Positions 1-64,000 of a stretch of DNA of 64,000 nucleotides are shown here, piece by piece. Positions within the stretch are counted from its first letter, which is position 1. Each line of letters starts with the position of its first letter. A program made the translations under genes and the position numbers. The notes beneath the pieces are model-generated. The model made no database searches. It was not told the DNA's origin and saw only the letters and a list, made by a program, of their open reading frames with translations. Source of the stretch: Comamonadaceae bacterium ALPHA2B (GTDB lineage Bacteria > Pseudomonadota > Gammaproteobacteria > Burkholderiales > Burkholderiaceae_C); the NCBI GenBank assembly GCA_005503065.1, contig SCOE01000005.1:124001-188000 (forward strand), in the 5' to 3' direction.

Positions 1-891
1 CATGTTCATGGTCTTGTCCGGCCCCATCGGGTGCAGCGTCGAGACGGTGAGCACGTGCGGATACCACTCGACCATGATGTGCGGGTAGTAGGTCAGCCAG
101 ATGGCGCCGTACTCCGGCGGCTTGCCCTCGCGGTACTTCAGCAGCTGCTCGTGCCAGCGCTGGTAGACCGGGCTGCCTGCGCGGCCCAGGCGGTTGGCCA
201 CGCCCACGGTCTGCACCGAATAGCGCGGCTTGAACTCCCAGCGCAGGTCGTCGCAGGTCACGAAGTTGCCCAGCCCCGGGTGGAACGGGCCGACGTGGTA
301 GTCCTCGAGGTAGACCTCGATGAAGGTCTTCCAGTTGTAGTTGCACTCGTGCATCTCGACCCGGTCGAGCTGGTAGCCGCTGAAGTCGAGCGTGCTGCGC
401 GGGCCCATGTGGGCGAGGTCGGCGGCCACGTCGCGGCCGTTCTTCTCGAACAGCAGGCCGTTCCATTCCTGCAGCTCCCAGGTGCGCAGGTTCAGGCACG
501 GGTCTTCGGCGAAATGGGGCGCACCCAGCAGCGTGCCCGTGGGCTGGGGGCCGGCGGCGTTGTAGGTCCAGCGGTGCAGGGGGCAGACGATGTGGCCGCT
601 GCCCTGCGCATCGAGTGCGCCACGGCCCTTCATGATCACGGCCTGCCGGTGGCGGCACACGTTGGACACGAGCTCCACCCCGCGCGGCGTGTGCAGCAGC
701 GCGCGGCCCTCGTGCTCCTGGGGCAGGGCGTAGAAGTCGCCCGGTTCGGGCACGGCCAGGCGATGGCCGACGTAGCGGGGACCCTTGGCGAAGAAGGTTT
801 CCATCTCGAGCGCATACAGCGCCGGATCGAAATACGCGGAAACCGGAAGTTGGCTCGAGGCCTGCTGCAGTTGAAGACTTAAATCAGACAT
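1..891 (-). CDS. Rieske [2Fe-2S] aromatic ring-hydroxylating oxygenase, alpha-type (3' end cut by window edge)
   Basis: The first 297 codons are present, read from ATG at 891; the C-terminus lies beyond base 1. A Rieske cluster motif is visible: Cys79-x-His81, then Cys103-Pro-Leu-His106. Further on, a catalytic-domain stretch reads EDYHVGPFHPG, the usual Asp/His mononuclear iron site of this family. Such proteins are the terminal oxygenase that hydroxylates or demethylates an aromatic or quaternary-amine substrate, with electrons from a separate reductase. No reductase or small subunit is visible on this side, and the substrate cannot be told from sequence. It is divergent from xseB. The family call is firm; the reaction is open. 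Confidence 0.85.
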   Translation of the reverse strand, partial: MSDLSLQLQQASSQLPVSAYFDPALYALEMETFFAKGPRYVGHRLAVPEPGDFYALPQEHEGRALLHTPRGVELVSNVCRHRQAVIMKGRGALDAQGSGHIVCPLHRWTYNAAGPQPTGTLLGAPHFAEDPCLNLRTWELQEWNGLLFEKNGRDVAADLAHMGPRSTLDFSGYQLDRVEMHECNYNWKTFIEVYLEDYHVGPFHPGLGNFVTCDDLRWEFKPRYSVQTVGVANRLGRAGSPVYQRWHEQLLKYREGKPPEYGAIWLTYYPHIMVEWYPHVLTVSTLHPMGPDKTMNM

Positions 892-1125
892 GGGTGACCT
901 GACCAAGCCCCCCCACAGGGAGGGAAAAACCAAAATGCCCCGCCTCACTCCTGCGACTGAGCCGGCAAAAAACCACGTTCCTGGGGCGAACGTTGCCGGC
1001 ATCTCCGCGGAAAAAGTTGCGCCGGCGGGCGCCGGCGCGGGGATGAGTCGGGATTGTACCCCGGAGATATCCATCGGCCCCCGCTCCGCCTTCTAGAATG
1101 GCCGGTTTTCACCCACGGTCTTTGC
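892..1125. promoter_or_regulatory. Divergent intergenic region between the Rieske gene and xseB
   Basis: This 234-base gap separates two divergent genes and must hold both promoters. A TAGAAT hexamer at 1094-1099 could be the -10 box for xseB-ispA-dxs, giving a leader of about 20 bases. I see no convincing -35 box. No other structure was recognised apart from a GC-rich inverted repeat around 1021-1040. Confidence 0.3.
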
Positions 1126-1377
1126 ATGCCCAAGGCGCCTTCCTCGTCCCCTGCTTCCGATGCCGCGGCGCTGCCCGCCAGCTACGAGGCGGGCCTGCAG
1201 GAACTCGAACAGCTCGTCGCCGCACTCGAGTCCGGCCAGCTCCCGCTGGACCAGTTGCTGGTGAGCTACCAGCGTGGCGCGGCGCTGCTCGCCTTCTGCC
1301 GCGACAAGCTCCAGGCCGTGGAAGACCAGATCAAGGTGCTGGACGCCGGCAGCCTCAAGACATGGTCGGCGCAGTGA
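1126..1377 (+). CDS. xseB: Exodeoxyribonuclease VII small subunit
   Basis: An 83-residue protein, the normal size for XseB, the small subunit that joins XseA in degrading single-stranded DNA to oligonucleotides. The core ([18 protein letters not shown], then [18 protein letters not shown]) is the typical two-helix family signature. ATG 1126 is chosen because upstream in-frame codons give an unconserved leader. The stop overlaps the ispA start (TGATG at 1375-1379), so the two are translationally coupled. xseB-ispA-dxs is a common proteobacterial operon. Confidence 0.93.
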
Positions 1378-2309
1378 TGGGCGCGCCGCAGCGCTGGAGC
1401 GAGCGCCAGCTCGCCGACTGGGCCGAGCCGCAGCTCGCCCGCGTCGAGGAGGCGCTGTCGCGCTGGGTGGGCATCGATGCCCCGGTGCTGCTCGGCGAGG
1501 CCATGCGCTACGCGGTGCTCGATGGCGGCAAGCGCCTGCGGCCGCTGCTGGTGCTGGCCGCGAGCGAGGCGGTGGCGCCGCTGGCGCCGGCCCGCACCGC
1601 CATCGGCGAAGCGGCGCTGCGCGCGGCCTGTGCCGTCGAACTGATCCATGCCTATTCGCTCGTGCACGACGACCTGCCGTGCATGGACAACGACGTGCTG
1701 CGCCGTGGCAAGCCCACCGTGCATGTGAAGTTCGGCGAGGCCGATGCGCTGCTGGCCGGCGATGCGTTGCAGGCGCTGGCCTTCGAGTTGCTGGTGCCCG
1801 ACGAGGCCGACATCCCCGCCGCCGTGCAAGCGCGGCTGGTGCGCCTGCTGACGCGGGCGGCCGGCAGCCAGGGCATGGCCGGCGGACAGGCCATCGACCT
1901 GGCCAGCGTCGGCCGGCGCCTGAGCGAGTCCGAGCTGCGCGAGATGCATCGCCTCAAGACCGGCGCGCTGCTGCAGGGCAGCGTCGAGATGGGCGCGGCC
2001 TGTGCGGGCGAGCTGCCCGCGGTCGTGCTGGCCGGGCTGCGCGACTACGGCGCGGCCATCGGGCTCGCCTTCCAGGTGGTGGACGACATCCTCGATGTCG
2101 TTGCCGATTCCGAAACGCTGGGCAAGACCGCCGGCAAGGACGCCGCGGCCGACAAGCCCACCTACGTGTCGCTGCTCGGGCTGGAAGGTGCACGCGCCAG
2201 CGCGCAGCAGTTGCTGGCGCAGGCGTTGGCCGCACTCGATCGCTCGGCGCTGTCAGACACCGCCGCATTGCGCGCCTTGGCCCACATGGTCGTGGACCGC
2301 GACCGATAA
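1377..2309 (+). CDS. ispA: Polyprenyl synthetase (farnesyl diphosphate synthase)
   Basis: A 310-residue all-alpha prenyltransferase that condenses IPP with DMAPP/GPP to farnesyl diphosphate. Both aspartate-rich Mg-binding motifs are present: DDLPCMDND after LVHDD in the first, and VVDDILD in the second; GGKRLRP near the N-terminus is the IPP-binding signature. ATG 1377 overlaps the xseB stop and gives the family's usual length; a longer frame upstream is only an xseB shadow. dxs follows after 10 bases, so the operon makes both the precursor and the C15 product. Confidence 0.95.
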
Positions 2310-2319
2310 GAATACCCCG

Positions 2320-4176
2320 ATGGCTCCACTGCTTCCCGAGATCAACGACCCCGCGGACCTGCGCCGGCTCGACCGCGAGCAACTCAAGCAGGTGGCCGAC
2401 GAGGTCCGCGCCTGCGTCCTGGACAACGTCTCGCGCACCGGCGGCCACCTCAGCTCCAACCTCGGCACCGTGGAACTCACGGTGGCGCTGCACTACGTCT
2501 TCAATACGCCGGAAGACCGCATCGTGTGGGACGTGGGCCACCAGACCTATCCGCACAAGATCCTCACCGGCCGGCGCGAGCGCATGCCCACGCTGCGCCA
2601 GCTGGGCGGCATCTCGGGCTTTCCGCAGCGTGCCGAAAGCGTCTACGACACCTTCGGGACCGCGCATTCGTCGACCAGCATCTCGGCGGCGCTGGGCATG
2701 GCGATGGCCGCGCATCAGAAGGGCGAGGACCGCCACGCCATCGCCGTGATCGGCGACGGCGCGATGACCGCCGGCATGGCCTTCGAGGCGATGAACAACG
2801 CGGGCGTGAGCGACGACTGCAAGCTGCTCGTCATCCTCAACGACAACGACATGTCGATCAGCCCACCGGTCGGCGCGCTGAACCGCTACCTGGCACAGCT
2901 CATGAGCGGCCAGTTCTATGCCGCCGCCAAGAACGTCGGCAAGAGTGTGCTCAAGGCCGCACCGCCTTTGTTCGAATTGGCCAAGCGCTTCGAGCAGCAA
3001 GCCAAGGGCATGGTGGTGCCCGCCACGCTGTTCGAGAAGTTCGGCTTCAACTACATCGGTCCGATCGACGGCCACGACCTCGACTCGCTCATCCCCACGC
3101 TCGAGAACATCAAGCAGCTCAGGGGCCCGCAGTTCCTGCACGTGGTGACGAAGAAGGGCCAGGGCTACAAGCTGGCCGAGGCCGACCCGGTGGCCTACCA
3201 CGGCCCGGGCAAGTTCGATCCCTCGGTGGGGCTGGTCAAGCCGGCCACGGCACCCAAGCAGACCTTCACCCAGGTCTTCGGCCAGTGGCTGTGCGACATG
3301 GCGGCGCAGGATGGGCGGCTGGTCGGCATCACGCCGGCCATGCGCGAAGGCTCGGGCATGGTGGAGTTCCAGCAGCGCTTTCCTACCCGCTACTACGACG
3401 TCGGCATCGCCGAGCAGCACGCCGTCACTTTCGCGGCGGGCCTGGCCTGCGAGGGTCTGAAGCCGGTGGTGGCGATTTATTCCACCTTCCTGCAGCGCGC
3501 CTACGACCAGCTGATCCACGACGTGGCGATCCAGAACCTGCCGGTGGTCTTCGCGCTCGACCGCGCGGGCCTGGTGGGGGCTGACGGCGCGACCCACGCC
3601 GGCGCCTACGACATCGCCTTCGTTCGCTGCGTCCCGAACATGAGCATGGCCTGCCCGGCCGACGAGGCCGAGTGCCGGCAACTGCTGTCCAGCGCCTACG
3701 CGCAGAGCCATCCGGTGGCCGTGCGCTACCCGCGTGGCGCGGGCGCCGGCGTCACACCGCCGCTCACGCTCGACGCCTTGCCCTTCGGCAAGGGCGAAGT
3801 GCGCCGGCAGGGCCAGCGCATCGCCATCCTGGCCTTCGGCACGCTGCTGTATCCGGCCCTCGAAGCCGGCGAGGCGCTCGGCGCCACGGTGGCCAACATG
3901 CGCTGGGTCAAGCCGCTGGACACGGACCTGCTGCGCGAGATTGCGAACACGCACGATGCATTGGTCACGGTGGAGGAGGGCGCCGTCATGGGCGGTGCGG
4001 GCAGTGCCGTGGCCGAAGCCCTTCAGCAGATGGGGATCGTCACGCCGCTGCTGCAACTGGGCCTGCCCGACCGCTTCATCGAGCATGGCGATCCGGCCAA
4101 GCTGCTTGCGTTGGCAGGGCTCGACGCGGCAGGCATCCGAACGTCGATCGAGGCGCGCTTCGGCGCCGCCGGCTGA
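2320..4176 (+). CDS. dxs: 1-deoxy-D-xylulose-5-phosphate synthase
   Basis: A 618-residue thiamine-diphosphate enzyme that joins pyruvate and glyceraldehyde-3-phosphate, the first step of the MEP isoprenoid pathway. The TPP-binding motif is visible as [18 protein letters not shown] followed by NDNDMSI. The N-terminal substrate-site stretch [18 protein letters not shown] and the [15 protein letters not shown] motif of the pyrimidine domain are intact. Length and order match the family. ATG 2320 is close behind ispA. It is the last gene of the xseB-ispA-dxs unit; I see no strong terminator directly after it. Confidence 0.96.
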
Positions 4177-4288
4177 GGCGCGCGCACGCCGCTTTCAGCC
4201 CTCGGCAGCGGGGGCTTTCCGCCGGGAAAACCCGCAACGAAGGGCCGAAAACGCCTTCTTACAATCGCGCGGCTTAACGAGTCGGACC

Positions 4289-4317
4289 ACGCGGCCACGA
4301 GCCGCGTTTTGTTTTTT
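4289..4317 (+). terminator. GC hairpin with T-tract in the leader of the TRAP binding-protein gene
   Basis: A stem CGCGGC (4290-4295) pairs with GCCGCG (4301-4306) around a 5-base loop and is followed by TTTTGTTTTTT. This is an intrinsic-terminator shape, yet it lies after a TACAAT box (4260-4265) and before the start codon at 4342. It could end dxs transcription, act as a leader attenuator, or both. Confidence 0.5.
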
Positions 4318-4341
4318 CCAATGCAATCGGAGTCAATCTCA

Positions 4342-5430
4342 ATGGATCGTCGTTCCCTCATCAAGAATGCCGGCATCGCCGGCGTGCTGGCCGCCGGCAT
4401 CGCACCCGCGGTCCACGCGCAGGCGGCGGTGCGCTGGCGTCTGGCGTCCAGCTTCCCGAAGCCGCTCGACACGATCTATGGGGGCGCCGAGGTGTTCGCC
4501 AACGCGGTGAAGGCGATGTCCGGTGGCAAGTTCGAGATCTCCGTGCATGCGGCCGGTGAACTGATGCCCGCCTTCGGCGTGGTCGACGGCGTGCAGCAGG
4601 GTTCGGTGGAGGCCTGCCACACGGTGCCCTACTATTTCTACGGCAAGAACCCCGCCTTCGCCATCGGCTCGGCCATCCCCTTCGGCATGAACGCGCGCCA
4701 GATGACCGCCTGGATGATGTACGGCAACGGCCGCAAGCTGATGGACGAGTTCTATGCCGGTTACGGCATGCTGAGCTTCAACGGCGGCAACACCGGCACG
4801 CAGATGGGCGGCTGGTTCCGCAAGGAGATCAAGACCGCGGCCGACCTGAAGGGCCTGAAGATGCGCCTGGGCGGCGGCCTGGTGGGCGACGTGATGACCA
4901 AGCTGGGCGTGGTGCCGCAGAGCCTGCCCGGCGGCGAGATCTACCAGGCGCTCGAGAAGGGCACGATCGATGCCGCCGAGTGGGTCGGCCCCTACGACGA
5001 CCAGAAGCTGGGCTTCAACAAGGTCGCGCCCAACTACTACTACCCTGGCTGGTGGGAAGGCGGCCCCGAGGTCGACTTCTACATCAACAAGAAGGCCTTC
5101 GACGCGCTGTCGGCCGAGAACAAGGCCATCGTGGCCGCCGCCTCGGCCCAGGCCGCGCAGGACATGCTGGCCAAGTACGACGCGCGCAACCCAACGGCGC
5201 TGAAGCAGCTCATCGGCGCCAAGACCAAGCTGCTGCCCTTCAGCAAGGAAATCCTCGACGCTTCCTTCAAGGCGTCCAAGGCGGTCTACGAAGAGAACAA
5301 CGCCAAGAGCCCGGAGTGGAAGAAGATCTACGCCGACTTCCTGACCTTCCAGCGCGACCAGGTGGCTTGGTTCGGCGTGGCGGAAGGCCGCTTCGACAGC
5401 TACATGCAGTCGGTGGCCAAGCAGCTCTGA
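4342..5430 (+). CDS. TRAP transporter substrate-binding protein, DctP family
   Basis: A 362-residue periplasmic solute receptor for a tripartite ATP-independent transporter. The N-terminus begins MDRRSLIKNAGIAG, a twin-Arg-like signal with a hydrophobic stretch ending at HAQA, so export through Tat is likely. The body carries DctP hallmarks: a conserved arginine region (LKMRLGGG) and PGGEIYQALEKGTIDAAEW. ATG 4342 is preferred over ATG 4321 because a GGAG at 4329-4332 lies 9 bases before it. The membrane partners face it on the opposite strand (6013-8176). The GEIYQALEKGTIDA type is common among receptors for organic acids; the ligand is unknown. Confidence 0.9.
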   Translation: MDRRSLIKNAGIAGVLAAGIAPAVHAQAAVRWRLASSFPKPLDTIYGGAEVFANAVKAMSGGKFEISVHAAGELMPAFGVVDGVQQGSVEACHTVPYYFYGKNPAFAIGSAIPFGMNARQMTAWMMYGNGRKLMDEFYAGYGMLSFNGGNTGTQMGGWFRKEIKTAADLKGLKMRLGGGLVGDVMTKLGVVPQSLPGGEIYQALEKGTIDAAEWVGPYDDQKLGFNKVAPNYYYPGWWEGGPEVDFYINKKAFDALSAENKAIVAAASAQAAQDMLAKYDARNPTALKQLIGAKTKLLPFSKEILDASFKASKAVYEENNAKSPEWKKIYADFLTFQRDQVAWFGVAEGRFDSYMQSVAKQL

Positions 5431-5450
5431 ACGGGCTTCGTGGCAATGCA

Positions 5451-5476
5451 AAAAACCGCGCCTCGGCGCGGTTTTT
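5451..5476. terminator. Bidirectional intrinsic terminator
   Basis: AAAAACCGCGC (5451-5461) pairs perfectly with GCGCGGTTTTT (5466-5476) around CTCG. The A and T tracts on both sides suit both the rightward binding-protein gene ending at 5430 and the leftward gene ending at 5504. Confidence 0.85.
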
Positions 5477-5503
5477 GTTGGCGGCTTCGCCGGCGAGGCC
5501 CGG

Positions 5504-5971
5504 CTACATCCGCCGGAATTCGCGCAGTTCGCGCACCAGCCGTTCGAAGTCCTGCACGAGCGCCGGGGTGGCGCCGTAGAACACGTTGAACTTGCCCATC
5601 AGCGTGCGCACGTACAGCCGTGGCGCGATGAGCCAGTCCAGGCCCGGCACGCGGATGAGCTTGGCGTAGGCCAGGTCGTCGAAGGCCATGTGCTTGTCCC
5701 AGATCCAGCGCTGATGCAGGCCCTCGGCATCGATGCGGGTGCGGCTGCGCAGGATGGCAATCCAGGTCCAGCCCATCAGCGCCAGGCCGGCCAGGAACCA
5801 GCCGACGCCCGTGGTGCGGCCCGAGCCCAGCGCGCCGCTGCTCCACAGCTGGAGCATCCAGGCCGCGCAGCCGCCGACGATCAGCGTCGACAGCAGCTGG
5901 AAGGCGGCCGAGAACGCCGGTCCCTCGACACGGCCGTCGGTCGCGGTGAAAACGAAAGGGGGCGGGCCCAC
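5504..5971 (-). CDS. Small membrane protein of unknown function, two N-terminal membrane helices
   Basis: A 155-residue frame starting with GTG at 5971, 41 bases after the dctM stop. Two hydrophobic segments (about residues 15-40 and 50-70) are followed by a soluble part with alternating beta-like stretches (RIDAEGLHQRWIW, PRLYVRTLMGKFNVFYGA), an arrangement seen in bacterial PH-like domain membrane proteins. I do not recognise a named family. High third-position GC and the position directly behind dctM support a real gene, probably cotranscribed with the TRAP permease. The GTG start is the only reasonable one near the beginning of similarity-like sequence. Confidence 0.6.
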   Translation of the reverse strand: MGPPPFVFTATDGRVEGPAFSAAFQLLSTLIVGGCAAWMLQLWSSGALGSGRTTGVGWFLAGLALMGWTWIAILRSRTRIDAEGLHQRWIWDKHMAFDDLAYAKLIRVPGLDWLIAPRLYVRTLMGKFNVFYGATPALVQDFERLVRELREFRRM

Positions 5972-6012
5972 GCGGTCGGCGTGTGAGGGCGGCGGGCGCG
6001 AAGACCGCCGGC

Positions 6013-7584
6013 CTACTTCTTCTCGCCCTCGGGCGATGCCGAATTGCCGAAGGGATTCTCGCCCTGGCTCTCGCCCGAGGCGCCGGCAGCGGGCTCCGGC
6101 GACGACGGCGCGTTGCCGAAAGGGTTCTCCCCCGCGCCACTGCTGCTGTCGCTGCCGCCCATCGCGTCGTCGGGCGGCACCACGATCTGGATCTTGTCGG
6201 TGTCGATGACCTCTTCCTTCGGCAGGAACATGGTCACCGTCTGCGGGATGAAGATCACGATCGCCACCAGGATCAGCTGCATCGCCACCCAGGGGATCGA
6301 GCCCAGGTAGATGTCGCTGGACAGGATCGGCTTCTCGATCCGCTTCTCCTTGAAGAGCGTGTCGGCGATGCCTCGCAGGTAGAACAGCGCGAAGCCGAAG
6401 GGCGGGTGCATGAACGAGGTCTGCATGTTCACGCACAGCAGCACGCCGAACCACACCAGGTCGATGCCCAGCTTGTGGGCCACGGGCCCGAGCATCGGCA
6501 GGATGATGAAGGCGATCTCGAAGAAGTCGAGGAAGAAGGCGAGGAAGAAGATGAAGATGTTGACGGCGATGAGAAAGCCGATCTGGCCGCCCGGCAGACC
6601 CGAGAGCATGTGCTCCACCCACCTGGCGCCGTCCACGCCCTGGAACACCATCGAGAACACGCGTGCGCCGATTAGGATGAACACCACCATGGCCGTCAGG
6701 CGCATGGTGCCCACCATCGCTTCCCACAGCAGGCCGCGCGTCAGGCGCTTGTGGATCGCCGCGAGGATCAGCGCGCCCACCACGCCCATGGCGCCGGCCT
6801 CGGTCGGCGTGGCGATGGCGGTGTCGATGCCGGGCAGGCCGCCCATCGAGCCCAGCACGGCGAAGATCAGGATGGCCGAGGGAATGATCCCGCGCAGGCA
6901 CTTCATCCACAGCTTGAGGCCCGACATCGTGCGGGCCTCCTTGGGAATGCCCGGCACGTGGCTGGGCTTGAACACGCCCAGAAGGAAGGTGTAGCCCGCG
7001 AAGATCAGCACCTGCAGGATCGACGGGCCCCAGGCGCCGCGGTACATGTCGCCCACCGAACGGCCGAGCTGGTCGGCCATCACGATCAGCACGAGCGAGG
7101 GCGGCACCAGCTGCGTGATGGTGCCCGAGGCGGCCAGCACGCCCGTGGCGTAGCGCATGTTGTAGCCGTAGCGGATCATCACCGGCAGCGAGATCAGCGC
7201 CATCGCGATCACCTGGCCCGCCACCGTGCCGGTGATCGCGCCGAGGATGAAGCCCACGATGATGACCGAGTAGCCCAGGCCGCCCTTGACGGTGCCGAAG
7301 AGCTGGCCCATGGAGTCGAGCATGTCCTCCGCCAGGCCGCACTTCTCGAGGATCGCGCCCATGAAGGTGAAGAAGGGGATTGCCAGCAGCAGCTCGTTGG
7401 ACAGGATGCCGAACAGGTTGATCGGCAGGTTCTCCATGAACACCGCCGGGAACCAGCCCATCTGGATGGCGAAGAAGCCCGAGGCCATGCCCAGCGCGGA
7501 CAGCGAGAAGGCCACCGGGAAGCCGATCAGCATGATCAGCACGAGCCCGCCGAACATGATCGGCGCGAAGTTTTCCATCTGCAT
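6013..7584 (-). CDS. TRAP transporter large permease, DctM family, with a C-terminal Gly/Ser-rich tail
   Basis: A 523-residue multi-spanning membrane protein, the ion-coupled channel subunit of a TRAP transporter. Family motifs are clear, for example GFPVAFSLSALG near the N-terminus and the LLAIPFFTFMGAILEKCG segment. DctM proteins usually end near residue 430-450. Here about 80 more residues follow, ending in a hydrophilic tail with GENPFGN repeated twice, about 18 residues apart. DctQ lies 52 bases upstream on the same strand. The matching receptor is probably the convergent DctP at 4342-5430. Confidence 0.92.
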   Translation of the reverse strand: MQMENFAPIMFGGLVLIMLIGFPVAFSLSALGMASGFFAIQMGWFPAVFMENLPINLFGILSNELLLAIPFFTFMGAILEKCGLAEDMLDSMGQLFGTVKGGLGYSVIIVGFILGAITGTVAGQVIAMALISLPVMIRYGYNMRYATGVLAASGTITQLVPPSLVLIVMADQLGRSVGDMYRGAWGPSILQVLIFAGYTFLLGVFKPSHVPGIPKEARTMSGLKLWMKCLRGIIPSAILIFAVLGSMGGLPGIDTAIATPTEAGAMGVVGALILAAIHKRLTRGLLWEAMVGTMRLTAMVVFILIGARVFSMVFQGVDGARWVEHMLSGLPGGQIGFLIAVNIFIFFLAFFLDFFEIAFIILPMLGPVAHKLGIDLVWFGVLLCVNMQTSFMHPPFGFALFYLRGIADTLFKEKRIEKPILSSDIYLGSIPWVAMQLILVAIVIFIPQTVTMFLPKEEVIDTDKIQIVVPPDDAMGGSDSSSGAGENPFGNAPSSPEPAAGASGESQGENPFGNSASPEGEKK

Positions 7585-7636
7585 GTCGTGAAAATCCGGA
7601 AAGCGTGCGGTGAGAGGGTGCTGTGGCCGCGCGTGC

Positions 7637-8176
7637 TTACTGCACCGGCTTTTCGTAGTGGGTGTCCATCTTCACCAGGCCCTTGAGGTAGCCGATGCGC
7701 TTGATGACCTCGGACAGGCCCTGCAGGAACATGAGCGCGAAGCCCAGCGGCAGCAGCAGCATGGCGGGCCAGCGGATCAGGCCCCCCGCGTTGCCCGACA
7801 TCTCGCGCGTCACGTACATGTTCACGAACAGCGGCCAGCTGAGGTACGCGATGAGCGCCATCACCGGCAGCAGGAAGACGATCAGGCCGAACAGGTCGAC
7901 ATACACCGGTCCGTTCCCCTTGAGCTTGCCGTAGAAGATGTCCACCCGCACGTGCTCGTTGAGCTTGAGCACCACGGGCGCGCCGAGCATGACCACCGCC
8001 GCGAAGAGGTACCACTGGATCTCGAGCCAGCCGTTGGAGCTGTAGTTCAGCCCGTAGCGCACGAAGGCGTTGCCGGCGGAGATCAGTGCGGTGACGAGCA
8101 CGGCCCAGGCCGCGATGCGGCCGAGCTGTTCGCTGATCCAGTCCATGCCGGCAGCAAACTTGAGAAGGATCGACAA
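7637..8176 (-). CDS. TRAP transporter small permease, DctQ family
   Basis: A 179-residue four-helix membrane protein that partners DctM. The family core is visible: EIQWYLFAAVVMLGAP followed by EHVRVDIFYGKL. A TTG start at 8176 is preferred because GGGAGA lies a few bases before it. The internal ATG at 8146 would also keep all helices but has no ribosome-binding site. A longer reading from 8248 would add a proline-rich leader. It is the first gene of a leftward unit with dctM and the small membrane protein. Confidence 0.88.
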   Translation of the reverse strand: MSILLKFAAGMDWISEQLGRIAAWAVLVTALISAGNAFVRYGLNYSSNGWLEIQWYLFAAVVMLGAPVVLKLNEHVRVDIFYGKLKGNGPVYVDLFGLIVFLLPVMALIAYLSWPLFVNMYVTREMSGNAGGLIRWPAMLLLPLGFALMFLQGLSEVIKRIGYLKGLVKMDTHYEKPVQ

Positions 8177-8372
8177 GGCGGTCTCCCGAGGGGTGAATGG
8201 GGGGCTCGCGCGCGGAAAAGGTCGTGCCCCTCCACGCAAAGCGCGCAATGGTAACGCCGTGTAGACGGGCCTCCGGCCGGCGCCGGACCGGGCTTACCCT
8301 GAGCACCAAAGGGGAGCACGGGCCGGCCGCAGGCCGCGCCGGCCATGCGCCGAACGCGCTCTAATCCGCGCC

Positions 8373-9632
8373 ATGGCCGCGACCCTTCCCGCCCTGCCGA
8401 GCTCCATCGATTCACCCGACATGCGCCGCGCCGGCCGCGAGTTGCTGTCGCTCGCGCTCATCGATGCGCGCAACCACACGCTGCACCTGCTCTCGCTCTA
8501 CGAGGCCGCGCTCGCGTCCTCGGAACTCGACCCGCCGTCGCCGTGGCCGGCCGACGTGGTGCCGCCGCGCTGGCTGGCCGGCCACGTCGGCTGGTTCGCG
8601 GAATACTGGATCGGCCGCAACACGCAGCGCGCGCTGGGTGTGGACTGCCCCGCGCGGCCCACGCGCCTGGCCGCCATCGACCCCGGGGCCGACGCGGCCT
8701 GGGAACGCCCGCCGTCCGGCGAGGGGCGCGCGCTGCCCGGCATGGCCGATACCCGCGCGTACCTGCTCGAAACGCTGGAGGGCACGCTCGAACTGCTCGA
8801 GCACGCCGCCGAGACCGACGCCGGCCTGTATTTCTACCGGCTCGCGCTGTTGCACGAGGACCTGCGCGGCGAGCAACTGGTCGTGATGGCGCAGAGCCTG
8901 GGCCTGGCCATCGGTGCCGAACTCCCGCCGCCCGGCGCCACGCGGGCGCCGCTCGTCGTGCCCGGCGCGCGCTGGACGCTCGGCGCGGGCGACGCGCCGG
9001 GCCTGCACCTGGCGCAGGAGACGGGCGCGCAGTCGATGGACGTGCCCGAGTTCGAGATCGACGCCCAGCCCGTCACCTGGCAACAGTTCTGCGAGTTCGT
9101 CGACGACGGCGGCTACGACCGTGAAGCGCTCTGGTCGCCCGCCGGCTGGGCCTGGGCACAGGACGCCGGCCGGCGCGCGCCGCGGCATGTGGAGCAGATC
9201 GGCCTGAGCCACGGCGGGGGCGGCGGCTCGGTGCTGCAGCAGCGCTTCGGCGCCACCGTGCGTGCCGCCGGCGAGCAGAGCGCGATGCATCTGAGCTGGT
9301 GGGAGGCGGACGCCTGGGCCCGCTGGGCGGGCCGGCGCCTGGCCACCGAGGTGGAGTGGGAGATCGCAGCCCACGTCGCGGTGCGGCGGGGCTTTCGCTG
9401 GGGCGAGGTGCAGGAATGGACCGCCGGCACCCTGCGTCCCTGGCCCGGCCAGCGCCCCGACCCATGGAGCGCGGGCACCGACTTCGACCCCGAGCTGGCC
9501 TGGGGACAGGCGCGCGTGCTGCGGGGTGCCTCCTTCGCCGCGCGCGCCCGCATGCGCTCCCCGCGCTGGCGTGGCTTCGCGCCGCCCGCGCGTGACGACG
9601 GATTCTTCGGCTTCCGAACCTGCGCGCTTTGA
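8373..9632 (+). CDS. EgtB/SenA-like protein: DinB-type plus SUMF1 (formylglycine-generating-enzyme-like) domains
   Basis: A 419-residue protein with an N-terminal four-helix DinB-like domain (about 20-180) and a C-terminal FGE/sulfatase-modifying-factor domain (about 200-419), the layout of ergothioneine sulfoxide synthase EgtB and selenoneine synthase SenA. The first expected iron ligand is His71 (GHVGWFAEYW). The usual H-x3-H-x-E motif reads HEDLRGE here: His161 and Glu167 are kept but the second His is Arg165 (codon CGC at that site). The C-terminal end is family-like (VLRGASF, DDGFFGFR). No EgtD methyltransferase, SenB or SenC gene lies nearby, so the product is uncertain and the protein may have a changed or lost iron site. 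Confidence 0.82.
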   Translation: MAATLPALPSSIDSPDMRRAGRELLSLALIDARNHTLHLLSLYEAALASSELDPPSPWPADVVPPRWLAGHVGWFAEYWIGRNTQRALGVDCPARPTRLAAIDPGADAAWERPPSGEGRALPGMADTRAYLLETLEGTLELLEHAAETDAGLYFYRLALLHEDLRGEQLVVMAQSLGLAIGAELPPPGATRAPLVVPGARWTLGAGDAPGLHLAQETGAQSMDVPEFEIDAQPVTWQQFCEFVDDGGYDREALWSPAGWAWAQDAGRRAPRHVEQIGLSHGGGGGSVLQQRFGATVRAAGEQSAMHLSWWEADAWARWAGRRLATEVEWEIAAHVAVRRGFRWGEVQEWTAGTLRPWPGQRPDPWSAGTDFDPELAWGQARVLRGASFAARARMRSPRWRGFAPPARDDGFFGFRTCAL

Positions 9633-9639
9633 GTGCTCT

Positions 9640-9703
9640 GCTATCGAATCGATAGCTGACGGCGCAGGCGGGACGGGGGCTACAGCCCGATTTCGTTCAA
9701 ATC
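9640..9703 (+). repeat. Dispersed mini-repeat, copy a
   Basis: GCTATCGAATCGATAGC is a perfect 17-base palindrome (9640-9656). It is followed by a GCGC/GGCGGG segment, GGGCTACAGCCC, and a T-rich end. It begins 7 bases after the EgtB-like stop and reaches almost to the stop of the convergent kinase gene. Confidence 0.75.
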
Positions 9704-9720
9704 CGGTGCCCTCCCGGAAC

Positions 9721-12165
9721 TCAGGCCGCGGGCCCACGCATCAGCGCGCGGATGCGGTGTGCCAGCTGGTCGACGGCGAAGGGCTTGCCGATCATGTGCA
9801 TGCCGGGCGCAAGGAACTCGGCACGGTTGGTCGCATATTCGGCATAGCCGGTCATGAACAGCACCGGCAGGCCCTCGCGGTACTGGCGCGCGATCTCGGC
9901 CACCTGGCGGCCGTTGAGTCCCGGCAGCCCGACGTCGCTCACCAGCAGGTCGATCCGCGCCTGCGACTGCAGGATCGGCAGGGCGGCCTGCCCGTCGGCC
10001 GCTTCGAGCGCCCGGTAGCCCAGTTCGGCCAGCACCTCGCGCACCAGCAGGCGCACGCCGGGGTCGTCTTCCACCACCAGCACCACCTCGCCGTCGCCCT
10101 GCGGCAATGCGGCCACATTGCGGACGGTTGCCGGCACGGCCGCTTCTGGCGCATGGGGCAGACACAGCGTGACGGTGGTGCCTTGGCCCGGCGCGCTGTC
10201 GATCTGCACCAGCCCGCGCGACTGGCGCGCGAAGCCGTAGACCATCGACAGGCCCAGCCCCGTGCCCTGGCCGATCGGCTTGGTGGTGAAGAAGGGGTCG
10301 AAGGCGCGCGCCAGCACATCCGCCGACATGCCGGTGCCGCTGTCGGCCACCGAGATGGCGAGGTAGTCGCCCGGCGGCACGCCTTCGAAGGCACGCACCT
10401 CGGCCTCGCCCAGCTGCACGTTGGTGGTGGAGATTCGCAGCTCGCCGCCGCCGGGCATGGCGTCGCGGGCATTGATCGCAAGGTTGAGGATCGCGCTCTC
10501 GAGCTGGCTCTCGTCGCCCAGTGCGTGGCGGGCATCGGGCGCCAGCTGCACCGACAGGCGCACCTGCTCGCCGAGCGAGCGGTGCATCAGTTCTTCCATC
10601 GAGGCGATGAGCACGTTCACGTCCACCGGCTTGAGGTCCAGCGACTGCCGGCGCGAGAAGGCCAGCAGCCGCTGCACCAGCGAGGCCGCACGCTGCGCGG
10701 ACTGGGCGGCGCTGTCCATGAAGCGCCCCAGGTCGTTGGTGCGGCCGGCCGCCACGCGCCGGCGCATCACCTCGATGGCGCCGGTGATGCCCTGGAGCAT
10801 GTTGTTGAAATCATGCGCGATGCCGCCCGTGAGCTGGCCGATGGCCTCCATCTTCTGGCTGTGGCGCAGGCGCTGCTCCGATTCGCGCAGGGCGGTGACG
10901 TCCCGGCCCACCGCGTGGATCTGGCCCGAGGTGTCGGGCACGGCGGTCCAGGAGAAGGTGCGGTAGCTGCCGTCCTGGTGGCGGAAGCGGTTCTCGTAGC
11001 GCAACAGGCGCTGGCCCTGCGCGAGCTGGCCCAGGGCATGGCGCGAGGGCTCGACGTCTTCGGGGTGCAGCAACGCGAGCACGTCGGTACCCACCAGGCC
11101 ATCGTCGGACCAGCCGAGCACCTGCGTCCACGCCGGGTTGACCGACACGATCCGGCCGTCGAAGCCGACCGAGATCATCAGGTCGGCCGACAGCGACCAG
11201 ATGCGGTTGAGCTCGCGTGTGCGCTCCTGCACGCGCTGCTCCAGCGAGGCGTTGAGCTGGGCCAGGGCCAGGCGCGCCTCGTGGCGCTCGGTCACGTCCT
11301 GCACCACACCGCGCATCAGCAGCGGCTGGCCATGGGCGTCGCGCACGATCTCGGCCCGGCGCCAGATCCAGCGCAGCGCGCCGTCGTCGGCGCGGCGGAT
11401 CGGGTACTCGACATCCAGCGGCGCCGTGCCGCGGGTGCGCGATTCGCGCGTGGACACGGGGTCGCCGTCGGCGCTGTCGGTGCGCAGGCGTTGCACGGCC
11501 TCCGGCGCGTGCACCTCCTGCTCCGGCAGGCCGAACACGCGGCAGAAGCCCGGCGAGGCGGTGAGCGTGTTGCGCTGGATGTCGAGCACGAACACGCCCA
11601 CGCCGCCGGCCGCCTGGGCGAGGCGCCATTGCTCGTGCAGCTCGCGCAGGTGCTCCTCGCTGGCCGCGAGCTGGCGCGTGGCGTTCACGCGCGAGGTGGT
11701 CTCGCTCACGATGCACAGCACGCCGCCGACGCTGCCGTCGGGCTCGCGCACCGGCGAGTAGGAGATATCGAAGAACACCTCTTCCATGTGGCCGTGGCGG
11801 TTGATCTGGAAGGGCCGGTCCTTGGCCGAGACGGTCTCGCCCAGGGTGAGCACCCGCTCGAGCAACGGGTGCAGGTCGTCCCACAGCTCGGTCCAGTGTT
11901 CCTGCGCCGGCCGCCCCATCGCGGCGGGGTGCTTGGCGCCGATGGTCGGTGCGTAGGTATCGTTGTAGAAGGCGACGAACTGCGGGCCCCAGAAGAGCAC
12001 GATCTCGGCCTGCGAAGGCAGCATCAGGTCGATGGTGGTGCGCAGCGCCGCGGACCACTGCGAGGGCGGCCCCAGCGGCGTGTTGTCGCCGTCGAGGGCA
12101 CGGATGCAGGCCGCGGCCTCCCCCGGCGCGAAGGGCCAGCGGTCGGGGACGGAGGCGGCGGACAT
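9721..12165 (-). CDS. Hybrid sensor histidine kinase with three PAS-type domains and a receiver
   Basis: An 814-residue cytoplasmic sensor without membrane helices. In order: an N-terminal PAS-like module (about 20-160), a second PAS (about 165-290), a short coiled coil, a third PAS (about 325-435), HisKA with His451 in GGIAHDFNN, HATPase (GTGLGLSMVYGF), and a C-terminal receiver (about 693-814) with acceptor Asp744 in SDVGLPG. The HDFNN type of kinase with an attached receiver usually feeds a phosphorelay. No separate response regulator is next to it. ATG 12165 is chosen; the open frame upstream to 12312 runs through a repeat. The signal sensed is unknown. Confidence 0.9.
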   Translation of the reverse strand: MSAASVPDRWPFAPGEAAACIRALDGDNTPLGPPSQWSAALRTTIDLMLPSQAEIVLFWGPQFVAFYNDTYAPTIGAKHPAAMGRPAQEHWTELWDDLHPLLERVLTLGETVSAKDRPFQINRHGHMEEVFFDISYSPVREPDGSVGGVLCIVSETTSRVNATRQLAASEEHLRELHEQWRLAQAAGGVGVFVLDIQRNTLTASPGFCRVFGLPEQEVHAPEAVQRLRTDSADGDPVSTRESRTRGTAPLDVEYPIRRADDGALRWIWRRAEIVRDAHGQPLLMRGVVQDVTERHEARLALAQLNASLEQRVQERTRELNRIWSLSADLMISVGFDGRIVSVNPAWTQVLGWSDDGLVGTDVLALLHPEDVEPSRHALGQLAQGQRLLRYENRFRHQDGSYRTFSWTAVPDTSGQIHAVGRDVTALRESEQRLRHSQKMEAIGQLTGGIAHDFNNMLQGITGAIEVMRRRVAAGRTNDLGRFMDSAAQSAQRAASLVQRLLAFSRRQSLDLKPVDVNVLIASMEELMHRSLGEQVRLSVQLAPDARHALGDESQLESAILNLAINARDAMPGGGELRISTTNVQLGEAEVRAFEGVPPGDYLAISVADSGTGMSADVLARAFDPFFTTKPIGQGTGLGLSMVYGFARQSRGLVQIDSAPGQGTTVTLCLPHAPEAAVPATVRNVAALPQGDGEVVLVVEDDPGVRLLVREVLAELGYRALEAADGQAALPILQSQARIDLLVSDVGLPGLNGRQVAEIARQYREGLPVLFMTGYAEYATNRAEFLAPGMHMIGKPFAVDQLAHRIRALMRGPAA

Positions 12166-12277
12166 GGCGGGCGAGGGTGGTCGTGGAGGCAGCGGCGCGC
12201 GAAGGTCGCGGCGGATTATGGGCAGCACGCCCGCGACCGGCGTGTCAGCGGAGCCCGCAATCGCCGTGGCGCTGCCT

Positions 12278-12338
12278 GCTATCGAAAAAATAGCGTCGTG
12301 CGTCCGCTGCATGGGCGCTGCAGCAATCTTTTTCCTGG
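12278..12338 (+). repeat. Dispersed mini-repeat, copy b
   Basis: GCTATCGAAAAAATAGC (12278-12294) is followed by a GCGC/GGGCGC segment and a T-rich end (CTTTTTCC). It lies in the divergent gap between the kinase and the NTF2-like gene, so it is transcribed in one of the two leaders. Confidence 0.7.
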
Positions 12339-12357
12339 ATCGAGGCGCGTGCCGGGT

Positions 12358-12376
12358 GATGACCTGTCAGGTCATC
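12358..12376. promoter_or_regulatory. Perfect 19-bp palindrome, candidate operator
   Basis: GATGACCTG, a central T, then CAGGTCATC form an uninterrupted inverted repeat, with imperfect pairing extending into GCCGG and CCGGC outside. It sits in the divergent region about 75 bases before the NTF2-like start and about 190 bases before the kinase start. The shape fits a dimeric repressor or activator site. The cognate regulator is not in the immediate neighbourhood. Confidence 0.55.
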
Positions 12377-12450
12377 GACCGGCGACGCCCGCGCGGCGAG
12401 CATTCCCTCACCCCGCCGCGTGCGGCCCATCCCCTCCTCAGGAGATCGCC

Positions 12451-12828
12451 TTGAATACCGCCCCCCTTCCCGCCGACGCCCTGGCCCGCGACTACATCGC
12501 GCTGTGGAACGAGACCGACGCCGACCGGCGCGCCGAGCTGCTGCGCGCCGGCTGGTGCGAGGACGCCCGCTACGTCGACCCGCTCATGCAGGGCAGCGGC
12601 CACGGGCCGATCAGTGCCTTGGTCGGCGCCGTGCACCAGCGCTACCCGGGCTTCCGCTTCGCGCTGCTGGGTCGGCCCGATGCGCATGGCGAGCACCTGC
12701 GCTTCTCGTGGACGCTCGGCCCGGCCGGCGCCGAAGACCTGATCCAGGGCACCGACTTCGTCGAGCTCGCGGGCGGCAAGCTGGCCCGCGTGACCGGCTT
12801 CCTCGACAGGGTGCCGGTCGGCGCCTGA
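12451..12828 (+). CDS. NTF2/SnoaL-like protein of unknown function
   Basis: A 125-residue cone-shaped-fold protein of the SnoaL/NTF2 superfamily. Recognisable parts are the N-terminal helix (DYIALWNETDADRRAELL), the CEDARYVDPLM loop, and the closing strand segment (GTDFVELAGGKLARVTGFLD). The start is TTG at 12451, supported by AGGAG eight bases before. Family members range from small isomerases and hydrolases to ligand-binding proteins, and no catalytic set can be assigned here. It converges on modC. Its upstream region carries the 19-bp palindrome. Confidence 0.75.
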   Translation: MNTAPLPADALARDYIALWNETDADRRAELLRAGWCEDARYVDPLMQGSGHGPISALVGAVHQRYPGFRFALLGRPDAHGEHLRFSWTLGPAGAEDLIQGTDFVELAGGKLARVTGFLDRVPVGA

Positions 12829-12836
12829 AGGCCCGT

Positions 12837-13499
12837 TCAGCCGGCCACGACGCGGCCGCCATCGAGCCGCACGGCCGACTGGGCGAGCGCTTCGACGTCC
12901 TGCGGGTCGTGCGTGACCAGAAGGGTCGGCACCTGCACGCGCGCCAGCATCTGCGCCAGCTCCGCGCGCAGTCGGATGCGCAGCTCGGTGTCCAGGGCCG
13001 ACAGCGGCTCGTCCAGCAGCAGAAGGCGTGGCGCGGTTGCCAGCGCACGCGCCAGCGCCACGCGCTGGCGCTGGCCGCCCGACAGATGGCGCGGGTAGGC
13101 GCGGTGCAGCGACTCGATGTCGAATTGCGTCATGAGCGCCTCGACCCGCTCCATCGCCTCGGGCGCCGGCGCGCGCCCCAGCCGCCGCACGCCGAAGCAC
13201 AGGTTCTGGTGCACCGTGAGGTGCGGGAACAGCGCGTAGTCCTGGAACACGAAACCCACGCCGCGTTCGCGTGCGGGCCGGTCGATGCCTTGCGTGCTGT
13301 CGAGCAGGGTCTGCCCATCGACGCGCACGTGGCCCTCCACGCCCGGCAGCAGGCCGGCGATGGCCTGCAGCACGGTCGACTTGCCCGAGCCCGAGGCACC
13401 CAGCAGCGCCGTGCGGTGCGCGCCGGAGCGGAACGCGGCGTCGACCCTGAAGCTGCGCTCGGACGACTGCAGCGTGAGGCGGATGTGGATGTCGAGCAT
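12837..13499 (-). CDS. modC: Molybdate ABC transporter ATP-binding protein, lacking the C-terminal MOP/TOBE domain
   Basis: A 220-residue ABC ATPase powering molybdate uptake. Walker A (GASGSGKS), the Q-loop (FVFQDYALFPHL), signature LSGGQRQRVALARAL and Walker B (LLLLDEPLSALD) are intact. Most ModC proteins are about 350 residues and end in a molybdate-binding TOBE domain. This one stops right after the nucleotide-binding domain, so inhibition by cytoplasmic molybdate is probably absent. Identity as ModC rests mainly on its place: it starts 2 bases after the modB stop in modABC. Confidence 0.88.
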   Translation of the reverse strand: MLDIHIRLTLQSSERSFRVDAAFRSGAHRTALLGASGSGKSTVLQAIAGLLPGVEGHVRVDGQTLLDSTQGIDRPARERGVGFVFQDYALFPHLTVHQNLCFGVRRLGRAPAPEAMERVEALMTQFDIESLHRAYPRHLSGGQRQRVALARALATAPRLLLLDEPLSALDTELRIRLRAELAQMLARVQVPTLLVTHDPQDVEALAQSAVRLDGGRVVAG

Positions 13500-13501
13500 G
13501 C

Positions 13502-14155
13502 TCAATGCCTGGCCTGCAACAGCCGGTTGGCCAGGACCAGCAGCACGATGCACACGGCCGAGATCACCAGCGTGAGCGTCAACGCCAGCCGGTCGTCGCC
13601 CGCCTGCACGGCCGCGTAGACCGCGACCGACAGCGTCTGCGTGCGGCCGGGCAGGTTGCCCGCGATCATCAGCGTGGCACCGAACTCGCCCATCGCCCGC
13701 GCGAAGGTCAGCGCCAGCCCGGCACCGATGCCGCGCAGCGCCAGCGGCAGCGAGATGCGCCAGAACACCTCCCACTCGCCTGCGCCCAGCGTGCGCGCGG
13801 CCTGCGCGAAGCGGCCGTCCGTCTCCTCGAAGGCGGCGCGCGCGGCCTTGTAGATCAATGGCAGCGACACCACCGCGGCCGCCAGCACCGCACCCTGCCA
13901 GGTGAAGAGCAGGGTGATGCCGAACCACCGCTCCAGCCATTGGCCGAGGACGCCGTTGCGGCCCACCAGCACGATGAGGTAGTAGCCCAGCACCGTGGGC
14001 GGCAGCACCATCGGCAGCACCAGCACCGCATCGGCGACGGCATGCCCGGGAAAGCGCCTGTGTGCCATCCACCAGCCCAGGGCGATGCCCGCGGCACCGG
14101 CGAAGAGCGTGGCGAGCAGGGCGACCTTCAGGGTCAGCCAGAGGGGGGTGAACAC
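13502..14155 (-). CDS. modB: Molybdate ABC transporter permease
   Basis: A 217-residue inner-membrane permease with five to six helices. The cytoplasmic coupling loop carries the ABC-permease EAA signature with AARTLGAGEWEVFWRISLPL, and ARAMGEFGATLMIAGN is the characteristic ModB/CysT segment. The N-terminus PLWLTLKVALLATL matches ModB. It lies between modA (27 bases upstream) and modC. Confidence 0.95.
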   Translation of the reverse strand: MFTPLWLTLKVALLATLFAGAAGIALGWWMAHRRFPGHAVADAVLVLPMVLPPTVLGYYLIVLVGRNGVLGQWLERWFGITLLFTWQGAVLAAAVVSLPLIYKAARAAFEETDGRFAQAARTLGAGEWEVFWRISLPLALRGIGAGLALTFARAMGEFGATLMIAGNLPGRTQTLSVAVYAAVQAGDDRLALTLTLVISAVCIVLLVLANRLLQARH

Positions 14156-14182
14156 GTGCGCCGGGCAGTGGAGGCGCCCGGA

Positions 14183-14944
14183 TCAGGGCCTGGAAAAGCC
14201 GAAGCTGCCCAGGATCTGCTGGCCCTGTGGCCCCCTCACGAAGGCGATGAAGGACTGCGCGGCGGCCCGCTGCCGGCTGGCCGCCAGCTGCGCGATGGGA
14301 TAGGTCACGGGCGAGGTGGTCGGCACCACCAGTGCCACCCGCGTCCCGTCCTTTTTCACCAGGGCGTCGGTGCGGTAGACGAAGCCGGCGTCGACCTCGC
14401 CGCGCGTCACGTAGTCGAGCACCTGGCGCACGCTCTCGCCGTAGATCCATTTGGGCTGCAGCGCCGCCGCGAGGCCGGCCTGTTCGATCACGTCCATGGT
14501 GTAGCGGCCCACGGGCACCGAGGCCGGCGTGCCGGCGGCGATGCGCTTGTAGTCAGGGCCGGTCAGGTCGCCAAGCGCCTTCGGCACGAGCGCCGATTTC
14601 GATGGAACGACGAGCACCAGTTCGTTCTTCACGAAGTCGGCGCGCGAGCCGGGGGCGATGAGCTTGGCGGCGGCTGCCTTGTCCATCGTGGGCTGGTCGG
14701 CCGAGGCGAAGACGTCCACCGGCGCGCCCTGCTGCATCTGCGCCAGCAGCGCGCCCGACGCGGCGAAGTTGAACGTGGCCTTGTGCCCGGGGTTGGCCTT
14801 CTCCCAGGCCTGGCCGATGGCCTGGAAGGCGTTCGTCAGGCTGGCGGCTGCCGACACCACGATCTCCTGCGCCCACAGTGCGGGGCTGGCCGCGGCGAGG
14901 GCCAGCACCAGCACGGGAGTGCGAAACCAACGGCGTGTCTGCAT
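14183..14944 (-). CDS. modA: Periplasmic molybdate-binding protein
   Basis: A 253-residue secreted receptor that hands molybdate or tungstate to ModBC. A signal peptide (positively charged start, hydrophobic core, cut near ALWAQE) is followed by the family start VVSAAASLTNAFQAIG, which supplies oxyanion-binding serines, and FNFAASGALLAQMQQGAPVDVFASAD. ATG 14944 is chosen: GAGG sits six bases before it, whereas the adjacent ATG 14950 leaves no spacing. An operator-like palindrome at 14956-14978 lies just upstream, so expression is probably repressed by ModE when molybdate is plentiful. Confidence 0.95.
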   Translation of the reverse strand: MQTRRWFRTPVLVLALAAASPALWAQEIVVSAAASLTNAFQAIGQAWEKANPGHKATFNFAASGALLAQMQQGAPVDVFASADQPTMDKAAAAKLIAPGSRADFVKNELVLVVPSKSALVPKALGDLTGPDYKRIAAGTPASVPVGRYTMDVIEQAGLAAALQPKWIYGESVRQVLDYVTRGEVDAGFVYRTDALVKKDGTRVALVVPTTSPVTYPIAQLAASRQRAAAQSFIAFVRGPQGQQILGSFGFSRP

Positions 14945-14955
14945 GTCCATCCTCT

Positions 14956-14978
14956 CGCTATTCAAAAATGGAATAGCG
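14956..14978. promoter_or_regulatory. Candidate ModE operator 1, before modA
   Basis: An imperfect 23-base palindrome with CGCTATT and AATAGCG arms around CAAAAATGG, 11 bases before the modA start. It matches 20 of 23 positions of the site before modE. Confidence 0.65.
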
Positions 14979-15053
14979 AAATCATAGCGGCGGATCGTCG
15001 GGGGGCGCGGCAAAACCTAGTCCGTCAGGGCACCCGGTGTCCGCCTTCGAGCG

Positions 15054-15076
15054 CGTCATTCAACAATGGAACAGCG
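15054..15076. promoter_or_regulatory. Candidate ModE operator 2, before modE
   Basis: CGTCATT and AACAGCG arms around CAACAATGG; 20 of 23 bases agree with the site before modA. It ends 28 bases before the chosen modE start. Two near-copies in one divergent region suggest control of uptake and autoregulation by ModE. Confidence 0.65.
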
Positions 15077-15104
15077 CCAGTGTGCCCCGCAGCACAATGC
15101 GGCC

Positions 15105-15884
15105 ATGACTGAACCCGCATCCCGCCGCAGGCCGCCGCCGGGCTTCATGGACGCGCTGGGCCACAAGGCGGCCGACAAGCGCATCGACATCCTGCGCGCC
15201 ATCGGCCGCAGCGGCAGCATCTCGCAGGCCGCGCGCGACGCTGGCGTCAGCTACAAGGCAGCGTGGCAGGCGGTGGCCACCCTGACCAACTTGGCCGGCG
15301 TCCCGCTGGTCGACAAGGCGGTGGGCGGCGCGGGCGGCGGCGGCGCGGTGCTCACGGCCGAGGGCGTGCGCCTGCTGACCATGGCCGACGAACTGCTTGC
15401 GGCGCGCAGCACGCTGTGGCCTGCACCGGGTGCCGGCGCGGCGGTGGCCGGCCTGGCCATCCGCACCAGCATGCGCAACCAGTGGCCGGTGCGGATCGAG
15501 GCGCTGGAAGGTGCCGGGCCCACGTTGCACGTTTCGCTGGCGCTGGGTGGGGCAGCGCAGCACCTGCAGGCACGCATCACGCGCGAGAGCGCGGAACTGC
15601 TCGGCCTGGCGCCGGGCATGCAGGCGCTGGCGCTGTGCAAGGCGACGGCGGTGCGGGTCGAGGCGGCCGGCCGGCCGGCGGCTGCGCGGGCCGGGCCGAA
15701 CCGGGTGGATGGCGTGGTGTCGGAGGTGGTCCGCGGCCCCGAGGGCGACGAGGTGGCGCTTCAACTGGACGGCACGGCCATCGAACTCGTCGGCTTCTCG
15801 CCGGCGCGCAGCGCACTGCGGCGCCGGCAACGTGCAACGGCCATCGTCGATCCGGCGGCGCTGGTGCTGGCGCTGCCGGGCTGA
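15105..15884 (+). CDS. modE: Molybdate-responsive transcriptional regulator ModE
   Basis: A 259-residue regulator: an N-terminal winged helix-turn-helix (about 15-110, with RIDILRAIGRSGSISQAARD and GVSYKAAWQAV) and two C-terminal MOP/TOBE-like segments (about 120-255) that bind molybdate between dimer subunits. With molybdate bound, ModE usually represses modABC and can activate molybdoenzyme genes. ATG 15105 is preferred: the in-frame ATG at 15066 lies inside the operator-like repeat. It is divergent from modA. Confidence 0.92.
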   Translation: MTEPASRRRPPPGFMDALGHKAADKRIDILRAIGRSGSISQAARDAGVSYKAAWQAVATLTNLAGVPLVDKAVGGAGGGGAVLTAEGVRLLTMADELLAARSTLWPAPGAGAAVAGLAIRTSMRNQWPVRIEALEGAGPTLHVSLALGGAAQHLQARITRESAELLGLAPGMQALALCKATAVRVEAAGRPAAARAGPNRVDGVVSEVVRGPEGDEVALQLDGTAIELVGFSPARSALRRRQRATAIVDPAALVLALPG

Positions 15885-15908
15885 AGAACGCTGTTCAGCC
15901 CGGTGGGT

Positions 15909-16229
15909 TCAGGCCAGTTGCGCCATCGCCTCGCGCACGGCGCCGGCATTGGCTGGCCGCACGACGCGGGCCACCTCCAGCCCATCGCGCAGGAAGACCA
16001 GCGTGGGCCAGAGCTTGACGCCGAAGCTGCGGCCCAGGGGACGGCCGCTGCCGTCCTCGATCTTCAGGTGCCGCAGGCCGGCAGGGGCATCGGCGAGTGC
16101 CTCGGCGATGGCGGGCTGTGCGCCCTTGCAGATGCCGCACCAGTTGGTGCCGAATTCGATCACGGCGAGGCCGCGCAGGGCGTCCACCTCGGCGCGGGTG
16201 GCCTGTTCGGGTTCGTAGGGCTGGGTCAT
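15909..16229 (-). CDS. Thioredoxin-family protein
   Basis: A 106-residue thioredoxin fold with an active site WCGICK (CxxC) in place of the classic WCGPC, and the cis-proline region [11 protein letters not shown]. It has no signal peptide, so it acts in the cytoplasm, probably as a disulfide reductase. It ends near modE and runs convergent to it. The next leftward gene upstream is the GAF-Fis regulator, 41 bases away, so the two may share a transcript. Confidence 0.85.
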
Positions 16230-16270
16230 CGGGTCATTGTGGTCCGCTGCCGCCCTGGACGCGGCGGCGC

Positions 16271-17389
16271 TCAGCGCTTGCCCGTGCCGGCCGAGAGCTT
16301 TCTGTACACGGTGGCGCGGCTGACACCCAGCGCCCGCGCCGCCTCCGCGACATTGCCCCGTGCCTCGCGCACCGCCTGCTCGATGAGCGAGGCCTGCACA
16401 TCCCGCAGGCGCGCGGCCGGCGCAGTGCCGGCGGTGGCGCGCCCGTCGCGGCGCAGGGCGCGCACATGCAGCCGCAGGCCCGACCACAGCGGCACCTCCG
16501 CTGGGGTGGGATGGCGCGCGGCCGCGTCGAAGAGCAGCGAGGTCGGCACCGCGAACAGATCGGGCGCCGCCGCCCTGCCGTGGGGTGGCAGCGGCAGCAA
16601 CTGGCGGGCGATGGTGTTGGCACCGAGCACCAGGCCGTCGGCATCGAGGCACAGCAGGCCGTCGCCGTCGACCCCGGCTTCCAGCGCCGCGAGGCTGCCG
16701 GGCCAGTTGAACTGCAGCAGCAGCGCGCAGGGCAGGCTGCGCAGCCAGGCGTTCTGGATCGCGCGCGCCGAGTGCTCGGCCAGGTGCTGGAGCTCGGGCC
16801 GCTCCACCACGTTGACCCCCGTGAGGTCGAGCATGCCGGCGCAATGGCCCTGCGGGTCGAACAGTGGCGCGCCGGCGCAGGTGTAGACGCTGGTGTCGTC
16901 GAAGAAGTGCTCGCCGCGATGCAGCCACACGGGGCTCTGCTCGGCCAGCGCGGCGCCGATGGCGGTGGTGCCCACCGCGCGTTCCGACAGGTCGACGCCC
17001 ACCCGCGCGATGTTGCGCGCGGCCGGTTCGTCCTGGCCCGAGAGCGGGCCGACCTCGATGACCCGGCCCTGCGCATCGGTCAGCATCGCGAAATAGCGCG
17101 TGCCGGCGATGGCCCGCGAGAGGCGCTCGAGCACCGGCCTTGCCGCGCCAAGCAGGGGGCCGTGCCGCTCCTTCGCCTGCCGCTGCGCCGAGGGGGTGAC
17201 GGCGTCGAAGACCACGCGCTGGTCGGGCGTGCGGCCGGCCGCCAGGCAGCGCTGCCAGGAGCGCGCGATCCATGGCGCAAGCGGCGCAGCAGGGCTGGCG
17301 GACGCCGTGCCGTGCAGCCAGGCGTGGCGCGCCTGCGCGATCAGTGCGCCGCGGTCGGACAGCGCGAGCGTGCGTGCGGGGGGAGTCAT
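16271..17389 (-). CDS. GAF-Fis transcriptional regulator, AcoR-like but without the AAA+ domain
   Basis: A 372-residue regulator. An N-terminal sensing part resembles AcoR ([12 protein letters not shown], then a GAF domain about 80-220 with [21 protein letters not shown]). The C-terminus is a Fis-type helix-turn-helix (about 325-368; [22 protein letters not shown]). The central sigma-54 AAA+ ATPase of true AcoR proteins (GAFTGA, Walker A) is missing; only about 100 residues lie between. It therefore cannot open a sigma-54 complex by itself and more likely acts as a DNA-binding activator or repressor. It is divergent from the molybdenum hydroxylase operon and is its likely regulator. Confidence 0.85.
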
Positions 17390-17405
17390 CGGTGGGGGTG
17401 GGGAA

Positions 17406-17430
17406 GCTGTTCCATTTTGAGAATTTCGCG
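17406..17430. promoter_or_regulatory. Half-conserved ModE-like site before the molybdenum hydroxylase operon
   Basis: GCTGTTCCATTTT agrees at 12 of 13 bases with one arm and spacer of the modA operator read on the opposite strand. The other half (GAGAATTTCGCG) is only loosely similar. It lies between the divergent regulator and coxS. Confidence 0.4.
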
Positions 17431-17444
17431 CAGGCCGCGCAACC

Positions 17445-17464
17445 GCCTAGGGTTTTGCCTAGGG
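17445..17464. promoter_or_regulatory. Direct repeat GCCTAGGG x2 with 12-base period
   Basis: Two copies of GCCTAGGG start at 17445 and 17457, about one helical turn apart, each containing the palindrome CCTAGG. The position, 85-105 bases before the coxS start, suits activator binding next to the promoter. The binding protein is unknown; the divergent GAF-Fis regulator is a candidate. Confidence 0.45.
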
Positions 17465-17548
17465 AATGGGGCAGGCACGGCGAACAAGATCGCACGGTCG
17501 CGCCTTCGCGGGCGCCGGCCCAGCCATCACCACCACGGAGACAGCCAC

Positions 17549-18037
17549 ATGCAGGTATCCCTGACCGTCAACGGGCGCGAGGTCACGATCGACGCGCCGC
17601 CCAACACGCTCCTCGTCCAGGCCATCCGCGAGCACCTGCGGCTCACCGGCACCCACGTGGGCTGCGACACGGCGCAGTGCGGCGCCTGCACCGTGCACCT
17701 GAACGGCCGCGCCATCAAGTCGTGCAACGTGCTCGTGGCGCAGGTGGCCGGCGGCGAAATCACCACCATCGAGGGCATCGCCCAGGCAGACGGCACCATG
17801 CACCCGATGCAGGCGGCCTTCAAGGAGTGCCACGGCCTGCAATGCGGCTTCTGCACGCCCGGCATGGTGATGAGCGCCATCGACCTGTGCACGCACCACC
17901 CCAAGTCCGACGAGCAGCAGATCCGCTCGCTGCTCGACGGCAACCTGTGCCGGTGCACGGGCTACCAGAACATCGTCAAGGCCGTGAAGCAGGGCGGCGA
18001 GGCGATGGCCTCGCAGCCGGTCTCGGCCGCTGCCTGA
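17549..18037 (+). CDS. coxS: Molybdenum hydroxylase small subunit, two [2Fe-2S] clusters (CoxS type)
   Basis: A 162-residue iron-sulfur subunit of a xanthine-oxidase-family enzyme. The plant-type cluster motif is seen in [17 protein letters not shown], and the second cluster in CGFCTPGM with CRCTG. It passes electrons from the molybdenum site in the large subunit to the FAD subunit. ATG 17549 follows ACGGAG. The large subunit starts 12 bases after the stop. Confidence 0.93.
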
Positions 18038-18049
18038 ACGGAGGCTGAC

Positions 18050-20494
18050 ATGGGTGCTTCCGATTTCGCCAAGCTGCCTCACATCGGCGAGGCCATTCGC
18101 CGCAAGGAGGATGCGCGCTTCCTGACCGGCGCGGGCAACTACACCGACGACGTGCTGCTGCCGAACCAGGCGCATGCCGTCTTCCTGCGCTCGCCGCACG
18201 CGCACGCGGCCATCAAGTCCATCGACATCTCGGCCGCCGAGAAGATGCCCGGCGTGGTCGGCATCTTCAGCGGCAAGGACATCGACGGCAAGATGGGCGG
18301 GCTGCCGTGCGGCTGGCTCATCAACAACCCCGACGGCACGCCGATGAAGGAGCCGCCCCACCCGATCCTCGCCATCGGCAAGGTGCGCTACGTGGGCGAC
18401 CACGTGGCGATGGTGGTGGCCGAGACGGTCGAGCAGGCCAAGAACGCGGCCGAGGCCATCGTGGTCGACTACGAGGTGCTGCCCGCGCTGGTGAGCGTGG
18501 CCGACGCGGCGAAGAAGACGAGCGGCGTCGCCATCCACGACGCCGCGCCCGACAACCAATGCTACAAGTGGACGCTGGGCGACAAGGCGGCAGTCGACGC
18601 GGCCTTCGCCAATGCGGCGCACGTGACGAAGCTGGACCTCGTCAACAACCGCCTCATCCCCAACCCCATCGAGCCGCGCGTGGCGGTGGCCGGCTACAAC
18701 CGCGCCGGCGACGAGTACACGCTCTACGTCGCCAACCAGAACCCGCACGTCGAGCGGCTGCTGATGACGGCCTTCGTGCTCGGCCTGCCCGAGCACAAGG
18801 TGCGCGTGATCGCGCCGGATGTCGGCGGCGGCTTCGGCTCCAAGATCTACCTGTACGCGGAAGACGTGGCGCTCACCTGGGGTTCCAAGCAGCTCAACCG
18901 CAACATCAAGTGGACCTCGGACCGCTCCGAGGCCTTCCTCAGCGACGCGCATGGCCGCGACCATGTGAGCCACGCCGAGATGGCGATGGACAAGGACGGC
19001 AAGTTCCTCGCCATGCGGGTGCACACCGACGCCAACCTCGGCGCCTACCTGTCGACCTTCTCGACGGCCATCCCCACCATCCTCTACGCCACGCTGCTGG
19101 CGGGCCAATACACCACGCCGCAGATCTATGTCGAGGTCGATGCCTGGTTCACCAACACGGCACCGGTCGATGCCTACCGCGGGGCGGGGCGGCCCGAGGC
19201 GACCTACCTGCTGGAGCGCCTGGTCACGCGCTGCGGCTGGGAGCTGGGGCTGGGGCAGGACGAGATCCGCAAGCGCAACTTCATCCGCCAATGGCCGTAC
19301 CAGACGCCGGTGGCGCTGCAGTACGACATCGGCGACTACGAAGCGTGCATGACGCGCGCGCAGGAACTGGCCGAGGTCGGTGGCTTCGCGGCCCGCAAGG
19401 CCGAGAGCGAGAAGAAGGGCAAGCTGCGCGGCATCGGCTACTCGAGCTACATCGAGGCCTGCGGCCTCGCGCCGTCGAACATCGCGGGCGCGCTGGGCGC
19501 CCGGGCAGGCCTGTTCGAGGCGGGCGAGGTGCGCGTGCATCCCACCGGCAGCGTGACGGTCTTCACCGGCTCGCACAGCCACGGCCAGGGCCACGAGACC
19601 ACCTTCGCGCAGGTGGTGGCGGCGCGGCTGGGCATCCCGGTCGAGAACGTCGACATCGTGCACGGCGACACCGGCCGCATTCCCTTCGGCATGGGCACCT
19701 ACGGTTCGCGCTCCATCAGCGTGGGCGGGGCGGCCATCATGCGTGCACTGGACAAGATCGAGGCCAAGGCCAAGAAGATCGCGGCGCACCTGATGGAAGC
19801 GAGCGACGCCGACATCGAGTTCGCGGGCGGCGAGTTCACCGTCAAGGGCACCGACAAGAAGATCCCCTTCGGCCAGGTGGCGCTCACGGCCTACGTGCCG
19901 CACAACTACCCGCTCGACAAGCTGGAGCCGGGCCTGAACGAGACCGCCTTCTACGACCCGACCAACTTCACCTATCCCTCGGGGACCTACATCTGCGAGG
20001 TCGAGATCGACAAGGGCACGGGCGAAGTCAAGATCGACCGCTTCACCGCGGTGGACGACTTCGGCACCATCATCAACCCGATGATCGTGGAAGGGCAGGT
20101 GCACGGCGGCATCGTGCAGGGGATCGGCCAGGCGCTGATGGAGAACTGCGTCTACGACACCGAGACCGGCCAGCTGCTCACCGGCAGCTTCATGGACTAC
20201 GCCATGCCGCGCGCCGAGGACTTCCCCAACTTCAAGCTCGACACCGTCTGCACCCCGTGCACCCACAACCCGCTGGGCACCAAGGGCTGCGGCGAGGCGG
20301 GCGCCATCGGTTCGCCGCCGGCGGTCATCAATGCCGTGCTCGATGCACTGGCACCGCTGGGCGTGAAGGACTTCGACATGCCGGCTTCTCCCGCCCGCGT
20401 GTGGGAGGCCATGAAGAAGGGCGCCACCACGCCGACGCAGCAACCGCAGGAGCCTTCGCTGACCGCCAGCACCCAGGGCCGTCCGGCCGCCTGA
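18050..20494 (+). CDS. Molybdenum hydroxylase large subunit, form-II CoxL type
   Basis: An 814-residue catalytic subunit binding the molybdenum-cytosine-dinucleotide cofactor. The MoCo-binding stretches GGGFGSK and [17 protein letters not shown] are present, and the C-terminal active-site glutamate region reads GCGEAGAIG. The active-site loop is AYRGAGR, the form-II signature. True CO dehydrogenases (form I) carry AYXCSFR there, with the Cys that binds copper. The enzyme is therefore more likely a hydroxylase of an N-heterocycle, aldehyde or similar substrate than a proven CO oxidiser. It lies between the S and M subunits. Confidence 0.92.
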
Positions 20495-20506
20495 GGAGAA
20501 CCCATC

Positions 20507-21298
20507 ATGTACGCATTCACCTTCGAACGCCCCGACACCCTGGACAGCGCGCTCCAACTCGTGGCCGGCGGCGCCAAGCCCCTGGCCGGCGGGCAGACCC
20601 TGCTGGCCTCGATGAAGCTGCGGCTGTCCGCACCCGAGCAGCTGGCCGACCTCGGCGCCTGCAAGGAGCTGACCGGCATCCGCAAGGAGGGCGACGCGCT
20701 CGTCATCGGCGCCATGTCGCGCCACCTGGAGGTCGCCAACAGCGCCGAGGTCAAGTCGGCCTATCCGGCGCTGGCCGACCTGGCCTCGCGCATCGGCGAC
20801 CGGCAGGTGCGCGCGATGGGCACGATGGGCGGCTCGGTCGCCAACAACGACCCGGCCGCCTGCTACCCCAGCGCGGTGCTGGCCTCGGGCGCCACCGTGA
20901 TCACCACGAAGCGCGAGATCGCGGCCGACGATTTCTTCCAGGGCCTGTTCACCACGGCCCTCGAGGAGGGCGAGCTGATCAAGGCGATCCGCTTCCCGCT
21001 GCCGAAGAAGGCCGCCTACGAGAAGCTGCGCCAGAAGGCCTCGCATTTCCCGCTGGTCGGCGTCTTCGTCGCGCAGTTCGACGGCGGCGTGCGCGTGGCC
21101 GTGACGGGCGCGGGCAACGGCGTCTTCCGCCACGCCGGGCTCGAGGCGGCGCTGTCGAAGAGCTTCACGCCCGAGTCGGCGGCCGGCGTGCCCATCGACG
21201 ACAGCGAACTCAACAGCGACCTGCACGCGACCGCGGCCTACCGGGCCAACCTGATCTCGGTACTCGCACAGCGCGCGGTGGCAAAGGCCCTGGGCTAA
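20507..21298 (+). CDS. Molybdenum hydroxylase FAD-binding subunit (CoxM type)
   Basis: A 263-residue flavoprotein subunit. The FAD-binding motifs are AGGQTLLASMKLR near residue 30 and TMGGSVANNDPAACYPS near 110, as in CoxM/CutM. It starts 12 bases after the large-subunit stop with GAGGAG before the ATG. It completes the S-L-M enzyme. Confidence 0.93.
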   Translation: MYAFTFERPDTLDSALQLVAGGAKPLAGGQTLLASMKLRLSAPEQLADLGACKELTGIRKEGDALVIGAMSRHLEVANSAEVKSAYPALADLASRIGDRQVRAMGTMGGSVANNDPAACYPSAVLASGATVITTKREIAADDFFQGLFTTALEEGELIKAIRFPLPKKAAYEKLRQKASHFPLVGVFVAQFDGGVRVAVTGAGNGVFRHAGLEAALSKSFTPESAAGVPIDDSELNSDLHATAAYRANLISVLAQRAVAKALG

Positions 21299-21307
21299 GC
21301 TCCTTCG

Positions 21308-22231
21308 ATGACCGCCGCCGCCACGCCCGATCCCGCCGCACCCTTCGCCTCGATCGACGCCGTGGTGCAGGGGCTGGCGGCGGTCGGCTACCTGGCCGAC
21401 CGGCGGCTGGCGACGGCGGTGTTCCTGGCGCTGAAGCTGCAGCGCCCCCTGCTGCTCGAGGGCGAGCCGGGCGTCGGCAAGACCGAATTGGCGAAGGCGC
21501 TGTCGGCCGCACTGCAGCGCGAATTGCTTCGCCTGCAGTGCTATGACGGGCTGGAGCAGCGCGAGGCCCTGTACGAATGGAACTACGCCGCGCAGCTGCT
21601 GCACATGCGTGCGGCCGAGGCCAAGGGAAGCGCTGACGACGTCGAAGCCGAGGTCTACCAGCCGCACTACCTGATCCGCCGGCCGCTGCTGCAGGCGCTG
21701 CAGGCGCCGCCGCCCGGCGCGGTGCTGCTGATCGACGAGGTGGACCGGGCCGACGAGCCCTTCGAGGCCTTCCTGCTCGAATACCTGGGCGAGTACCAGG
21801 TCAGCATTCCCGAACTCGGCACCGTGAGGGCCGTGGTGCCGCCGGTCACGCTGCTCACCAGCAACCGCACGCGCGAGCTCAACGATGCCGTCAAGCGGCG
21901 CTGCCTCTACCACTGGCTCGACTACCCGGAGCGCGAGCGCGAGCTCGCCATCGTGCGCGCGCAGGTGCCCGGCGCCGGCGAGCGCCTGTCGACGCAGGTG
22001 GCCGATTTCGTGCAGCGCCTGCGCAGCCAGCCCTTCGCCGACGCCTTCCAGCGCGCCCCCGGCATCGCCGAGAGCGTGGAATGGGCGCGCGCGCTGGTCG
22101 CGATGGACACCGTCGAACTCGACCCCGAGGTGGTGGTCGACACCGCCGGCATCCTCTTCAAGCAGCGCGACGATGTGGCGGCGCTGAACCAGCAGCTCGC
22201 GACGGAGCTGCTGGCGCCGGCCGACGCCTGA
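21308..22231 (+). CDS. MoxR-type AAA+ ATPase (CoxD-like)
   Basis: A 307-residue AAA+ chaperone. Walker A is GEPGVGKTE, Walker B LLIDEVDRAD, sensor 1 LLTSNRTREL. In the cox system of Oligotropha, CoxD helps insert sulfur and copper into the CO dehydrogenase active site, working with CoxE. Here it probably matures the form-II enzyme. It starts 9 bases after the M subunit, so it belongs to the same operon. Confidence 0.9.
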   Translation: MTAAATPDPAAPFASIDAVVQGLAAVGYLADRRLATAVFLALKLQRPLLLEGEPGVGKTELAKALSAALQRELLRLQCYDGLEQREALYEWNYAAQLLHMRAAEAKGSADDVEAEVYQPHYLIRRPLLQALQAPPPGAVLLIDEVDRADEPFEAFLLEYLGEYQVSIPELGTVRAVVPPVTLLTSNRTRELNDAVKRRCLYHWLDYPERERELAIVRAQVPGAGERLSTQVADFVQRLRSQPFADAFQRAPGIAESVEWARALVAMDTVELDPEVVVDTAGILFKQRDDVAALNQQLATELLAPADA

Positions 22232-22250
22232 TCGGCCTGTCTTCCCGACC

Positions 22251-23462
22251 ATGGAGCGCGTGCAGCAACTCGGCGACGCCCGGCGCGGCAAGCTGGCGGG
22301 CAACCTCGTCGGTTTCGGCCGGGCGCTGCGGCGCGCAGGCGTGCGCCTCGATGCCTCGCGCATCGCGCTGGCGGCCGAGGCGGCTCAGCTCGTCGGCGTC
22401 GGCAGCCGGCACGACCTGGCGGCCGCGATGGAGTCGGTGATGGTCAGCCGCGAGCAGGACCGTGCGGTATTCCGCGAGCTGTTCGACGCCTGGTTCCGCG
22501 ATCCCGAGCTGGCGAACAAGATGCTCGCGCAGATGCTGCCCACGGCCGAAGGCCGCGCCGAGCCGGTGAAGCGCCGCCCGCGGGTGCGCGAGGCGCTGGC
22601 CGCGCCGCGGTTACCGCAGGCGGCACCGCAGAACGAGCGCGAGGTGGATTTCGACGCCGCCATGACGGCCGGCGACCGGCGGCAACTGCAGCACGCAGAC
22701 TTCAACGCCCTGGGTGCTGCGGAGTACCGCCTCGTCGAACGCCTGGCGCGCGACATTCCCTTGCCCGTGCCCCGCGTGCCGAGCCGTCGCCTGCGCGTGG
22801 CGGGCCAAGGCGGCGCACAGGCTCGCATGCACTGGCCCGGCGTGTGGCACGAAGCGGCACGCACCGGCGGCGAGATGCTGCACCTGCCGCGGCTGGTGCG
22901 GCGTGAGCAGCCGCTGCCGCTGCTGGTGCTGGTCGATGTGTCGGGCTCGATGGAGCGCTATGCGCGCCTGCTGCTGGCCTTCCTGCATGCGGCGACGCGC
23001 ACGCTGGCCAGCCAGGGCGGGCGGCGCGACGTGTTCGCCTTCGGCACCGGCCTGACCGACCTCACGCCGGCGTTCCGCATTGCCGACACCGACGCGATGC
23101 TGGCGCAGGCCGGCCAGGCCATCGACGACTTCGCAGGCGGCACGCGGCTGGGCGAGTCGCTGGCCCAGTTGCGGCGCGCCCATGCGCGCCGCCTCGTCGG
23201 CCGGCGCACGCTGGTGCTGCTGGTCAGCGATGGCCTCGACACCGGCGAGCCCGAGACGCTGCGCGCCGAGCTGCAATGGCTGCGTCGGCACAGCCGGCGG
23301 CTGCTGTGGCTCAACCCGCTGCTGCGCTTCTCCGGCTATGCGCCATTGGCGCGCGGCGCGAACGAGCTGCACCGTGCGGCCGACGCCATGTTGGCCGTGC
23401 ACAACCTGCAGGCCCTGGAAGACCTGGCGCGCAGCATCGCCGCGCTGCTGCGCCACCGATAA
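22251..23462 (+). CDS. von Willebrand factor A domain protein (CoxE-like)
   Basis: A 403-residue partner of the MoxR ATPase. The C-terminal VWA domain contains a complete MIDAS: DVSGSMERYA, then a conserved Thr region (GGTRLGESL) and LLVSDGLDTGEPE. The N-terminal half is helical (GRALRRAGVRLDASR). CoxD/CoxE pairs act together as maturation machinery for molybdenum hydroxylases. ATG 22251 is 19 bases after coxD. Confidence 0.9.
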   Translation: MERVQQLGDARRGKLAGNLVGFGRALRRAGVRLDASRIALAAEAAQLVGVGSRHDLAAAMESVMVSREQDRAVFRELFDAWFRDPELANKMLAQMLPTAEGRAEPVKRRPRVREALAAPRLPQAAPQNEREVDFDAAMTAGDRRQLQHADFNALGAAEYRLVERLARDIPLPVPRVPSRRLRVAGQGGAQARMHWPGVWHEAARTGGEMLHLPRLVRREQPLPLLVLVDVSGSMERYARLLLAFLHAATRTLASQGGRRDVFAFGTGLTDLTPAFRIADTDAMLAQAGQAIDDFAGGTRLGESLAQLRRAHARRLVGRRTLVLLVSDGLDTGEPETLRAELQWLRRHSRRLLWLNPLLRFSGYAPLARGANELHRAADAMLAVHNLQALEDLARSIAALLRHR

Positions 23463-23487
23463 CGAACACTCCACGAAGGAACACCCC

Positions 23488-24069
23488 ATGGACATGCAAG
23501 GCACCCGCCAGCTCGGCGTCACCCAGGAACAGGCCTGGGAAGCCCTCAACGACCCGGAGACGCTCAAGGGCTGCCTGCCCGGCTGCGACAAGTTCGAATC
23601 GACCGGCGACGGCCAGTACGCCGTCACCATGGCCGTGAAGATCGGCCCCGTCTCGGCCAAGTTCAACGGCAAGGTCACGCTCAGCGACATCCAGCCGCCG
23701 GCGAGCTACAAGCTGGCCTTCGAGGGGCAGGGCGGCGTGGCCGGCTTCGGCAAGGGCGCGTCGGCCGTCTCGCTCACGCCCAACGACGCCGGCTGCGAGC
23801 TGGCCTACACGGTGCAGGCGCAGGTGGGCGGCAAGATCGCGCAACTCGGCCAGCGCCTGATCGACGGTGCCGCCAAGTCGATGGCCGACGACTTCTTCAA
23901 GCGCTTCGACGCCGAGATGCAGCGCCGCCATGGCCCGCCGCCCGCCGAGGAATCTGCTATCGAAATGGGAGCGCCCACCGCAGAGAAGACGGGCGCCGTG
24001 GCCGGATTCATGCAGAAACTCGGCTTCGGCAAGAAGGACAAGGCCGAGGGCGCGCAGGACGAGGGCTGA
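23488..24069 (+). CDS. CoxG-type carbon monoxide dehydrogenase accessory protein (SRPBCC fold)
   Basis: A 193-residue protein with a START-like SRPBCC domain (about 1-150; LGVTQEQAWEALNDPETLKG, LPGCDKFE). CoxG in Oligotropha anchors the enzyme to the membrane; later work on homologues points to lipid or quinone binding. After the domain comes a 40-residue tail ending in Lys-rich sequence; part of that tail is encoded by a copy of the dispersed repeat (23956-24012). It starts 25 bases after coxE. Confidence 0.9.
   Translation: MDMQGTRQLGVTQEQAWEALNDPETLKGCLPGCDKFESTGDGQYAVTMAVKIGPVSAKFNGKVTLSDIQPPASYKLAFEGQGGVAGFGKGASAVSLTPNDAGCELAYTVQAQVGGKIAQLGQRLIDGAAKSMADDFFKRFDAEMQRRHGPPPAEESAIEMGAPTAEKTGAVAGFMQKLGFGKKDKAEGAQDEG
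23956..24012 (+). repeat. Degenerate mini-repeat inside the CoxG reading frame, copy i
   Basis: GCTATCGAAATGGGAGC resembles the palindrome head of the element, followed by GCGCCC, GGGCGCCGTGGCC and GATTCATG as in other copies. The right arm of the head is damaged. It encodes about 19 residues of the CoxG tail. Confidence 0.45.
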
Positions 24070-24074
24070 GCGCC

Positions 24075-25088
24075 ATGGAGAACCTCGACGTCATGGTGCT
24101 GCGCCAGTTGCGCGACTGGCGCCAGGCGGGGCGGCGTGCGCTGCTGGCCACCGTGGTGCGCACCTGGGGCTCATCGCCGCGGCCGATCGGTTCGATCCTC
24201 GCGCTGGCCGAAGACGGCGCCGTGGTCGGTTCGGTGTCCGGCGGCTGCATCGAGGACGATCTGATCGCACGCCACAGCCGCGTCGGCGCCTCGGAGATGC
24301 CGACCGGCGCGCCGGCCCAGGTCAAGTACGGCATCACCGCCGACGAGGCGCATCGCTTCGGGCTGCCCTGCGGCGGTACGCTGGAACTGCTGCTGGAGTT
24401 CGATCCCGATCCCGCCTCGCTGGCCGAGCTGGTCCAGCGCCTGGAGGCGGGCCAGCTGATGCAGCGCACCGTCGCGCTGGCCGACGGCGTGGTGACCCTG
24501 GCGCCCGCCCATGCGCCGGCCGAGCTGGCGATCGACGAGCGCCACCTGGTCAACACTTTCGGCCCCGAGTACCGGATGCTGCTGATCGGCGCCGGCCAGC
24601 TGGCCGAATACCTGGCCACCATGGCCAGCTTCAGCGGCTTCGCCGTCACGCTGTGCGACCCGCGCGCGGAGTACCGCGGCAGCTGGCAGGTGCCCGGTGT
24701 GGCGATCAGCACCGAAATGCCCGACGACGCCGTGATCGCCTTCCGGCCCGACAGCCGCAGCTGCGTGGTGGCGCTCACGCACGACCCCAAGCTGGACGAC
24801 CTGGCCTTGCTGGAGGCCCTGCAGACACCGGCCTTCTACGTCGGCGCGATCGGCTCGCGGCGCAACGCGCAGGCGCGGCGCGAACGCATGATCGAGCACT
24901 TCGACCAGACCGAGGCCTCGCTCGCCCGCTTGCGCGGCCCGATCGGCATCTACATCGGCAGCAAGACGCCGCCCGAGATCGCGGTGAGCGTCATGGCCGA
25001 GATCCTGGCCGTGAAGAACGCGGTGCGCCTGCCGCGCGAGATGGAAGTGGCCGCGGCCAAGGACCGGCAGCTGCAGACGGTGGAGTGA
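24075..25088 (+). CDS. XdhC/CoxI-family molybdenum cofactor maturation protein
   Basis: A 337-residue protein of the XdhC family, which binds the molybdenum cofactor, promotes its sulfuration and delivers it to xanthine-oxidase-type enzymes. The N-terminal XdhC/CoxI domain (ATVVRTWGSSPRPIGS, GSVSGGCIEDDL) and the C-terminal Rossmann-like domain (LLIGAGQLAEYLA, YVGAIGSRRNAQARRER) are both present. It is the last gene of the operon, 5 bases after coxG. Confidence 0.93.
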   Translation: MENLDVMVLRQLRDWRQAGRRALLATVVRTWGSSPRPIGSILALAEDGAVVGSVSGGCIEDDLIARHSRVGASEMPTGAPAQVKYGITADEAHRFGLPCGGTLELLLEFDPDPASLAELVQRLEAGQLMQRTVALADGVVTLAPAHAPAELAIDERHLVNTFGPEYRMLLIGAGQLAEYLATMASFSGFAVTLCDPRAEYRGSWQVPGVAISTEMPDDAVIAFRPDSRSCVVALTHDPKLDDLALLEALQTPAFYVGAIGSRRNAQARRERMIEHFDQTEASLARLRGPIGIYIGSKTPPEIAVSVMAEILAVKNAVRLPREMEVAAAKDRQLQTVE

Positions 25089-25115
25089 CGGCCTGCGGCC
25101 CGCCCGCACGCAGGT

Positions 25116-26132
25116 TCAGGCCGTTTCCTTGATCCCCCGCATCAGGATCACGCCGCCCAGCGTGGTGGTGTCGCTGCGCATGCGCTTGGCCAGCGCGGCG
25201 GCCGAGCCGGCGCGTGCCTGCCAGCCGGCCTTCAGCAGGGCCTGGCTCACGTCGGGTGCTCGCAGCACCTGGTCCAGGGCCGCGTTGAGCTTGTCCACCG
25301 CGGCATCGGGCATCGTGGCCGGGGCCGCCAGTGCGGTCCAGATCTCCAGGTCGGCGCCGCGCACGTCGGCCTCGCGCAGCGTGGGCAGTTCGTTGACAAG
25401 CGGGCTGCGGTCGGGCGAGGTGACGCCGATGGCCTTGAGCTTGCCGGCCTTGACCTGCGCCATCGCCAGCGCGGGCGGGAGCAGCGCGATCTGCACCTCG
25501 TTCTTCAGCATCGCCGCGATCACCTGCGGGTTGCCATTGAAAGGCACGTGCGTGGCGCGGATGCTGGTGCGCATCTTCAGCAGCTCCATGCCCAGGTGGC
25601 CGACGGTGCCGTTGCCGGGCGTGCCGTACTTCGCCTCGGCGCCCAGGTTGCGGGCCCACAGCAGCAGTTCGGCAGGCGTGCTGCCCACCGCCTGGTCCGA
25701 CACGGTGAGCACCAGTGGCGCGGTGCCGATCAGGCCGACGGGCGCGAAGTCCTTTTCGGGGTCGAAGGGCGTGCTGCTGTTGAGCAACCGCGCGATGGTG
25801 AGGTTGCCGTTGATGAGCGCCCCGATGGTGTGGTCGTCGCGCGACTTGGCCACCAGGTCGGCCGCGGTGTTGCCGCTGGCGCCAGGCTTGTTCTCCACTG
25901 CCACGGGATGGCCCAGCAGCTTGGCCAGCGGCTCGGCGATGGCCCGCGCCGCGAGGTCGGGCGACGAACCCGTGGGAAATCCCACCAGGATGCGCAGCGG
26001 CTTGGTCGGCCAGGCGGCGCTCGCGACCGGCGCGCGGGCGTTGGCGCGGGCCGCGTCCTGTGCCCAGGCGGGCAGGCACAGTGCGGCCGTGGCGGCAGCG
26101 GCGGATTGAAGCAGGCGGCGTTTGTCGATCAT
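25116..26132 (-). CDS. Bug-family (TctC-like) periplasmic solute-binding protein
   Basis: A 338-residue receptor of the tripartite tricarboxylate transporter family. A signal peptide (LLQSAAAATAALCLPAWAQD) is followed by the Bug signature PLRILVGFPTGSSPDLAARAIAE-type segment and VENKPGASGN. Burkholderiales carry many orphan Bug genes without TctA/TctB; none is present here, so it may use a remote permease or act in sensing. It converges on xdhC. Ligand unknown. Confidence 0.9.
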   Translation of the reverse strand: MIDKRRLLQSAAAATAALCLPAWAQDAARANARAPVASAAWPTKPLRILVGFPTGSSPDLAARAIAEPLAKLLGHPVAVENKPGASGNTAADLVAKSRDDHTIGALINGNLTIARLLNSSTPFDPEKDFAPVGLIGTAPLVLTVSDQAVGSTPAELLLWARNLGAEAKYGTPGNGTVGHLGMELLKMRTSIRATHVPFNGNPQVIAAMLKNEVQIALLPPALAMAQVKAGKLKAIGVTSPDRSPLVNELPTLREADVRGADLEIWTALAAPATMPDAAVDKLNAALDQVLRAPDVSQALLKAGWQARAGSAAALAKRMRSDTTTLGGVILMRGIKETA

Positions 26133-26203
26133 GGCGAACTCGGGCGTAGAAGTTACAAGACGTTAACGAACTACGCGCTGCACTGCAACATAAGGCAAAG
26201 GTA

Positions 26204-26250
26204 CCTACCGCCGGGTAGGAGCCTGCAAGGCGCGGCTGCATGCCGCGCCT
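26204..26250. other. Two adjacent GC hairpins in the Bug gene/mrpG gap
   Basis: CCTACC and GGTAGG (26204-26219) form a small stem. Directly after, AGGCGCGGC (26228-26236) pairs perfectly with GCCGCGCCT (26242-26250). No T-tract follows. They could stop or protect the end of the leftward Mrp transcript or shape the Bug leader. Confidence 0.4.
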
Positions 26251-26263
26251 ACCGCCTCGACAA

Positions 26264-26326
26264 TTCAAGGAAAAAAGTGGCCGTGGCGCCCGCCGGACGC
26301 GGGCTTCCAGCTATCGATTCGATAGC
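26264..26326 (-). repeat. Dispersed mini-repeat, copy c, overlapping the mrpG end
   Basis: Read leftward: GCTATCGAATCGATAGC (palindrome, 26310-26326), then GCCCGC, GGCGGGCGCC, ACGGCCACTTTTTTCC. The TAG stop codon of mrpG (26311-26313) is inside the palindrome. Confidence 0.75.
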
Positions 26327-26709
26327 GTTTCGGCGTCGTCGGCCACCATGGGGGGTGGGCGATGCGGGCCGTGCGCGGGTGGCGGCACGTCGCCACCCTT
26401 CTGTCGCTCCCGGAACAGGGCCGCGCGCATCAGGAAGATGGTGGTGACCGGCGCCGTGAGCGCGACGAAGAAGGCGATCAGCACGGCGTGCAGGAAGAGC
26501 TGGAAGCCCTGCACCGAGAAGTAGACGATCGTCGCCAGCGAGATCGCCCACACGCCCAGCGTGGACCCGAGCGTGGGCGCATGGATACGGCGAAAGAAGG
26601 TCGGCAGGCGCACCAGGCCGAAGGAGCCGATCGCCGCGAAGGCCGCGCCGACCAGCACCAGCAGCGCCGTGAGCCATTCGGCCCACCAGGGCATCGACGC
26701 GCCGCTCAC
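26311..26709 (-). CDS. mrpG: Na+/H+ antiporter subunit MrpG/MnhG
   Basis: A 132-residue, three-helix membrane subunit of the Mrp antiporter. The family core is visible: AAIGSFGLVRLPTFFRRIHAPT followed by TLGVWAISLATIVYF. The start is GTG at 26709, supported by CGGAGG a few bases before. The hydrophilic tail ends ETLSNR followed by a stop within repeat copy c, so the last residues were shaped by the repeat. It is the last gene of mrpACDEFG. Confidence 0.92.
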   Translation of the reverse strand: MSGASMPWWAEWLTALLVLVGAAFAAIGSFGLVRLPTFFRRIHAPTLGSTLGVWAISLATIVYFSVQGFQLFLHAVLIAFFVALTAPVTTIFLMRAALFRERQKGGDVPPPAHGPHRPPPMVADDAETLSNR

Positions 26710-26731
26710 GGGCGGCCTCCGGTGCTTGCCG

Positions 26732-27010
26732 TCATTCGATCACCTCCCCACGCAGCAGGAACTTGGCCAGCGCCGAGGTGCCGACGAAACCGAACAGCGC
26801 GATGAGCATCGCGGGCTCGAAGTACACGCTGCTGGCGTACACGATGCCCAGCACCAGCATCATCAGCATGCCGTTGATGTAGAGGCAGTCCAGCGCCATC
26901 ACGCGATCCTGGGCCGAGGGGCCGAGCAGCAGGCGCGCAAGCGCGCACAGCATGGCGACCGCGAGAAGAAACAGGGCGCCCTTGAGGGCCCAGAAGAGCA
27001 CGGGCGTCAT
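26732..27010 (-). CDS. mrpF: Na+/H+ antiporter subunit MrpF/MnhF
   Basis: A 92-residue three-helix subunit; the motif GPSAQDRVMALDCLYING is diagnostic for MrpF. Its ATG overlaps the mrpE stop by four bases (ATGA). It is needed for assembly of the seven-part antiporter. Confidence 0.93.
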   Translation of the reverse strand: MTPVLFWALKGALFLLAVAMLCALARLLLGPSAQDRVMALDCLYINGMLMMLVLGIVYASSVYFEPAMLIALFGFVGTSALAKFLLRGEVIE

Positions 27011-27504
27011 GATGATTCGAAGATCTCCATCAGGGGCTTCTCGTAGCGCTGCTGCACCATGGCGATGAAGGCCGCCTCGTCGTCGAGGTCGAACACGTGC
27101 ACCAGCAGCACGGAACCGTCGAGCGCGAGTTCGCCCCACGCGGTGCCGGGCGCCAGGGTCAGCATCATCGACAGCACGGCCAGCGCGTTGGGGTCGCGCA
27201 TGCGCAGGGGCACCTGGACGAAGGCCGGATGGATGTCGCGCGTGCGCCGCATCAGCAGCCGATGCGCCACGTTGAGTGCCGACGCCACCAGGTCGTGCAG
27301 CGCGATGCCCACCAGCCGCAGTGCCGTGCGCGGATGCCGCATGCGCACCGTGGCCGGACGCAGCCCCTTGGTGATCAGCGGCACCACGACGGCCAGCAGC
27401 ACGCCGAACAGCACCGTGGCGGGATGCACCGACTGGTTCAGCACCAGCCACACGACCAGCAGCGCGATCGACAACGGCGGCGACGGGATCAGGGCGCGGA
27501 ACAT
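27007..27504 (-). CDS. mrpE: Na+/H+ antiporter subunit MrpE/MnhE
   Basis: A 165-residue subunit with N-terminal membrane helices (IALLVVWLVLNQSVHPATVLFG) and the soluble MrpE C-terminal part (ALAVLSMMLTLAPGTAWGEL, LLVHVFDLDDEAAF). It starts 1 base after the mrpD stop, an arrangement suggesting coupled translation and fixed subunit ratio. Confidence 0.93.
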   Translation of the reverse strand: MFRALIPSPPLSIALLVVWLVLNQSVHPATVLFGVLLAVVVPLITKGLRPATVRMRHPRTALRLVGIALHDLVASALNVAHRLLMRRTRDIHPAFVQVPLRMRDPNALAVLSMMLTLAPGTAWGELALDGSVLLVHVFDLDDEAAFIAMVQQRYEKPLMEIFESS

Positions 27505-27505
27505 G

Positions 27506-29212
27506 TCACTCGCCTCCGGTCTTCTGCGTGGGGCCGGGGCGCTGGCGGGCCGCCATCACGGCCGTGCGGTAGTCGGCCGGGTGCGCCAGGCCCTCGGCCG
27601 TGGCCTGGGCGTGCATCATCACCGGCCCGGCGCCGATGGTCAGCGCCACGCAGGCGGCCAGCAGCACGGCCACCGGCAGCACCTCCAGCGCACGCAGCGC
27701 GGGCACGCTGGCCTGCGTCTGCGTCCAGAAGTGGCGGATGCCGCTGCGGCTGAGCGCCACCAGCGTGAGGAAGCCCGACGCGAGCAGCAGCCCCAGGAAG
27801 AGCCAGCCGCTGGACGTCGGCCGATGATCGAAGAGTCCCGACAGCATCGCGAACTTGCCGACGAAGCCCGACAGCGGCGGCAGCCCCGCCATGAGCAGGG
27901 TGCAGCCCACGAAGCTCAGGCCGAGGAAGGCCACGCCGGCCGGGATGGCGCGGCCGTAGAGTGCCTGCGCCTCGTCGTCGAGGTTGACGTCGTCGAAGGA
28001 CTGCAGGTCCTCGGACAGGAAGGGCGCATTGCCGGCCGACTCGTGCGGCGCGATGCTCTGCCCCGCGTTGCGCCAGCGCTCGATCATGTCGATCAGCAGG
28101 AAGAGGGCGCTGGCCGCCAGCGTGGAGCTCAGCAGGTAGTACAGCGCGCCGGCCCACACGCCCGAGCGCCCCAGGCCCACCGCGGCGATCAGCGTGCCGG
28201 CCGAGACCAGCACGCAATAGCCCGCGAGGTTGGACAGCCGCTGCGTGCCGACGATGCCGATCGCGCCCACCGCCAGCGTGGCCATGCCCAGCCCCAGCAG
28301 CGCGATCTGGCCGAACTGGGCGGACGCGCCCGCGTCGGCACCGAAGAACAGCGTCCAGGTGCGCAGAAGCGTGTAGACGCCCAGCTTGGTCAGGAGCGCG
28401 AACACCGCGCTCACCGGCGACACGGCGGCGCTGTAGGCCGGCACCAGCCAGAAGTTGAGCGGCCAGGCGCCGGCCTTGGCGAAGAAGGCGGTGGCGAGGA
28501 TGGCCGCCGCGGCGTGCAGAAGGCCGCGGTCGGCCGGCGCGATCTCGGCGATGCGCGCACCCAGGTCGGCGAAGTTGAGCGTGCCCGTCACGCCGTAGAG
28601 CATGGCCGCGCCGATGAGGAACAGCGACGAGGCCGCCAGGTTGATCGCGATGTAGTGCAGCCCGGCCCGCACCCGCAGCTGGCCCGAGCCATGCAGCAGC
28701 AGGCCGTAGGAGGCGGCGAGCATCACCTCGAAGAACACGAAGAGGTTGAACAGGTCGCCGGTGAGGAAGGCGCCGTTCAGGCCCATGAGCTGCAGTTGCA
28801 GCAGCGGATGGAAGTGCACGCCCGCGCGGTCCCAGCGCGAGGTCGAATAGATCGAGGCCGCAAAGGCCACCACGCCGGTGAGCGCGACCATCATGGACGA
28901 CAAGCGGTCGGCAACCAGGACGATGCCGAAGGGCGCCGGCCAGTTGCCCGGCAGGTAGACGCCGATCGAGCCCGGCCCGCCGCCGGTGTCGGGCGCATTG
29001 ACCCAGCGCAGCAGCGCCAGCGCCGCCACCAGCCCGACGAGGCCCGAAACCACCGACAGGAAGGACTTGGCGCGTCGCCGCTGTTCGCCCATCAGCAGCA
29101 TCAGCGCGGCCGTGAGCATGGGCACGAGGATCGGCACCGCGATCAGATGCGGCATCGTGTGGTCCAGCAGCTGGTCGAGCAGCGAGAACAGCTCGTTGAC
29201 GAACATGTTCAT
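27506..29212 (-). CDS. mrpD: Na+/H+ antiporter subunit MrpD/MnhD
   Basis: A 568-residue NuoM/NuoN-like membrane subunit and likely proton-path component. It has about 14 helices; hallmarks are LTGDLFNLFVFFEVMLAASYGL (Glu in the fifth helix) and LTKLGVYTLLRTWTLFFG (Lys). A loop insertion of about 40 hydrophilic residues (around 380-420, SIAPHESAGNAPFLSED) separates late helices. It overlaps mrpC by four bases. Confidence 0.94.
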   Translation of the reverse strand: MNMFVNELFSLLDQLLDHTMPHLIAVPILVPMLTAALMLLMGEQRRRAKSFLSVVSGLVGLVAALALLRWVNAPDTGGGPGSIGVYLPGNWPAPFGIVLVADRLSSMMVALTGVVAFAASIYSTSRWDRAGVHFHPLLQLQLMGLNGAFLTGDLFNLFVFFEVMLAASYGLLLHGSGQLRVRAGLHYIAINLAASSLFLIGAAMLYGVTGTLNFADLGARIAEIAPADRGLLHAAAAILATAFFAKAGAWPLNFWLVPAYSAAVSPVSAVFALLTKLGVYTLLRTWTLFFGADAGASAQFGQIALLGLGMATLAVGAIGIVGTQRLSNLAGYCVLVSAGTLIAAVGLGRSGVWAGALYYLLSSTLAASALFLLIDMIERWRNAGQSIAPHESAGNAPFLSEDLQSFDDVNLDDEAQALYGRAIPAGVAFLGLSFVGCTLLMAGLPPLSGFVGKFAMLSGLFDHRPTSSGWLFLGLLLASGFLTLVALSRSGIRHFWTQTQASVPALRALEVLPVAVLLAACVALTIGAGPVMMHAQATAEGLAHPADYRTAVMAARQRPGPTQKTGGE

Positions 29213-29553
29213 TCGTCGCGCTCCTCGCCATCGACGTGGTCGGTGTCGGAGATGCCGCGCGAGGCGAGCATCACGACGAGGAAGAGCGCAGTCATCGCGA
29301 ACCCGATCACGATGGCCGTCAGCACCAGGGCCTGCGGCATCGGGTCGGCCGTGTTGGCCAGCGTGGCCTGGAAGCCGGGCACCAGCACGGGCTCGCTGTC
29401 GACCTTGAGCCGGCCCATGCTGAAGATGAAGAGGTTGACCGCATAGGCGATCAGCGTCAGGCCCATGATGACCTGGAAGGTGCGCGGACGCAGCAGCAGG
29501 TACACGCCCGAGCCCGTGAGCACGCCGATGGCGATGGCCAGAACGATTTCCAT
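29209..29553 (-). CDS. mrpC: Na+/H+ antiporter subunit MrpC/MnhC
   Basis: A 114-residue NuoK-like three-helix subunit (GSGVYLLLRPRTFQVIMGLT, ADPMPQALVLTAIVIGFAMT). ATG 29553 is used because the extra leader from 29580 is encoded by an intergenic repeat. The final TGA overlaps the mrpD start. Confidence 0.93.
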   Translation of the reverse strand: MEIVLAIAIGVLTGSGVYLLLRPRTFQVIMGLTLIAYAVNLFIFSMGRLKVDSEPVLVPGFQATLANTADPMPQALVLTAIVIGFAMTALFLVVMLASRGISDTDHVDGEERDE

Positions 29554-29555
29554 CA

Positions 29556-29633
29556 ATGCCGCCCGGCCGCCCGAAGGCATTGACGCGCCCCCGCGGGGGG
29601 CAGCGATACGCGAATCGATGAGCGTGGGGGCAT
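29556..29633. repeat. GC-rich intergenic repeat, family 2, between mrpA and mrpC
   Basis: The segment contains GCCGCCCGAAGGC, GCGCCCCCGCGGGGGGCAGCG, CGCGAATCGATGAGCGTGGGGGC-type blocks. The same block order (GCCGCCCCAAGGCGGC, CGCCCCCTCGGGGGG, CAGCG, AGCGTGGGGGC) recurs at 59229-59346. CGCCCCCGCGGGGGGC can fold into a strong hairpin within the mrp operon. Confidence 0.6.
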
Positions 29634-29635
29634 CA

Positions 29636-32584
29636 TCAGGTGGTCGCTCCCACGGCGGCCTCTTCGGCGGCGCGGCGCTCCGCCTCCTTCTCGGCCTGCT
29701 CGTCGGCCCAGCGGTGGCTGCGGATGGACTGGTGTGCGAGGGCGGTGAGGATCAGCATGGTGGCGCCGAGCACCAGCGCGAACACGCCGGTGTCGAAGAA
29801 CAGCGCGCTGGGCACGTGCAGCTCGCCCAGCACCGGCAGCGTGAGGTGCGCGGTGTGCGTGGTCAGGAAGGGGTAGCCCAGCGCCACGGCGCCACCGCCG
29901 GTGGCCAGCGCCAGCAGCAGGCCGATGGCGATCCAGCGGCGCGGATAGATGCGCAGGTGCTCCTCGGTCCAGGCCGCGCCCGAGACGATGAACTGCAGCA
30001 TCAACGCCACCGACATCACCAGCCCGGCCACGAAGCCGCCCCCCGGGGCGTTGTGGCCGCGCATGAAGAAGTACACCGACACCAGCGCCGACAGCGGCAG
30101 CAGCAGGCGCACCAGCACCGCGGGCACCATCAGGTAGCCGACAGCCGTGTCCTTGGCCAGGCGCGGGTTGACGAGGTCGCTGGTGCCGTCGTCGGGTTGC
30201 GCGCGCTGCTGGGGCGGCAGGGCCATGGCCTCGGGCGCGGGGCGGAAGCGCCGCAGCAACGCATAGACCGTGAGCGCCACGATGCCCAGCACGGTGATCT
30301 CGCCGAAGGTGTCGAAGCCGCGGAAGTCCACCAGCATCACGTTGACGACGTTGGTGCCGCCGCCTTCGGGCAGCGCGCGCTCGAGGAAGAAAGGCGAGAT
30401 GCTCAGCGGGTTGGGCCGCGTCATCATGAACCACGCCAGGGCCGACATGCCGCCGCCGGCCACCGCGGCGATCAGCAGATCGCGCCCGCGGCGGCCCCAG
30501 GGACGCAGGCGCTCGCGCGGCCGCTGGATCTGCGCTTTGCGCATCGGCAGCCAGCGCAGGCCCAGCAGGATGAGCAGGGTGGTGACGACCTCGACCACGA
30601 GCTGCGTGAGCGCAAGGTCGGGGGCCGAGAACCAGATGTAGGTGATGCAGCTCACCAGGCCCGCGCCCGATGCGAGCATGAGCGAGGCCAGGCGATGGAA
30701 CTTGGCCTGCCACGCCGCCGCGAGCGCGCAGATGCAGCCGATGACCCAGGTCATCGCGAACATGGGCGAGAAGGGCAGCAGCTCGCGCGTGCCGCGCTCG
30801 GCCGGCACGAACCACAGCGAGGTGCCAGCGCCCAGCACGGCCACGAGCACGAGCAGGAAGAGCTGCGGCTGCAGGCGGCGGGTGCCCAGCAGGCGGCGGC
30901 TGCGGCGGCCGGCCTCGGACAGCCGGGCCAGGACGTTCTCGAAGATGCGCTGGCCGTCGAAGCGGTGCAGCAGCGGGGTGTGCTCCAGCCCGCCGGCCTC
31001 CCGCCGGCGCCGCTGCAGCAGGTAGATGGCCGCGCCGCCACCCAGGGCGACAAAGCTCATCACCAGCGGCAGGTTGAAGCCATGCCACACCGCCAGGCTG
31101 TACTCCGGCAGCGTGCCGCCCACCACGGGCGCGGCCGCGGCCGCAAGGAAGGCGCCGACCGACCACGCCGGCACCACGCCCACCACCAGGCACACCAGCA
31201 CCAGCAGCTCGACCGGCACGCGCATCCAGTGCGGGGGTTCGTGCGGGGGCTTGGGCACCTCGTTGTTGCACGGGGGGCCGAAGAACACGTCGAAGACGAA
31301 GCGTGCCGAGTAGGCCACGCTGAAGGCGCCCGCGAGCGTCGCCAGAACCGGGAGCGTGTACTCGACCCAGGGCGCGGCATCGAGGAACACGGTCTCGGCG
31401 AAGAACATCTCCTTGGACAGGAAGCCGTTGAGCAGCGGAACGCCCGCCATCGACGCGCTGGCGATGATGGCCAGCGTGCCGGTGATGGGCATGGCGCGCA
31501 GCAGGCCGCTCAGCTTGCGGATGTCGCGCGTGCCGGTCTCGTGGTCGATGATGCCGGCCGCCATGAACAGCGAAGCCTTGAAGGTCGCGTGGTTCATGAT
31601 GTGGAAGACTGCGGCCACGGCGGCCAGCGGGCTGTTCATGCCGAGCAGCAGCGTGATGAGTCCCAGGTGGGAGATGGTGGAGTAGGCCAGCAGCGCCTTC
31701 AGGTCGCGCTGGAACATCGCCACGTAGCCGCCCAGCAGCAGCGTGAGTGCGCCGGCGCCGCCGACCAGCCAGAACCATTCCTGCGTGCCGGAGAGCGCCG
31801 GCCACAGCCGCGCCATCAGGAACACGCCCAGCTTCACCATGGTGGCCGAGTGCAGGTAGGCCGAGACAGGCGTGGGCGCGGCCATGGCCCGCGGCAGCCA
31901 GAAGTGGAAGGGGAACTGCGCGCTCTTGGTGAAGGCGCCCAGGAGGATCAGCACCAGCGCCACCGGATAGAGCGCATGGGCGCGGATCCGGTCGCCCGAG
32001 GCGAGGACCACGTCGAGGTCGTAGCTGCCCACGATGCGGCCCAGCACCAGCACGCCGGCCAGCAGGCACAGCCCGCCGGCGCCGGTGACGGTGAGCGCCA
32101 TGCGTGCGCCGCGCCGTGCGTCGCGGCGGTGGTGCCAGTAGCCGATGAGCAGGAAGGAGAAGAGGCTGGTGAGTTCCCAGAACAGCACCATCTGGATCAG
32201 GTTGCCCGACAGCACCACGCCGACCATCGAGCCCATGAAGGCCAGGAAGAAGGCGAAGAAGCGGGGCACCGGGTCGGAGGCCGACATGTAGTAGCGCGCA
32301 TAGAGCACCACCAGCGTGCCGATGCCCAGGACCAGCATGCAGAACAGCCATGCGAAGCCGTCCATGCGGAAGGACAGGTCGAGGCCGAGCGATGGGATCC
32401 ACCCGTAGGTCTGGCGCAGCACATTGCCGTCGGCCAGGCGCGGGAACATCCAGGCCACCTGCACCGCGCCGAACAGCGCTACCACGCCGGCCAGCGTCGA
32501 TTCCCGGTTGCGTGCGTCGGACGGCAGCGAGGCCGCCAGCACGCTGGCAATGAAGGGAAGTGCGACGAGAAGGACCAGGGGCAT
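29636..32584 (-). CDS. mrpA: Na+/H+ antiporter subunit MrpA fused to MrpB domain
   Basis: A 982-residue membrane protein. The N-terminal two thirds are NuoL-like (FFWELTSLFSFLLIGYW, STISHLGLITLLLGMN, MNHATFKASLFMAAGIIDHE). The C-terminal part (about 800-950) holds the MrpB domain (MVPAVLVRLLLPLSALVSVY, APGGGFVAGLVMSVAL). A fused AB with separate C-G genes is one of the known Mrp layouts, and no separate mrpB is present. The complex exports Na+ against H+ and supports pH and salt tolerance. ATG 32584 begins the conserved N-terminus; upstream codons run into repeat copy e. It is the first gene of the operon. Confidence 0.94.
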   Translation of the reverse strand: MPLVLLVALPFIASVLAASLPSDARNRESTLAGVVALFGAVQVAWMFPRLADGNVLRQTYGWIPSLGLDLSFRMDGFAWLFCMLVLGIGTLVVLYARYYMSASDPVPRFFAFFLAFMGSMVGVVLSGNLIQMVLFWELTSLFSFLLIGYWHHRRDARRGARMALTVTGAGGLCLLAGVLVLGRIVGSYDLDVVLASGDRIRAHALYPVALVLILLGAFTKSAQFPFHFWLPRAMAAPTPVSAYLHSATMVKLGVFLMARLWPALSGTQEWFWLVGGAGALTLLLGGYVAMFQRDLKALLAYSTISHLGLITLLLGMNSPLAAVAAVFHIMNHATFKASLFMAAGIIDHETGTRDIRKLSGLLRAMPITGTLAIIASASMAGVPLLNGFLSKEMFFAETVFLDAAPWVEYTLPVLATLAGAFSVAYSARFVFDVFFGPPCNNEVPKPPHEPPHWMRVPVELLVLVCLVVGVVPAWSVGAFLAAAAAPVVGGTLPEYSLAVWHGFNLPLVMSFVALGGGAAIYLLQRRRREAGGLEHTPLLHRFDGQRIFENVLARLSEAGRRSRRLLGTRRLQPQLFLLVLVAVLGAGTSLWFVPAERGTRELLPFSPMFAMTWVIGCICALAAAWQAKFHRLASLMLASGAGLVSCITYIWFSAPDLALTQLVVEVVTTLLILLGLRWLPMRKAQIQRPRERLRPWGRRGRDLLIAAVAGGGMSALAWFMMTRPNPLSISPFFLERALPEGGGTNVVNVMLVDFRGFDTFGEITVLGIVALTVYALLRRFRPAPEAMALPPQQRAQPDDGTSDLVNPRLAKDTAVGYLMVPAVLVRLLLPLSALVSVYFFMRGHNAPGGGFVAGLVMSVALMLQFIVSGAAWTEEHLRIYPRRWIAIGLLLALATGGGAVALGYPFLTTHTAHLTLPVLGELHVPSALFFDTGVFALVLGATMLILTALAHQSIRSHRWADEQAEKEAERRAAEEAAVGATT

Positions 32585-32650
32585 TGCGATCGATTCTATC
32601 GACCGACCCTCATCGGCCCATTGGAAAAAACCGCAGACGGGCCGCCGGTC

Positions 32651-32713
32651 TTTCAGACGAAAAGTGCCTGTAACGCCCGCCAGTCGGGCGCGAGCAGCTA
32701 TGAATTCCGTAGC
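32651..32713 (-). repeat. Dispersed mini-repeat, copy e, upstream of mrpA
   Basis: Read leftward: GCTACGGAATTCATAGC, then TGCTCGCGCCCG, GGCGGGCG, ACAGGCACTTTTCG. The head plus TGCTCGCGCCC is nearly the same as in copy d at 58128. It lies in the 147-base gap between crcB and mrpA. Confidence 0.75.
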
Positions 32714-32731
32714 GTCTGGTTGTCGGCGCAA

Positions 32732-33118
32732 TCAGGAGGCGACGACCCAGTGCACCGTGCGGATGCCCACCCACGTCAGCGCCAGAGAGCCCGCCAGGTG
32801 CAGGCAGCCGGTCAGCAGCGCGAGCCCCAGCCGGCCGTCGAGCAGCATCGCCACCACCTCGGCCGAAAAGCTCGAGAAGGTCGTGAGGCCGCCCAGGAAG
32901 CCGGTGATGAGCAGCAGCCGCCACACCGGGTCGAGCTGCGGCATGGCCTGGAAGGTGCCGACGGCCACGCCGATCAGATACCCGCCGATGAGGTTGGCGG
33001 CCAGCGTGCCCCAGGGCAGCAGGCCGCCCTGCGTGTTGAGCGCGAGGCCGAGGCCCCAGCGGGCCAGCGCCCCGAGCGAGGCGCCCAGCGAAATGGCAAG
33101 GACGGGCAGCAGCGGCAT
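32732..33118 (-). CDS. crcB: Fluoride exporter CrcB/Fluc
   Basis: A 128-residue four-helix dimeric fluoride channel. Signatures: GASLGALARWGLGLALN at the N-terminus, LAANLIGGYLIGV and ITGFLGGLTTFSSFSAE, which carries the phenylalanines and threonines lining the fluoride path. It starts 7 bases after the stop of the TRAP permease gene on the same strand, so it is probably cotranscribed with it. No fluoride riboswitch is possible in such a short gap. Confidence 0.94.
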   Translation of the reverse strand: MPLLPVLAISLGASLGALARWGLGLALNTQGGLLPWGTLAANLIGGYLIGVAVGTFQAMPQLDPVWRLLLITGFLGGLTTFSSFSAEVVAMLLDGRLGLALLTGCLHLAGSLALTWVGIRTVHWVVAS

Positions 33119-33125
33119 CGGCCGA

Positions 33126-34436
33126 TTATTTCTCCTTGCCCATCACCACGTCCGGCAGGACGGTGACGATCTCGGGAAAGATCGTGATCAGCGCGATGCA
33201 GGCCACGAGGCACAGGAAGAAAGGGATGGCCGCCTTGGCGATCAGGTTGCTGTCCTTGCCCGTCATGTTCTGCAGCACGAACAGGTTGAAGCCCACGGGC
33301 GGCGTCACCTCGGCGATCTCGACCAGCAGCACGATGAAGATGCCGAACCAGACCAGGTCGAATCCGGCCTTCTGCACCATCGGCAGCACCACCGCGCTGG
33401 TGAGCACGATCATGCTGATGCCGTCCAGGGCCGTGCCCAGAACCAGGTAGATGAGCACCAGCGCGCCGATGAGCGCATAGGGCGACAGGTGCATGCCGTC
33501 GACCCATTCGGCCAGCTCGCGCGGGATGCCCGTGAACGCCATGGTCTTCGTCAGGAAGGCCGCGCCGGCGAGGATGAACATGATCATGCAGCTGGTGCGC
33601 GTCGCGCCCATCAAGCCTTCCTTGAAGGCCTGCCACGTCAGGCTTCGGCCCCAGGCCGCGATGGCCAGCGAGCCCAGGACGCCGAATGCCGCGCATTCCG
33701 TGGCGGTGGCCCAGCCCGCCACCAGCACCCAGACGATGAAGACGATGAGCAGCGTGCAGGGGATGAGGTTGCCCGACTGCCTGACCTTCTGCATGAAGCT
33801 CATCGGCGGATCGGCCGGCGGCACCTTGTCGGGGTGGCGCAGGCTCCACCAGCCGATGTAGCCGGAGAACAGCAGCATCAGCAGCAGGCCGGGCAGGAAG
33901 CCGGCCAGGAAGATGCGGATGATCGACGCGTCGGCCGCCACGGCGTAGACCACCATCGTGATCGAGGGCGGGATGAGGATGCCCAGCGTGCCGGCGGTGG
34001 CCAGCGAGCCGATGGCCAACTGCTCGTCGTAGCCGCGTCGCTTGAGCTCCGGCAGCGCCACCTTGGCGATGGTGGCGCAGGTGGCGGCCGAGGAGCCCGA
34101 CACCGAACCGAACACCCCGCAGCCCAGGATGGTGGTGTGCATCAGCCGGCCCGGCACGCGGTTCAGCCAGGGGCGCAAGCCCTCGAACATCTCTTCGCTG
34201 AGCTTGGTGCGGAACAGGATCTCGCCCATCCAGATGAAGAGGGGCAGTGCGGCCAGCTCCCAGCTGGCGTTGCTTTCCCAGAAGGCCGAGAACAGGTTCT
34301 TGCCCGGCAGGGTGTTGGTGAAGAAGGCCTGCCCGACCCAGCCGACGATGGCCAGGGTCATGGCGATCCACACGCCGCCGGCGAGCAGCACCAGCATGAT
34401 GGCGAGCAGCAGCGCGCCCATCCAGATCACATCCAT
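33126..34436 (-). CDS. TRAP transporter large permease, DctM family (second system)
   Basis: A 436-residue permease of normal length, unlike the long DctM at 6013-7584. Motifs: ELAALPLFIWMGEILFRTKL, LGCGVFGSVSGSSAATCATI and GTLGILIPPSITMVVYAV. It works with the DctQ and DctP encoded upstream on the same strand, importing an organic acid or similar solute with an ion gradient. A 139-base gap with a long hairpin separates it from dctQ. Confidence 0.94.
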   Translation of the reverse strand: MDVIWMGALLLAIMLVLLAGGVWIAMTLAIVGWVGQAFFTNTLPGKNLFSAFWESNASWELAALPLFIWMGEILFRTKLSEEMFEGLRPWLNRVPGRLMHTTILGCGVFGSVSGSSAATCATIAKVALPELKRRGYDEQLAIGSLATAGTLGILIPPSITMVVYAVAADASIIRIFLAGFLPGLLLMLLFSGYIGWWSLRHPDKVPPADPPMSFMQKVRQSGNLIPCTLLIVFIVWVLVAGWATATECAAFGVLGSLAIAAWGRSLTWQAFKEGLMGATRTSCMIMFILAGAAFLTKTMAFTGIPRELAEWVDGMHLSPYALIGALVLIYLVLGTALDGISMIVLTSAVVLPMVQKAGFDLVWFGIFIVLLVEIAEVTPPVGFNLFVLQNMTGKDSNLIAKAAIPFFLCLVACIALITIFPEIVTVLPDVVMGKEK

Positions 34437-34487
34437 CGCGATCCTCTTGTTGTAGTCGTTGGGTGGGTCGGCCCGGCATCGCGCCGG

Positions 34488-34548
34488 CCGTTCGGGCTGA
34501 GCCTGTCGAGGCCCCGATGCAGCGCTCCGACAGGCTCAGCGTGAACGG
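34488..34548. repeat. Long inverted repeat with AGCCTGTCG arms (REP-like hairpin)
   Basis: Arm 1 (34488-34510) has CCGTTC..GCTGAGCCTGTCG; arm 2 (34526-34548) is its complement with about three mismatches. The loop is 15 bases. I recognise the CTGAGCCTGTCGA-type hairpin as one that recurs between genes in many proteobacteria. It sits inside the second TRAP operon, between dctQ and dctM. Confidence 0.75.
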
Positions 34549-34575
34549 ATCCGGCGGCTGGAAGTCGCTGCGGCA

Positions 34576-35109
34576 TCAGACGTCGCTGGAGAAGTCGCCG
34601 GCCGCGTGGCGCTCTTCCACCGCGCGCTGGTAGCTCGGCGTGCCGCCGCGCAGCACGGTGACGAGCTCATCCAGCATGGCCAGCAGCAGCAGCCAGCAGC
34701 CCAGCACGAAGGTGGACTGGGGGATCCAGATGGGAATGACCACCAGCCCGGTGGCCATCTCTGCGAACTCGTAACTCTCCCAGGTGAAGGCGGTGGCCCA
34801 CCAGGTGAGGTAGCCCACCGACACCAGCGCGATGGCCAGGCACAGCAGGTCCAGCCCGCGGCGCACGCGCCGTGGCACGTGTTCCAGCAGCAGCGTCACG
34901 CGCACGAAGTCGCCGTGCCGGAAGGCGTGTGCCATCGCGAAGAAGGCCGCGGCGGCGCACAGCCAGGCCACGACGTCGTTGATGCCGCTCACGCGCCAGT
35001 TCATCTGCCGGCCCACGCCGGCCAAGATCATCAGCACGAAGATGAGGAAGACGCACAGCGCGCCAATCGCGCCTGCGCCGTCGTACAGGCGGTCGAGGAA
35101 GCGACGCAC
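34576..35109 (-). CDS. TRAP transporter small permease, DctQ family (second system)
   Basis: A 177-residue four-helix protein. Family features: GINDVVAWLCAAAAFFAMAH and RHGDFVRVTLLLEHVP. It starts 15 bases after the dctP stop on the same strand and precedes dctM. Confidence 0.92.
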   Translation of the reverse strand: MRRFLDRLYDGAGAIGALCVFLIFVLMILAGVGRQMNWRVSGINDVVAWLCAAAAFFAMAHAFRHGDFVRVTLLLEHVPRRVRRGLDLLCLAIALVSVGYLTWWATAFTWESYEFAEMATGLVVIPIWIPQSTFVLGCWLLLLAMLDELVTVLRGGTPSYQRAVEERHAAGDFSSDV

Positions 35110-35124
35110 GTTCGGCTGCTTCCG

Positions 35125-36093
35125 TTACTTCTTCTTGTAGGCGTCGACGATGGCCGCGCCGTCCGCACCGGCCACCTTCAGCCAGTCGGCCTGCATGATG
35201 CCGCCGACCTGCCGCATGTCGGCGTCGAGCTTGGCCGAAGGCTTGTGGATCTTCATGCCGCGTTCGGCCAGCAGCCTCTTGTACTCGTCGTTCTTTTCCT
35301 GCGCCACCTTCCAGCCGCGCGCCTCGGCGGTCGCCGCCGCCTTGAGCACCGCGTCCTTGCTCGCGGCATCCAGCGCGTCGAAGGCCTTGGCGTTGACGAG
35401 CACGGCGTTCTTCGGGATCCAGGCCTGGGTGTCGTAGAAGTTCTTGATGCTCTCGTAGGTCTTGGTGTCGTAGCCGGTGGAACCCGAGCTCATGTAGCTC
35501 TCGATCACGCCGGTGGCCATGGCGGCGCTGAGCTCGGCCTGCTGGATCTGCACCGGCTGGGCGCCGATCAGCTCGGCGATCTTGGCGGTGGCGGGGCTGT
35601 AGGCGCGCCACTTCACGCCGCGCAGGTCGGCCACCGAGGCGATTTCCTTCTTCACGTAGATGCCCTGCGGGGCCCACGGCACCATGAAGAGCACCTTGAT
35701 GCCCTGTGCGGCCAGCAGCTTTTCCATGGCAGGCTTGGAGACGTCGTAGAGCTTCTTCGCATCGCCGTAGGTGGTGGCGAGGAAGGGCACGCCGTCCAGC
35801 GCGTAAATGGGGTTCTCGTTGGCGAAGTTGGCCAGCAGGATCTCCCCGGCCTGGGCCTGGCCGCTCTGGACGGCGCGCTTGATCTCCGGCGCCTTGAAGA
35901 GCGACGCGTTGGCATGCACGGTGATCTTGAGCTTGCCGCCGGTGGCGGCGTCCACGTCCTTGGCGAACTGCGTGATGTTCTCGGTGTGGTAGTTGGCCGG
36001 CGGGTAGGCGGTGGGCAGGTCCCACTTGGTCTGTGCAAAGGCCGAGCAGCCCAGCGCCAACGCGGCCAGCGCGATGCCGAATTTGCGGTTCAT
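35125..36093 (-). CDS. TRAP transporter substrate-binding protein, DctP family (second system)
   Basis: A 322-residue periplasmic receptor. A Sec signal peptide (KFGIALAALALGCSAFAQ) is followed by DLPTAYPPANYHTENITQFA and, further on, VADLRGVKWRAYSPATAKIA and the family's LSAAMATGVIESYMSSGSTG region. It heads the operon dctP-dctQ-dctM-crcB. The ligand is unknown; the receptor is clearly different from the Tat-type DctP at 4342. Confidence 0.93.
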   Translation of the reverse strand: MNRKFGIALAALALGCSAFAQTKWDLPTAYPPANYHTENITQFAKDVDAATGGKLKITVHANASLFKAPEIKRAVQSGQAQAGEILLANFANENPIYALDGVPFLATTYGDAKKLYDVSKPAMEKLLAAQGIKVLFMVPWAPQGIYVKKEIASVADLRGVKWRAYSPATAKIAELIGAQPVQIQQAELSAAMATGVIESYMSSGSTGYDTKTYESIKNFYDTQAWIPKNAVLVNAKAFDALDAASKDAVLKAAATAEARGWKVAQEKNDEYKRLLAERGMKIHKPSAKLDADMRQVGGIMQADWLKVAGADGAAIVDAYKKK

Positions 36094-36186
36094 GATCTCT
36101 TCCGGGGTAGTTATGAGATGAAAAGAATAAGTGCAAATTCCGGGCCATGGCTGCGGCCTTTCCCGCAGGCGCGTGCCGCGCGGTGC

Positions 36187-36214
36187 GCAAAAAAAAGCCG
36201 CCCGCAGGCGGCTT
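36187..36214 (-). terminator. Intrinsic terminator after comEA
   Basis: AAGCCGCC (36195-36202) pairs with GGCGGCTT (36207-36214) around CGCA. The run of A at 36189-36196 reads as a T-tract leftward, directly behind the comEA stop. Confidence 0.85.
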
Positions 36215-36233
36215 CTGGATGGTGCGGGCCCCT

Positions 36234-36560
36234 TCAGTGGGCAGGCTTCTTGGCGGAACCCGATTTCTTGGCGGCCGGTGCCTCGGCGACGCCCTCGAAG
36301 GGCTTGCCGTTGACCGTGAGCCCGGCGGCCGAGAGCTTGGCTGCCGACTTCTGCTTCACGCCCTTGACGCGCGCCATGACATCGGACCAGTCCTTGAATT
36401 CGGCTTGCTGGCGTGCATCGACGATGCGCTTGGAGAGGGCCGGGCCGACGCCCGGCAACCCGTCGAAGTCGGCCACCGAGCCCTTGTTGATTTCGACGGC
36501 GGCGGACGAGGCCATGGACACGGCGGCGAACGCCAGCGAGGCCAGTACTTTCTTGAACAT
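36234..36560 (-). CDS. comEA: ComEA-type helix-hairpin-helix DNA-binding protein
   Basis: A 108-residue secreted protein: a signal peptide (KKVLASLAFAAVSMASSAAA-type) and then a ComEA fold with two helix-hairpin-helix motifs (VEINKGSVADFDGLPGVGPA, RVKGVKQKSAAKL). Periplasmic ComEA binds incoming DNA during natural transformation. The Lys/Ala-rich end (KKSGSAKKPAH) may add non-specific DNA contact. GGGAG lies five bases before ATG 36560. It is a single-gene unit with its own terminator. Confidence 0.85.
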   Translation of the reverse strand: MFKKVLASLAFAAVSMASSAAVEINKGSVADFDGLPGVGPALSKRIVDARQQAEFKDWSDVMARVKGVKQKSAAKLSAAGLTVNGKPFEGVAEAPAAKKSGSAKKPAH

Positions 36561-36646
36561 GATGACTCCCTGAGGTGATTGACTCATGCGCGTTGATCGC
36601 GCCGGGCCATCATGCATGCCCCTGACGGGCTAGGCCACCGAGGTGG

Positions 36647-37831
36647 TCATAGTTCCTCCACCCGACGTGGTGGGTAGCTGTCCCAGGCCTGGCACCCCGG
36701 GCAGTGCCAGAAGTACTGGTGCGCCTCGAAGCCGCAGGCCGCGCAGCGGTAGCGCATCTGCGGGCGCGCTGCCTGGTCCAGCGCGCGCTGGACCGGCGGA
36801 TGGGTGTGTGCGTCGTCGGAGAACTGTTCGCCCGCCAGCCAGCGCGAGGCGGCGACCAGCGAGCCCGGCTGCCGCGCCAGGTGCGCGAGGTAGCCGTCGC
36901 GCGGCGTGGAGGTCGTGGCCTCCTGGCCCTCGCCGGCCGGCTGAAGCTGTCCGCCCAGTGCGACGATGGCTTCGACCACGTCGATCGACGGCGCCTGCGC
37001 ATAGCGCCGCTGCAGCAAGGCCAGCGCCTCGCCGCTGCGATGGGCGGCAACGGCGGTCTGCTGCAGCTGCGCGGCATAGAGCGGCAGGGCCATCGGCGCC
37101 GTGTCGGCCAGCGCCATGAGCGTGTCGAAGGCTTCGGCCGCCTGTCCGCTGCGCAGCTGGAGCGCGGCGATATCGATCGGCGGCCGGGGTGCCTCGGGTG
37201 CCAGCGCTGCCGCCTGGCGCAGCAGGCGCATGGCCTCGTCCAGTGCGCCCTTGGAGGCCTGCTCCGATGCCTGTTCGCACAGGTGGTGCGCCCGGCGGGT
37301 GCCGTAGCTGGCCTGCTCCGACGCGTCGAGCTTGCTGGCCACGATCTCGGCCTGCGCCCACTCGCGGGAGCGTTCGTAGATGGCCAGCAGGGCCAGGCGC
37401 GATTCGTTCTCGTAGCGCGTGCCTTCCAGCTTCTGCAGCGCCGCCTCGGCGCGGTCGAGCAGGCCCGCGCTCAGGAAGTCCTGCGCCAGGGCGTGCTGCG
37501 CGCGGTCGCGGTCGGCGCGGCTCAGGTCCCCGCGGCCGAGCAGGTGCTCGTGCACGCGCACGGCGCGCTGGTACTCGCCCCGCCGGCGAAACAGATTGCC
37601 GAGCGCGAAGTGCAGCTCCTGCGTGTCGGGGTCGTTCTGCACCGCCTCGATGAAAGCGTCGATGGCCTGATCCTGCTGCTCGTTGAGCAGGAAGTTCAGG
37701 CCGCGGAAGTAAGCCTTGGGCGCCTGCCGGTTCTCGAGCCGCAGCTGGCGCAGGTCGAGGCGCGATGCGAGCCAGCCCAGCACGAAGGCCACAGGCAGGC
37801 CCAGCAGGAGCCAACTGAAATCAAAGTCCAT
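36647..37831 (-). CDS. lapB: Lipopolysaccharide assembly protein LapB (YciM)
   Basis: A 394-residue protein that, in E. coli, holds LpxC for FtsH proteolysis and so sets the LPS level. An N-terminal membrane anchor (WLLLGLPVAFVLGWLASR) is followed by TPR repeats (about 35-340) and a C-terminal rubredoxin-type zinc knuckle (CAACGF, CPGCQAWDSYPP). All four cysteines are present. Its start overlaps the lapA stop by 11 bases, as in other proteobacteria. Confidence 0.95.
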   Translation of the reverse strand: MDFDFSWLLLGLPVAFVLGWLASRLDLRQLRLENRQAPKAYFRGLNFLLNEQQDQAIDAFIEAVQNDPDTQELHFALGNLFRRRGEYQRAVRVHEHLLGRGDLSRADRDRAQHALAQDFLSAGLLDRAEAALQKLEGTRYENESRLALLAIYERSREWAQAEIVASKLDASEQASYGTRRAHHLCEQASEQASKGALDEAMRLLRQAAALAPEAPRPPIDIAALQLRSGQAAEAFDTLMALADTAPMALPLYAAQLQQTAVAAHRSGEALALLQRRYAQAPSIDVVEAIVALGGQLQPAGEGQEATTSTPRDGYLAHLARQPGSLVAASRWLAGEQFSDDAHTHPPVQRALDQAARPQMRYRCAACGFEAHQYFWHCPGCQAWDSYPPRRVEEL

Positions 37832-38141
37832 GCTGGCGGGCGATCTGGGGTTCCTGGGCCGTGCCGGTGGCTGTGCCTTCGGGCGCGGGATTCACGGCGA
37901 CGCCGGCAGTCGGCTGAGGCGCCTGGGTGGCGGCACGACGATGCTTCCACCAGCCGGGGAGCATGCCCAGCGCGCCGACGACCATGCCGCCCGCGAAGGC
38001 CGCCAGCACCACCAGCACCAGCGGCGCGCGCCAGTAGGTGCCGAAGAAGAAGTAGACGGTCGCGTCGTGCTGGTTGTTCAGCGCGAAGGCGAACAGGGTA
38101 AAAAAAATGGCTGCCTTGAGCAGCCACAGGAAGTATTTCAT
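37821..38141 (-). CDS. lapA: Lipopolysaccharide assembly protein LapA (DUF1049)
   Basis: A 106-residue membrane protein with two helices (FLWLLKAAIFFTLFAFALNN, LVLVVLAAFAGGMVVGALGM) and a disordered C-terminus rich in Ala and Pro. LapA works with LapB at the inner membrane. ATG 38141 is chosen over the track of upstream codons because the conserved LKAAIFF segment follows at once. lapA-lapB follow ihfB and rpsA, a widely kept order. Confidence 0.9.
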   Translation of the reverse strand: MKYFLWLLKAAIFFTLFAFALNNQHDATVYFFFGTYWRAPLVLVVLAAFAGGMVVGALGMLPGWWKHRRAATQAPQPTAGVAVNPAPEGTATGTAQEPQIARQHGL

Positions 38142-38251
38142 CGCCGGCCCGCTCCAAGGTGACATGCACCCCTTCTAGGGGGAAGCGACCCCACGGAGCG
38201 GGAAGCGTGGAGGCGAAGGCGTTTCATGCGGGTCCCGTTGGCGGGACGATT

Positions 38252-38590
38252 CTAGGTGCCTGTGCGCGCCGGCCTCTCGCGATGCTCGCGCTCGGCCTCC
38301 ATCTCCGCACTGCGGGCATCCACCGCCTCGCGCAGGGCCTTGCCCGGCTTGAAGTGCGGCACCCGCTTCTCGGGGATCTGCACGCTTTCGCCCGAACGCG
38401 GGTTGCGTCCGATGCGCGGCGGGCGGCGGCTGACGGAGAAGCTGCCGAAGCCACGAATCTCGATGCGATGGCCGCGCACCAGGGCGTCGCTCATTGCGTC
38501 GAGGATGGTCTTGACGGCGTACTCGGCGTCGCGATGCGTCAGCTGCGCGAAGCGGGCGGCGAGTTCTTCAACCAGGTCGGAGCGTGTCAT
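38252..38590 (-). CDS. ihfB: Integration host factor subunit beta
   Basis: A 112-residue DNA-bending protein that pairs with IhfA. The DNABII signature is clear ([38 protein letters not shown]), with the Pro of the minor-groove arm. E. coli IHF-beta has 94 residues; here a charged C-terminal extension of about 18 residues ([17 protein letters not shown]) is added. It lies downstream of rpsA with a hairpin between. Confidence 0.94.
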
Positions 38591-38606
38591 GGGTCGGCAG
38601 ATGGAA

Positions 38607-38632
38607 ACACGGCGAGGCAAGCCTCGCCGTGT
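38607..38632 (-). terminator. Strong hairpin between rpsA and ihfB
   Basis: ACACGGCGAGGC pairs perfectly with GCCTCGCCGTGT (12 bp, 2-base loop). Only a short T run follows leftward, so it may be a partial terminator or an RNA processing/stability site that lowers ihfB relative to rpsA. Confidence 0.65.
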
Positions 38633-38655
38633 CCGGATACCGCTTGTGCGGCGGC

Positions 38656-40341
38656 TTACTTGTCGCTGTTGTCCAGCTTGGCGCGCAGCAGGGCGCCCAG
38701 GCTGGTCGTGCCGGCGTTCTCACGGGCCGACTGCTGGCTCAGGCTGGCCATGGCTTCCTGCTGGTCGACCATGTCCTTCTGCTTGATCGACAGCTGGATG
38801 TTGCGGGTCTTGCGATCCACGTTGACCACCACGGCCGTGACTTCGTCGCCTTCCTTGAGCACGTTGCGGGCATCTTCCACGCGGTCGCGGGAGATTTCCG
38901 ACGCACGCAGGTAGCCGACCACGTCGTTGCCCAGGTCGATCTCGGCGCCGCGCGGGTCCACGGTCTTGACCTTGCCGGTCACGATCTGGCCCTTGTCGTT
39001 CACCGTCGTGAACGTGGTGAACGGGTCGCCGTCGAGTTGCTTGATGCCCAGGCTGATGCGCTCGCGGTCGACGTCGACGGCCAGCACGATCGCTTCGACT
39101 TCCTGGCCCTTCTTGTAGTTGCGAACGGCGGTTTCGCCGGCTTCGTTCCACGAGAGGTCGGACAGGTGCACCAGGCCGTCGATGCCGGCGGCCAGGCCGA
39201 CGAACACGCCGAAGTCGGTGATCGACTTGATCGGGCCCTTGACGCGGTCGCCGCGCTTGGTGTTCTGCGCGAATTCCTGCCAGGGGTTGGCCTTGCACTG
39301 CTTCATGCCCAGGCTGATGCGGCGCTTGTCTTCGTCGATCTCGAGGACCATGACTTCGACTTCGTCACCCAGCGACACGATCTTGTTCGGGGCGATGTTC
39401 TTGTTGGTCCAGTCCATTTCCGAGACGTGGACCAGGCCTTCGATGCCCGGCTCCAGCTCGACGAACGCGCCGTAGTCGGCGATGTTCGTGACCTTGCCGA
39501 ACAGGCGGGTGCCCTGCGGGTAGCGGCGCGAGACGCCCATCCACGGGTCGTCGCCCATCTGCTTGAGACCCAGCGACACGCGGTTCTTCTCGGTGTCGAA
39601 CTTGAGGATCTTGGCGGTGATTTCCTGGCCGGCCTGAACGACTTCGCTCGGGTGGCGGACACGGCGCCAGGCCATGTCGGTGATGTGCAGCAGGCCGTCG
39701 ATGCCGCCGAGGTCGACGAACGCACCGTATTCGGTGATGTTCTTGACCACGCCGCGGACCACGGCGCCTTCCTTCAGCGTTTCCATCAGCTTGGCGCGTT
39801 CTTCGCCCATGCTGGCTTCGACCACGGCACGGCGCGACAGCACGACGTTGTTGCGCTTGCGGTCGAGCTTGATGACCTTGAATTCGAGGGTCTTGTTCTC
39901 GAAGGGGGTCAGGTCCTTGATCGGACGGGTGTCGATCAGCGAACCCGGCAGGAAGGCGCGGATGCCGTTGACCAGCACCGTGAGGCCGCCCTTGACCTTG
40001 CCGCTGGTGGTGCCGGTGACGAATTCGCCGGATTCCAGGGCCTTCTCGAGCGCGAGCCACGAAGCGAGGCGCTTGGCGGTGTCACGCGAGAGGATCGTGT
40101 CGCCGTAGCCGTTCTCGACGGAGCCGATGGCCACCGACACGAAATCGCCGGCTTGCACTTCGAGTTCGCCCTTGTCGTTCTTGAACTCGTCGATCGGCAC
40201 GTAGGCTTCGGACTTCAGGCCGGCATTGACCACCACGTGGTTGTGCTCGACACGCACCACCTCGGCGGTGATGACCTCGCCTGCGCGCATTTCGGAACGC
40301 TGGAGGGACTCTTCGAAGAGAGCGGCAAAAGATTCAGACAT
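38656..40341 (-). CDS. rpsA: 30S ribosomal protein S1
   Basis: A 561-residue protein of six S1 (OB-fold) repeats that brings mRNA to the ribosome. Repeats are recognisable by [39 protein letters not shown] and [20 protein letters not shown]. The start [12 protein letters not shown] is the typical proteobacterial form. Codon choice is extremely biased, as expected for a highly expressed gene. The 219-base upstream gap holds a long inverted repeat that could serve autoregulation. Confidence 0.97.
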
Positions 40342-40464
40342 TGAGTTTCCTGTTCCGTCCACCCAGGTTTCCGGCCGCCAATGCAACATCGCGTGCGGCT
40401 GTTTCTAAGACTGGAGACGGCGGTTTGGGCCACATGGGAAGTGACCCCGGTTGGGGTTGAACAA

Positions 40465-40505
40465 CCAGCAGGCCGGTGCGCTGACGCGCGAGGAGGACCT
40501 GCTGG
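40465..40505 (-). promoter_or_regulatory. Inverted repeat in the rpsA leader region
   Basis: CCAGCAGG (40465-40472) and CCTGCTGG (40498-40505) can pair, with a GCGC/GCGC stem inside. It lies 124-164 bases before the rpsA start in the 219-base gap after cmk. S1 represses its own translation in E. coli through a structured leader; a similar role is only a guess. No terminator for cmk was seen here. Confidence 0.35.
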
Positions 40506-40560
40506 ACCAAGGACCGCCCGGCAGAGGTTGTGCCGGAGGCCCGAGCCTTCAAGGCCTGCT

Positions 40561-42582
40561 TCAGCGGGCGTCGAAAGGCTGCACCTGCCGCCACCAAGCC
40601 AAGACCTGATCCACCGATTGCTCGATGCTTTGGTCGGAGTTGTCCAGGAGGCGGGCGTCTTCGGCGGGCTTCAGCGGCGCGACGCTGCGGGAAGAGTCCC
40701 TGGCGTCACGCGCTTCCAAGTCGGCGCGAAGACTGTCGAGTGTAACCGAAATTCCCTTTGAAATCAACTGCTTATGCCGGCGCTCCGCGCGGTGCGCAGC
40801 GCTGGCCGTCAGGTAGACCTTCAAGGAAGCGTCGGGGAAGATGACGGTGCCCATGTCGCGCCCGTCCGCCACCAGGCCCGGCAGCCGGCGGAAGGACAGC
40901 TGCAGCTCGCGCAGGGCTTCGCGCACCGCCGGCAGCGCCGACACGCGAGACGCGTCCATGCCTGCCGCCTCGGTGCGGATCGCGTCGGTGATGTCCTCGC
41001 CGGCCAGCAGAACCTGGCCGGCTTCGAAGCGCAGGGCCAGGCCGCGGGCGAGCTCGGCGATGCGGGCTTCGTCGGCCGGGCCGGCCTCCAGTCCCGCGCG
41101 CCGCATGACCAGGCCCGCGACCCGGTAGAGGGCGCCCGAATCGAGGTAGTGGTAGCCGAGCCGTCGAGCGATCTCGGCCGCGAGCGTGCCCTTGCCGGAG
41201 GCGGTGGGGCCGTCCACGCAGATCACGGGTACCTCGGCGGGCCGGACCACCGAGAACAGCGCCTCGAAGTAGTCCGGGAAGGTCTTGCCCACGCACTTGG
41301 GGTCGAGGATGCGAACCGGCAGCCCGTCCGGATTGAAGGCCGCGAGCGAGAAGCACATCGCCACCCGGTGGTCGTCGTAGGTATGGATGCTGGCGCGCCG
41401 CCAGTGGCCGCGCGCCAGCGGCTCGATCCGGAGGAAGTCCGGGCCGGCATCGACAGTGGCCCCGAGCTTGCGCAGTTCGGCCGCCATGGCGTCGATGCGG
41501 TCGGTTTCCTTCACACGCCAGCTTGCGATGTTGCGCAACGTGCTGGGACCGTCGGCATAGAGTGCCATGACGGCCAGCGTCATCGCCGCATCGGGGATGT
41601 GGTTGGCGTCGATGTCGATGGCGCGCAGCGGCCAGGCGCCGCGCTCGATCTGTAGCCAGTTGGGGCCGCTGGTGACCTGTGCGCCCATCTGCCGTGCGGC
41701 CTCGACGAAGCGGATGTCGCCCTGGATGGAGTCCGCGCCCACGCCTTCGATCTTCAAGCCATTTTGGCCCGGAACGCCCGCTGCTATTGCGCCAAGCGCT
41801 ATGAAATAGCTAGCAGACGAGGCATCCGCCTCGACGAGGACATCGCCCGCCGAGCAGTACTGCGCGCCGGTCGGGATGACGAAGCGCGACCAGCCGTCGC
41901 GTTGCACGTCGATGCCGAAGCGCGCGAGCAGGTTCAGCGTGATCTCGATGTACGGCTTGGAGATCAGCTCGCCGATCACCTCGATGGTGATCGGGCGCGT
42001 GCTGGCCGCCAGCGGCAACGCCAGGAGCAGGGCGGTGAGGAATTGGCTCGACACGTCGCCGCGCACCCGGATCGGCAGGTCGAGTTGCAGCGCAGATGCC
42101 GCGACGGGCCGGATGCGCAGGGGCGGAAAGCCGGGGTTGCCGAGGTACTCGACCTGGCAGCCCAGCTGCACCAGCGCGTCGACCAGATCGCCAATCGGGC
42201 GCTCATGCATGCGCGGCACGCCGCGCAGTTCGAAATCACCGCCCAGCAGGGCGAGCGCGGCAGTGAGCGGCCGCATGGCCGTGCCGGCATTGCCGAGGAA
42301 CAGCGACAAAGCGCGTTGGCGGACCTCCTCGCCCAGGCGGCCACCGAGCCCGTCGATGCGCAGCACGCCGCCATCCCGGTGCAGGCCGCAGCCGAGCGCT
42401 GCCAGCGCGTCGAGCATCACGCGGGTGTCGTCGGAATCGAGCAGGTCGTGGACGGTGGTGGTGCCTTGCGCCAGGGCGGCCAGCAGCAGCACGCGGTTGG
42501 AGATGCTCTTGGAACCCGGCAGGCGAACCGAGCCGCCGGCCGCCACGAGAGGAGGGACGTCGAGAAAAGGTGTGGCGTACAT
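40561..42582 (-). CDS. aroA-cmk: Bifunctional EPSP synthase / cytidylate kinase fusion
   Basis: A 673-residue fusion. Residues about 1-445 are 5-enolpyruvylshikimate-3-phosphate synthase ([50 protein letters not shown]), step six of the shikimate pathway. From about 455 the chain continues without a stop into CMP kinase (P-loop [34 protein letters not shown]), which phosphorylates CMP/dCMP. In most bacteria these are two genes. The AroA part has a short inserted loop (about 257-277) encoded by repeat copy h. It starts 2 bases after the tyrA stop and heads toward rpsA. Confidence 0.95.
41753..41812 (-). repeat. Mini-repeat inside aroA, copy h
   Basis: Read leftward: GCTATTTCATAGC, then GCTTGGCGC, GCGGGCGTTCCGGGCC, AAAATGGCTTGAA. 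All parts of the element are in order. It is in frame and encodes about 20 residues of AroA ([17 protein letters not shown]), where E. coli AroA has a loop some five residues shorter. Confidence 0.65.
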
Positions 42583-42584
42583 CG

Positions 42585-43469
42585 TCAGTCGTTCGCCGGC
42601 GAGTGGGGCGCTGCCAGCTGCCATTGGGCGCGGGTGCGGCTGGCTGCGGCGATCGCCTGCTCGAGCGACTTGCCGTCGCCTGAGGCAATGAGTGCTTCCA
42701 TCTGCAGCAGCGCCTTGCGGAAGGCCTGCGACTGCAGCAGCACCTGCTCGCGGTTGGCCAACAGCACATCGCGCCACATGGCGGGGTCGCTGGCGGCGAT
42801 GCGCGAGAAGTCGCGGAAACCGCTGCCCGCCAATGCCAGGAACTGCGATCCGTCGGGCTGCCCGGCGACGGCGTTGGTGAAGGCGAAGGCCAGCAGATGC
42901 GGCAGGTGGCTCACCGCTGCGAAGGCGGCATCGTGGGCATCGGGCGCCATGTGGATGACCTTGGCGCCGATGTCGGTCCACACCTGCGATGCGCGCTGCA
43001 GATTGGCGCGCCGCGTGGACCTGACCGGCGTCAGCACCACCTGCCGATCGACGAAGAGGCCGGCTTCGGCGTGCTCGACGCCTGACAGCTCCTTGCCCGC
43101 GATCGGGTGTGCGGGCACGAAGTGGGACAGCCGCTGCTGCAGGCCGCGTTCGGCGGCGGTGATCACGTCGCGCTTGGTCGAGCCCACGTCCATCACCAGG
43201 GCGTTGTCGGAGATGCCGTGGCGGATCGCCTTGAAGGTCGCCTCGGATGCCGCGACGGGCACGGCGATGAGCACCAGGTCGGCGCCCGAGACGGCGAGAA
43301 GGGCGGACGGGGCGGCCACGTCGATCACGCCCAGCTGGCGGGCGCGCTCCGTGGTCGAGGGCGATTTGCTGTAGCCCACCACGCGCTTGACCAAGCGCGC
43401 CTGCTTGAGTGCCAGCGCGAACGAACCGCCAATGAGGCCGCAGCCGATCAGGCCGAGTTGGTCGAACAT
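42585..43469 (-). CDS. tyrA: Prephenate dehydrogenase
   Basis: A 294-residue NAD-dependent enzyme making 4-hydroxyphenylpyruvate for tyrosine. The Rossmann motif [16 protein letters not shown] is at the N-terminus; [11 protein letters not shown] and [16 protein letters not shown] are active-site segments with the catalytic His. There is no chorismate mutase domain. The start follows GGAGG, which comes directly after a 25-base palindrome (43482-43506). Confidence 0.95.
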
Positions 43470-43481
43470 CAGGCCTCCGAC

Positions 43482-43506
43482 GAGCAGGCCTGCGGCAGGC
43501 CTGCTC
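43482..43506 (-). promoter_or_regulatory. Perfect 25-base palindrome before tyrA
   Basis: GAGCAGGCCTGC and GCAGGCCTGCTC flank a single base. In the leftward mRNA this forms a 10-12 bp hairpin ending 12 bases before the tyrA start codon, next to its GGAGG. It could influence tyrA translation or mRNA ends. No T-tract follows, so simple termination is unlikely. Confidence 0.6.
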
Positions 43507-43559
43507 CCCAGAAGAAGGCAGCGCTACTACACGGTGTGCCGGGCGTGTGTGTCGACATC

Positions 43560-44678
43560 TCAGGCCTTCACCGGGTAGGCGCCGATCACCTTGTAGAACG
43601 CGCACAGCGCACGCAGCTCGGCCAGCGCCGCTGCGACGTGGGGCTGGCTCGGGTGGCCGTCCAGGTCGATGTAGAAGTAGTAGTCCCACTGGCCGGTGCG
43701 CGCAGGACGCGACTCGAAGCGCGTCATCGACACGTTGTGGGTCTTCAGCGGCACCAGCAGGTCGTGCACGGCCCCGGGTCGGTTGGGCACCGAGACCACG
43801 AGGCTCGTGCAGTCGCGGCCCGACGCCGGCGGCATGGCGAGCGTCGTGGGCAGGGTGATGACGGCGAAGCGCGTGCGGTTGTACGCGTCGTCCTGGATCG
43901 CATGCGCCACGATGTGCAGGCCGTACTCGGTCGCTGCACGTTCGCTCGCCAGGCCGGCCCAGGCCGGGTTGGTGGCCGCCAGGCGTGCGCCTTCGGCGTT
44001 GCTCGAGACGGCGCGCCGCTCGGCCTTCGGCAGATGCTTGGCAAGCCAGCCCTGGCACTGCGCCAGCGCCTGTGGATGGGCCAGCACGGCCTCGATCCCG
44101 TCCAGGGAATTCGTCTGGCGCAGCAGGTTGTGGCGGACCAGCAGGCTGACCTCACCCACGACATGCGTGGGTGATTGCAGGAACATGTCCAGCGAGCGGG
44201 TGACGACGCCCTCGTTGGAGTTTTCTACTCCCACGACGCCGTACTGCGCACTGCCGCTGGCCGTGGCGTGGAACACCTCGTCGAAGCTGGCGCAATAGAC
44301 GAGGTCTGCGGCACCGCCGAAGTACTCGATGGCGGCCTGTTCGCAGAAGGTGCCCTCCGGCCCCAGCACCGCGACGCGCTGCGGCGACTCGAGAGCCAGG
44401 CAAGCCGACATGATTTCGCGCCAGATGGCCGCAACATGCGCGCCCTTGAGTGGGCCCGCGTTGTTGCGCCGGACCTTCTCGATCACCTGCGCTACGCGGT
44501 CGGGACGGAAGAAGGGCGTTCCTTCCCGCTTCTTGACCTCGCCGACCTGTTCCGCCACGCGGGCCCGTGCATTGAGCAGTTGCAGCAGCTGGTCGTCGAG
44601 CGCGTCGATCTGCACCCGCAGATCGGCGAGGCTGGCAGGGGAGTCGATGGAAGTGGGCGAGTCGGCGGGAGAGGTCAT
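43560..44678 (-). CDS. pheA: Bifunctional chorismate mutase / prephenate dehydratase
   Basis: A 372-residue P-protein. The N-terminal AroQ chorismate mutase (about 15-95; [20 protein letters not shown]) is followed by prephenate dehydratase (about 105-285; [33 protein letters not shown]) and a C-terminal ACT domain (about 295-370; [20 protein letters not shown]) that gives feedback inhibition by phenylalanine. The start could be ATG 44693, touching the serC stop, or ATG 44678; neither has a clear ribosome-binding site. Confidence 0.95.
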
Positions 44679-44693
44679 CGGGCGCGCGTGCAT

Positions 44694-45815
44694 TCAGGCA
44701 TGCAATCGCTCGAATTCTCTCATGTAGGCGACCAGCGCCTGGACGCCCTCCAGAGGCATCGCGTTGTAGATGCTGGCGCGCATGCCGCCCACCGACTTGT
44801 GGCCCTTGAGCTGCAGCAGGCCGGCGGCACGGGCGCCTTCCAGGAAGGCGGCATTCCGGCTTTCGTCGGCGAGGAAAAAGGGCACGTTCATTCGCGAACG
44901 GCATTCAACGGCGACCCGGTTGCTGTAGAAGGACGAGCCATCGATGGCGTCGTAGAGCAGCTTCGCCTTGGCGGCATTGCGCCGGGCCATCGCCTCGACG
45001 CCGGTCAGTTCGCCTTCCTTCTGCGCCAGCAGCCACTGGAAGGTGAGGCCGGCGATGTAGATGCCCCAGGTCGGCGGCGTGTTGTACATCGACTGGTTGT
45101 CGGCGACCGTGCGGTAGTTGAAGGCGCTCGGGCAGATGTCCAGCGCGTGGCCCAGGAGTTCGTCACGCACCACGACCAGCGTGAGGCCGGCCGGTCCCAG
45201 GTTCTTCTGCGCGCCGCCGAAGGCCAGCCCGACACGCGACCAGTCCACGGGCCGCGAGGCCACATGCGACGAAAAATCGATGGCCAGCGGCGCTGAACTA
45301 CCGAGCGCCTTCAGGTCGGGAAGCTCCTGGAACTCGATGCCGTTGATCGTCTCGTTGGAGCACAGGTGCACATACGAAGCGCTGCTGCTGAGCTGCCAGC
45401 CGGACGGGTCGGGCAGGTCCAGGTGGCCGCCTTCGGCGTTGCTGGCGGCGATGCGTGCATCGCAATAGCGCCGCGCTTCCTTGTGCGACTTGATGCTCCA
45501 ACTGCCGGTGATCACGAAGTCGACGATGCCGCCCCGCGACAGGTTCAGGGGCACGATGGCGTTCTCGCCAAGCCCGCCGCCCTGCATGAACAGGATGTGG
45601 AACTGCTCGGGCACATGCAGCAGGCGGCGCAGGTCGCCCTCGGCCTGCGCAAGAATCTCGCCGAATTCCTTGCCCCGGTGGCTCATCTCCATCACGCCCA
45701 TGCCGCTGCCATGCCAGTCGAGCATCTCGGCGGCGGCCTGTTGCAGCACCGCCTCCGGCATCGTGGCCGGACCAGCGGAGAAGTTGTAGGGGCGGCGGGG
45801 CAAGGGCGTTGTCAC
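44694..45815 (-). CDS. serC: Phosphoserine aminotransferase
   Basis: A 373-residue PLP enzyme converting 3-phosphohydroxypyruvate to phosphoserine; it also serves pyridoxine synthesis. The start [20 protein letters not shown] and the HRGKEF and PLP-lysine region ([13 protein letters not shown]) are typical. Its ATG overlaps the stop of the DUF2059 gene by four bases and it leads directly into pheA. Confidence 0.96.
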
Positions 45816-46399
45816 TTCTTCGCCGGTGCCTTGGCGCCGCCCGACTTGGGCGCAGCAGCCTGGCCGCCGTCAGTCGGGGCGCCGATGGCCTTCGCCACGT
45901 CGACGTTGAGCTTCTCGACCTTGGGTTCCAGCGTGCTGCGCAGGTCACCCACGATCTTCTGGCCCAGGGCCTGCTGCATCTTGCCGCTGGTCTCGGCAAA
46001 CTTGCGGCTCACGGGCGAATTGAGCCAGGCCATCAGCGTCTTGAGCTCGTCTTCGGTGAAGTCCTGTTCGAGGATCGGCGTCACGACACCCGGGAAGACC
46101 TGGGCGGCCTTGTCCCGCACGATCGGAAAGGTGGCGTCGAAGTACTTGCGGAATTCTTCGTCGGCGGCCTTGGCTGCGGCGTCACGCTTGTCGGCCGCGA
46201 CACGGGTGCTGAGATATTCGGACGCTGCGGCGGCGACCGGATCGGACGTGCTCTGGACGATGCCGCGGGCCATCATCTCGACAGCGGGCTTCTGGATGTC
46301 GACGAACTGCTTGATGAGCGTCGCCTTGTCCTGTGCCCAGCCGGCGGTGGCGGCGGACGCAAGGGTGGTGGCGAGCAGGATGCGTTTGAGTTGTTTCAT
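45812..46399 (-). CDS. Secreted DUF2059-family protein
   Basis: A 195-residue protein with a signal peptide ([20 protein letters not shown]), a helical DUF2059 core (about 90-155; [32 protein letters not shown]) and a Lys/Ala/Pro-rich end. The function of DUF2059 is unknown. It overlaps gyrA by four bases upstream and serC by four bases downstream, so it is translationally locked between a topoisomerase and a serine biosynthesis gene. Confidence 0.88.
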
Positions 46400-49035
46400 T
46401 GGGTGTTCTCCGTTGATGGGGTGGAAGAGTCGTCGCCGTCCGCGGCGCCGTTGGCATCGTTTTCCACGATGCGCTGCAGACCGCTGAGCTTGGCGCCTTC
46501 GTCGAGGCCGATGAGGGTGACGCCCTGCGTGGCGCGGCCGAGTTCCCGGATCTCGGCCACGCGGGTGCGCACCAGCACGCCCTTGTCGGTGATGAGCATG
46601 ATCTCGTCGTCCGCGCGGACCAGTGTGGCGGCGACGACCTTGCCGTTTCGCTCGCTCTGTTGGATCGCGATCATGCCTTTGGTTCCCCGGCCGTGCCGCG
46701 TGTATTCGACGATGCTCGTGCGCTTGCCATAGCCGTTCTCGGTGGCCGTGAGCACGCTCTGCTGCTCGTCCTCGGCCACCAGCATGGCGATCACGCCCTG
46801 GCCTTCCTCGAGCATCATGCCGCGCACGCCGCGGGCGTTTCGCCCCATCGGCCGCACGTCGTTCTCGTCGAAGCGCACGGCCTTGCCGCCGTCCGAGAAC
46901 AGCATCACGTCGTGCTGGCCGTCGGTCAGCGCAGCGCCCACGAGGTAGTCGCCGGCATCCAGGTCCACGGCAATGATGCCGGCCTTGCGGGGGTTGCTGA
47001 ATTCGTCCAGCGCCGTCTTCTTCACCGTGCCCATCGAGGTTGCCATGAAGATGTACCGGTCGGCCGGGAAGTTGCGCGTCTCGCCCGTGAGCGGCAGCAC
47101 GACGTTGATCTTCTCGCCCTCGGCGAGCGGGAACATGTTGACGATGGGGCGCCCGCGCGAATTGCGCGAGCCTGCCGGCACCTCCCACACCTTGAGCCAG
47201 TACAGGCGGCCGCGGTTGGAGAAGCACAGGATGTAGTCGTGCGTGTTGGCGATGAAGAGCTGGTCGATCCAGTCGTCTTCCTTGGTCGCCGTCGCCTGCT
47301 TGCCGCGGCCGCCGCGCTTCTGGGCGCGGTATTCGCTCAAAGGCTGGCTCTTGATGTAGCCGCTGTGCGAAAGCGTCACGACCATGTCGGTCGGCGTGAT
47401 CAGGTCCTCGGTCGACAGGTCGTAGGCGCTGTGTTCCACCTGGCTGCGTCGCGCACCCAGCTTGGTCTGGCCGAACTCCTGCTTCAGGCTCGTCAGTTCG
47501 TCGCCGATGATGGTGGAGACGCGTTCGGGGCGGGCAAGGATATCGAGCAGGTCGTCGATCTCCGACATCACCTCCTTGTACTCGGCGACGATCTTGTCCT
47601 GCTCCAGGCCGGTCAGGCGCTGCAGGCGCATCTGCAGGATTTCCTGGGCCTGCGTTTCCGACAGACGGTACAGGCCGTCGCTGTGCAGGCCGTACTCGCG
47701 CTCGAGGCCTTCGGGCCGGTAGTCGTCGGCGTTCACCGTGCCGCCATCGGCACGCGAGCGGGTCAGCATCTCGCGCACCAGCTTGCTGTCCCACGAGCGC
47801 GCCATCAGCTCGGCCTTGGCCACCGGGGGAGTGGGGGCGTTGCGGATGATGGCGATGAAGTCGTCGATGTTGGCCAGTGCCACCGCCAGGCCTTCCAGCA
47901 CGTGGCCGCGATCCCGCGCCTTGCGCAGGTTGAAGACCGTGCGCCGCGTGACGACCTCGCGCCGATGCTGCAGGAAGACCTGGATCAGGTCCTTGAGATT
48001 GCACAGCTTCGGCTGGCCATCGACCAGCGCCACCATGTTGATGCCGAAGGTGTCCTGCAGCTGAGTCTGCTTGTAGAGGTTGTTGAGCACCACCTCGGGC
48101 ACTTCGCCGCGCTTGAGCTCGATCACCAGGCGCATGCCCGACTTGTCGGACTCGTCCTGGATGTGGCTGATGCCCTCGAGCTTCTTCTCGTGCACCAGCT
48201 CGGCCATTCGCTCCTGCAGCGTCTTCTTGTTGACCTGATAGGGCAGCTCGTCGACGATGATTGCCTGTCGCTGGCCGCGGTCGATGTCCTCGAAGTGGCA
48301 CTTGGCGCGCATCACCACCTTCCCGCGGCCGGTGCGGTAGCCGTCCTTGACGCCGTTGATGCCGTAGATGATGCCGGCGGTGGGGAAGTCGGGGGCCGGG
48401 ATGATCTCCATCAGCTCCTCGATCGTGGCCTCGGGCTGGCGCAGCAGGTGCAGGCAGGCATCGACCACTTCATTGAGGTTGTGCGGCGGAATATTCGTCG
48501 CCATGCCCACCGCAATACCGCCGGAACCATTCACCAGCAAATTGGGCAATTTGCTTGGTAAAACGATCGGCTCTTTTTCGCTGCCGTCGTAATTCGGGCC
48601 GAAATCGACCGTTTCCTTGTCGATATCCGCCAGCATTTCGTGCGCAATTTTTGCCAGGCGGATTTCGGTATAGCGCATGGCTGCGGCGTTGTCGCCATCC
48701 ACCGAACCGAAATTGCCCTGCCCATCCACCAGCATGTGGCGCATCGAGAAATCCTGCGCCAGACGCACGATGGTGTCGTAGACCGACTGGTCGCCGTGCG
48801 GGTGGTACTTGCCGATCACGTCGCCCACGATGCGCGCCGACTTCTTGTAGGGACGGTTCCAGTCGTTGTTCAGCTCGTGCATGGCATACAGCACGCGCCG
48901 GTGAACCGGCTTCAGGCCGTCGCGGGCGTCTGGAAGCGCGCGTCCCACGATCACGCTCATCGCGTAATCGAGGTAGCTGCGCCGCATTTCCTCTTCGAGA
49001 CTGATGGGCAGGGTTTCTTTGGCGAACGAGGTCAT
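46396..49035 (-). CDS. gyrA: DNA gyrase subunit A
   Basis: An 879-residue subunit of the type II topoisomerase that introduces negative supercoils. The catalytic tyrosine lies in [12 protein letters not shown], and the C-terminal GyrA box is QKRGGRGK. In the quinolone-resistance region the sequence reads [13 protein letters not shown]: the position of E. coli Ser83 is Gln, while Asp87 is kept. A patch at about 48485-48690 uses A/T-ending codons in sharp contrast to its flanks. It is the first gene of a long leftward cluster. Confidence 0.97.
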
Positions 49036-49261
49036 GCAGGGGCGGTCGGGCGACGGGAACCCACGATTTTACGTCCTGCGCCTTGTCGTAAGGCCGCAAC
49101 ACAACGCCCGGATTCCGCCTCAGTCCTACGCTTTGGCGCCGTGGCGCGGCCGGTTTGGGAAAGACCCTATGGCACAATCATCTGAACGTTTTGGGTGGTG
49201 GTCACTTGAGACGTCCTTGTTTCGCAGCGCGGCTGCGGCTTTTTCCCCCAAGAGGAGAACC
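49036..49261 (+). promoter_or_regulatory. Divergent gyrA/ompA region with ompA leader hairpin
   Basis: This 226-base gap holds the gyrA and ompA promoters. Before ompA, CGCAGC (49223-49228) pairs with GCTGCG (49232-49237), followed by CTTTTT, a terminator-like hairpin just before the AGAGGAG ribosome-binding site. A CACAAT hexamer at 49173-49178 may be the ompA -10 box. Confidence 0.45.
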
Positions 49262-49909
49262 ATGAAGAAACTGAATAAAGTGGCGATGATGTTTGCAGTC
49301 GCTGCGCTCGCCACGGCCGCCGGCGCGCAGACCCGTGTCACCGCCGCGAACGGTGGTCCCGTGATCGACAACTGGCAGAACGGCACCGGCGAACTGGTCT
49401 GGAAGAACGGTACCAACGAACTGTGCTGGCGCGATGCCAACTGGACGCCCGCCACCGCCGCCGTCGGCTGCGACGGCGCTCTGGTTCCTGCACCCGCAGC
49501 GACCCCTGCCGCTCCGGTTGCGCCTGCTGCCCCGGTTGCTCCGCCGGTCGCCGCCTCGAAGGTCACCTTCGCTGCCGACGCCTTCTTCGACTTCGACAAG
49601 TCGGTGCTCAAGCCCGAAGGTCGCGCGAAGCTGGACGATCTGGTCTCGAAGATCCGCGGCATCAACCTCGAAGTCATCATCGCTGTCGGCCACACCGACT
49701 CGATCGGTAGCGTCGCCTACAACCAGCGTCTGTCGGTGCGTCGTGCCGAAGCCGTCAAGGCCTACCTGGTCAGCAAGGGCATCGAGCGCAACCGCGTGTA
49801 CACCGAAGGCAAGGGCAAGAGCCAGCCGATCGCGGACAACCGCACCAAGGAAGGCCGCGCCAAGAACCGCCGCGTGGAAATCGAAGTGGTCGGCACCCGC
49901 CCCAACTGA
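49262..49909 (+). CDS. ompA: OmpA-family outer membrane protein
   Basis: A 215-residue protein without a beta-barrel. After a signal peptide (MMFAVAALATAAGAQ) comes a short Trp-rich domain (DNWQNGTGELVWKNGTNELC) with a possible disulfide (Cys pair), an Ala/Pro hinge, and an OmpA C-terminal peptidoglycan-binding domain (about 105-212; FFDFDKSVLKPEGR, GHTDSIGSVAYNQRLSVRRA). It likely links the outer membrane to the cell wall. A strong ribosome-binding site (AGAGGAG) and very biased codons suggest high expression. Confidence 0.94.
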   Translation: MKKLNKVAMMFAVAALATAAGAQTRVTAANGGPVIDNWQNGTGELVWKNGTNELCWRDANWTPATAAVGCDGALVPAPAATPAAPVAPAAPVAPPVAASKVTFAADAFFDFDKSVLKPEGRAKLDDLVSKIRGINLEVIIAVGHTDSIGSVAYNQRLSVRRAEAVKAYLVSKGIERNRVYTEGKGKSQPIADNRTKEGRAKNRRVEIEVVGTRPN

Positions 49910-49932
49910 TTCCACAAGCTTCGGCTTTGAAG

Positions 49933-49958
49933 AACCCCGCCTCGGCGGGGTTTTTTTT
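49933..49958 (+). terminator. Intrinsic terminator of ompA
   Basis: AACCCCGCC and GGCGGGGTT form the stem, followed by eight T residues. Confidence 0.92.
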
Positions 49959-50030
49959 ATTTCGACGACGGCGCGCGATGGTTCTGATCTGCCTCCCGCG
50001 TCCGCGCATGCGACTTGATAATCTGCCGAC

Positions 50031-50750
50031 ATGACAGACAACCTCAATGCCGACCCTGCTGAGTTGGCGAAATTCTCCGAACTCGCCCACCGCTGGTGGG
50101 ACCTCGACAGCGAATTCCGGCCACTGCATGAAATCAATCCGCTGAGGCTCGAGTGGATCGAGTCCCAAGTGGGACTGGCAGGGCGCCATGTGCTGGATGT
50201 GGGCTGCGGCGGCGGCATCCTGGCTGACTCGATGGCGCGCCGCGGCGCGGACGTGTTGGGCATCGATCTGGCCACCAAGGCCTTGAAGGTCGCCCAACTG
50301 CACGCGCTCGAAGCCGGTACGCGCGGCGTCAAGTACAGGGAAGTCAGCGCCGAGGCGCTGGCGGCCGAGGCGCCTGCCAGCTTCGACGTGGTGACTTGCA
50401 TGGAGATGCTGGAGCATGTCCCCGATCCCGCCTCCGTGGTCCAGGCCTGCGCCGATCTGGTCAAGCCTGGTGGTCGGGTGTTCTTCTCCACCATCAACCG
50501 CAATGCCAAGGCCTTCCTCCTTGCGATCGTCGGCGCCGAGTACGTGCTGGGCATGCTGCCACGCGGCACGCACGAGTACCGCAAGCTGATCCGACCCAGC
50601 GAACTGGCGGCGCATTGCCGAGCCGCGGGGCTGGCGATGGGCCCGATGAGGGGGATGGCATACAACCCGGTCACGCGGCGCTACTGGTTGAACGCCGATA
50701 CCGGCGTGAACTACCTCGTCGCAACGCGCAAGCCGGCGGTGGCTGCATGA
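50031..50750 (+). CDS. ubiG: Ubiquinone biosynthesis O-methyltransferase UbiG
   Basis: A 239-residue SAM-dependent methyltransferase that carries out both O-methylations of ubiquinone synthesis. N-terminal FSELAHRWWDLDSEFRPLHEINPLR is the UbiG signature (split here into FSELAHRWWDLDSE and FRPLHEINPLR). SAM motif I is LDVGCGGGIL and post-I is VLGIDLATK. Its stop overlaps the gph start (ATGA). Confidence 0.96.
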   Translation: MTDNLNADPAELAKFSELAHRWWDLDSEFRPLHEINPLRLEWIESQVGLAGRHVLDVGCGGGILADSMARRGADVLGIDLATKALKVAQLHALEAGTRGVKYREVSAEALAAEAPASFDVVTCMEMLEHVPDPASVVQACADLVKPGGRVFFSTINRNAKAFLLAIVGAEYVLGMLPRGTHEYRKLIRPSELAAHCRAAGLAMGPMRGMAYNPVTRRYWLNADTGVNYLVATRKPAVAA

Positions 50751-51415
50751 GCCCGTGGCGTCCACGTGCGGTGCTGTTCGATCTCGACGGCACCCTGATC
50801 GACAGCGCTCCCGATCTGGGCGCGGCGGCCGACAAGATGCGCACCGACCGCGGTCTTGCGTCGCTCCCCCTGGCCGACTACCGGCCCATGGCCGGGGCCG
50901 GCGCACGCGGGATGCTGGGCGTGGCCTTCGGCATCACGCCCGAGGTGCCGGAGTTCGCCACCCTGCGCGAGGAGTTCTTCCGGAACTACGAGGCCCGCAT
51001 GCTGGACAACACCTTCATCTTCGACGGAGTCCCGGAGTTGGTCGCTGCGCTGCGCGATGCCGGGCTCGCATGGGGCGTGGTCACCAACAAGTCCAGGCGC
51101 TTCACCGAACCGCTCACCGCATCGCTGCCCTTGTTCGGCAGCGCGGGTGCCATCGTGAGCGGCGACAGTACGCCCCACGCCAAGCCGCACCCGGAGCCGC
51201 TGTTCGAAGCCGCGCGCCGGCTCGGCCTCCCGGCGGACGAATGCATCTATGTCGGAGACGACGAGCGCGACATGGTGGCGGGCCGCGCCGCGGGTATGCG
51301 CACCATTGCCGCGACCTATGGATACCTGGGCGCCGACGCCGACACCACCCTCTGGAGGGCCGATGCCGCCATCGCTTCGCCCCTCGAGCTCTTGAAATGG
51401 CTGCGCGCGGACTAA
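50747..51415 (+). CDS. gph: Phosphoglycolate phosphatase (HAD family)
   Basis: A 222-residue HAD hydrolase removing phosphate from 2-phosphoglycolate. HAD motif I is LFDLDGTLIDSAPDL, motif II the VVTNKS region, motif III Lys in KPHPEPL and motif IV VGDDERDMVAG. ubiG-gph coupling is common in proteobacteria. The stop codon lies inside the probable -10 box of ssrA. Confidence 0.93.
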   Translation: MSPWRPRAVLFDLDGTLIDSAPDLGAAADKMRTDRGLASLPLADYRPMAGAGARGMLGVAFGITPEVPEFATLREEFFRNYEARMLDNTFIFDGVPELVAALRDAGLAWGVVTNKSRRFTEPLTASLPLFGSAGAIVSGDSTPHAKPHPEPLFEAARRLGLPADECIYVGDDERDMVAGRAAGMRTIAATYGYLGADADTTLWRADAAIASPLELLKWLRAD

Positions 51416-51418
51416 AAT
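51392..51418 (+). promoter_or_regulatory. Probable ssrA promoter overlapping the end of gph
   Basis: TTGAAA (51392-51397) and TAAAAT (51413-51418) are separated by 15 bases and lie 11 bases before the mature tmRNA 5' end. The TAA stop codon of gph is the first half of the -10 box. Confidence 0.6.
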
Positions 51419-51428
51419 AACGAGTCCA

Positions 51429-51814
51429 GGGGCTGCACTGGTTTCGACGTGGGTTCGGGATCGCAGCGGGGCATGTCGAGCTGAATGCGCTCGTTAAACA
51501 GATTCAAACAAACTAACTGCAAACGACGAACGTTTCGCACTCGCCGCTTAAACCCGGTGAGCCTTGCAACAGTTGGCCGATGGGCTGGGCAAGGGGGCGT
51601 TAGAGCAATCTGACGCCTCCCGGCTGCAAGGTTAATTACATTGGCTGGCCGCCGTCCGGGCACCTTGGGCGGCGGCGAGATTCAAGGGTGCTGGCGGCCG
51701 GTGGAGCGTGCGACTGCGCGACGCCGGTGGCGAGATCCAAAACAGATCGCTAAACATGTAGAACTGCGCGACGATGGCTTGCGGACGGGGGTTCAAATCC
51801 CCCCAGCTCCACCA
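51429..51814 (+). ncRNA. ssrA: Transfer-messenger RNA (tmRNA)
   Basis: A 386-base one-piece tmRNA that rescues stalled ribosomes. The 5' end GGGGCUG pairs with CAGCUCC before a 3' ACCA, forming the acceptor stem; the T arm GGGGGTTCAAATCCCCC is perfect. The D-like loop begins GCACTGGTTTCGACG. The tag frame starts at GCA 51519 and encodes ANDERFALAA with TAA at 51549-51551, the typical betaproteobacterial degradation tag. Pseudoknot regions lie between the tag and the T arm. A strong terminator follows. Confidence 0.97.
51519..51551 (+). other. tmRNA tag reading frame
   Basis: Resume codon GCA, then codons for NDERFALAA and a TAA stop. The tag sends rescued proteins to ClpXP/ClpAP. Confidence 0.95.
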
Positions 51815-51820
51815 CACGGC

Positions 51821-51857
51821 AAGGGCCGGATTCCCACGAATCCGGCCCTTCTTTTTT
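51821..51857 (+). terminator. Intrinsic terminator of ssrA
   Basis: AAGGGCCGGATTC and GAATCCGGCCCTT form a perfect 13-bp stem with loop CCAC, followed by CTTTTTT. Confidence 0.92.
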
Positions 51858-51975
51858 GTTGTGTGGTCCTCGATGCACGGGCTTATAGTCGGCGCTCGTC
51901 GCCAGCCGGCACGTCGCCGGCGGCGTGCACGAAGCCGAAAAAGAACAACCATCATCGAGCCGAGGGACCCATCGC

Positions 51976-53571
51976 ATGTCGGATGCACTGACCAGCACGA
52001 TCACGTCGTACTACGACAGCGTTCCCTACGATTCCCACCCCTTCCCCCAGAGTGCCATCGAACACCTCGAGGCGCTGGCCTGGCTGTTCGGCCTCGAGGC
52101 TCCCTCGCCGGCGCGCGCGCGCGTGCTCGAACTGGGTTGCGCTTCGGGCGGCAACCTGATCCCGATGGGTGCCCGGCATCCGCAGGCGAAGCTGCTGGGT
52201 GTGGACCTCTCCCCGGTGCAGATCGGTCAGGGACAGCAACTGCTCGCCCACGTTCGCGTGCCGAACGTGGAGATGCGCACGCTCAGCATCACTGACATCG
52301 ACGACCGCTTCGGCGAGTTCGACTACATCATCTGCCACGGTGTCTACAGTTGGGTGCCTGGCGCGGTGCAGGAGGCCATCCTGCGCGTGTGCTCTCGCAA
52401 CCTCGCCGCCGATGGCGTCGTCTACATCAGCTACAACGTCTATCCCGGCTGGAAGGCCCGCGAAATCGTGCGCGACGCGATGATCCTTCGTGGCGGGCCG
52501 CGCGACACGCCCGAAGAGAAGCTCTCGTATGCGCGCGGGATGCTCGAATTCCTCGAAGCATCGGCCAGGCCCGACAGCGTGCTGAAGAAGACGCTGGAAG
52601 AGGCCATGCCCATCGTGCGGGGCTCGCACGAGTCCTATCTGCTGCACGAGTTTCTCGAGCCTTGCAACGCGCCCTGCTATTTCAAGGAGTTCGTCGACCG
52701 CGCCGATGCCCAGGGCCTGAGCTACCTGTGCGACGCCGAGCCGTCGACGATGTTCGTGCAGAACTACGGCGACAAGGTGCGGGAGCCGCTGCTGCGCGAA
52801 TGCGGCGGCAGCCAGATCCTCATGGAGCAGTACCTGGATTTCCTGGTCAACCGCACTTTTCGCCAGACGCTCCTGGTCAAGCAGGCGCGCAATGGCGAAA
52901 TCCGCTATCGCCTCGATCGCGAGCGGCTGCGCAAGCTTCACTACGCCGGCAGTTTCTCGGCCATCGATGGGTCGCCACTCGTCCTTGACGCCGGCGAGCA
53001 GCCGAGCAACGCCATTCGCAACCTCAGGATCACGCTGCGCCTGCCCGTCCACAAGGCGGTGGCCCAGGTGCTGGACGAGCGCTACCCCGCGACGGTGTCG
53101 GTCGACGCGCTGGTCGAGGCCGTCTCCGCGCGCATCGGCGAGCCGCTGGCGGCGGTGGAAGGCGCGGTGGTCTTGATGCTCGAGGAACTGTTGATCCTCG
53201 GAGCCGTGCGCATCCGTCGCACGCCGGTCGTCACCGCGGCGGCCGTTTCGGCGACGCCGCAGGCCCTGATGTCGGTGCGACAGTTGCCCGGCCTGGCGTT
53301 GGCGGCCGGCCAGGACGCCAGCGTGTGCAACCAATGGCACGAGTCGGTGGGCCTGTCCCTGCTCGAGCGCTGCGTGCTGCCCCTGCTCGATGGAGCGCAC
53401 ACCCATGAGCAACTGGCCCAGCACCTCAAGAGCGAGGCGCGTGCCGACCGCCTTCGCTTCATCAAGGACGACAAGCCGATCACCGACGAGGCCGAGCTGC
53501 ACGAGTTCACCCGCCAGCAGGTCGCACTCGTGCTCAAGGACCTGCGCCACAAGGCGCTGCTGATCGCCTGA
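51976..53571 (+). CDS. SAM-dependent methyltransferase with methyltransferase regulatory domain (PKMT-like)
   Basis: A 531-residue protein. The N-terminal class I methyltransferase domain has motif I VLELGCASGGNLIPM and post-I LLGVDLSPVQIGQG. A central 'methyltransferase regulatory' domain (about 220-330) and a C-terminal winged-helix-like part follow. The opening TSYYDSVPYDSHPFPQS is shared with the family of Rickettsia outer-membrane-protein lysine methyltransferases. The target here is unknown. It is a single gene after ssrA. ATG 51976 gives the conserved N-terminus. Confidence 0.85.
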   Translation: MSDALTSTITSYYDSVPYDSHPFPQSAIEHLEALAWLFGLEAPSPARARVLELGCASGGNLIPMGARHPQAKLLGVDLSPVQIGQGQQLLAHVRVPNVEMRTLSITDIDDRFGEFDYIICHGVYSWVPGAVQEAILRVCSRNLAADGVVYISYNVYPGWKAREIVRDAMILRGGPRDTPEEKLSYARGMLEFLEASARPDSVLKKTLEEAMPIVRGSHESYLLHEFLEPCNAPCYFKEFVDRADAQGLSYLCDAEPSTMFVQNYGDKVREPLLRECGGSQILMEQYLDFLVNRTFRQTLLVKQARNGEIRYRLDRERLRKLHYAGSFSAIDGSPLVLDAGEQPSNAIRNLRITLRLPVHKAVAQVLDERYPATVSVDALVEAVSARIGEPLAAVEGAVVLMLEELLILGAVRIRRTPVVTAAAVSATPQALMSVRQLPGLALAAGQDASVCNQWHESVGLSLLERCVLPLLDGAHTHEQLAQHLKSEARADRLRFIKDDKPITDEAELHEFTRQQVALVLKDLRHKALLIA

Positions 53572-53628
53572 GCGCGGCCGGCCTGGCGATTTCCCTTCCG
53601 CTTCGCATTTTTTAAACAGGAGGCAACG

Positions 53629-55365
53629 ATGAAGCAGTTTGCATGGACCCATTCGACGCGCGCCGCGCTGGCCGCTGCCCTCGCATTGGGCGCTGCCAGC
53701 CAGGCCATGGCGGCGTCGCAGGCGCCGGTCATGGCCGAGAACGGCATGGTCGTCACGGCCCAGCACCTGGCCACCAAGGTGGGCGTCGACGTGCTCAAGC
53801 GCGGCGGCAACGCGGTCGATGCCGCGGTCGCCGTCGGCTACGCGCTGGCCGTGGTCTACCCCGCGGCCGGCAACCTCGGCGGCGGCGGCTTCATGACCAT
53901 CCAGCTCGCCGACGGGCGCAAGACCTTCCTCGACTTCCGCGAGAAGGCGCCGCTGGCCGCCAAGCCCGACATGTACCTCGACAAGGACGGCAACGTGGTC
54001 AAGGGCCTCTCGACCAAGGGCCACCTGGCCGTGGGCGTGCCAGGCAGCGTTTCGGGCATGGAGTACGCGCGCGAAAAGTACGGCACCCTGCAGCGCGCCG
54101 CGCTCATCAAGCCCTCCATCGACCTGGCCGAGAAGGGCTTCGTGCTCGAGCAGGGCGACATCGACATGTTCAACACCGCCACGGCCGACTTCAAGGCCGA
54201 CCCGGCGACGGCGGCGATCTTCCTGAACAAGGGCGAGGCCTTCAAGGTCGGCGAGAAGATCGTTCAGAAGGACCTGGCCAGGACCCTGCGCGAGGTCAGC
54301 ACCAAGGGCACCGATGGCTTCTACAAGGGCTGGGTGGCCAAGGCCATCGCCGACTCGAGCGCGGCGGGCAAGGGCATCATCACCGCCGAAGACCTGGCGC
54401 AGTACAAGACGCGCGAGATGGCGCCCGTGGAATGCGACTACCGCGGCTACCGCGTGGTCTCGGCGCCGCCGCCGAGTTCGGGCGGCGTCATCATCTGCGA
54501 GATGCTCAACATCCTCGAGGGCTACCCGCTCAAGGACCTGGGCTGGCGCTCCGCCGAGGCCACGCACTACCAGATCGAGGCCATGCGCCACGCCTACGTG
54601 GACCGCAACAGCTACCTGGGCGACCCGGACTTCGTGAAGAACCCGCTCGACCGCCTCCTGGACAAGGGCTATGCCGAGAAGATCCGCGCCGTGATCGACC
54701 CGAAGAAGGCGGGCGTGTCCAAGGACATCAAGCCCGGCGTGGCGCCGCATGAAGGCAGCAACACCACGCACTATTCGATCGCCGACAGGTGGGGCAACGC
54801 CGTGTCGGTGACCTACACGCTCAACGACTGGTTCGGCGCCAAGGTCACGGCCGCCAGGACGGGCGTGCTGCTGAACAACGAGATGGACGACTTCACCTCG
54901 AAGGTGGGCGTCCCCAACCTCTACGGCCTGGTGCAGGGCGAGGCCAACAAGATCGAGCCGGGCAAGCGGCCGCTCTCGTCGATGAGCCCGACCATCGTGA
55001 GCAAGGACGGCAAGCCCGTCATGGTCGTCGGCACGCCGGGCGGCAGCCGCATCATCACGGCCGTGATGCTCACCATGATCAATGCCATCGACTACGGCAT
55101 GAACGTGCAGGAGGCCGTCGATGCGCCGCGCTTCCACCAGCAGTGGCTGCCCGACGTGACCAACGTCGAGCCCTATGCGCTGAGCCCCGACACGCGCAAG
55201 ATCCTCACCGACATGGGCCACAACCTGGGCGTGCCGCAACCGGCCAACCACCTGGCCGCGATCATCGTCGGCGCGCCCTCGCTGGGCGGCAAGCCGGTGG
55301 GCAGCAACCGCTTCTACGGCGCCAACGATCCGCGCCGCAACACGGGGCTGGCGCTGGGCTACTGA
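53629..55365 (+). CDS. ggt: Gamma-glutamyltransferase (glutathione hydrolase)
   Basis: A 578-residue periplasmic Ntn hydrolase that cleaves the gamma-glutamyl bond of glutathione. A signal peptide (ALAAALALGAASQAMAASQ) is followed by the large-subunit motif GGNAVDAAVAVGYALAVV. The self-processing threonine is Thr379 in GSNTTHYSIAD. Later GTPGGSRI belongs to the active site. A strong ribosome-binding site (CAGGAGG) precedes ATG 53629. Confidence 0.96.
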   Translation: MKQFAWTHSTRAALAAALALGAASQAMAASQAPVMAENGMVVTAQHLATKVGVDVLKRGGNAVDAAVAVGYALAVVYPAAGNLGGGGFMTIQLADGRKTFLDFREKAPLAAKPDMYLDKDGNVVKGLSTKGHLAVGVPGSVSGMEYAREKYGTLQRAALIKPSIDLAEKGFVLEQGDIDMFNTATADFKADPATAAIFLNKGEAFKVGEKIVQKDLARTLREVSTKGTDGFYKGWVAKAIADSSAAGKGIITAEDLAQYKTREMAPVECDYRGYRVVSAPPPSSGGVIICEMLNILEGYPLKDLGWRSAEATHYQIEAMRHAYVDRNSYLGDPDFVKNPLDRLLDKGYAEKIRAVIDPKKAGVSKDIKPGVAPHEGSNTTHYSIADRWGNAVSVTYTLNDWFGAKVTAARTGVLLNNEMDDFTSKVGVPNLYGLVQGEANKIEPGKRPLSSMSPTIVSKDGKPVMVVGTPGGSRIITAVMLTMINAIDYGMNVQEAVDAPRFHQQWLPDVTNVEPYALSPDTRKILTDMGHNLGVPQPANHLAAIIVGAPSLGGKPVGSNRFYGANDPRRNTGLALGY

Positions 55366-55435
55366 CCCGCGTTCCTGCCCTGGGGCGGCCGCGCTCCTCG
55401 TGGCGCGGCCGCCTTGTCGTTCTTGGACACGCTTG

Positions 55436-56173
55436 ATGGAACTTCAGGACCTCCTCTACAGCCAGGGCTTCGGCACGCGTCGCGTTTGTGCCGGCCTCAT
55501 TCAACAGGGTTTCGTGGCTGTGGACGGCGTGGATGCTGCGCAGCCAGCTACGGATTTGATAGCGGCCGAGGGCCTGCGCTTCACCGTGCAGGGCACGCCG
55601 TGGGAGTACCACGGCAAGGCCTACCTGATGCTGCACAAGCCGGCCGGCACCGAGTGCTCGCAGAAGCCCTCGGCCTGGCCCAGCGTCTACACGCTGCTGC
55701 CCGCGCCGCTGCGCCAGCGCCCCGTCAAGGGCGGGCAGCCCGGCGTGCAGGCCATCGGCCGGCTCGACCAGGACACGACCGGCCTGCTGCTGCTCAGCGA
55801 CGACGGCCAGTTCATCCACCGCATGGCCTCGCCGAAGCACCATGTGCCCAAGGTCTACGAGGCGACGACGGCCGATGCGCTGACCGAGGCGCAGATCGGG
55901 CGCCTGCTGGCCGGCGTGGTGCTCGACGACGATCCGAAGCCCGTGCGCGCGGCTGCGGCCGAAGCGGTGGACACGCACCACCTGCGCCTCACGCTCACCG
56001 AGGGCAAGTACCACCAGGTCAAGCGCATGGTCGCGGCCGTGGGCAACCGCGTCACGGCGCTGCACCGCAGCGCCATCGGCGGCCTGGTGCTGCCGGCCGA
56101 CCTGGCGCCCGGCCAGTGGCGCTGGCTGAGGCCCGAGGACCTGCAGGCGGTGCGGCTTTCGGGCCCGGCCTGA
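55436..56173 (+). CDS. RsuA-family rRNA pseudouridine synthase
   Basis: A 245-residue enzyme. An N-terminal S4-like RNA-binding domain (about 1-55; GFGTRRVCAGLIQQGFVAV) precedes the RsuA/RluE/RluF catalytic domain with Asp111 in GRLDQDTTGLLLLSDDG. The usual signature KPAGTECS and GKYHQVKRMVAAVGN are present. It modifies 16S or 23S rRNA; which uridine cannot be told. The linker between the two domains contains a repeat-like stretch (55547-55575). Confidence 0.9.
   Translation: MELQDLLYSQGFGTRRVCAGLIQQGFVAVDGVDAAQPATDLIAAEGLRFTVQGTPWEYHGKAYLMLHKPAGTECSQKPSAWPSVYTLLPAPLRQRPVKGGQPGVQAIGRLDQDTTGLLLLSDDGQFIHRMASPKHHVPKVYEATTADALTEAQIGRLLAGVVLDDDPKPVRAAAAEAVDTHHLRLTLTEGKYHQVKRMVAAVGNRVTALHRSAIGGLVLPADLAPGQWRWLRPEDLQAVRLSGPA
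55547..55575 (+). repeat. Partial mini-repeat head inside the pseudouridine synthase gene, copy g
   Basis: GCTACGGATTTGATAGC followed by GGCC fits the palindrome head of the dispersed element. The rest of the element is not clearly present, so this could be a relic or chance. Confidence 0.35.
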
Positions 56174-56275
56174 CGCGCGGCGCGCGCCTGCGGCCGGACA
56201 TCGCGAAGGCCTCTCCTGTCGGCGGCGCGGCGCCCTCGCTCGTTAAACTTCCCAGTCCCTTTCCGGAGCCGTGTC

Positions 56276-57289
56276 TTGCGTCTGTCCGTTCGCTCCCTGA
56301 GCCGCCTTGCGGCTCTTTTCGTTTGTCTGCTGGCCTGCGCGGCCGCCCCGGCCCAACCTGCCGCTTTGGCCACGGCGGCGACGCCGCCGCTCTTCGTGCT
56401 CAATTCGCTCGACGCCTCGGTCAGCCTGATCGATCCAGGCACCTGGACCGAACGCAACCGCGTCGCGGTGGGCAAGGAGCCGCACCACATCTACATGACG
56501 CCGGACCAGAAGTCGGTGATCGTGGCCAACTCGGCGGGCGATTCCCTGACCTTCTTCAACCCGCGCACGGGCGAGGTCCAGCGCACGGTCTACGGCATCA
56601 TCGACCCGTACCAGCTGCAGTTCTCGCCCGACATGAAGTGGTTCGTGACCGCCGGCAACCGGCTGAACCACGTCGACGTCTACCGCTGGGACGGCAGCAA
56701 CCTGCAGCTGGCCAAGCGCATCCCCACCGGCAAGACGCCCAGCCACATCTGGATCGACGGCAAGAGCACGGTAGCCTACGTCACCATGCAGGACAGCGAC
56801 GAACTCATCGCCGTCGACCTCGCCACCCAGGCCATTCGCTGGCGCATCCCCACCGGGCCGATGCCGGCCGACGTGTTCGGCATCCACGATGGCAAGACGC
56901 TGCTGGTCGGCCTGACCGGCGGCGACGGCGTGCAGGTCTTCGACGTCGCGGGCAAGGAGCCGAAGCTGGTCGGCAAGATCCCGACTGGCAAGGGCGCGCA
57001 CGCGTTCCGCTCGGCGGGCGACGGCAAGTCGGTGTTCGTGAGCAACCGCGTCGCCAACTCCATCAGCCGCATCGACATCCCCACGCTCACGGTGGCCGCC
57101 ACCTATCCCGTGCCCGGCGGCCCCGACTGCATGGACGTGTCGGCCGACGGCAAGACGCTCTTCGTCACCTCGCGCTGGGCCAAGAAGCTCAGCGTGGTCG
57201 ACCTCACGGCGGGCAAGGTGGTGCGCACGGTCAACGTGGGCCGCTCGCCCCACGGTGTGTGGACGGTCGAACATGCCAAGGTCCGCTGA
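56276..57289 (+). CDS. Secreted YVTN-type beta-propeller protein
   Basis: A 337-residue exported protein. A signal peptide (LAALFVCLLACAAAPAQPA) is followed by about seven blades with YVTN-like repeats (VANSAGDSLTFFN, VTMQDSDELIAVDL, VSNRVANSISRIDI, VTSRWAKKLSVVDL). The start is TTG at 56276 with GGAG eight bases upstream. Such propellers bind partners or cofactors; no enzyme can be assigned. It overlaps the deacetylase gene by 17 bases, so the two probably act together at the cell envelope. Confidence 0.85.
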   Translation: MRLSVRSLSRLAALFVCLLACAAAPAQPAALATAATPPLFVLNSLDASVSLIDPGTWTERNRVAVGKEPHHIYMTPDQKSVIVANSAGDSLTFFNPRTGEVQRTVYGIIDPYQLQFSPDMKWFVTAGNRLNHVDVYRWDGSNLQLAKRIPTGKTPSHIWIDGKSTVAYVTMQDSDELIAVDLATQAIRWRIPTGPMPADVFGIHDGKTLLVGLTGGDGVQVFDVAGKEPKLVGKIPTGKGAHAFRSAGDGKSVFVSNRVANSISRIDIPTLTVAATYPVPGGPDCMDVSADGKTLFVTSRWAKKLSVVDLTAGKVVRTVNVGRSPHGVWTVEHAKVR

Positions 57290-58103
57290 TTTCCGGCCCG
57301 CCCGCGCGCTGCGGCAAGGCGCGTCGATTGCTACATTTTTCATAGCGGCTTGCGCAGCATCCGCGGGCGCTGCGGCCCAGAATGATTGCGACAAGCCGGT
57401 CTACCTGACCTTCGACACTGGCCACATGGGCATCGCGCCGCTGGTGGCCGAGGTGCTCAAGCGCCAGGACGTCAAGGTCACCTTCTTCGCCGCCGCCGAG
57501 AAGACGCAGGACGGCGGCGACAGCCTGGACGCCCGCTGGGCGCCGTGGTGGAAGGCTCGGGCCGCCGAGGGGCACGAGTTCGCCTCGCACACCTACGACC
57601 ATGCGTACTGGCGAGGGGACGTGAAAGGGGTGGACGCCAGGTTCCGGATCCAGCCGAGCGCCGGCGCGTACGCGGGACGCACCTTCACCTGGGACGCGGC
57701 GCAGTACTGCGAAGAGATCAAGCGCTCGACCGACCGGCTGGCGCACATCACCGGCAAGAAGCCGCTGCCGCTGTTCCGCGCGCCCGGCGGCAAGACCTCG
57801 CCGCGCCTGCTGGCGGCTGCCAAGTCCTGCGGCTTCGCGCACGTCGGCTGGTCGCCGGCCGGCTTCCTGGGCGACGAGCTGCCGAGCGACAAGTACCCCA
57901 ACGACAAGCTGCTGGCGCAGGCGCTGGAACACATCCGGCCCGGCGACATCCTGCTGGCGCACCTGGGCATCTGGTCGCGCCAGGACCCGTGGGCGCCGGC
58001 CGACCTGGAGCCGCTGATCGTGGGTTTGAAGGCCAAGGGCTTCTGCTTCCGCACGCTGCGCCAGCATCCGGCGTACCGCGAGTGGATCGTCGCGCACCCG
58101 TGA
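57273..58103 (+). CDS. Polysaccharide deacetylase family protein (NodB domain)
   Basis: A 276-residue exported CE4-type protein. The signal peptide (SIATFFIAACAASAGAAAQ) is encoded by a copy of the dispersed repeat. NodB motif 1 reads LTFDTGHMG: the second Asp of the usual TFDDG, a metal ligand, is Thr. Motif 2 (SHTYDH) keeps both histidines and motif 3 is FRAPGGK. It may deacetylate an envelope polysaccharide with an altered metal site or be a binding variant. It overlaps the propeller gene. Confidence 0.85.
   Translation: MPRSADFRPARALRQGASIATFFIAACAASAGAAAQNDCDKPVYLTFDTGHMGIAPLVAEVLKRQDVKVTFFAAAEKTQDGGDSLDARWAPWWKARAAEGHEFASHTYDHAYWRGDVKGVDARFRIQPSAGAYAGRTFTWDAAQYCEEIKRSTDRLAHITGKKPLPLFRAPGGKTSPRLLAAAKSCGFAHVGWSPAGFLGDELPSDKYPNDKLLAQALEHIRPGDILLAHLGIWSRQDPWAPADLEPLIVGLKAKGFCFRTLRQHPAYREWIVAHP
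57330..57388 (+). repeat. Mini-repeat encoding a signal peptide, copy f
   Basis: GCTACATTTTTCATAGC, then GGCTTGCGC, CGCGGGCGC, GCGGCCCAGAATGATTG: all element parts in order. In frame it encodes ATFFIAACAASAGAAAQND of the deacetylase signal peptide. Confidence 0.65.
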
Positions 58104-58127
58104 AAGCGCGCGGTCAGGTTGCCTGGT

Positions 58128-58191
58128 CTACTATGAAATCGATAGCTGCTCGCGCCCATCCGCTGGACGAGACGGCCACTTTTGATTCATG
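58128..58191 (+). repeat. Dispersed mini-repeat, copy d
   Basis: CTATGAAATCGATAG head, then CTGCTCGCGCCCATCCGC, GGACGAGACGGCCACTTTTG and ATTCATG. It lies between the deacetylase and the fatty-acid-hydroxylase-like gene and is the best-preserved intergenic copy together with copy e. Confidence 0.75.
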
Positions 58192-58253
58192 AAATTACTA
58201 AGACGCATCTTGGTGATCGAAGCGCCTGGTCCGGGCCTTGGCAGGAGCTGCGC

Positions 58254-59228
58254 GTGATCGAGTGGTTCACCGACCAGTTCGCCGCCGTGCAGCAGTGGCT
58301 GTTCGAGGCGGTGGTGCAGCCGCTGGTCTTCGCGGCCGGCCTGGGCGGCTGGACCGAGGACGCCTTCGACGCCACCGGCTGGCTGCTCGTGGGCGTGATC
58401 CAGATCCTGATCCTGGTGGTGGTGATCGGCCCGCTGCAGCGCTGGCGTCCGGTGGAGCCGGTGCGCGACCGGCAGGCCATCCGCATCGACATCCTCTACA
58501 CCCTGATCCACCGGCTCGGCCTGTTCCGCCTGGTCTTGTTTTTCGCCGTCACGCCGCTGTTCGATGCGCTCCTGGGCGAGTTGCGCGGGGCCGGGTGGGG
58601 CACCCTGCACCTGGACGAGCTGTGGCCCGGCGTGACCGACATCCCCTGGGTGGCCTTTGCGATCTACCTGGTGGTGCTGGACTTCGTCGAGTACCTCATC
58701 CACCGTGGCCAGCATCGTTTCAACTGGTGGTGGAGTCTGCACGCGCTGCACCATTCGCAGCGCCAGATGACGATGTGGAGCGACGACCGCAACCACCTGC
58801 TCGACGACCTGATCCACGACGCGATCATCGTGGTGGTGGCGCAGCTCATCGGCGTGGCGCCGGGGCAGTTCATCGCCGTGGTGGCCTTCACCCAGCTCAG
58901 CCAGAGCCTGCAGCACGCCAACCTGCGGCTGTCCTTCGGCCGCCTGGGCGAGCGCCTGTGGATCAGCCCGCGCTTCCATCGCCTGCACCACGCGATCGGC
59001 ATCGGCCACGAGTCGGAAGGGCCCAGGACGCTGGGGGGTCGCAACTTCGGTGTTCTGCTGCCCTGGTGGGACATGCTCTTTCGCTCCGCCAACTTCGACG
59101 ACCGCTACGACGCGACCGGCATCCGCGACCAGGTCGAGCCCGACGCGACCGGCCGTGTGCGCGACTACGGCCGCGGATTCTGGGCGCAGCAGTGGCTGGG
59201 GCTGCGGCGGCTGGTCGGTCGCAGCTGA
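58254..59228 (+). CDS. Fatty acid hydroxylase / sterol desaturase superfamily protein
   Basis: A 324-residue integral membrane di-iron protein. The histidine clusters are HRGQH, HALHH with a following DDRNH, and HRLHH with HAIGIGHE. About five hydrophobic segments are visible. Members hydroxylate or desaturate lipids, carotenoids or alkyl chains; the substrate is unknown. GTG 58254 is chosen because AGGAG lies six bases before it. An upstream TTG at 58182 falls inside repeat copy d and has no ribosome-binding site. Confidence 0.85.
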   Translation: MIEWFTDQFAAVQQWLFEAVVQPLVFAAGLGGWTEDAFDATGWLLVGVIQILILVVVIGPLQRWRPVEPVRDRQAIRIDILYTLIHRLGLFRLVLFFAVTPLFDALLGELRGAGWGTLHLDELWPGVTDIPWVAFAIYLVVLDFVEYLIHRGQHRFNWWWSLHALHHSQRQMTMWSDDRNHLLDDLIHDAIIVVVAQLIGVAPGQFIAVVAFTQLSQSLQHANLRLSFGRLGERLWISPRFHRLHHAIGIGHESEGPRTLGGRNFGVLLPWWDMLFRSANFDDRYDATGIRDQVEPDATGRVRDYGRGFWAQQWLGLRRLVGRS

Positions 59229-59346
59229 ACGGACCTCGCGCAGCGGGGGAGCGTGGGGGTGGTGTCGCCGCCGCCGGGCCGCCCCAAGGCGGCGAGCGCC
59301 CCCTCGGGGGGGCAGCGGACCTCGCGCAGCGGGGAGCGTGGGGGCC
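59229..59346. repeat. GC-rich intergenic repeat, family 2, with internal direct repeat
   Basis: GGACCTCGCGCAGCGGGG followed by AGCGTGGGGG occurs at 59231-59257 and again at 59319-59343. Between them lies GCCGCCCCAAGGCGGC and CGCCCCCTCGGGGGG, the same block order as at 29556-29633. It fills most of the 148-base gap before the EI24 gene. Confidence 0.65.
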
Positions 59347-59376
59347 GTCATACCTTCCCCAGGTATGCTTTGACGG

Positions 59377-60267
59377 ATGCGTCTCCTGCTCGATTCCTTC
59401 TGGCGCGCCGTGGCCTATTGCCTGCATCCGCGGGTCATCGTCCTGTCGCTGCTGCCCCTGGTGCTGATGGTGCTGCTTGCGCTGGGCCTGGGTTACCTGT
59501 ACTGGGACGCCGCCGTTGCCTGGACGCGAGAGGCGCTCGATGCCTGGCCGCTGCTGGCCAGCTTCTGGGGCTGGATGTCGGGCCTGTTCTCCGGTGACGT
59601 GAAGACCTTCCTGGCACCGCTGGTGGTGGTGCTGGCGCTCACGCCCGCCGTCGTGCTGGTCTCGCTGCTGATCGTGGCCGCCTTCATGGCGCCCGCCCTC
59701 ACGCGCCTGGTGGCCGACCGGCGCTTCCCGACGCTCGAGAAGAAGAGGGGCGCCTCGCTGGTCCTCAGCGTCTTCCGATCGCTCGGGCTGACCGTGCTCG
59801 CCGTCGTGGCGCTGGTGGTGTCGATGCCGCTGTGGCTCATCCCGCCGCTGGTGCTGGTGCTGCCGCCGCTGATCTGGGGCTGGCTCACCGCGCGGGTGAT
59901 GGCCTTCGACGCACTGGCCGACCACGCCAGCACTGAGGAACGCAACACCCTGCTGCGCCAGCACCGCTGGCCGCTGCTGGGCATCGGCGTGCTGTGCGGC
60001 TACCTCGGTGCGGCGCCGAGCATCGTCTGGGCCTCCGGCCTGCTCTTCGCGGCCGCCTTCTTCGTGCTGGTGCCGGTCGCGATCTGGATCTACACCGTCG
60101 TCTTCGCCTTCTCGGCGCTCTGGTTCGCCCACTACGCGCTGGATGCACTCGCGCAGTTGCGCGCACAACGCGCCGCCGCCGCGCTGGTGCCGGCGGCCGA
60201 GCCGGCCGCGCTGCCCGATGCACCGGGCGCCGATCGCGCCGCACTTTCCCAATGGGGTTCGCCATGA
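59377..60267 (+). CDS. EI24 domain (CysZ-like) membrane protein
   Basis: A 296-residue membrane protein with about five hydrophobic segments and the EI24/CysZ pattern (LLLDSFWRAVAYCLHPRV, VSLLIVAAFMAPALTRLVA, RSLGLTVLAVVALVVSMP). CysZ imports sulfate; EI24 proteins in Burkholderiales are not characterised. The C-terminus is a polar Ala/Pro-rich tail. Its stop overlaps the next gene by four bases. Confidence 0.85.
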   Translation: MRLLLDSFWRAVAYCLHPRVIVLSLLPLVLMVLLALGLGYLYWDAAVAWTREALDAWPLLASFWGWMSGLFSGDVKTFLAPLVVVLALTPAVVLVSLLIVAAFMAPALTRLVADRRFPTLEKKRGASLVLSVFRSLGLTVLAVVALVVSMPLWLIPPLVLVLPPLIWGWLTARVMAFDALADHASTEERNTLLRQHRWPLLGIGVLCGYLGAAPSIVWASGLLFAAAFFVLVPVAIWIYTVVFAFSALWFAHYALDALAQLRAQRAAAALVPAAEPAALPDAPGADRAALSQWGSP

Positions 60268-61094
60268 CCAACACCACCGGCAGTTCCGCTGCCGCACCGC
60301 GCGCCTTCGGGCTCATCATCGTCGGCGACGAGATCCTTTCCGGCAAGCGCGCCGACAAGCACCTGCCCAAGGTGATCGAGCTGCTCGCCGCCCGCGGCCT
60401 GCCGCTGGCCTGGGCCGAGTACGTGGGCGACGATCCGGTGCGCATCACGGCCGCGCTGCGGCGCGCCTTCGCCTCGGGCGACATCGTGTTTTCCACCGGT
60501 GGCATCGGCGCCACGCCCGACGACCACACGCGCCAATGCGCGGCGGCGGCGCTGGGCGTGCCGCTGGCGTTGCATCCGCAGGCCGAGGCGCTGATCCGCG
60601 AACGCATGCAGGACACGGCGCGCGAACAGGGCGTGCCCTACGAGCCCGACCGGCCCGACAACGTGCATCGCCTCAACATGGGGGTGTTTCCCGAGGGCGC
60701 GGCCATCATCCCCAACCCGTACAACAAGATTCCCGGCTTCAGCGTGCGCGACGTCCATTTCGTGCCCGGATTTCCCGTCATGGCCTGGCCCATGGTCGAG
60801 TGGGTGCTCGACACGCGTTATGGCGAACTGGCTCGGCCGCCCGGGGTGAGCGAGCGCTCCGTGATCGTTTTCGGTGCAATGGAGGCCAGCCTGACCCCGC
60901 TGATGCAGGCCGTGGAGGCGACGCACCCGGGCGTGAAGGTCTTCAGCCTGCCGAGCGTGGATCACCCTCAGTACGGGCGTCACATCGAGCTGGGCGTGAA
61001 GGGCGACGCCGCGCGGCTCGATGCCGCCTACTCGCAACTCAAGTCCGGATTGATCGATTTTGGTGCGTCCATTGGCCCTGAGTTGGTGCGATGA
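60264..61094 (+). CDS. Molybdopterin-binding domain protein (CinA N-terminal / MoaB-like)
   Basis: A 276-residue protein of the competence-damage CinA type: [19 protein letters not shown] and [18 protein letters not shown] are the MoCF-domain signature. It lacks the CinA C-terminal amidase domain. Related single-domain proteins act on pyridine-nucleotide derivatives, so a role in molybdenum cofactor synthesis should not be assumed. Translation is coupled to the EI24 gene (ATGA). Confidence 0.9.
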
Positions 61095-61178
61095 TCGTTC
61101 GAGCACCATTTCGGGGTCATGCGGACCGACGGGCCGCCGAAAGGCGTATCGGGGTCGTGCGCCACCCGCGGTGAGAAT

Positions 61179-61194
61179 GGGCACAGAACCTGCA
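61179..61194 (+). promoter_or_regulatory. Sigma-54 promoter of glnA
   Basis: GGGCACAGAACCTGCA matches the -24/-12 pattern TGGCAC-N5-TTGCA: GG at 61180-61181 and GC at 61192-61193 with the required 10 bases between. It lies about 50 bases before the glnA start. NtrC control under nitrogen limitation is expected, and ntrB is encoded downstream. Confidence 0.75.
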
Positions 61195-61245
61195 TTCCCC
61201 GAATCCGTTTTTCTCTCAACCAACCATCCAAACCAGGAGAACCTG

Positions 61246-62661
61246 ATGGCCAAGACCGTCGCCGATGTACTGAAGCTCGTCAAGGAAAACGAGGTCAAGT
61301 TCGTCGACTTCCGATTCACCGACACCCGCGGCAAGGAACAGCACGTCACGGTGCCGATCAGCGCCTTCGACGAGGACAAGTTCTCCGCCGGCCACGCCTT
61401 CGACGGCTCCTCGGTGGCGGGCTGGAAGGGCATCGAAGCGTCGGACATGCAGCTCATGCCCGACCCGAACACGGCCAACATCGACCCGTTCTACGAAGAG
61501 ACGACGCTGTTCATGCAGTGCGACGTGCTGGAACCCGCCGACGGCAAGCCCTATGACCGCGATCCGCGCTCGGTGGCCAAGAAGGCCGAGGCCTACCTGA
61601 AGTCCACCGGCCTGGGTGACACCGCCTATTTCGGTCCCGAACCCGAATTCTTCATCTTCGACGGCGTGCGCTGGAGCAACGAGCCCGGCCGCGTGTTCAG
61701 CGAGATCGAGGAATACGAAGCCCCCTGGAACAGCGGCGCCAAGCTCGAAGGCGGCAACCGCGGCCACCGCCCCACCACCAAGGGCGGCTACTTCCCCGTT
61801 CCCCCGGTCGACAGCACGCAGGACATGCGCGCGGAGATGGTCCTGGTGCTCGAATCGCTGGGCATCCCGGTCGAAGTGTTCCACCATGAGGTGGCGGGCG
61901 CCGGCCAGAACGAGATCGGCACCAAGTTCTCGACGCTCGTGCAGCGCGCCGACTGGACGCAGGTCCTGAAGTACGTCGTCTGGAACGTGGCCAACACCTA
62001 CGGCAAGACGGCCACCTTCATGCCCAAGCCCTACGCTGGCGACAACGGTTCGGGCATGCACGTGCACCAGTCGATCTGGAAGGACGGCAAGAACCTGTTC
62101 GCCGGCGACGGCTATGCCGGCCTGTCGGACACGGCCCTGTACTACATCGGCGGCATCATCAAGCACGCCCGCGCGCTGAACGCCATCACCAACCCCGGTA
62201 CCAACAGCTACAAGCGCCTGGTGCCTGGCTTCGAAGCCCCGGTGAAGCTGGCCTACTCGGCCAAGAACCGCTCGGCCTCGATCCGCATCCCGTTCGTGAG
62301 CAACCCCAAGGGCCGCCGCATCGAGGCGCGCTTCCCCGATCCGTCGTCCAACCCCTACCTGTGCTTCTCGGCCCTGCTGATGGCCGGCCTGGACGGCATC
62401 GAGAACAAGATCCACCCGGGCGAAGCCGCCACCAAGGACCTGTACCACCTGCCGCCGGAAGAAGACGCGCTGGTGCCCACCGTGTGCCACAGCCTCGACC
62501 AGGCCCTGGAGTACCTCGACAAGGACCGTGCATTCCTGACCAAGGGCGGCGTGTTCACCGACTCGATGCTCGACGCCTACATCGACCTCAAGATGACCGA
62601 GGTGACGCGCTTCCGCATGGCGCCGCATCCGGTCGAGTTCGACATGTACTACTCGCTGTAA
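61246..62661 (+). CDS. glnA: Type I glutamine synthetase
   Basis: A 471-residue GSI-beta subunit making glutamine from glutamate, ammonia and ATP as a dodecamer. [12 protein letters not shown], the metal-binding [16 protein letters not shown] and [18 protein letters not shown] are conserved. Tyr400 in [10 protein letters not shown] is the adenylylation site, so GlnE control is likely. AGGAG precedes ATG 61246. The sigma-54 promoter and its own terminator make it a regulated single-gene unit ahead of ntrB. Confidence 0.98.
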
Positions 62662-62688
62662 TCGAAGGATCTCCTTCCAGCGTTCCAG

Positions 62689-62714
62689 AAGGACGGCCTC
62701 GGCCGTCCTTTTTT
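62689..62714 (+). terminator. Intrinsic terminator of glnA
   Basis: AAGGACGGCC and GGCCGTCCTT form a 10-bp stem with a two-base loop, followed by a T run. Confidence 0.92.
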
Positions 62715-62797
62715 CTTTGCAGGGGAACCGCCGGGAGGGCCCGTCGTCGAATTGCAAGAAAATGCAAGGCTCGATGCCTCCCACCGACCCGACGACC

Positions 62798-63307
62798 ATG
62801 AAGACCTTGACCCTTGCCATCGCGCTGTTCGCAGCGCTGGCCGGCCCGAGCGCGCAGGCGCAGGAGCGCGTCTGGCGCTGCGGCAACGAATACACGAACA
62901 ACGCCACCGATGCGCAACGCCGGGGCTGCAAGCCGATGGAAGGCGGCAACATCACCGTGGTCCAGGGCACGCGGCCTTCGGGCGCATCCACCGCGTCGGC
63001 CGGCGGCTCCACGGGCAGTGCCGCGCGCGCGCCCGCCGGCAGCCCGCGCGTCGAGAGTGCCGACCAGCGTGCACGCGACAGCGACGCGCGCGCGGTGCTC
63101 GAGTCCGAGCTCAAGAAGGCGCAAGCCCGCCAGGCCGAACTGCTCAAGGAATACAACAACGGCGAGCCCGAGAAGCAGGGCAGCGAGGCCAAGAACTACC
63201 AGAAGTACCTGGATCGCGTGGCCGACATGAAAGCCCAGATCGCGCGCAACGAAAGCGATATCGCCGGCCTGCAGCGCGAGATCGGCCGCCTGCCGGCCAA
63301 CCGCTGA
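62798..63307 (+). CDS. Secreted DUF4124-like protein with coiled-coil end
   Basis: A 169-residue exported protein: signal peptide (LTLAIALFAALAGPSAQAQE), a short Cys-containing domain (VWRCGNEYTNNATDAQRRGC) resembling DUF4124, a low-complexity Ser/Gly linker, then a charged heptad-like helix (about 105-165; ELKKAQARQAELLKEYN). Function unknown. Its TGA overlaps the ATG of ntrB (TGATG), so the two are coupled. The same order glnA-this gene-ntrB appears plausible as a family-specific arrangement. Confidence 0.8.
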   Translation: MKTLTLAIALFAALAGPSAQAQERVWRCGNEYTNNATDAQRRGCKPMEGGNITVVQGTRPSGASTASAGGSTGSAARAPAGSPRVESADQRARDSDARAVLESELKKAQARQAELLKEYNNGEPEKQGSEAKNYQKYLDRVADMKAQIARNESDIAGLQREIGRLPANR

Positions 63308-64000
63308 TGGCCTTCGGTAAGCCGGCGCCGGCCAGCAAGCGCTTCCAGGCCTTCGACCTGCTGTCGACGTTGATCGCCGTCATCCGCGGCGACGGTGCGC
63401 TGCTGTTCGCCAACTCGGCGCTCGAAGATGCGATGGGCATCTCGCGGCGCACGCTCGAGGGTGCGCCGTTCAGCCAGAGCTTCATGGAGCCCAACGTGCT
63501 GCTCACGGCCATCGCGGGCGCCCGCAGCAACGACTTCGCGACGCTGCGCTACGAGGCCTTCCTGCGCCGCGGCACGCAGGAGCCGCTGCCGGTGCAGGTC
63601 ACGCTCGCGCAGACCGACCGCGCGGGTGAGTTGGTCGTCGAGATGTCACCGCAGGAGCAGCAGGCGCGGCAGGACCGTGAAGAACGCCTGCTGGGCCAGG
63701 CGCAGGCCAACAAGGAACTGATCCGCAACCTCGCGCACGAGATCAAGAACCCGCTCGGCGGCATCCGTGGTGCCGCGCAGCTGCTGCAGATGGAGGTCGA
63801 CTCGCGCGACCTCGTGGAATACACGCAGGTCATCATCCACGAGGCCGACCGACTGCAGACCCTGGTCGACCGCCTGCTGGCGCCGCATCGCAGGCCGCAC
63901 GTGGTGGGTGACGTGAACGTGCACGAGGTGTGCGAGCGCGTGCGCTCGGTGCTGCTGGCCGAGTTTCCGCACGACCTGGAGATCGAGCGCGATTTCGATC
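63307..64000 (+). CDS. glnL: Nitrogen regulation sensor kinase NtrB (3' end cut by window edge)
   Basis: The first 231 codons are present. A PAS domain (about 18-110; STLIAVIRGDGALLFANSAL) is followed by HisKA with the phospho-accepting histidine in NLAHEIKNPLGGIRGAAQLL. NtrB phosphorylates NtrC, which activates the glnA sigma-54 promoter, under PII control. The catalytic ATPase domain and ntrC should lie beyond base 64000. Confidence 0.93.
   Translation, partial: MAFGKPAPASKRFQAFDLLSTLIAVIRGDGALLFANSALEDAMGISRRTLEGAPFSQSFMEPNVLLTAIAGARSNDFATLRYEAFLRRGTQEPLPVQVTLAQTDRAGELVVEMSPQEQQARQDREERLLGQAQANKELIRNLAHEIKNPLGGIRGAAQLLQMEVDSRDLVEYTQVIIHEADRLQTLVDRLLAPHRRPHVVGDVNVHEVCERVRSVLLAEFPHDLEIERDFD

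What the first reader, a model, noticed from the sequence alone, without database searches (positions are those of the whole stretch)
41753..41812. The mini-repeat is built into the essential AroA protein
All parts of the element are present in order, in frame and without a stop, inside aroA. They encode about 20 residues ([17 protein letters not shown]) where E. coli AroA has an AAAIKGG-type loop that is about five residues shorter. The element thus looks domesticated as a surface loop of an essential enzyme.
Basis: partly seen in the sequence, partly recalled or inferred. Interest (0 to 1): 0.72.

Follow-up and report, generated by a model that had tools for sequence, protein, structure and literature searches.

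The report
Repeat DNA written into aroA gene
In a large group of environmental bacteria, a short repeated DNA element found all over their chromosomes is also written, in frame, into the gene of an essential enzyme, and where that DNA form is kept it tends to follow the local version of the repeat rather than drifting as ordinary protein-coding DNA.

Summary
The segment reads in frame inside an aroA-cmk fusion and matches a genome-wide repeat of Comamonadaceae-type genomes. In the window alone the match is weak (E 0.11-0.29). In relatives it is strong: a profile of 66 non-aroA copies finds the aroA site in 49 of 58 loci with element-like codons and 0 of 64 others (best E 4e-8; 5 reversed-control hits). 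Synonymous recoding reached the real score 0 of 300 times in each of 16 genomes. About two-thirds of the segment encodes a helix present in outgroup AroA too; only the next loop is longer (+5 against outgroups, +3 against another clade of the family).

A serine codon-class switch points to one ancestral event. Repeat-rich lineages mostly keep the element-like codons, repeat-free ones mostly do not. Over five genera the aroA copy fits its own genus's repeat dialect best (1 of 120 permutations). The repeat abuts a Y1 (RAYT-like) transposase gene in 12 of 22 carrier loci, 0 of 12 others. A second coding copy in the window shows no length change, suggesting overwriting. Against: the link to repeat load is not significant after phylogenetic correction, and exceptions exist. 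New variant of a known kind (REP/RAYT-like repeats).

The parts
40561..42582 (-). aroA-cmk fusion gene (bifunctional 3-phosphoshikimate 1-carboxyvinyltransferase/cytidylate kinase), 673 aa
   Evidence: Open frame; NCBIfam NF008816 1154 bits, cutoff 943; Pfam EPSP_synthase on residues 1-447
41752..41813 (-). Element-like segment inside aroA, residues about 257-277 ([21 protein letters not shown])
   Evidence: nhmmer own-copy profile 41813-41753 E 0.29, pan profile 41806-41752 E 0.11; synonymous null 0 of 300
41798..41810 (-). Left palindrome GCTAT-TTC-ATAGC (spacer 3 nt instead of 7), within codons AGC TAT TTC ATA GCG
   Evidence: Sequence; codons 257-261 are the most uniform part of the segment in element-like relatives
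41761..41775 (-). Approximate five extra residues (VPGQN, 270-274) against the 33-residue order-level form
   Evidence: Alignment to solved AroA and outgroup loops; gap placement is uncertain by a residue or two
41752..41769 (-). Right arm GGCCAAAATGGCTTGAAG
   Evidence: Sequence; resembles the tail of genomic copies such as L012, L018
9640..9703 (+). Genomic copy of the repeat
   Evidence: nhmmer E 7e-13; this copy is among those the profile was built from
12278..12340 (+). Weaker genomic copy
   Evidence: nhmmer E 1.6e-4 with the pan profile
26263..26326 (-). Genomic copy of the repeat
   Evidence: nhmmer E 1.5e-12; this copy is among those the profile was built from
32650..32713 (-). Genomic copy of the repeat
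   Evidence: nhmmer E 1.3e-9 with the pan profile
58131..58192 (+). Genomic copy of the repeat
   Evidence: nhmmer E 2e-9 with the own-copy profile
55515..55563 (-). Second coding copy, inside an RsuA-like pseudouridine synthase gene on the plus strand; same length there in 15 of 15 genus members
   Evidence: nhmmer E 0.0064; synonymous null 0 of 500; genus comparison; Pfam PF00849, S4 just below its cutoff
57330..57390 (+). Third coding copy, N-terminal (signal-peptide-like) part of a polysaccharide deacetylase gene, same reading phase as in aroA
   Evidence: nhmmer E 0.013; synonymous null 2 of 500; Pfam PF01522

Best explanation
The aroA segment is an ancient coding copy of a REP-like repeat family tied to a Y1 (HUH) tyrosine transposase of the RAYT/TIRYT type. 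In the ancestor of the main Comamonadaceae clade, about 60 nt of repeat sequence came to lie over aroA codons. It replaced the end of a conserved helix and lengthened the following loop by 3 to 5 residues; it was tolerated because the frame stayed open and the residues stayed compatible (shown: family membership, frame, codon-class relic, loop length; inferred: one event). Since then the copy has not only been inherited as protein. Where the repeat family is alive, its rare codons mostly persist and fit the lineage's own repeat dialect (shown by association). I infer continued re-supply or DNA-level selection, most likely templated patching by repeat-derived single strands made by the transposase, with selection for a transposase-recognised site as second choice. 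Where the repeat is absent, the segment mostly has ordinary GC-rich codons.
For: A profile of 66 copies, none from aroA, hits the aroA site in 49 of 58 element-like aroA loci and in 0 of 64 others; the rest of the same about 700 kb gave 7 hits and its reversed control 5 (a few of the 122 loci are the same genome or identical). Synonymous null: 0 of 300 in each of 16 genomes. Codon states are linked: GCT at 257 in 52 of 58 versus 1 of 75, TAT at 259 in 57 of 58 versus 23 of 75, although GC3 of the two groups is alike (0.889 vs 0.877, 123 genes). Repeat load >5 in 43 of 58 versus 7 of 75 (Fisher 5e-15). Within the genus, five genomes with 105-176 hits are element-like, one with 12 is half-way, nine with 0-2 are not. 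Own-genus dialect fit is the best of 120 permutations over five genera. Ser258 is AGY in 117 of 118 distinct family loci that were found by protein search alone and TCN in 23 of 24 outgroup genes; holding the AGY genes together as one clade is not rejected (p-AU 0.935). The repeat abuts the Y1 transposase stop codon (-9 to +18) in 12 of 22 carrier loci and 0 of 12 non-carrier loci, with and without gltB nearby. A second coding copy in the window shows no length change.
Against: The link to repeat load on phylogenetically independent pairs is not significant (9 pairs; on average 3.7 agree, 0.4 disagree, 4.9 do not differ; median p 0.25; with a threshold of >2 hits 4.0 agree and 2.4 disagree). 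Exceptions: G078 has 189 hits without element-like aroA codons; G170, G259, G068 and G135 have element-like codons and 0 pattern hits. The dialect test rests on 13 genes in five genera; 9 of 13 fit their own genus best, but G251, G199 and G233 score 0 with their own profile, and the permutation floor is 1 of 120. Y1 transposases also occur in 10 of 11 chosen non-carriers, and none was found in G154, a carrier with 123 hits, so presence of the gene does not explain repeat load. Four of the 12 adjacent matches are weak (E 0.09-0.6). The quick protein tree places the TCN clade of the family inside the AGY genes, which would mean gain and loss of AGY. Templated patching is inferred, not observed.
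Confidence: 0.6

Rival explanations
1. Codon fossil: a single ancestral insertion or overwrite, afterwards inherited as plain coding DNA. Lineages differ only by the chance and speed of codon drift; the repeat family plays no further part.
For: Few changes of the serine codon class (2 on a tree of 167); equal loop length retained in 39 of 68 genes without element-like codons; association with repeat load not significant on independent pairs.
Against: Rare codons (ATA, TAT, GCT) persist together in genes with GC3 near 0.89 across 23-25 state changes; aroA copies follow genus dialects, which drift from one ancestor would not be expected to produce.
Confidence: 0.22
2. Convergence under DNA- or RNA-level selection: no element was ever written in; native codons were shaped by point mutations into a site recognised by the same factor as the repeats.
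For: The helix part encodes residues that AroA has anyway (outgroup FLAAGAI); the most uniform part is the short GCTAGCTAT..ATAGC; the coding copy in the RsuA-like gene shows no length change.
Against: The serine TCN to AGY class switch, Leu to Ile and loop lengthening occur together with the right arm of the element; a 60-nt match including the tail is much to build by point mutation.
Confidence: 0.12
3. The direction is reversed: the aroA segment (or the transposase end) is the source from which the repeat family grew.
For: The element's core nearly encodes the ancestral AroA motif, IAAGAI in L112 and L093; outgroups have LAAGAI without repeats.
Against: Although spacers of 4-9 nt were allowed, nearly all listed genomic matches in the family have 7 nt, usually palindromic inside, and a GC stem follows; aroA has a 3-nt spacer and no such stem. 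The repeat abuts the transposase gene.
Confidence: 0.04
4. Chance resemblance forced by the protein sequence.
For: Window-only E-values 0.11-0.29.
Against: Synonymous nulls and the relatives' E-values down to 4e-8.
Confidence: 0.02

Closest known systems
REP elements and RAYT (REP-associated tyrosine transposase) systems
   Same: Abundant short hairpin elements (in repeat-rich genomes of the family sample, 20 to 192 pattern hits); a Y1/HUH transposase gene with a copy at its 3' end in about half of the carrier loci; repeat and lineage vary together (PMC2817692, abstract and passages seen, describes RAYT-REP coevolution).
   Different: Head reads ATAG, not GT(A/G)G; the abutting copy was seen on the 3' side only in most loci; two hairpins in tandem over about 60 nt; coding copies that lie over codons. 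PMC2817692 reports RAYTs meeting its criteria only in gammaproteobacteria, plus a Thauera case.
TIRYT / TIRtron elements (Di Nocera et al. 2013, PMC3733652; passages and section 16 read)
   Same: A right end like TTTGATGTGTCCCC follows the Y1 gene; in G000 the other strand reads GGGGACAC, which fits the published GGGGWSAS motif. TGTCCC was found in the searched span of 29 of 32 loci; by my count of the printed rows 11 fit the motif exactly.
   Different: An exact GGGGACA word on the left side was found in only 2 of 32 loci, both non-carriers, so paired terminal repeats are not shown; the right end is also present in non-carriers.
Rickettsia palindromic elements (RPE)
   Same: Palindromic repeats read in frame inside protein-coding genes (as described in PMC3733652, passages seen).
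   Different: Here about two-thirds of the element lies over pre-existing conserved codons, and the codon state is associated with the genomic repeat across a family. No sequence comparison with RPE was made.
Beta-proteobacterial repeat element BRE (PMC3110155, section 14 read)
   Same: Reported in Comamonadaceae genomes, some copies entirely within coding sequences.
   Different: About 75-91 bp and also in Bordetella; its sequence is not printed in the text held, so identity could not be tested. The present repeat is at background level in all 214 sampled order genomes outside the family.

Membership tests
RAYT/REP system | Y1 HUH tyrosine transposase encoded in the genome | tested here: met
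   PF01797 over cutoff in 14 of 15 genus genomes and 27 of 30 chosen family genomes (none in carrier G154); the G000 protein holds NHFH and YIDLNP
RAYT/REP system | Protein passes the curated REP-associated transposase model | tested here: not met
   NCBIfam NF047646 69.9 bits, curated cutoff 80: the only family listed, but below threshold
[quoted passage not shown]
   3' copy in 12 of 22 carrier loci, all in one orientation; a copy close to the 5' end in 2 loci (G251, G202), further upstream in 4
RAYT/REP system | GT(A/G)G head at the hairpin foot | tested here: not met
   Copies read ATAG before the stem CTGC
RAYT/REP system | Repeat abundance goes with presence of the cognate transposase | tested here: inconclusive
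   Carriers and non-carriers both have Y1 genes; the abutting copy was seen only in carriers
TIRYT/TIRtron | GGGGWSAS-type terminal repeats on both sides of the gene | tested here: inconclusive
   Right end TGTCCC in 29 of 32 loci, exact motif in 11 by my count; left exact word GGGGACA in 2 of 32
Rickettsia palindromic element | Sequence homology to RPE | not tested
   No RPE sequence was compared
BRE | Sequence identity to the published BRE | not testable with these tools
   Alignment only in a figure and additional file, not in the text held
Domesticated repeat in an essential protein | In-frame, retained across a family clade, DNA related to the repeat beyond protein need | tested here: met

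The most novel reading that the evidence does not exclude
A RAYT-like repeat family spreads by overwriting: repeat-derived single strands replace a stretch of target DNA of nearly the same length instead of inserting, so that open, compatible coding sites can be rewritten without an indel. The aroA site is a standing target that is repeatedly rewritten, so an essential enzyme's codons, and some of its residues, evolve in concert with a selfish repeat.
Probability: 0.25. Interest if true: 0.88.

Novelty: new variant of a known kind. Interest (0 to 1): 0.72.

Why it matters
If the reading holds, a selfish repeat shares the codons of an essential enzyme with natural selection on the protein, and the tie can be followed across a whole family by comparing codon states with repeat load. 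It also offers a direct test of how REP-like elements spread: coding copies without length change point to replacement, not insertion. AroA is the glyphosate target and used in phylogeny (both recalled), so its codons in this group should not be treated as drifting freely.

Tried and rejected
Chance or protein constraint alone: rejected by synonymous nulls. GC content as the cause of the codon states: rejected. Simple whole-element insertion into a loop: disfavoured, since about 60 nt of match goes with a net gain of only 9-15 nt. Presence of a Y1 transposase as the switch for repeat load: rejected, both groups have it and carrier G154 shows none. Rfam at gathering thresholds: only tmRNA in the window. 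Hairpin conservation in aroA: the window's aroA copy (z -0.75) and the L112 aroA segment (z -0.67) do not fold better than shuffles, while two intergenic copies do (z -2.3 and -3.7). Identity with BRE: could not be tested. In print: seven searches of an open-access library showed, in their capped listings, no description of this repeat in aroA or of a RAYT-linked repeat in Comamonadaceae; subscription papers and supplements were not searched. In one search the strongest aroA positions include serine and alanine sites elsewhere in the gene; the element window is the top 9-codon window (0.28) but only just above two others (0.27), and codon 261 there is biased because it defines the group.

Row handling: 117 of the 250 family genomes were not matched by the aroA codon pattern and are absent from the 133-genome table; for G098, which has two aroA genes, that table holds the element-like one. 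Twenty of the 117 were fetched and all have TCN at Ser258, which follows in part from the pattern requiring AGY; G116, a further unmatched genome fetched, also has TCN and groups with them. G049, also unmatched, is element-like with 192 hits. Searches used 123 genes: 15 of the genus, 27 best-scoring, G049, and 80 fetched by coordinates, of which 79 had matched the AGY pattern; so the AGY count among these 123 (122) is partly by selection, and I rely on the 118 loci instead. The 24 outgroup genes are the best-scoring ones outside the family, not an even sample. L343, the one outgroup gene with AGY, is a second aroA copy in a genome listed with 6 percent contamination and groups with the family; it is probably foreign. 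The script chose a wrong frame for G009; its copy lies just after the stop codon. One search's motif search failed for 12 of 21 loci, for which one search is the only source. The genus genomes G001, G006 and G007 have Y1 genes that were not fetched.

Full report
What is there. The segment lies in a 673-residue aroA-cmk fusion read on the minus strand (42582..40561). It encodes [20 protein letters not shown]. The window belongs to a 6.0 Mb genome whose AroA is 94% identical to that of Xenophilus sp. E41.

The repeat. Copies in the window and genome share GCTAT-N7-ATAGC-TG, a GC-rich hairpin and a tail such as GGCCGATTTGGCTTGAA. The pattern GCTATN{4,9}ATAGCTGC gives 132 hits in this genome and none for the pattern read backwards. 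In the family sample 87 of 250 genomes have a hit. In 214 order genomes outside the family the two strands together give at most 4, within the range of the backward control.

Is the aroA segment a member? A profile was built from 66 copies (25 from this genome, 41 from relatives), none from aroA. In the window it gives E 0.11 for the segment, and 0.29 with own copies only. In 122 aroA loci of relatives (including the window's own; a few identical) it hits the aroA site in 49 of 58 loci that carry TTCATAGC or TTTATAGC and in none of the other 64. The best are L112 (Simplicispira) 4e-8, L093 2e-7 and L071 4e-6; elsewhere in the same DNA there were 7 hits, in the reversed control 5. Recoding the loop region with each gene's own codon usage never reached the real score, 0 of 300 in each of the 16 genomes scored (17 were asked for, one had no fetched gene). 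So membership does not rest on the protein sequence.

Two codon states. Of 133 family genomes matched by an aroA codon pattern (of 250), 58 have ATA or GTA at residue 261 and 75 do not. The states go together over several codons: GCT at 257 in 52 of 58 against 1 of 75, TAT at 259 in 57 of 58 against 23 of 75. Third-position GC is alike in the two groups (medians 0.889 and 0.877, 123 genes). More than 5 repeat hits occur in 43 of 58 against 7 of 75 (Fisher 5e-15). In the window's genus the five genomes with 105-176 hits have element-like codons, the one with 12 is half-way, and nine with 0-2 have ordinary codons. Against this: on a DNA tree of 123 genes without the segment there are 25 changes of state, but only 9 well-supported independent pairs; on average repeat load agrees in 3.7, disagrees in 0.4 and does not differ in 4.9, median p 0.25; with a cut-off of more than 2 hits it agrees in 4.0 and disagrees in 2.4. 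A protein tree gave 8 pairs, 2.9 agreeing and none disagreeing on average. G078 (189 hits) lacks the codons; G170, G259, G068 and G135 have them with no hit.

One origin. Outgroup genes of the order have a 33-residue region in 22 of 24 cases, mostly Leu at 261, and serine 258 written TCN in 23 of 24; these are the best-scoring outgroup genes, not an even sample. The exception with AGY is a probable foreign copy. In family loci found by protein search alone, serine 258 is AGY in 54 of 54 element-like and 63 of 64 other distinct loci. Twenty family genes fetched because they missed the AGY pattern all have TCN, and 19 of 20 have 35 residues. In the 123 genes, 38 residues is the commonest length (43 of 55 element-like, 39 of 68 other). 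The serine codon class changes twice on a quick protein tree of 167 genes; in that tree the TCN genes of the family form one clade that sits inside the AGY genes, but a tree that holds the AGY genes together had the higher likelihood and was not rejected (p-AU 0.935). A TCN to AGY change needs two substitutions, so it serves as a relic that synonymous drift does not easily erase. Genes with ordinary codons share the relic, which favours decay over independent origin.

Following the dialect. Profiles from five genera were scored against element-like aroA loops. After centring, a gene fits its own genus's profile best in 9 of 13 cases, and the matched assignment is the best of 120 permutations. 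The clearest are G170 and G045 (17.8 and 19.9 bits with their own genus, at most 3.9 with others) and G229 and G138 (20.3 and 23.1, at most 8.3 with others). G251 scored zero with every profile, so its rank means nothing; G199 and G233 scored zero with their own. A single old fossil would not be expected to follow dialects; re-supply or selection on the DNA would.

The transposase. All six genomes of the genus with 12 or more hits, and 8 of the other nine, have a Y1 transposase gene. Among 30 chosen family genomes 18 of 19 carriers and 10 of 11 non-carriers have one; none was found in carrier G154. In 12 of 22 carrier loci (21 genomes) a repeat copy starts within -9 to +18 bases of its stop codon, always in the same orientation, and in 0 of 12 non-carrier loci. 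Eight of the 12 have E of 0.03 or better, four 0.09-0.6. A gltB start lies in 17 of 34 fetched loci, in 7 of these 12 and not in the other 5, so the arrangement is probably not one inherited locus only. A right end like TTTGATGTGTCCCC follows the gene in carriers and non-carriers and in its exact form fits the GGGGWSAS motif reported for TIRYT genes (PMC3733652, section 16). The protein scores 69.9 bits with NCBI's REP-associated transposase model, below its cutoff of 80. The head is ATAG rather than GT(A/G)G and two-sided flanking is not shown. I therefore say that it works like a RAYT-linked repeat and do not file it as a REP.

Structure. AlphaFold2 (27-row alignment, mean pLDDT 88.8) puts residues 254-266 in a helix, 267-275 in a loop and 276-279 in a strand. 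The added residues are in the loop; the rest of the segment is the end of the helix. Exposure was not computed.

Overwriting. Two further coding copies lie in the window. In an RsuA-like gene (55515-55563) the carriers G000 and G010 have element-like DNA (E 0.006 each), G009 only a weak partial match and G006 and G007 none; all 15 genus members have the same length there, and 0 of 500 recodings score as high. In a polysaccharide deacetylase (57330-57390) the signal-peptide-like stretch is matched in G000, G010, G009, G006 and G007 and not in the other genus members, with 2 of 500 recodings as high; it has the same length as in G001, which has ordinary codons there, while the non-carriers' starts are too different to say. 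In aroA about 60 nt of match go with a net gain of 9-15 nt. The aroA and RsuA-like cases fit replacement better than insertion. I take templated patching as the likeliest route, as inference only.

Verdict. The feature is real, kept across a clade of the family and unusual. The novelty is a coding repeat copy in an essential gene that stays tied to its genomic family, together with a likely RAYT-like partner in a group where the capped listings of seven searches of an open-access library showed none described.

Noticed in passing
40561-42582: aroA and cmk are one open frame, a bifunctional enzyme with its own NCBIfam model (NF008816).
   Followed up: partly
55515-55563: Element-like DNA inside an RsuA-like pseudouridine synthase gene, same length as in genus members without the repeat.
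   Followed up: partly
57330-57390: Element-like DNA encodes the signal-peptide-like start of a polysaccharide deacetylase, in the same reading phase as in aroA (FFIAACAASAGAAAQN).
   Followed up: partly
L236 and L237 (genome G098): One genome with two aroA genes: one with element-like codons and a 38-residue loop, one with ordinary codons and 36 residues.
   Followed up: no
L252 (genome G078): A genome with 189 repeat hits whose aroA lacks the element-like codons: the main exception.
   Followed up: no
L336 and other Y1 transposase loci: A right end like TTTGATGTGTCCCC follows the Y1 transposase gene in carriers and non-carriers and joins directly to the repeat in several carriers.
   Followed up: partly
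genome G154: A carrier with 123 repeat hits in which no Y1 transposase match was found (99% complete, 70 contigs).
   Followed up: no
51429-51814: tmRNA gene, the only Rfam match in the window at gathering thresholds.
   Followed up: no
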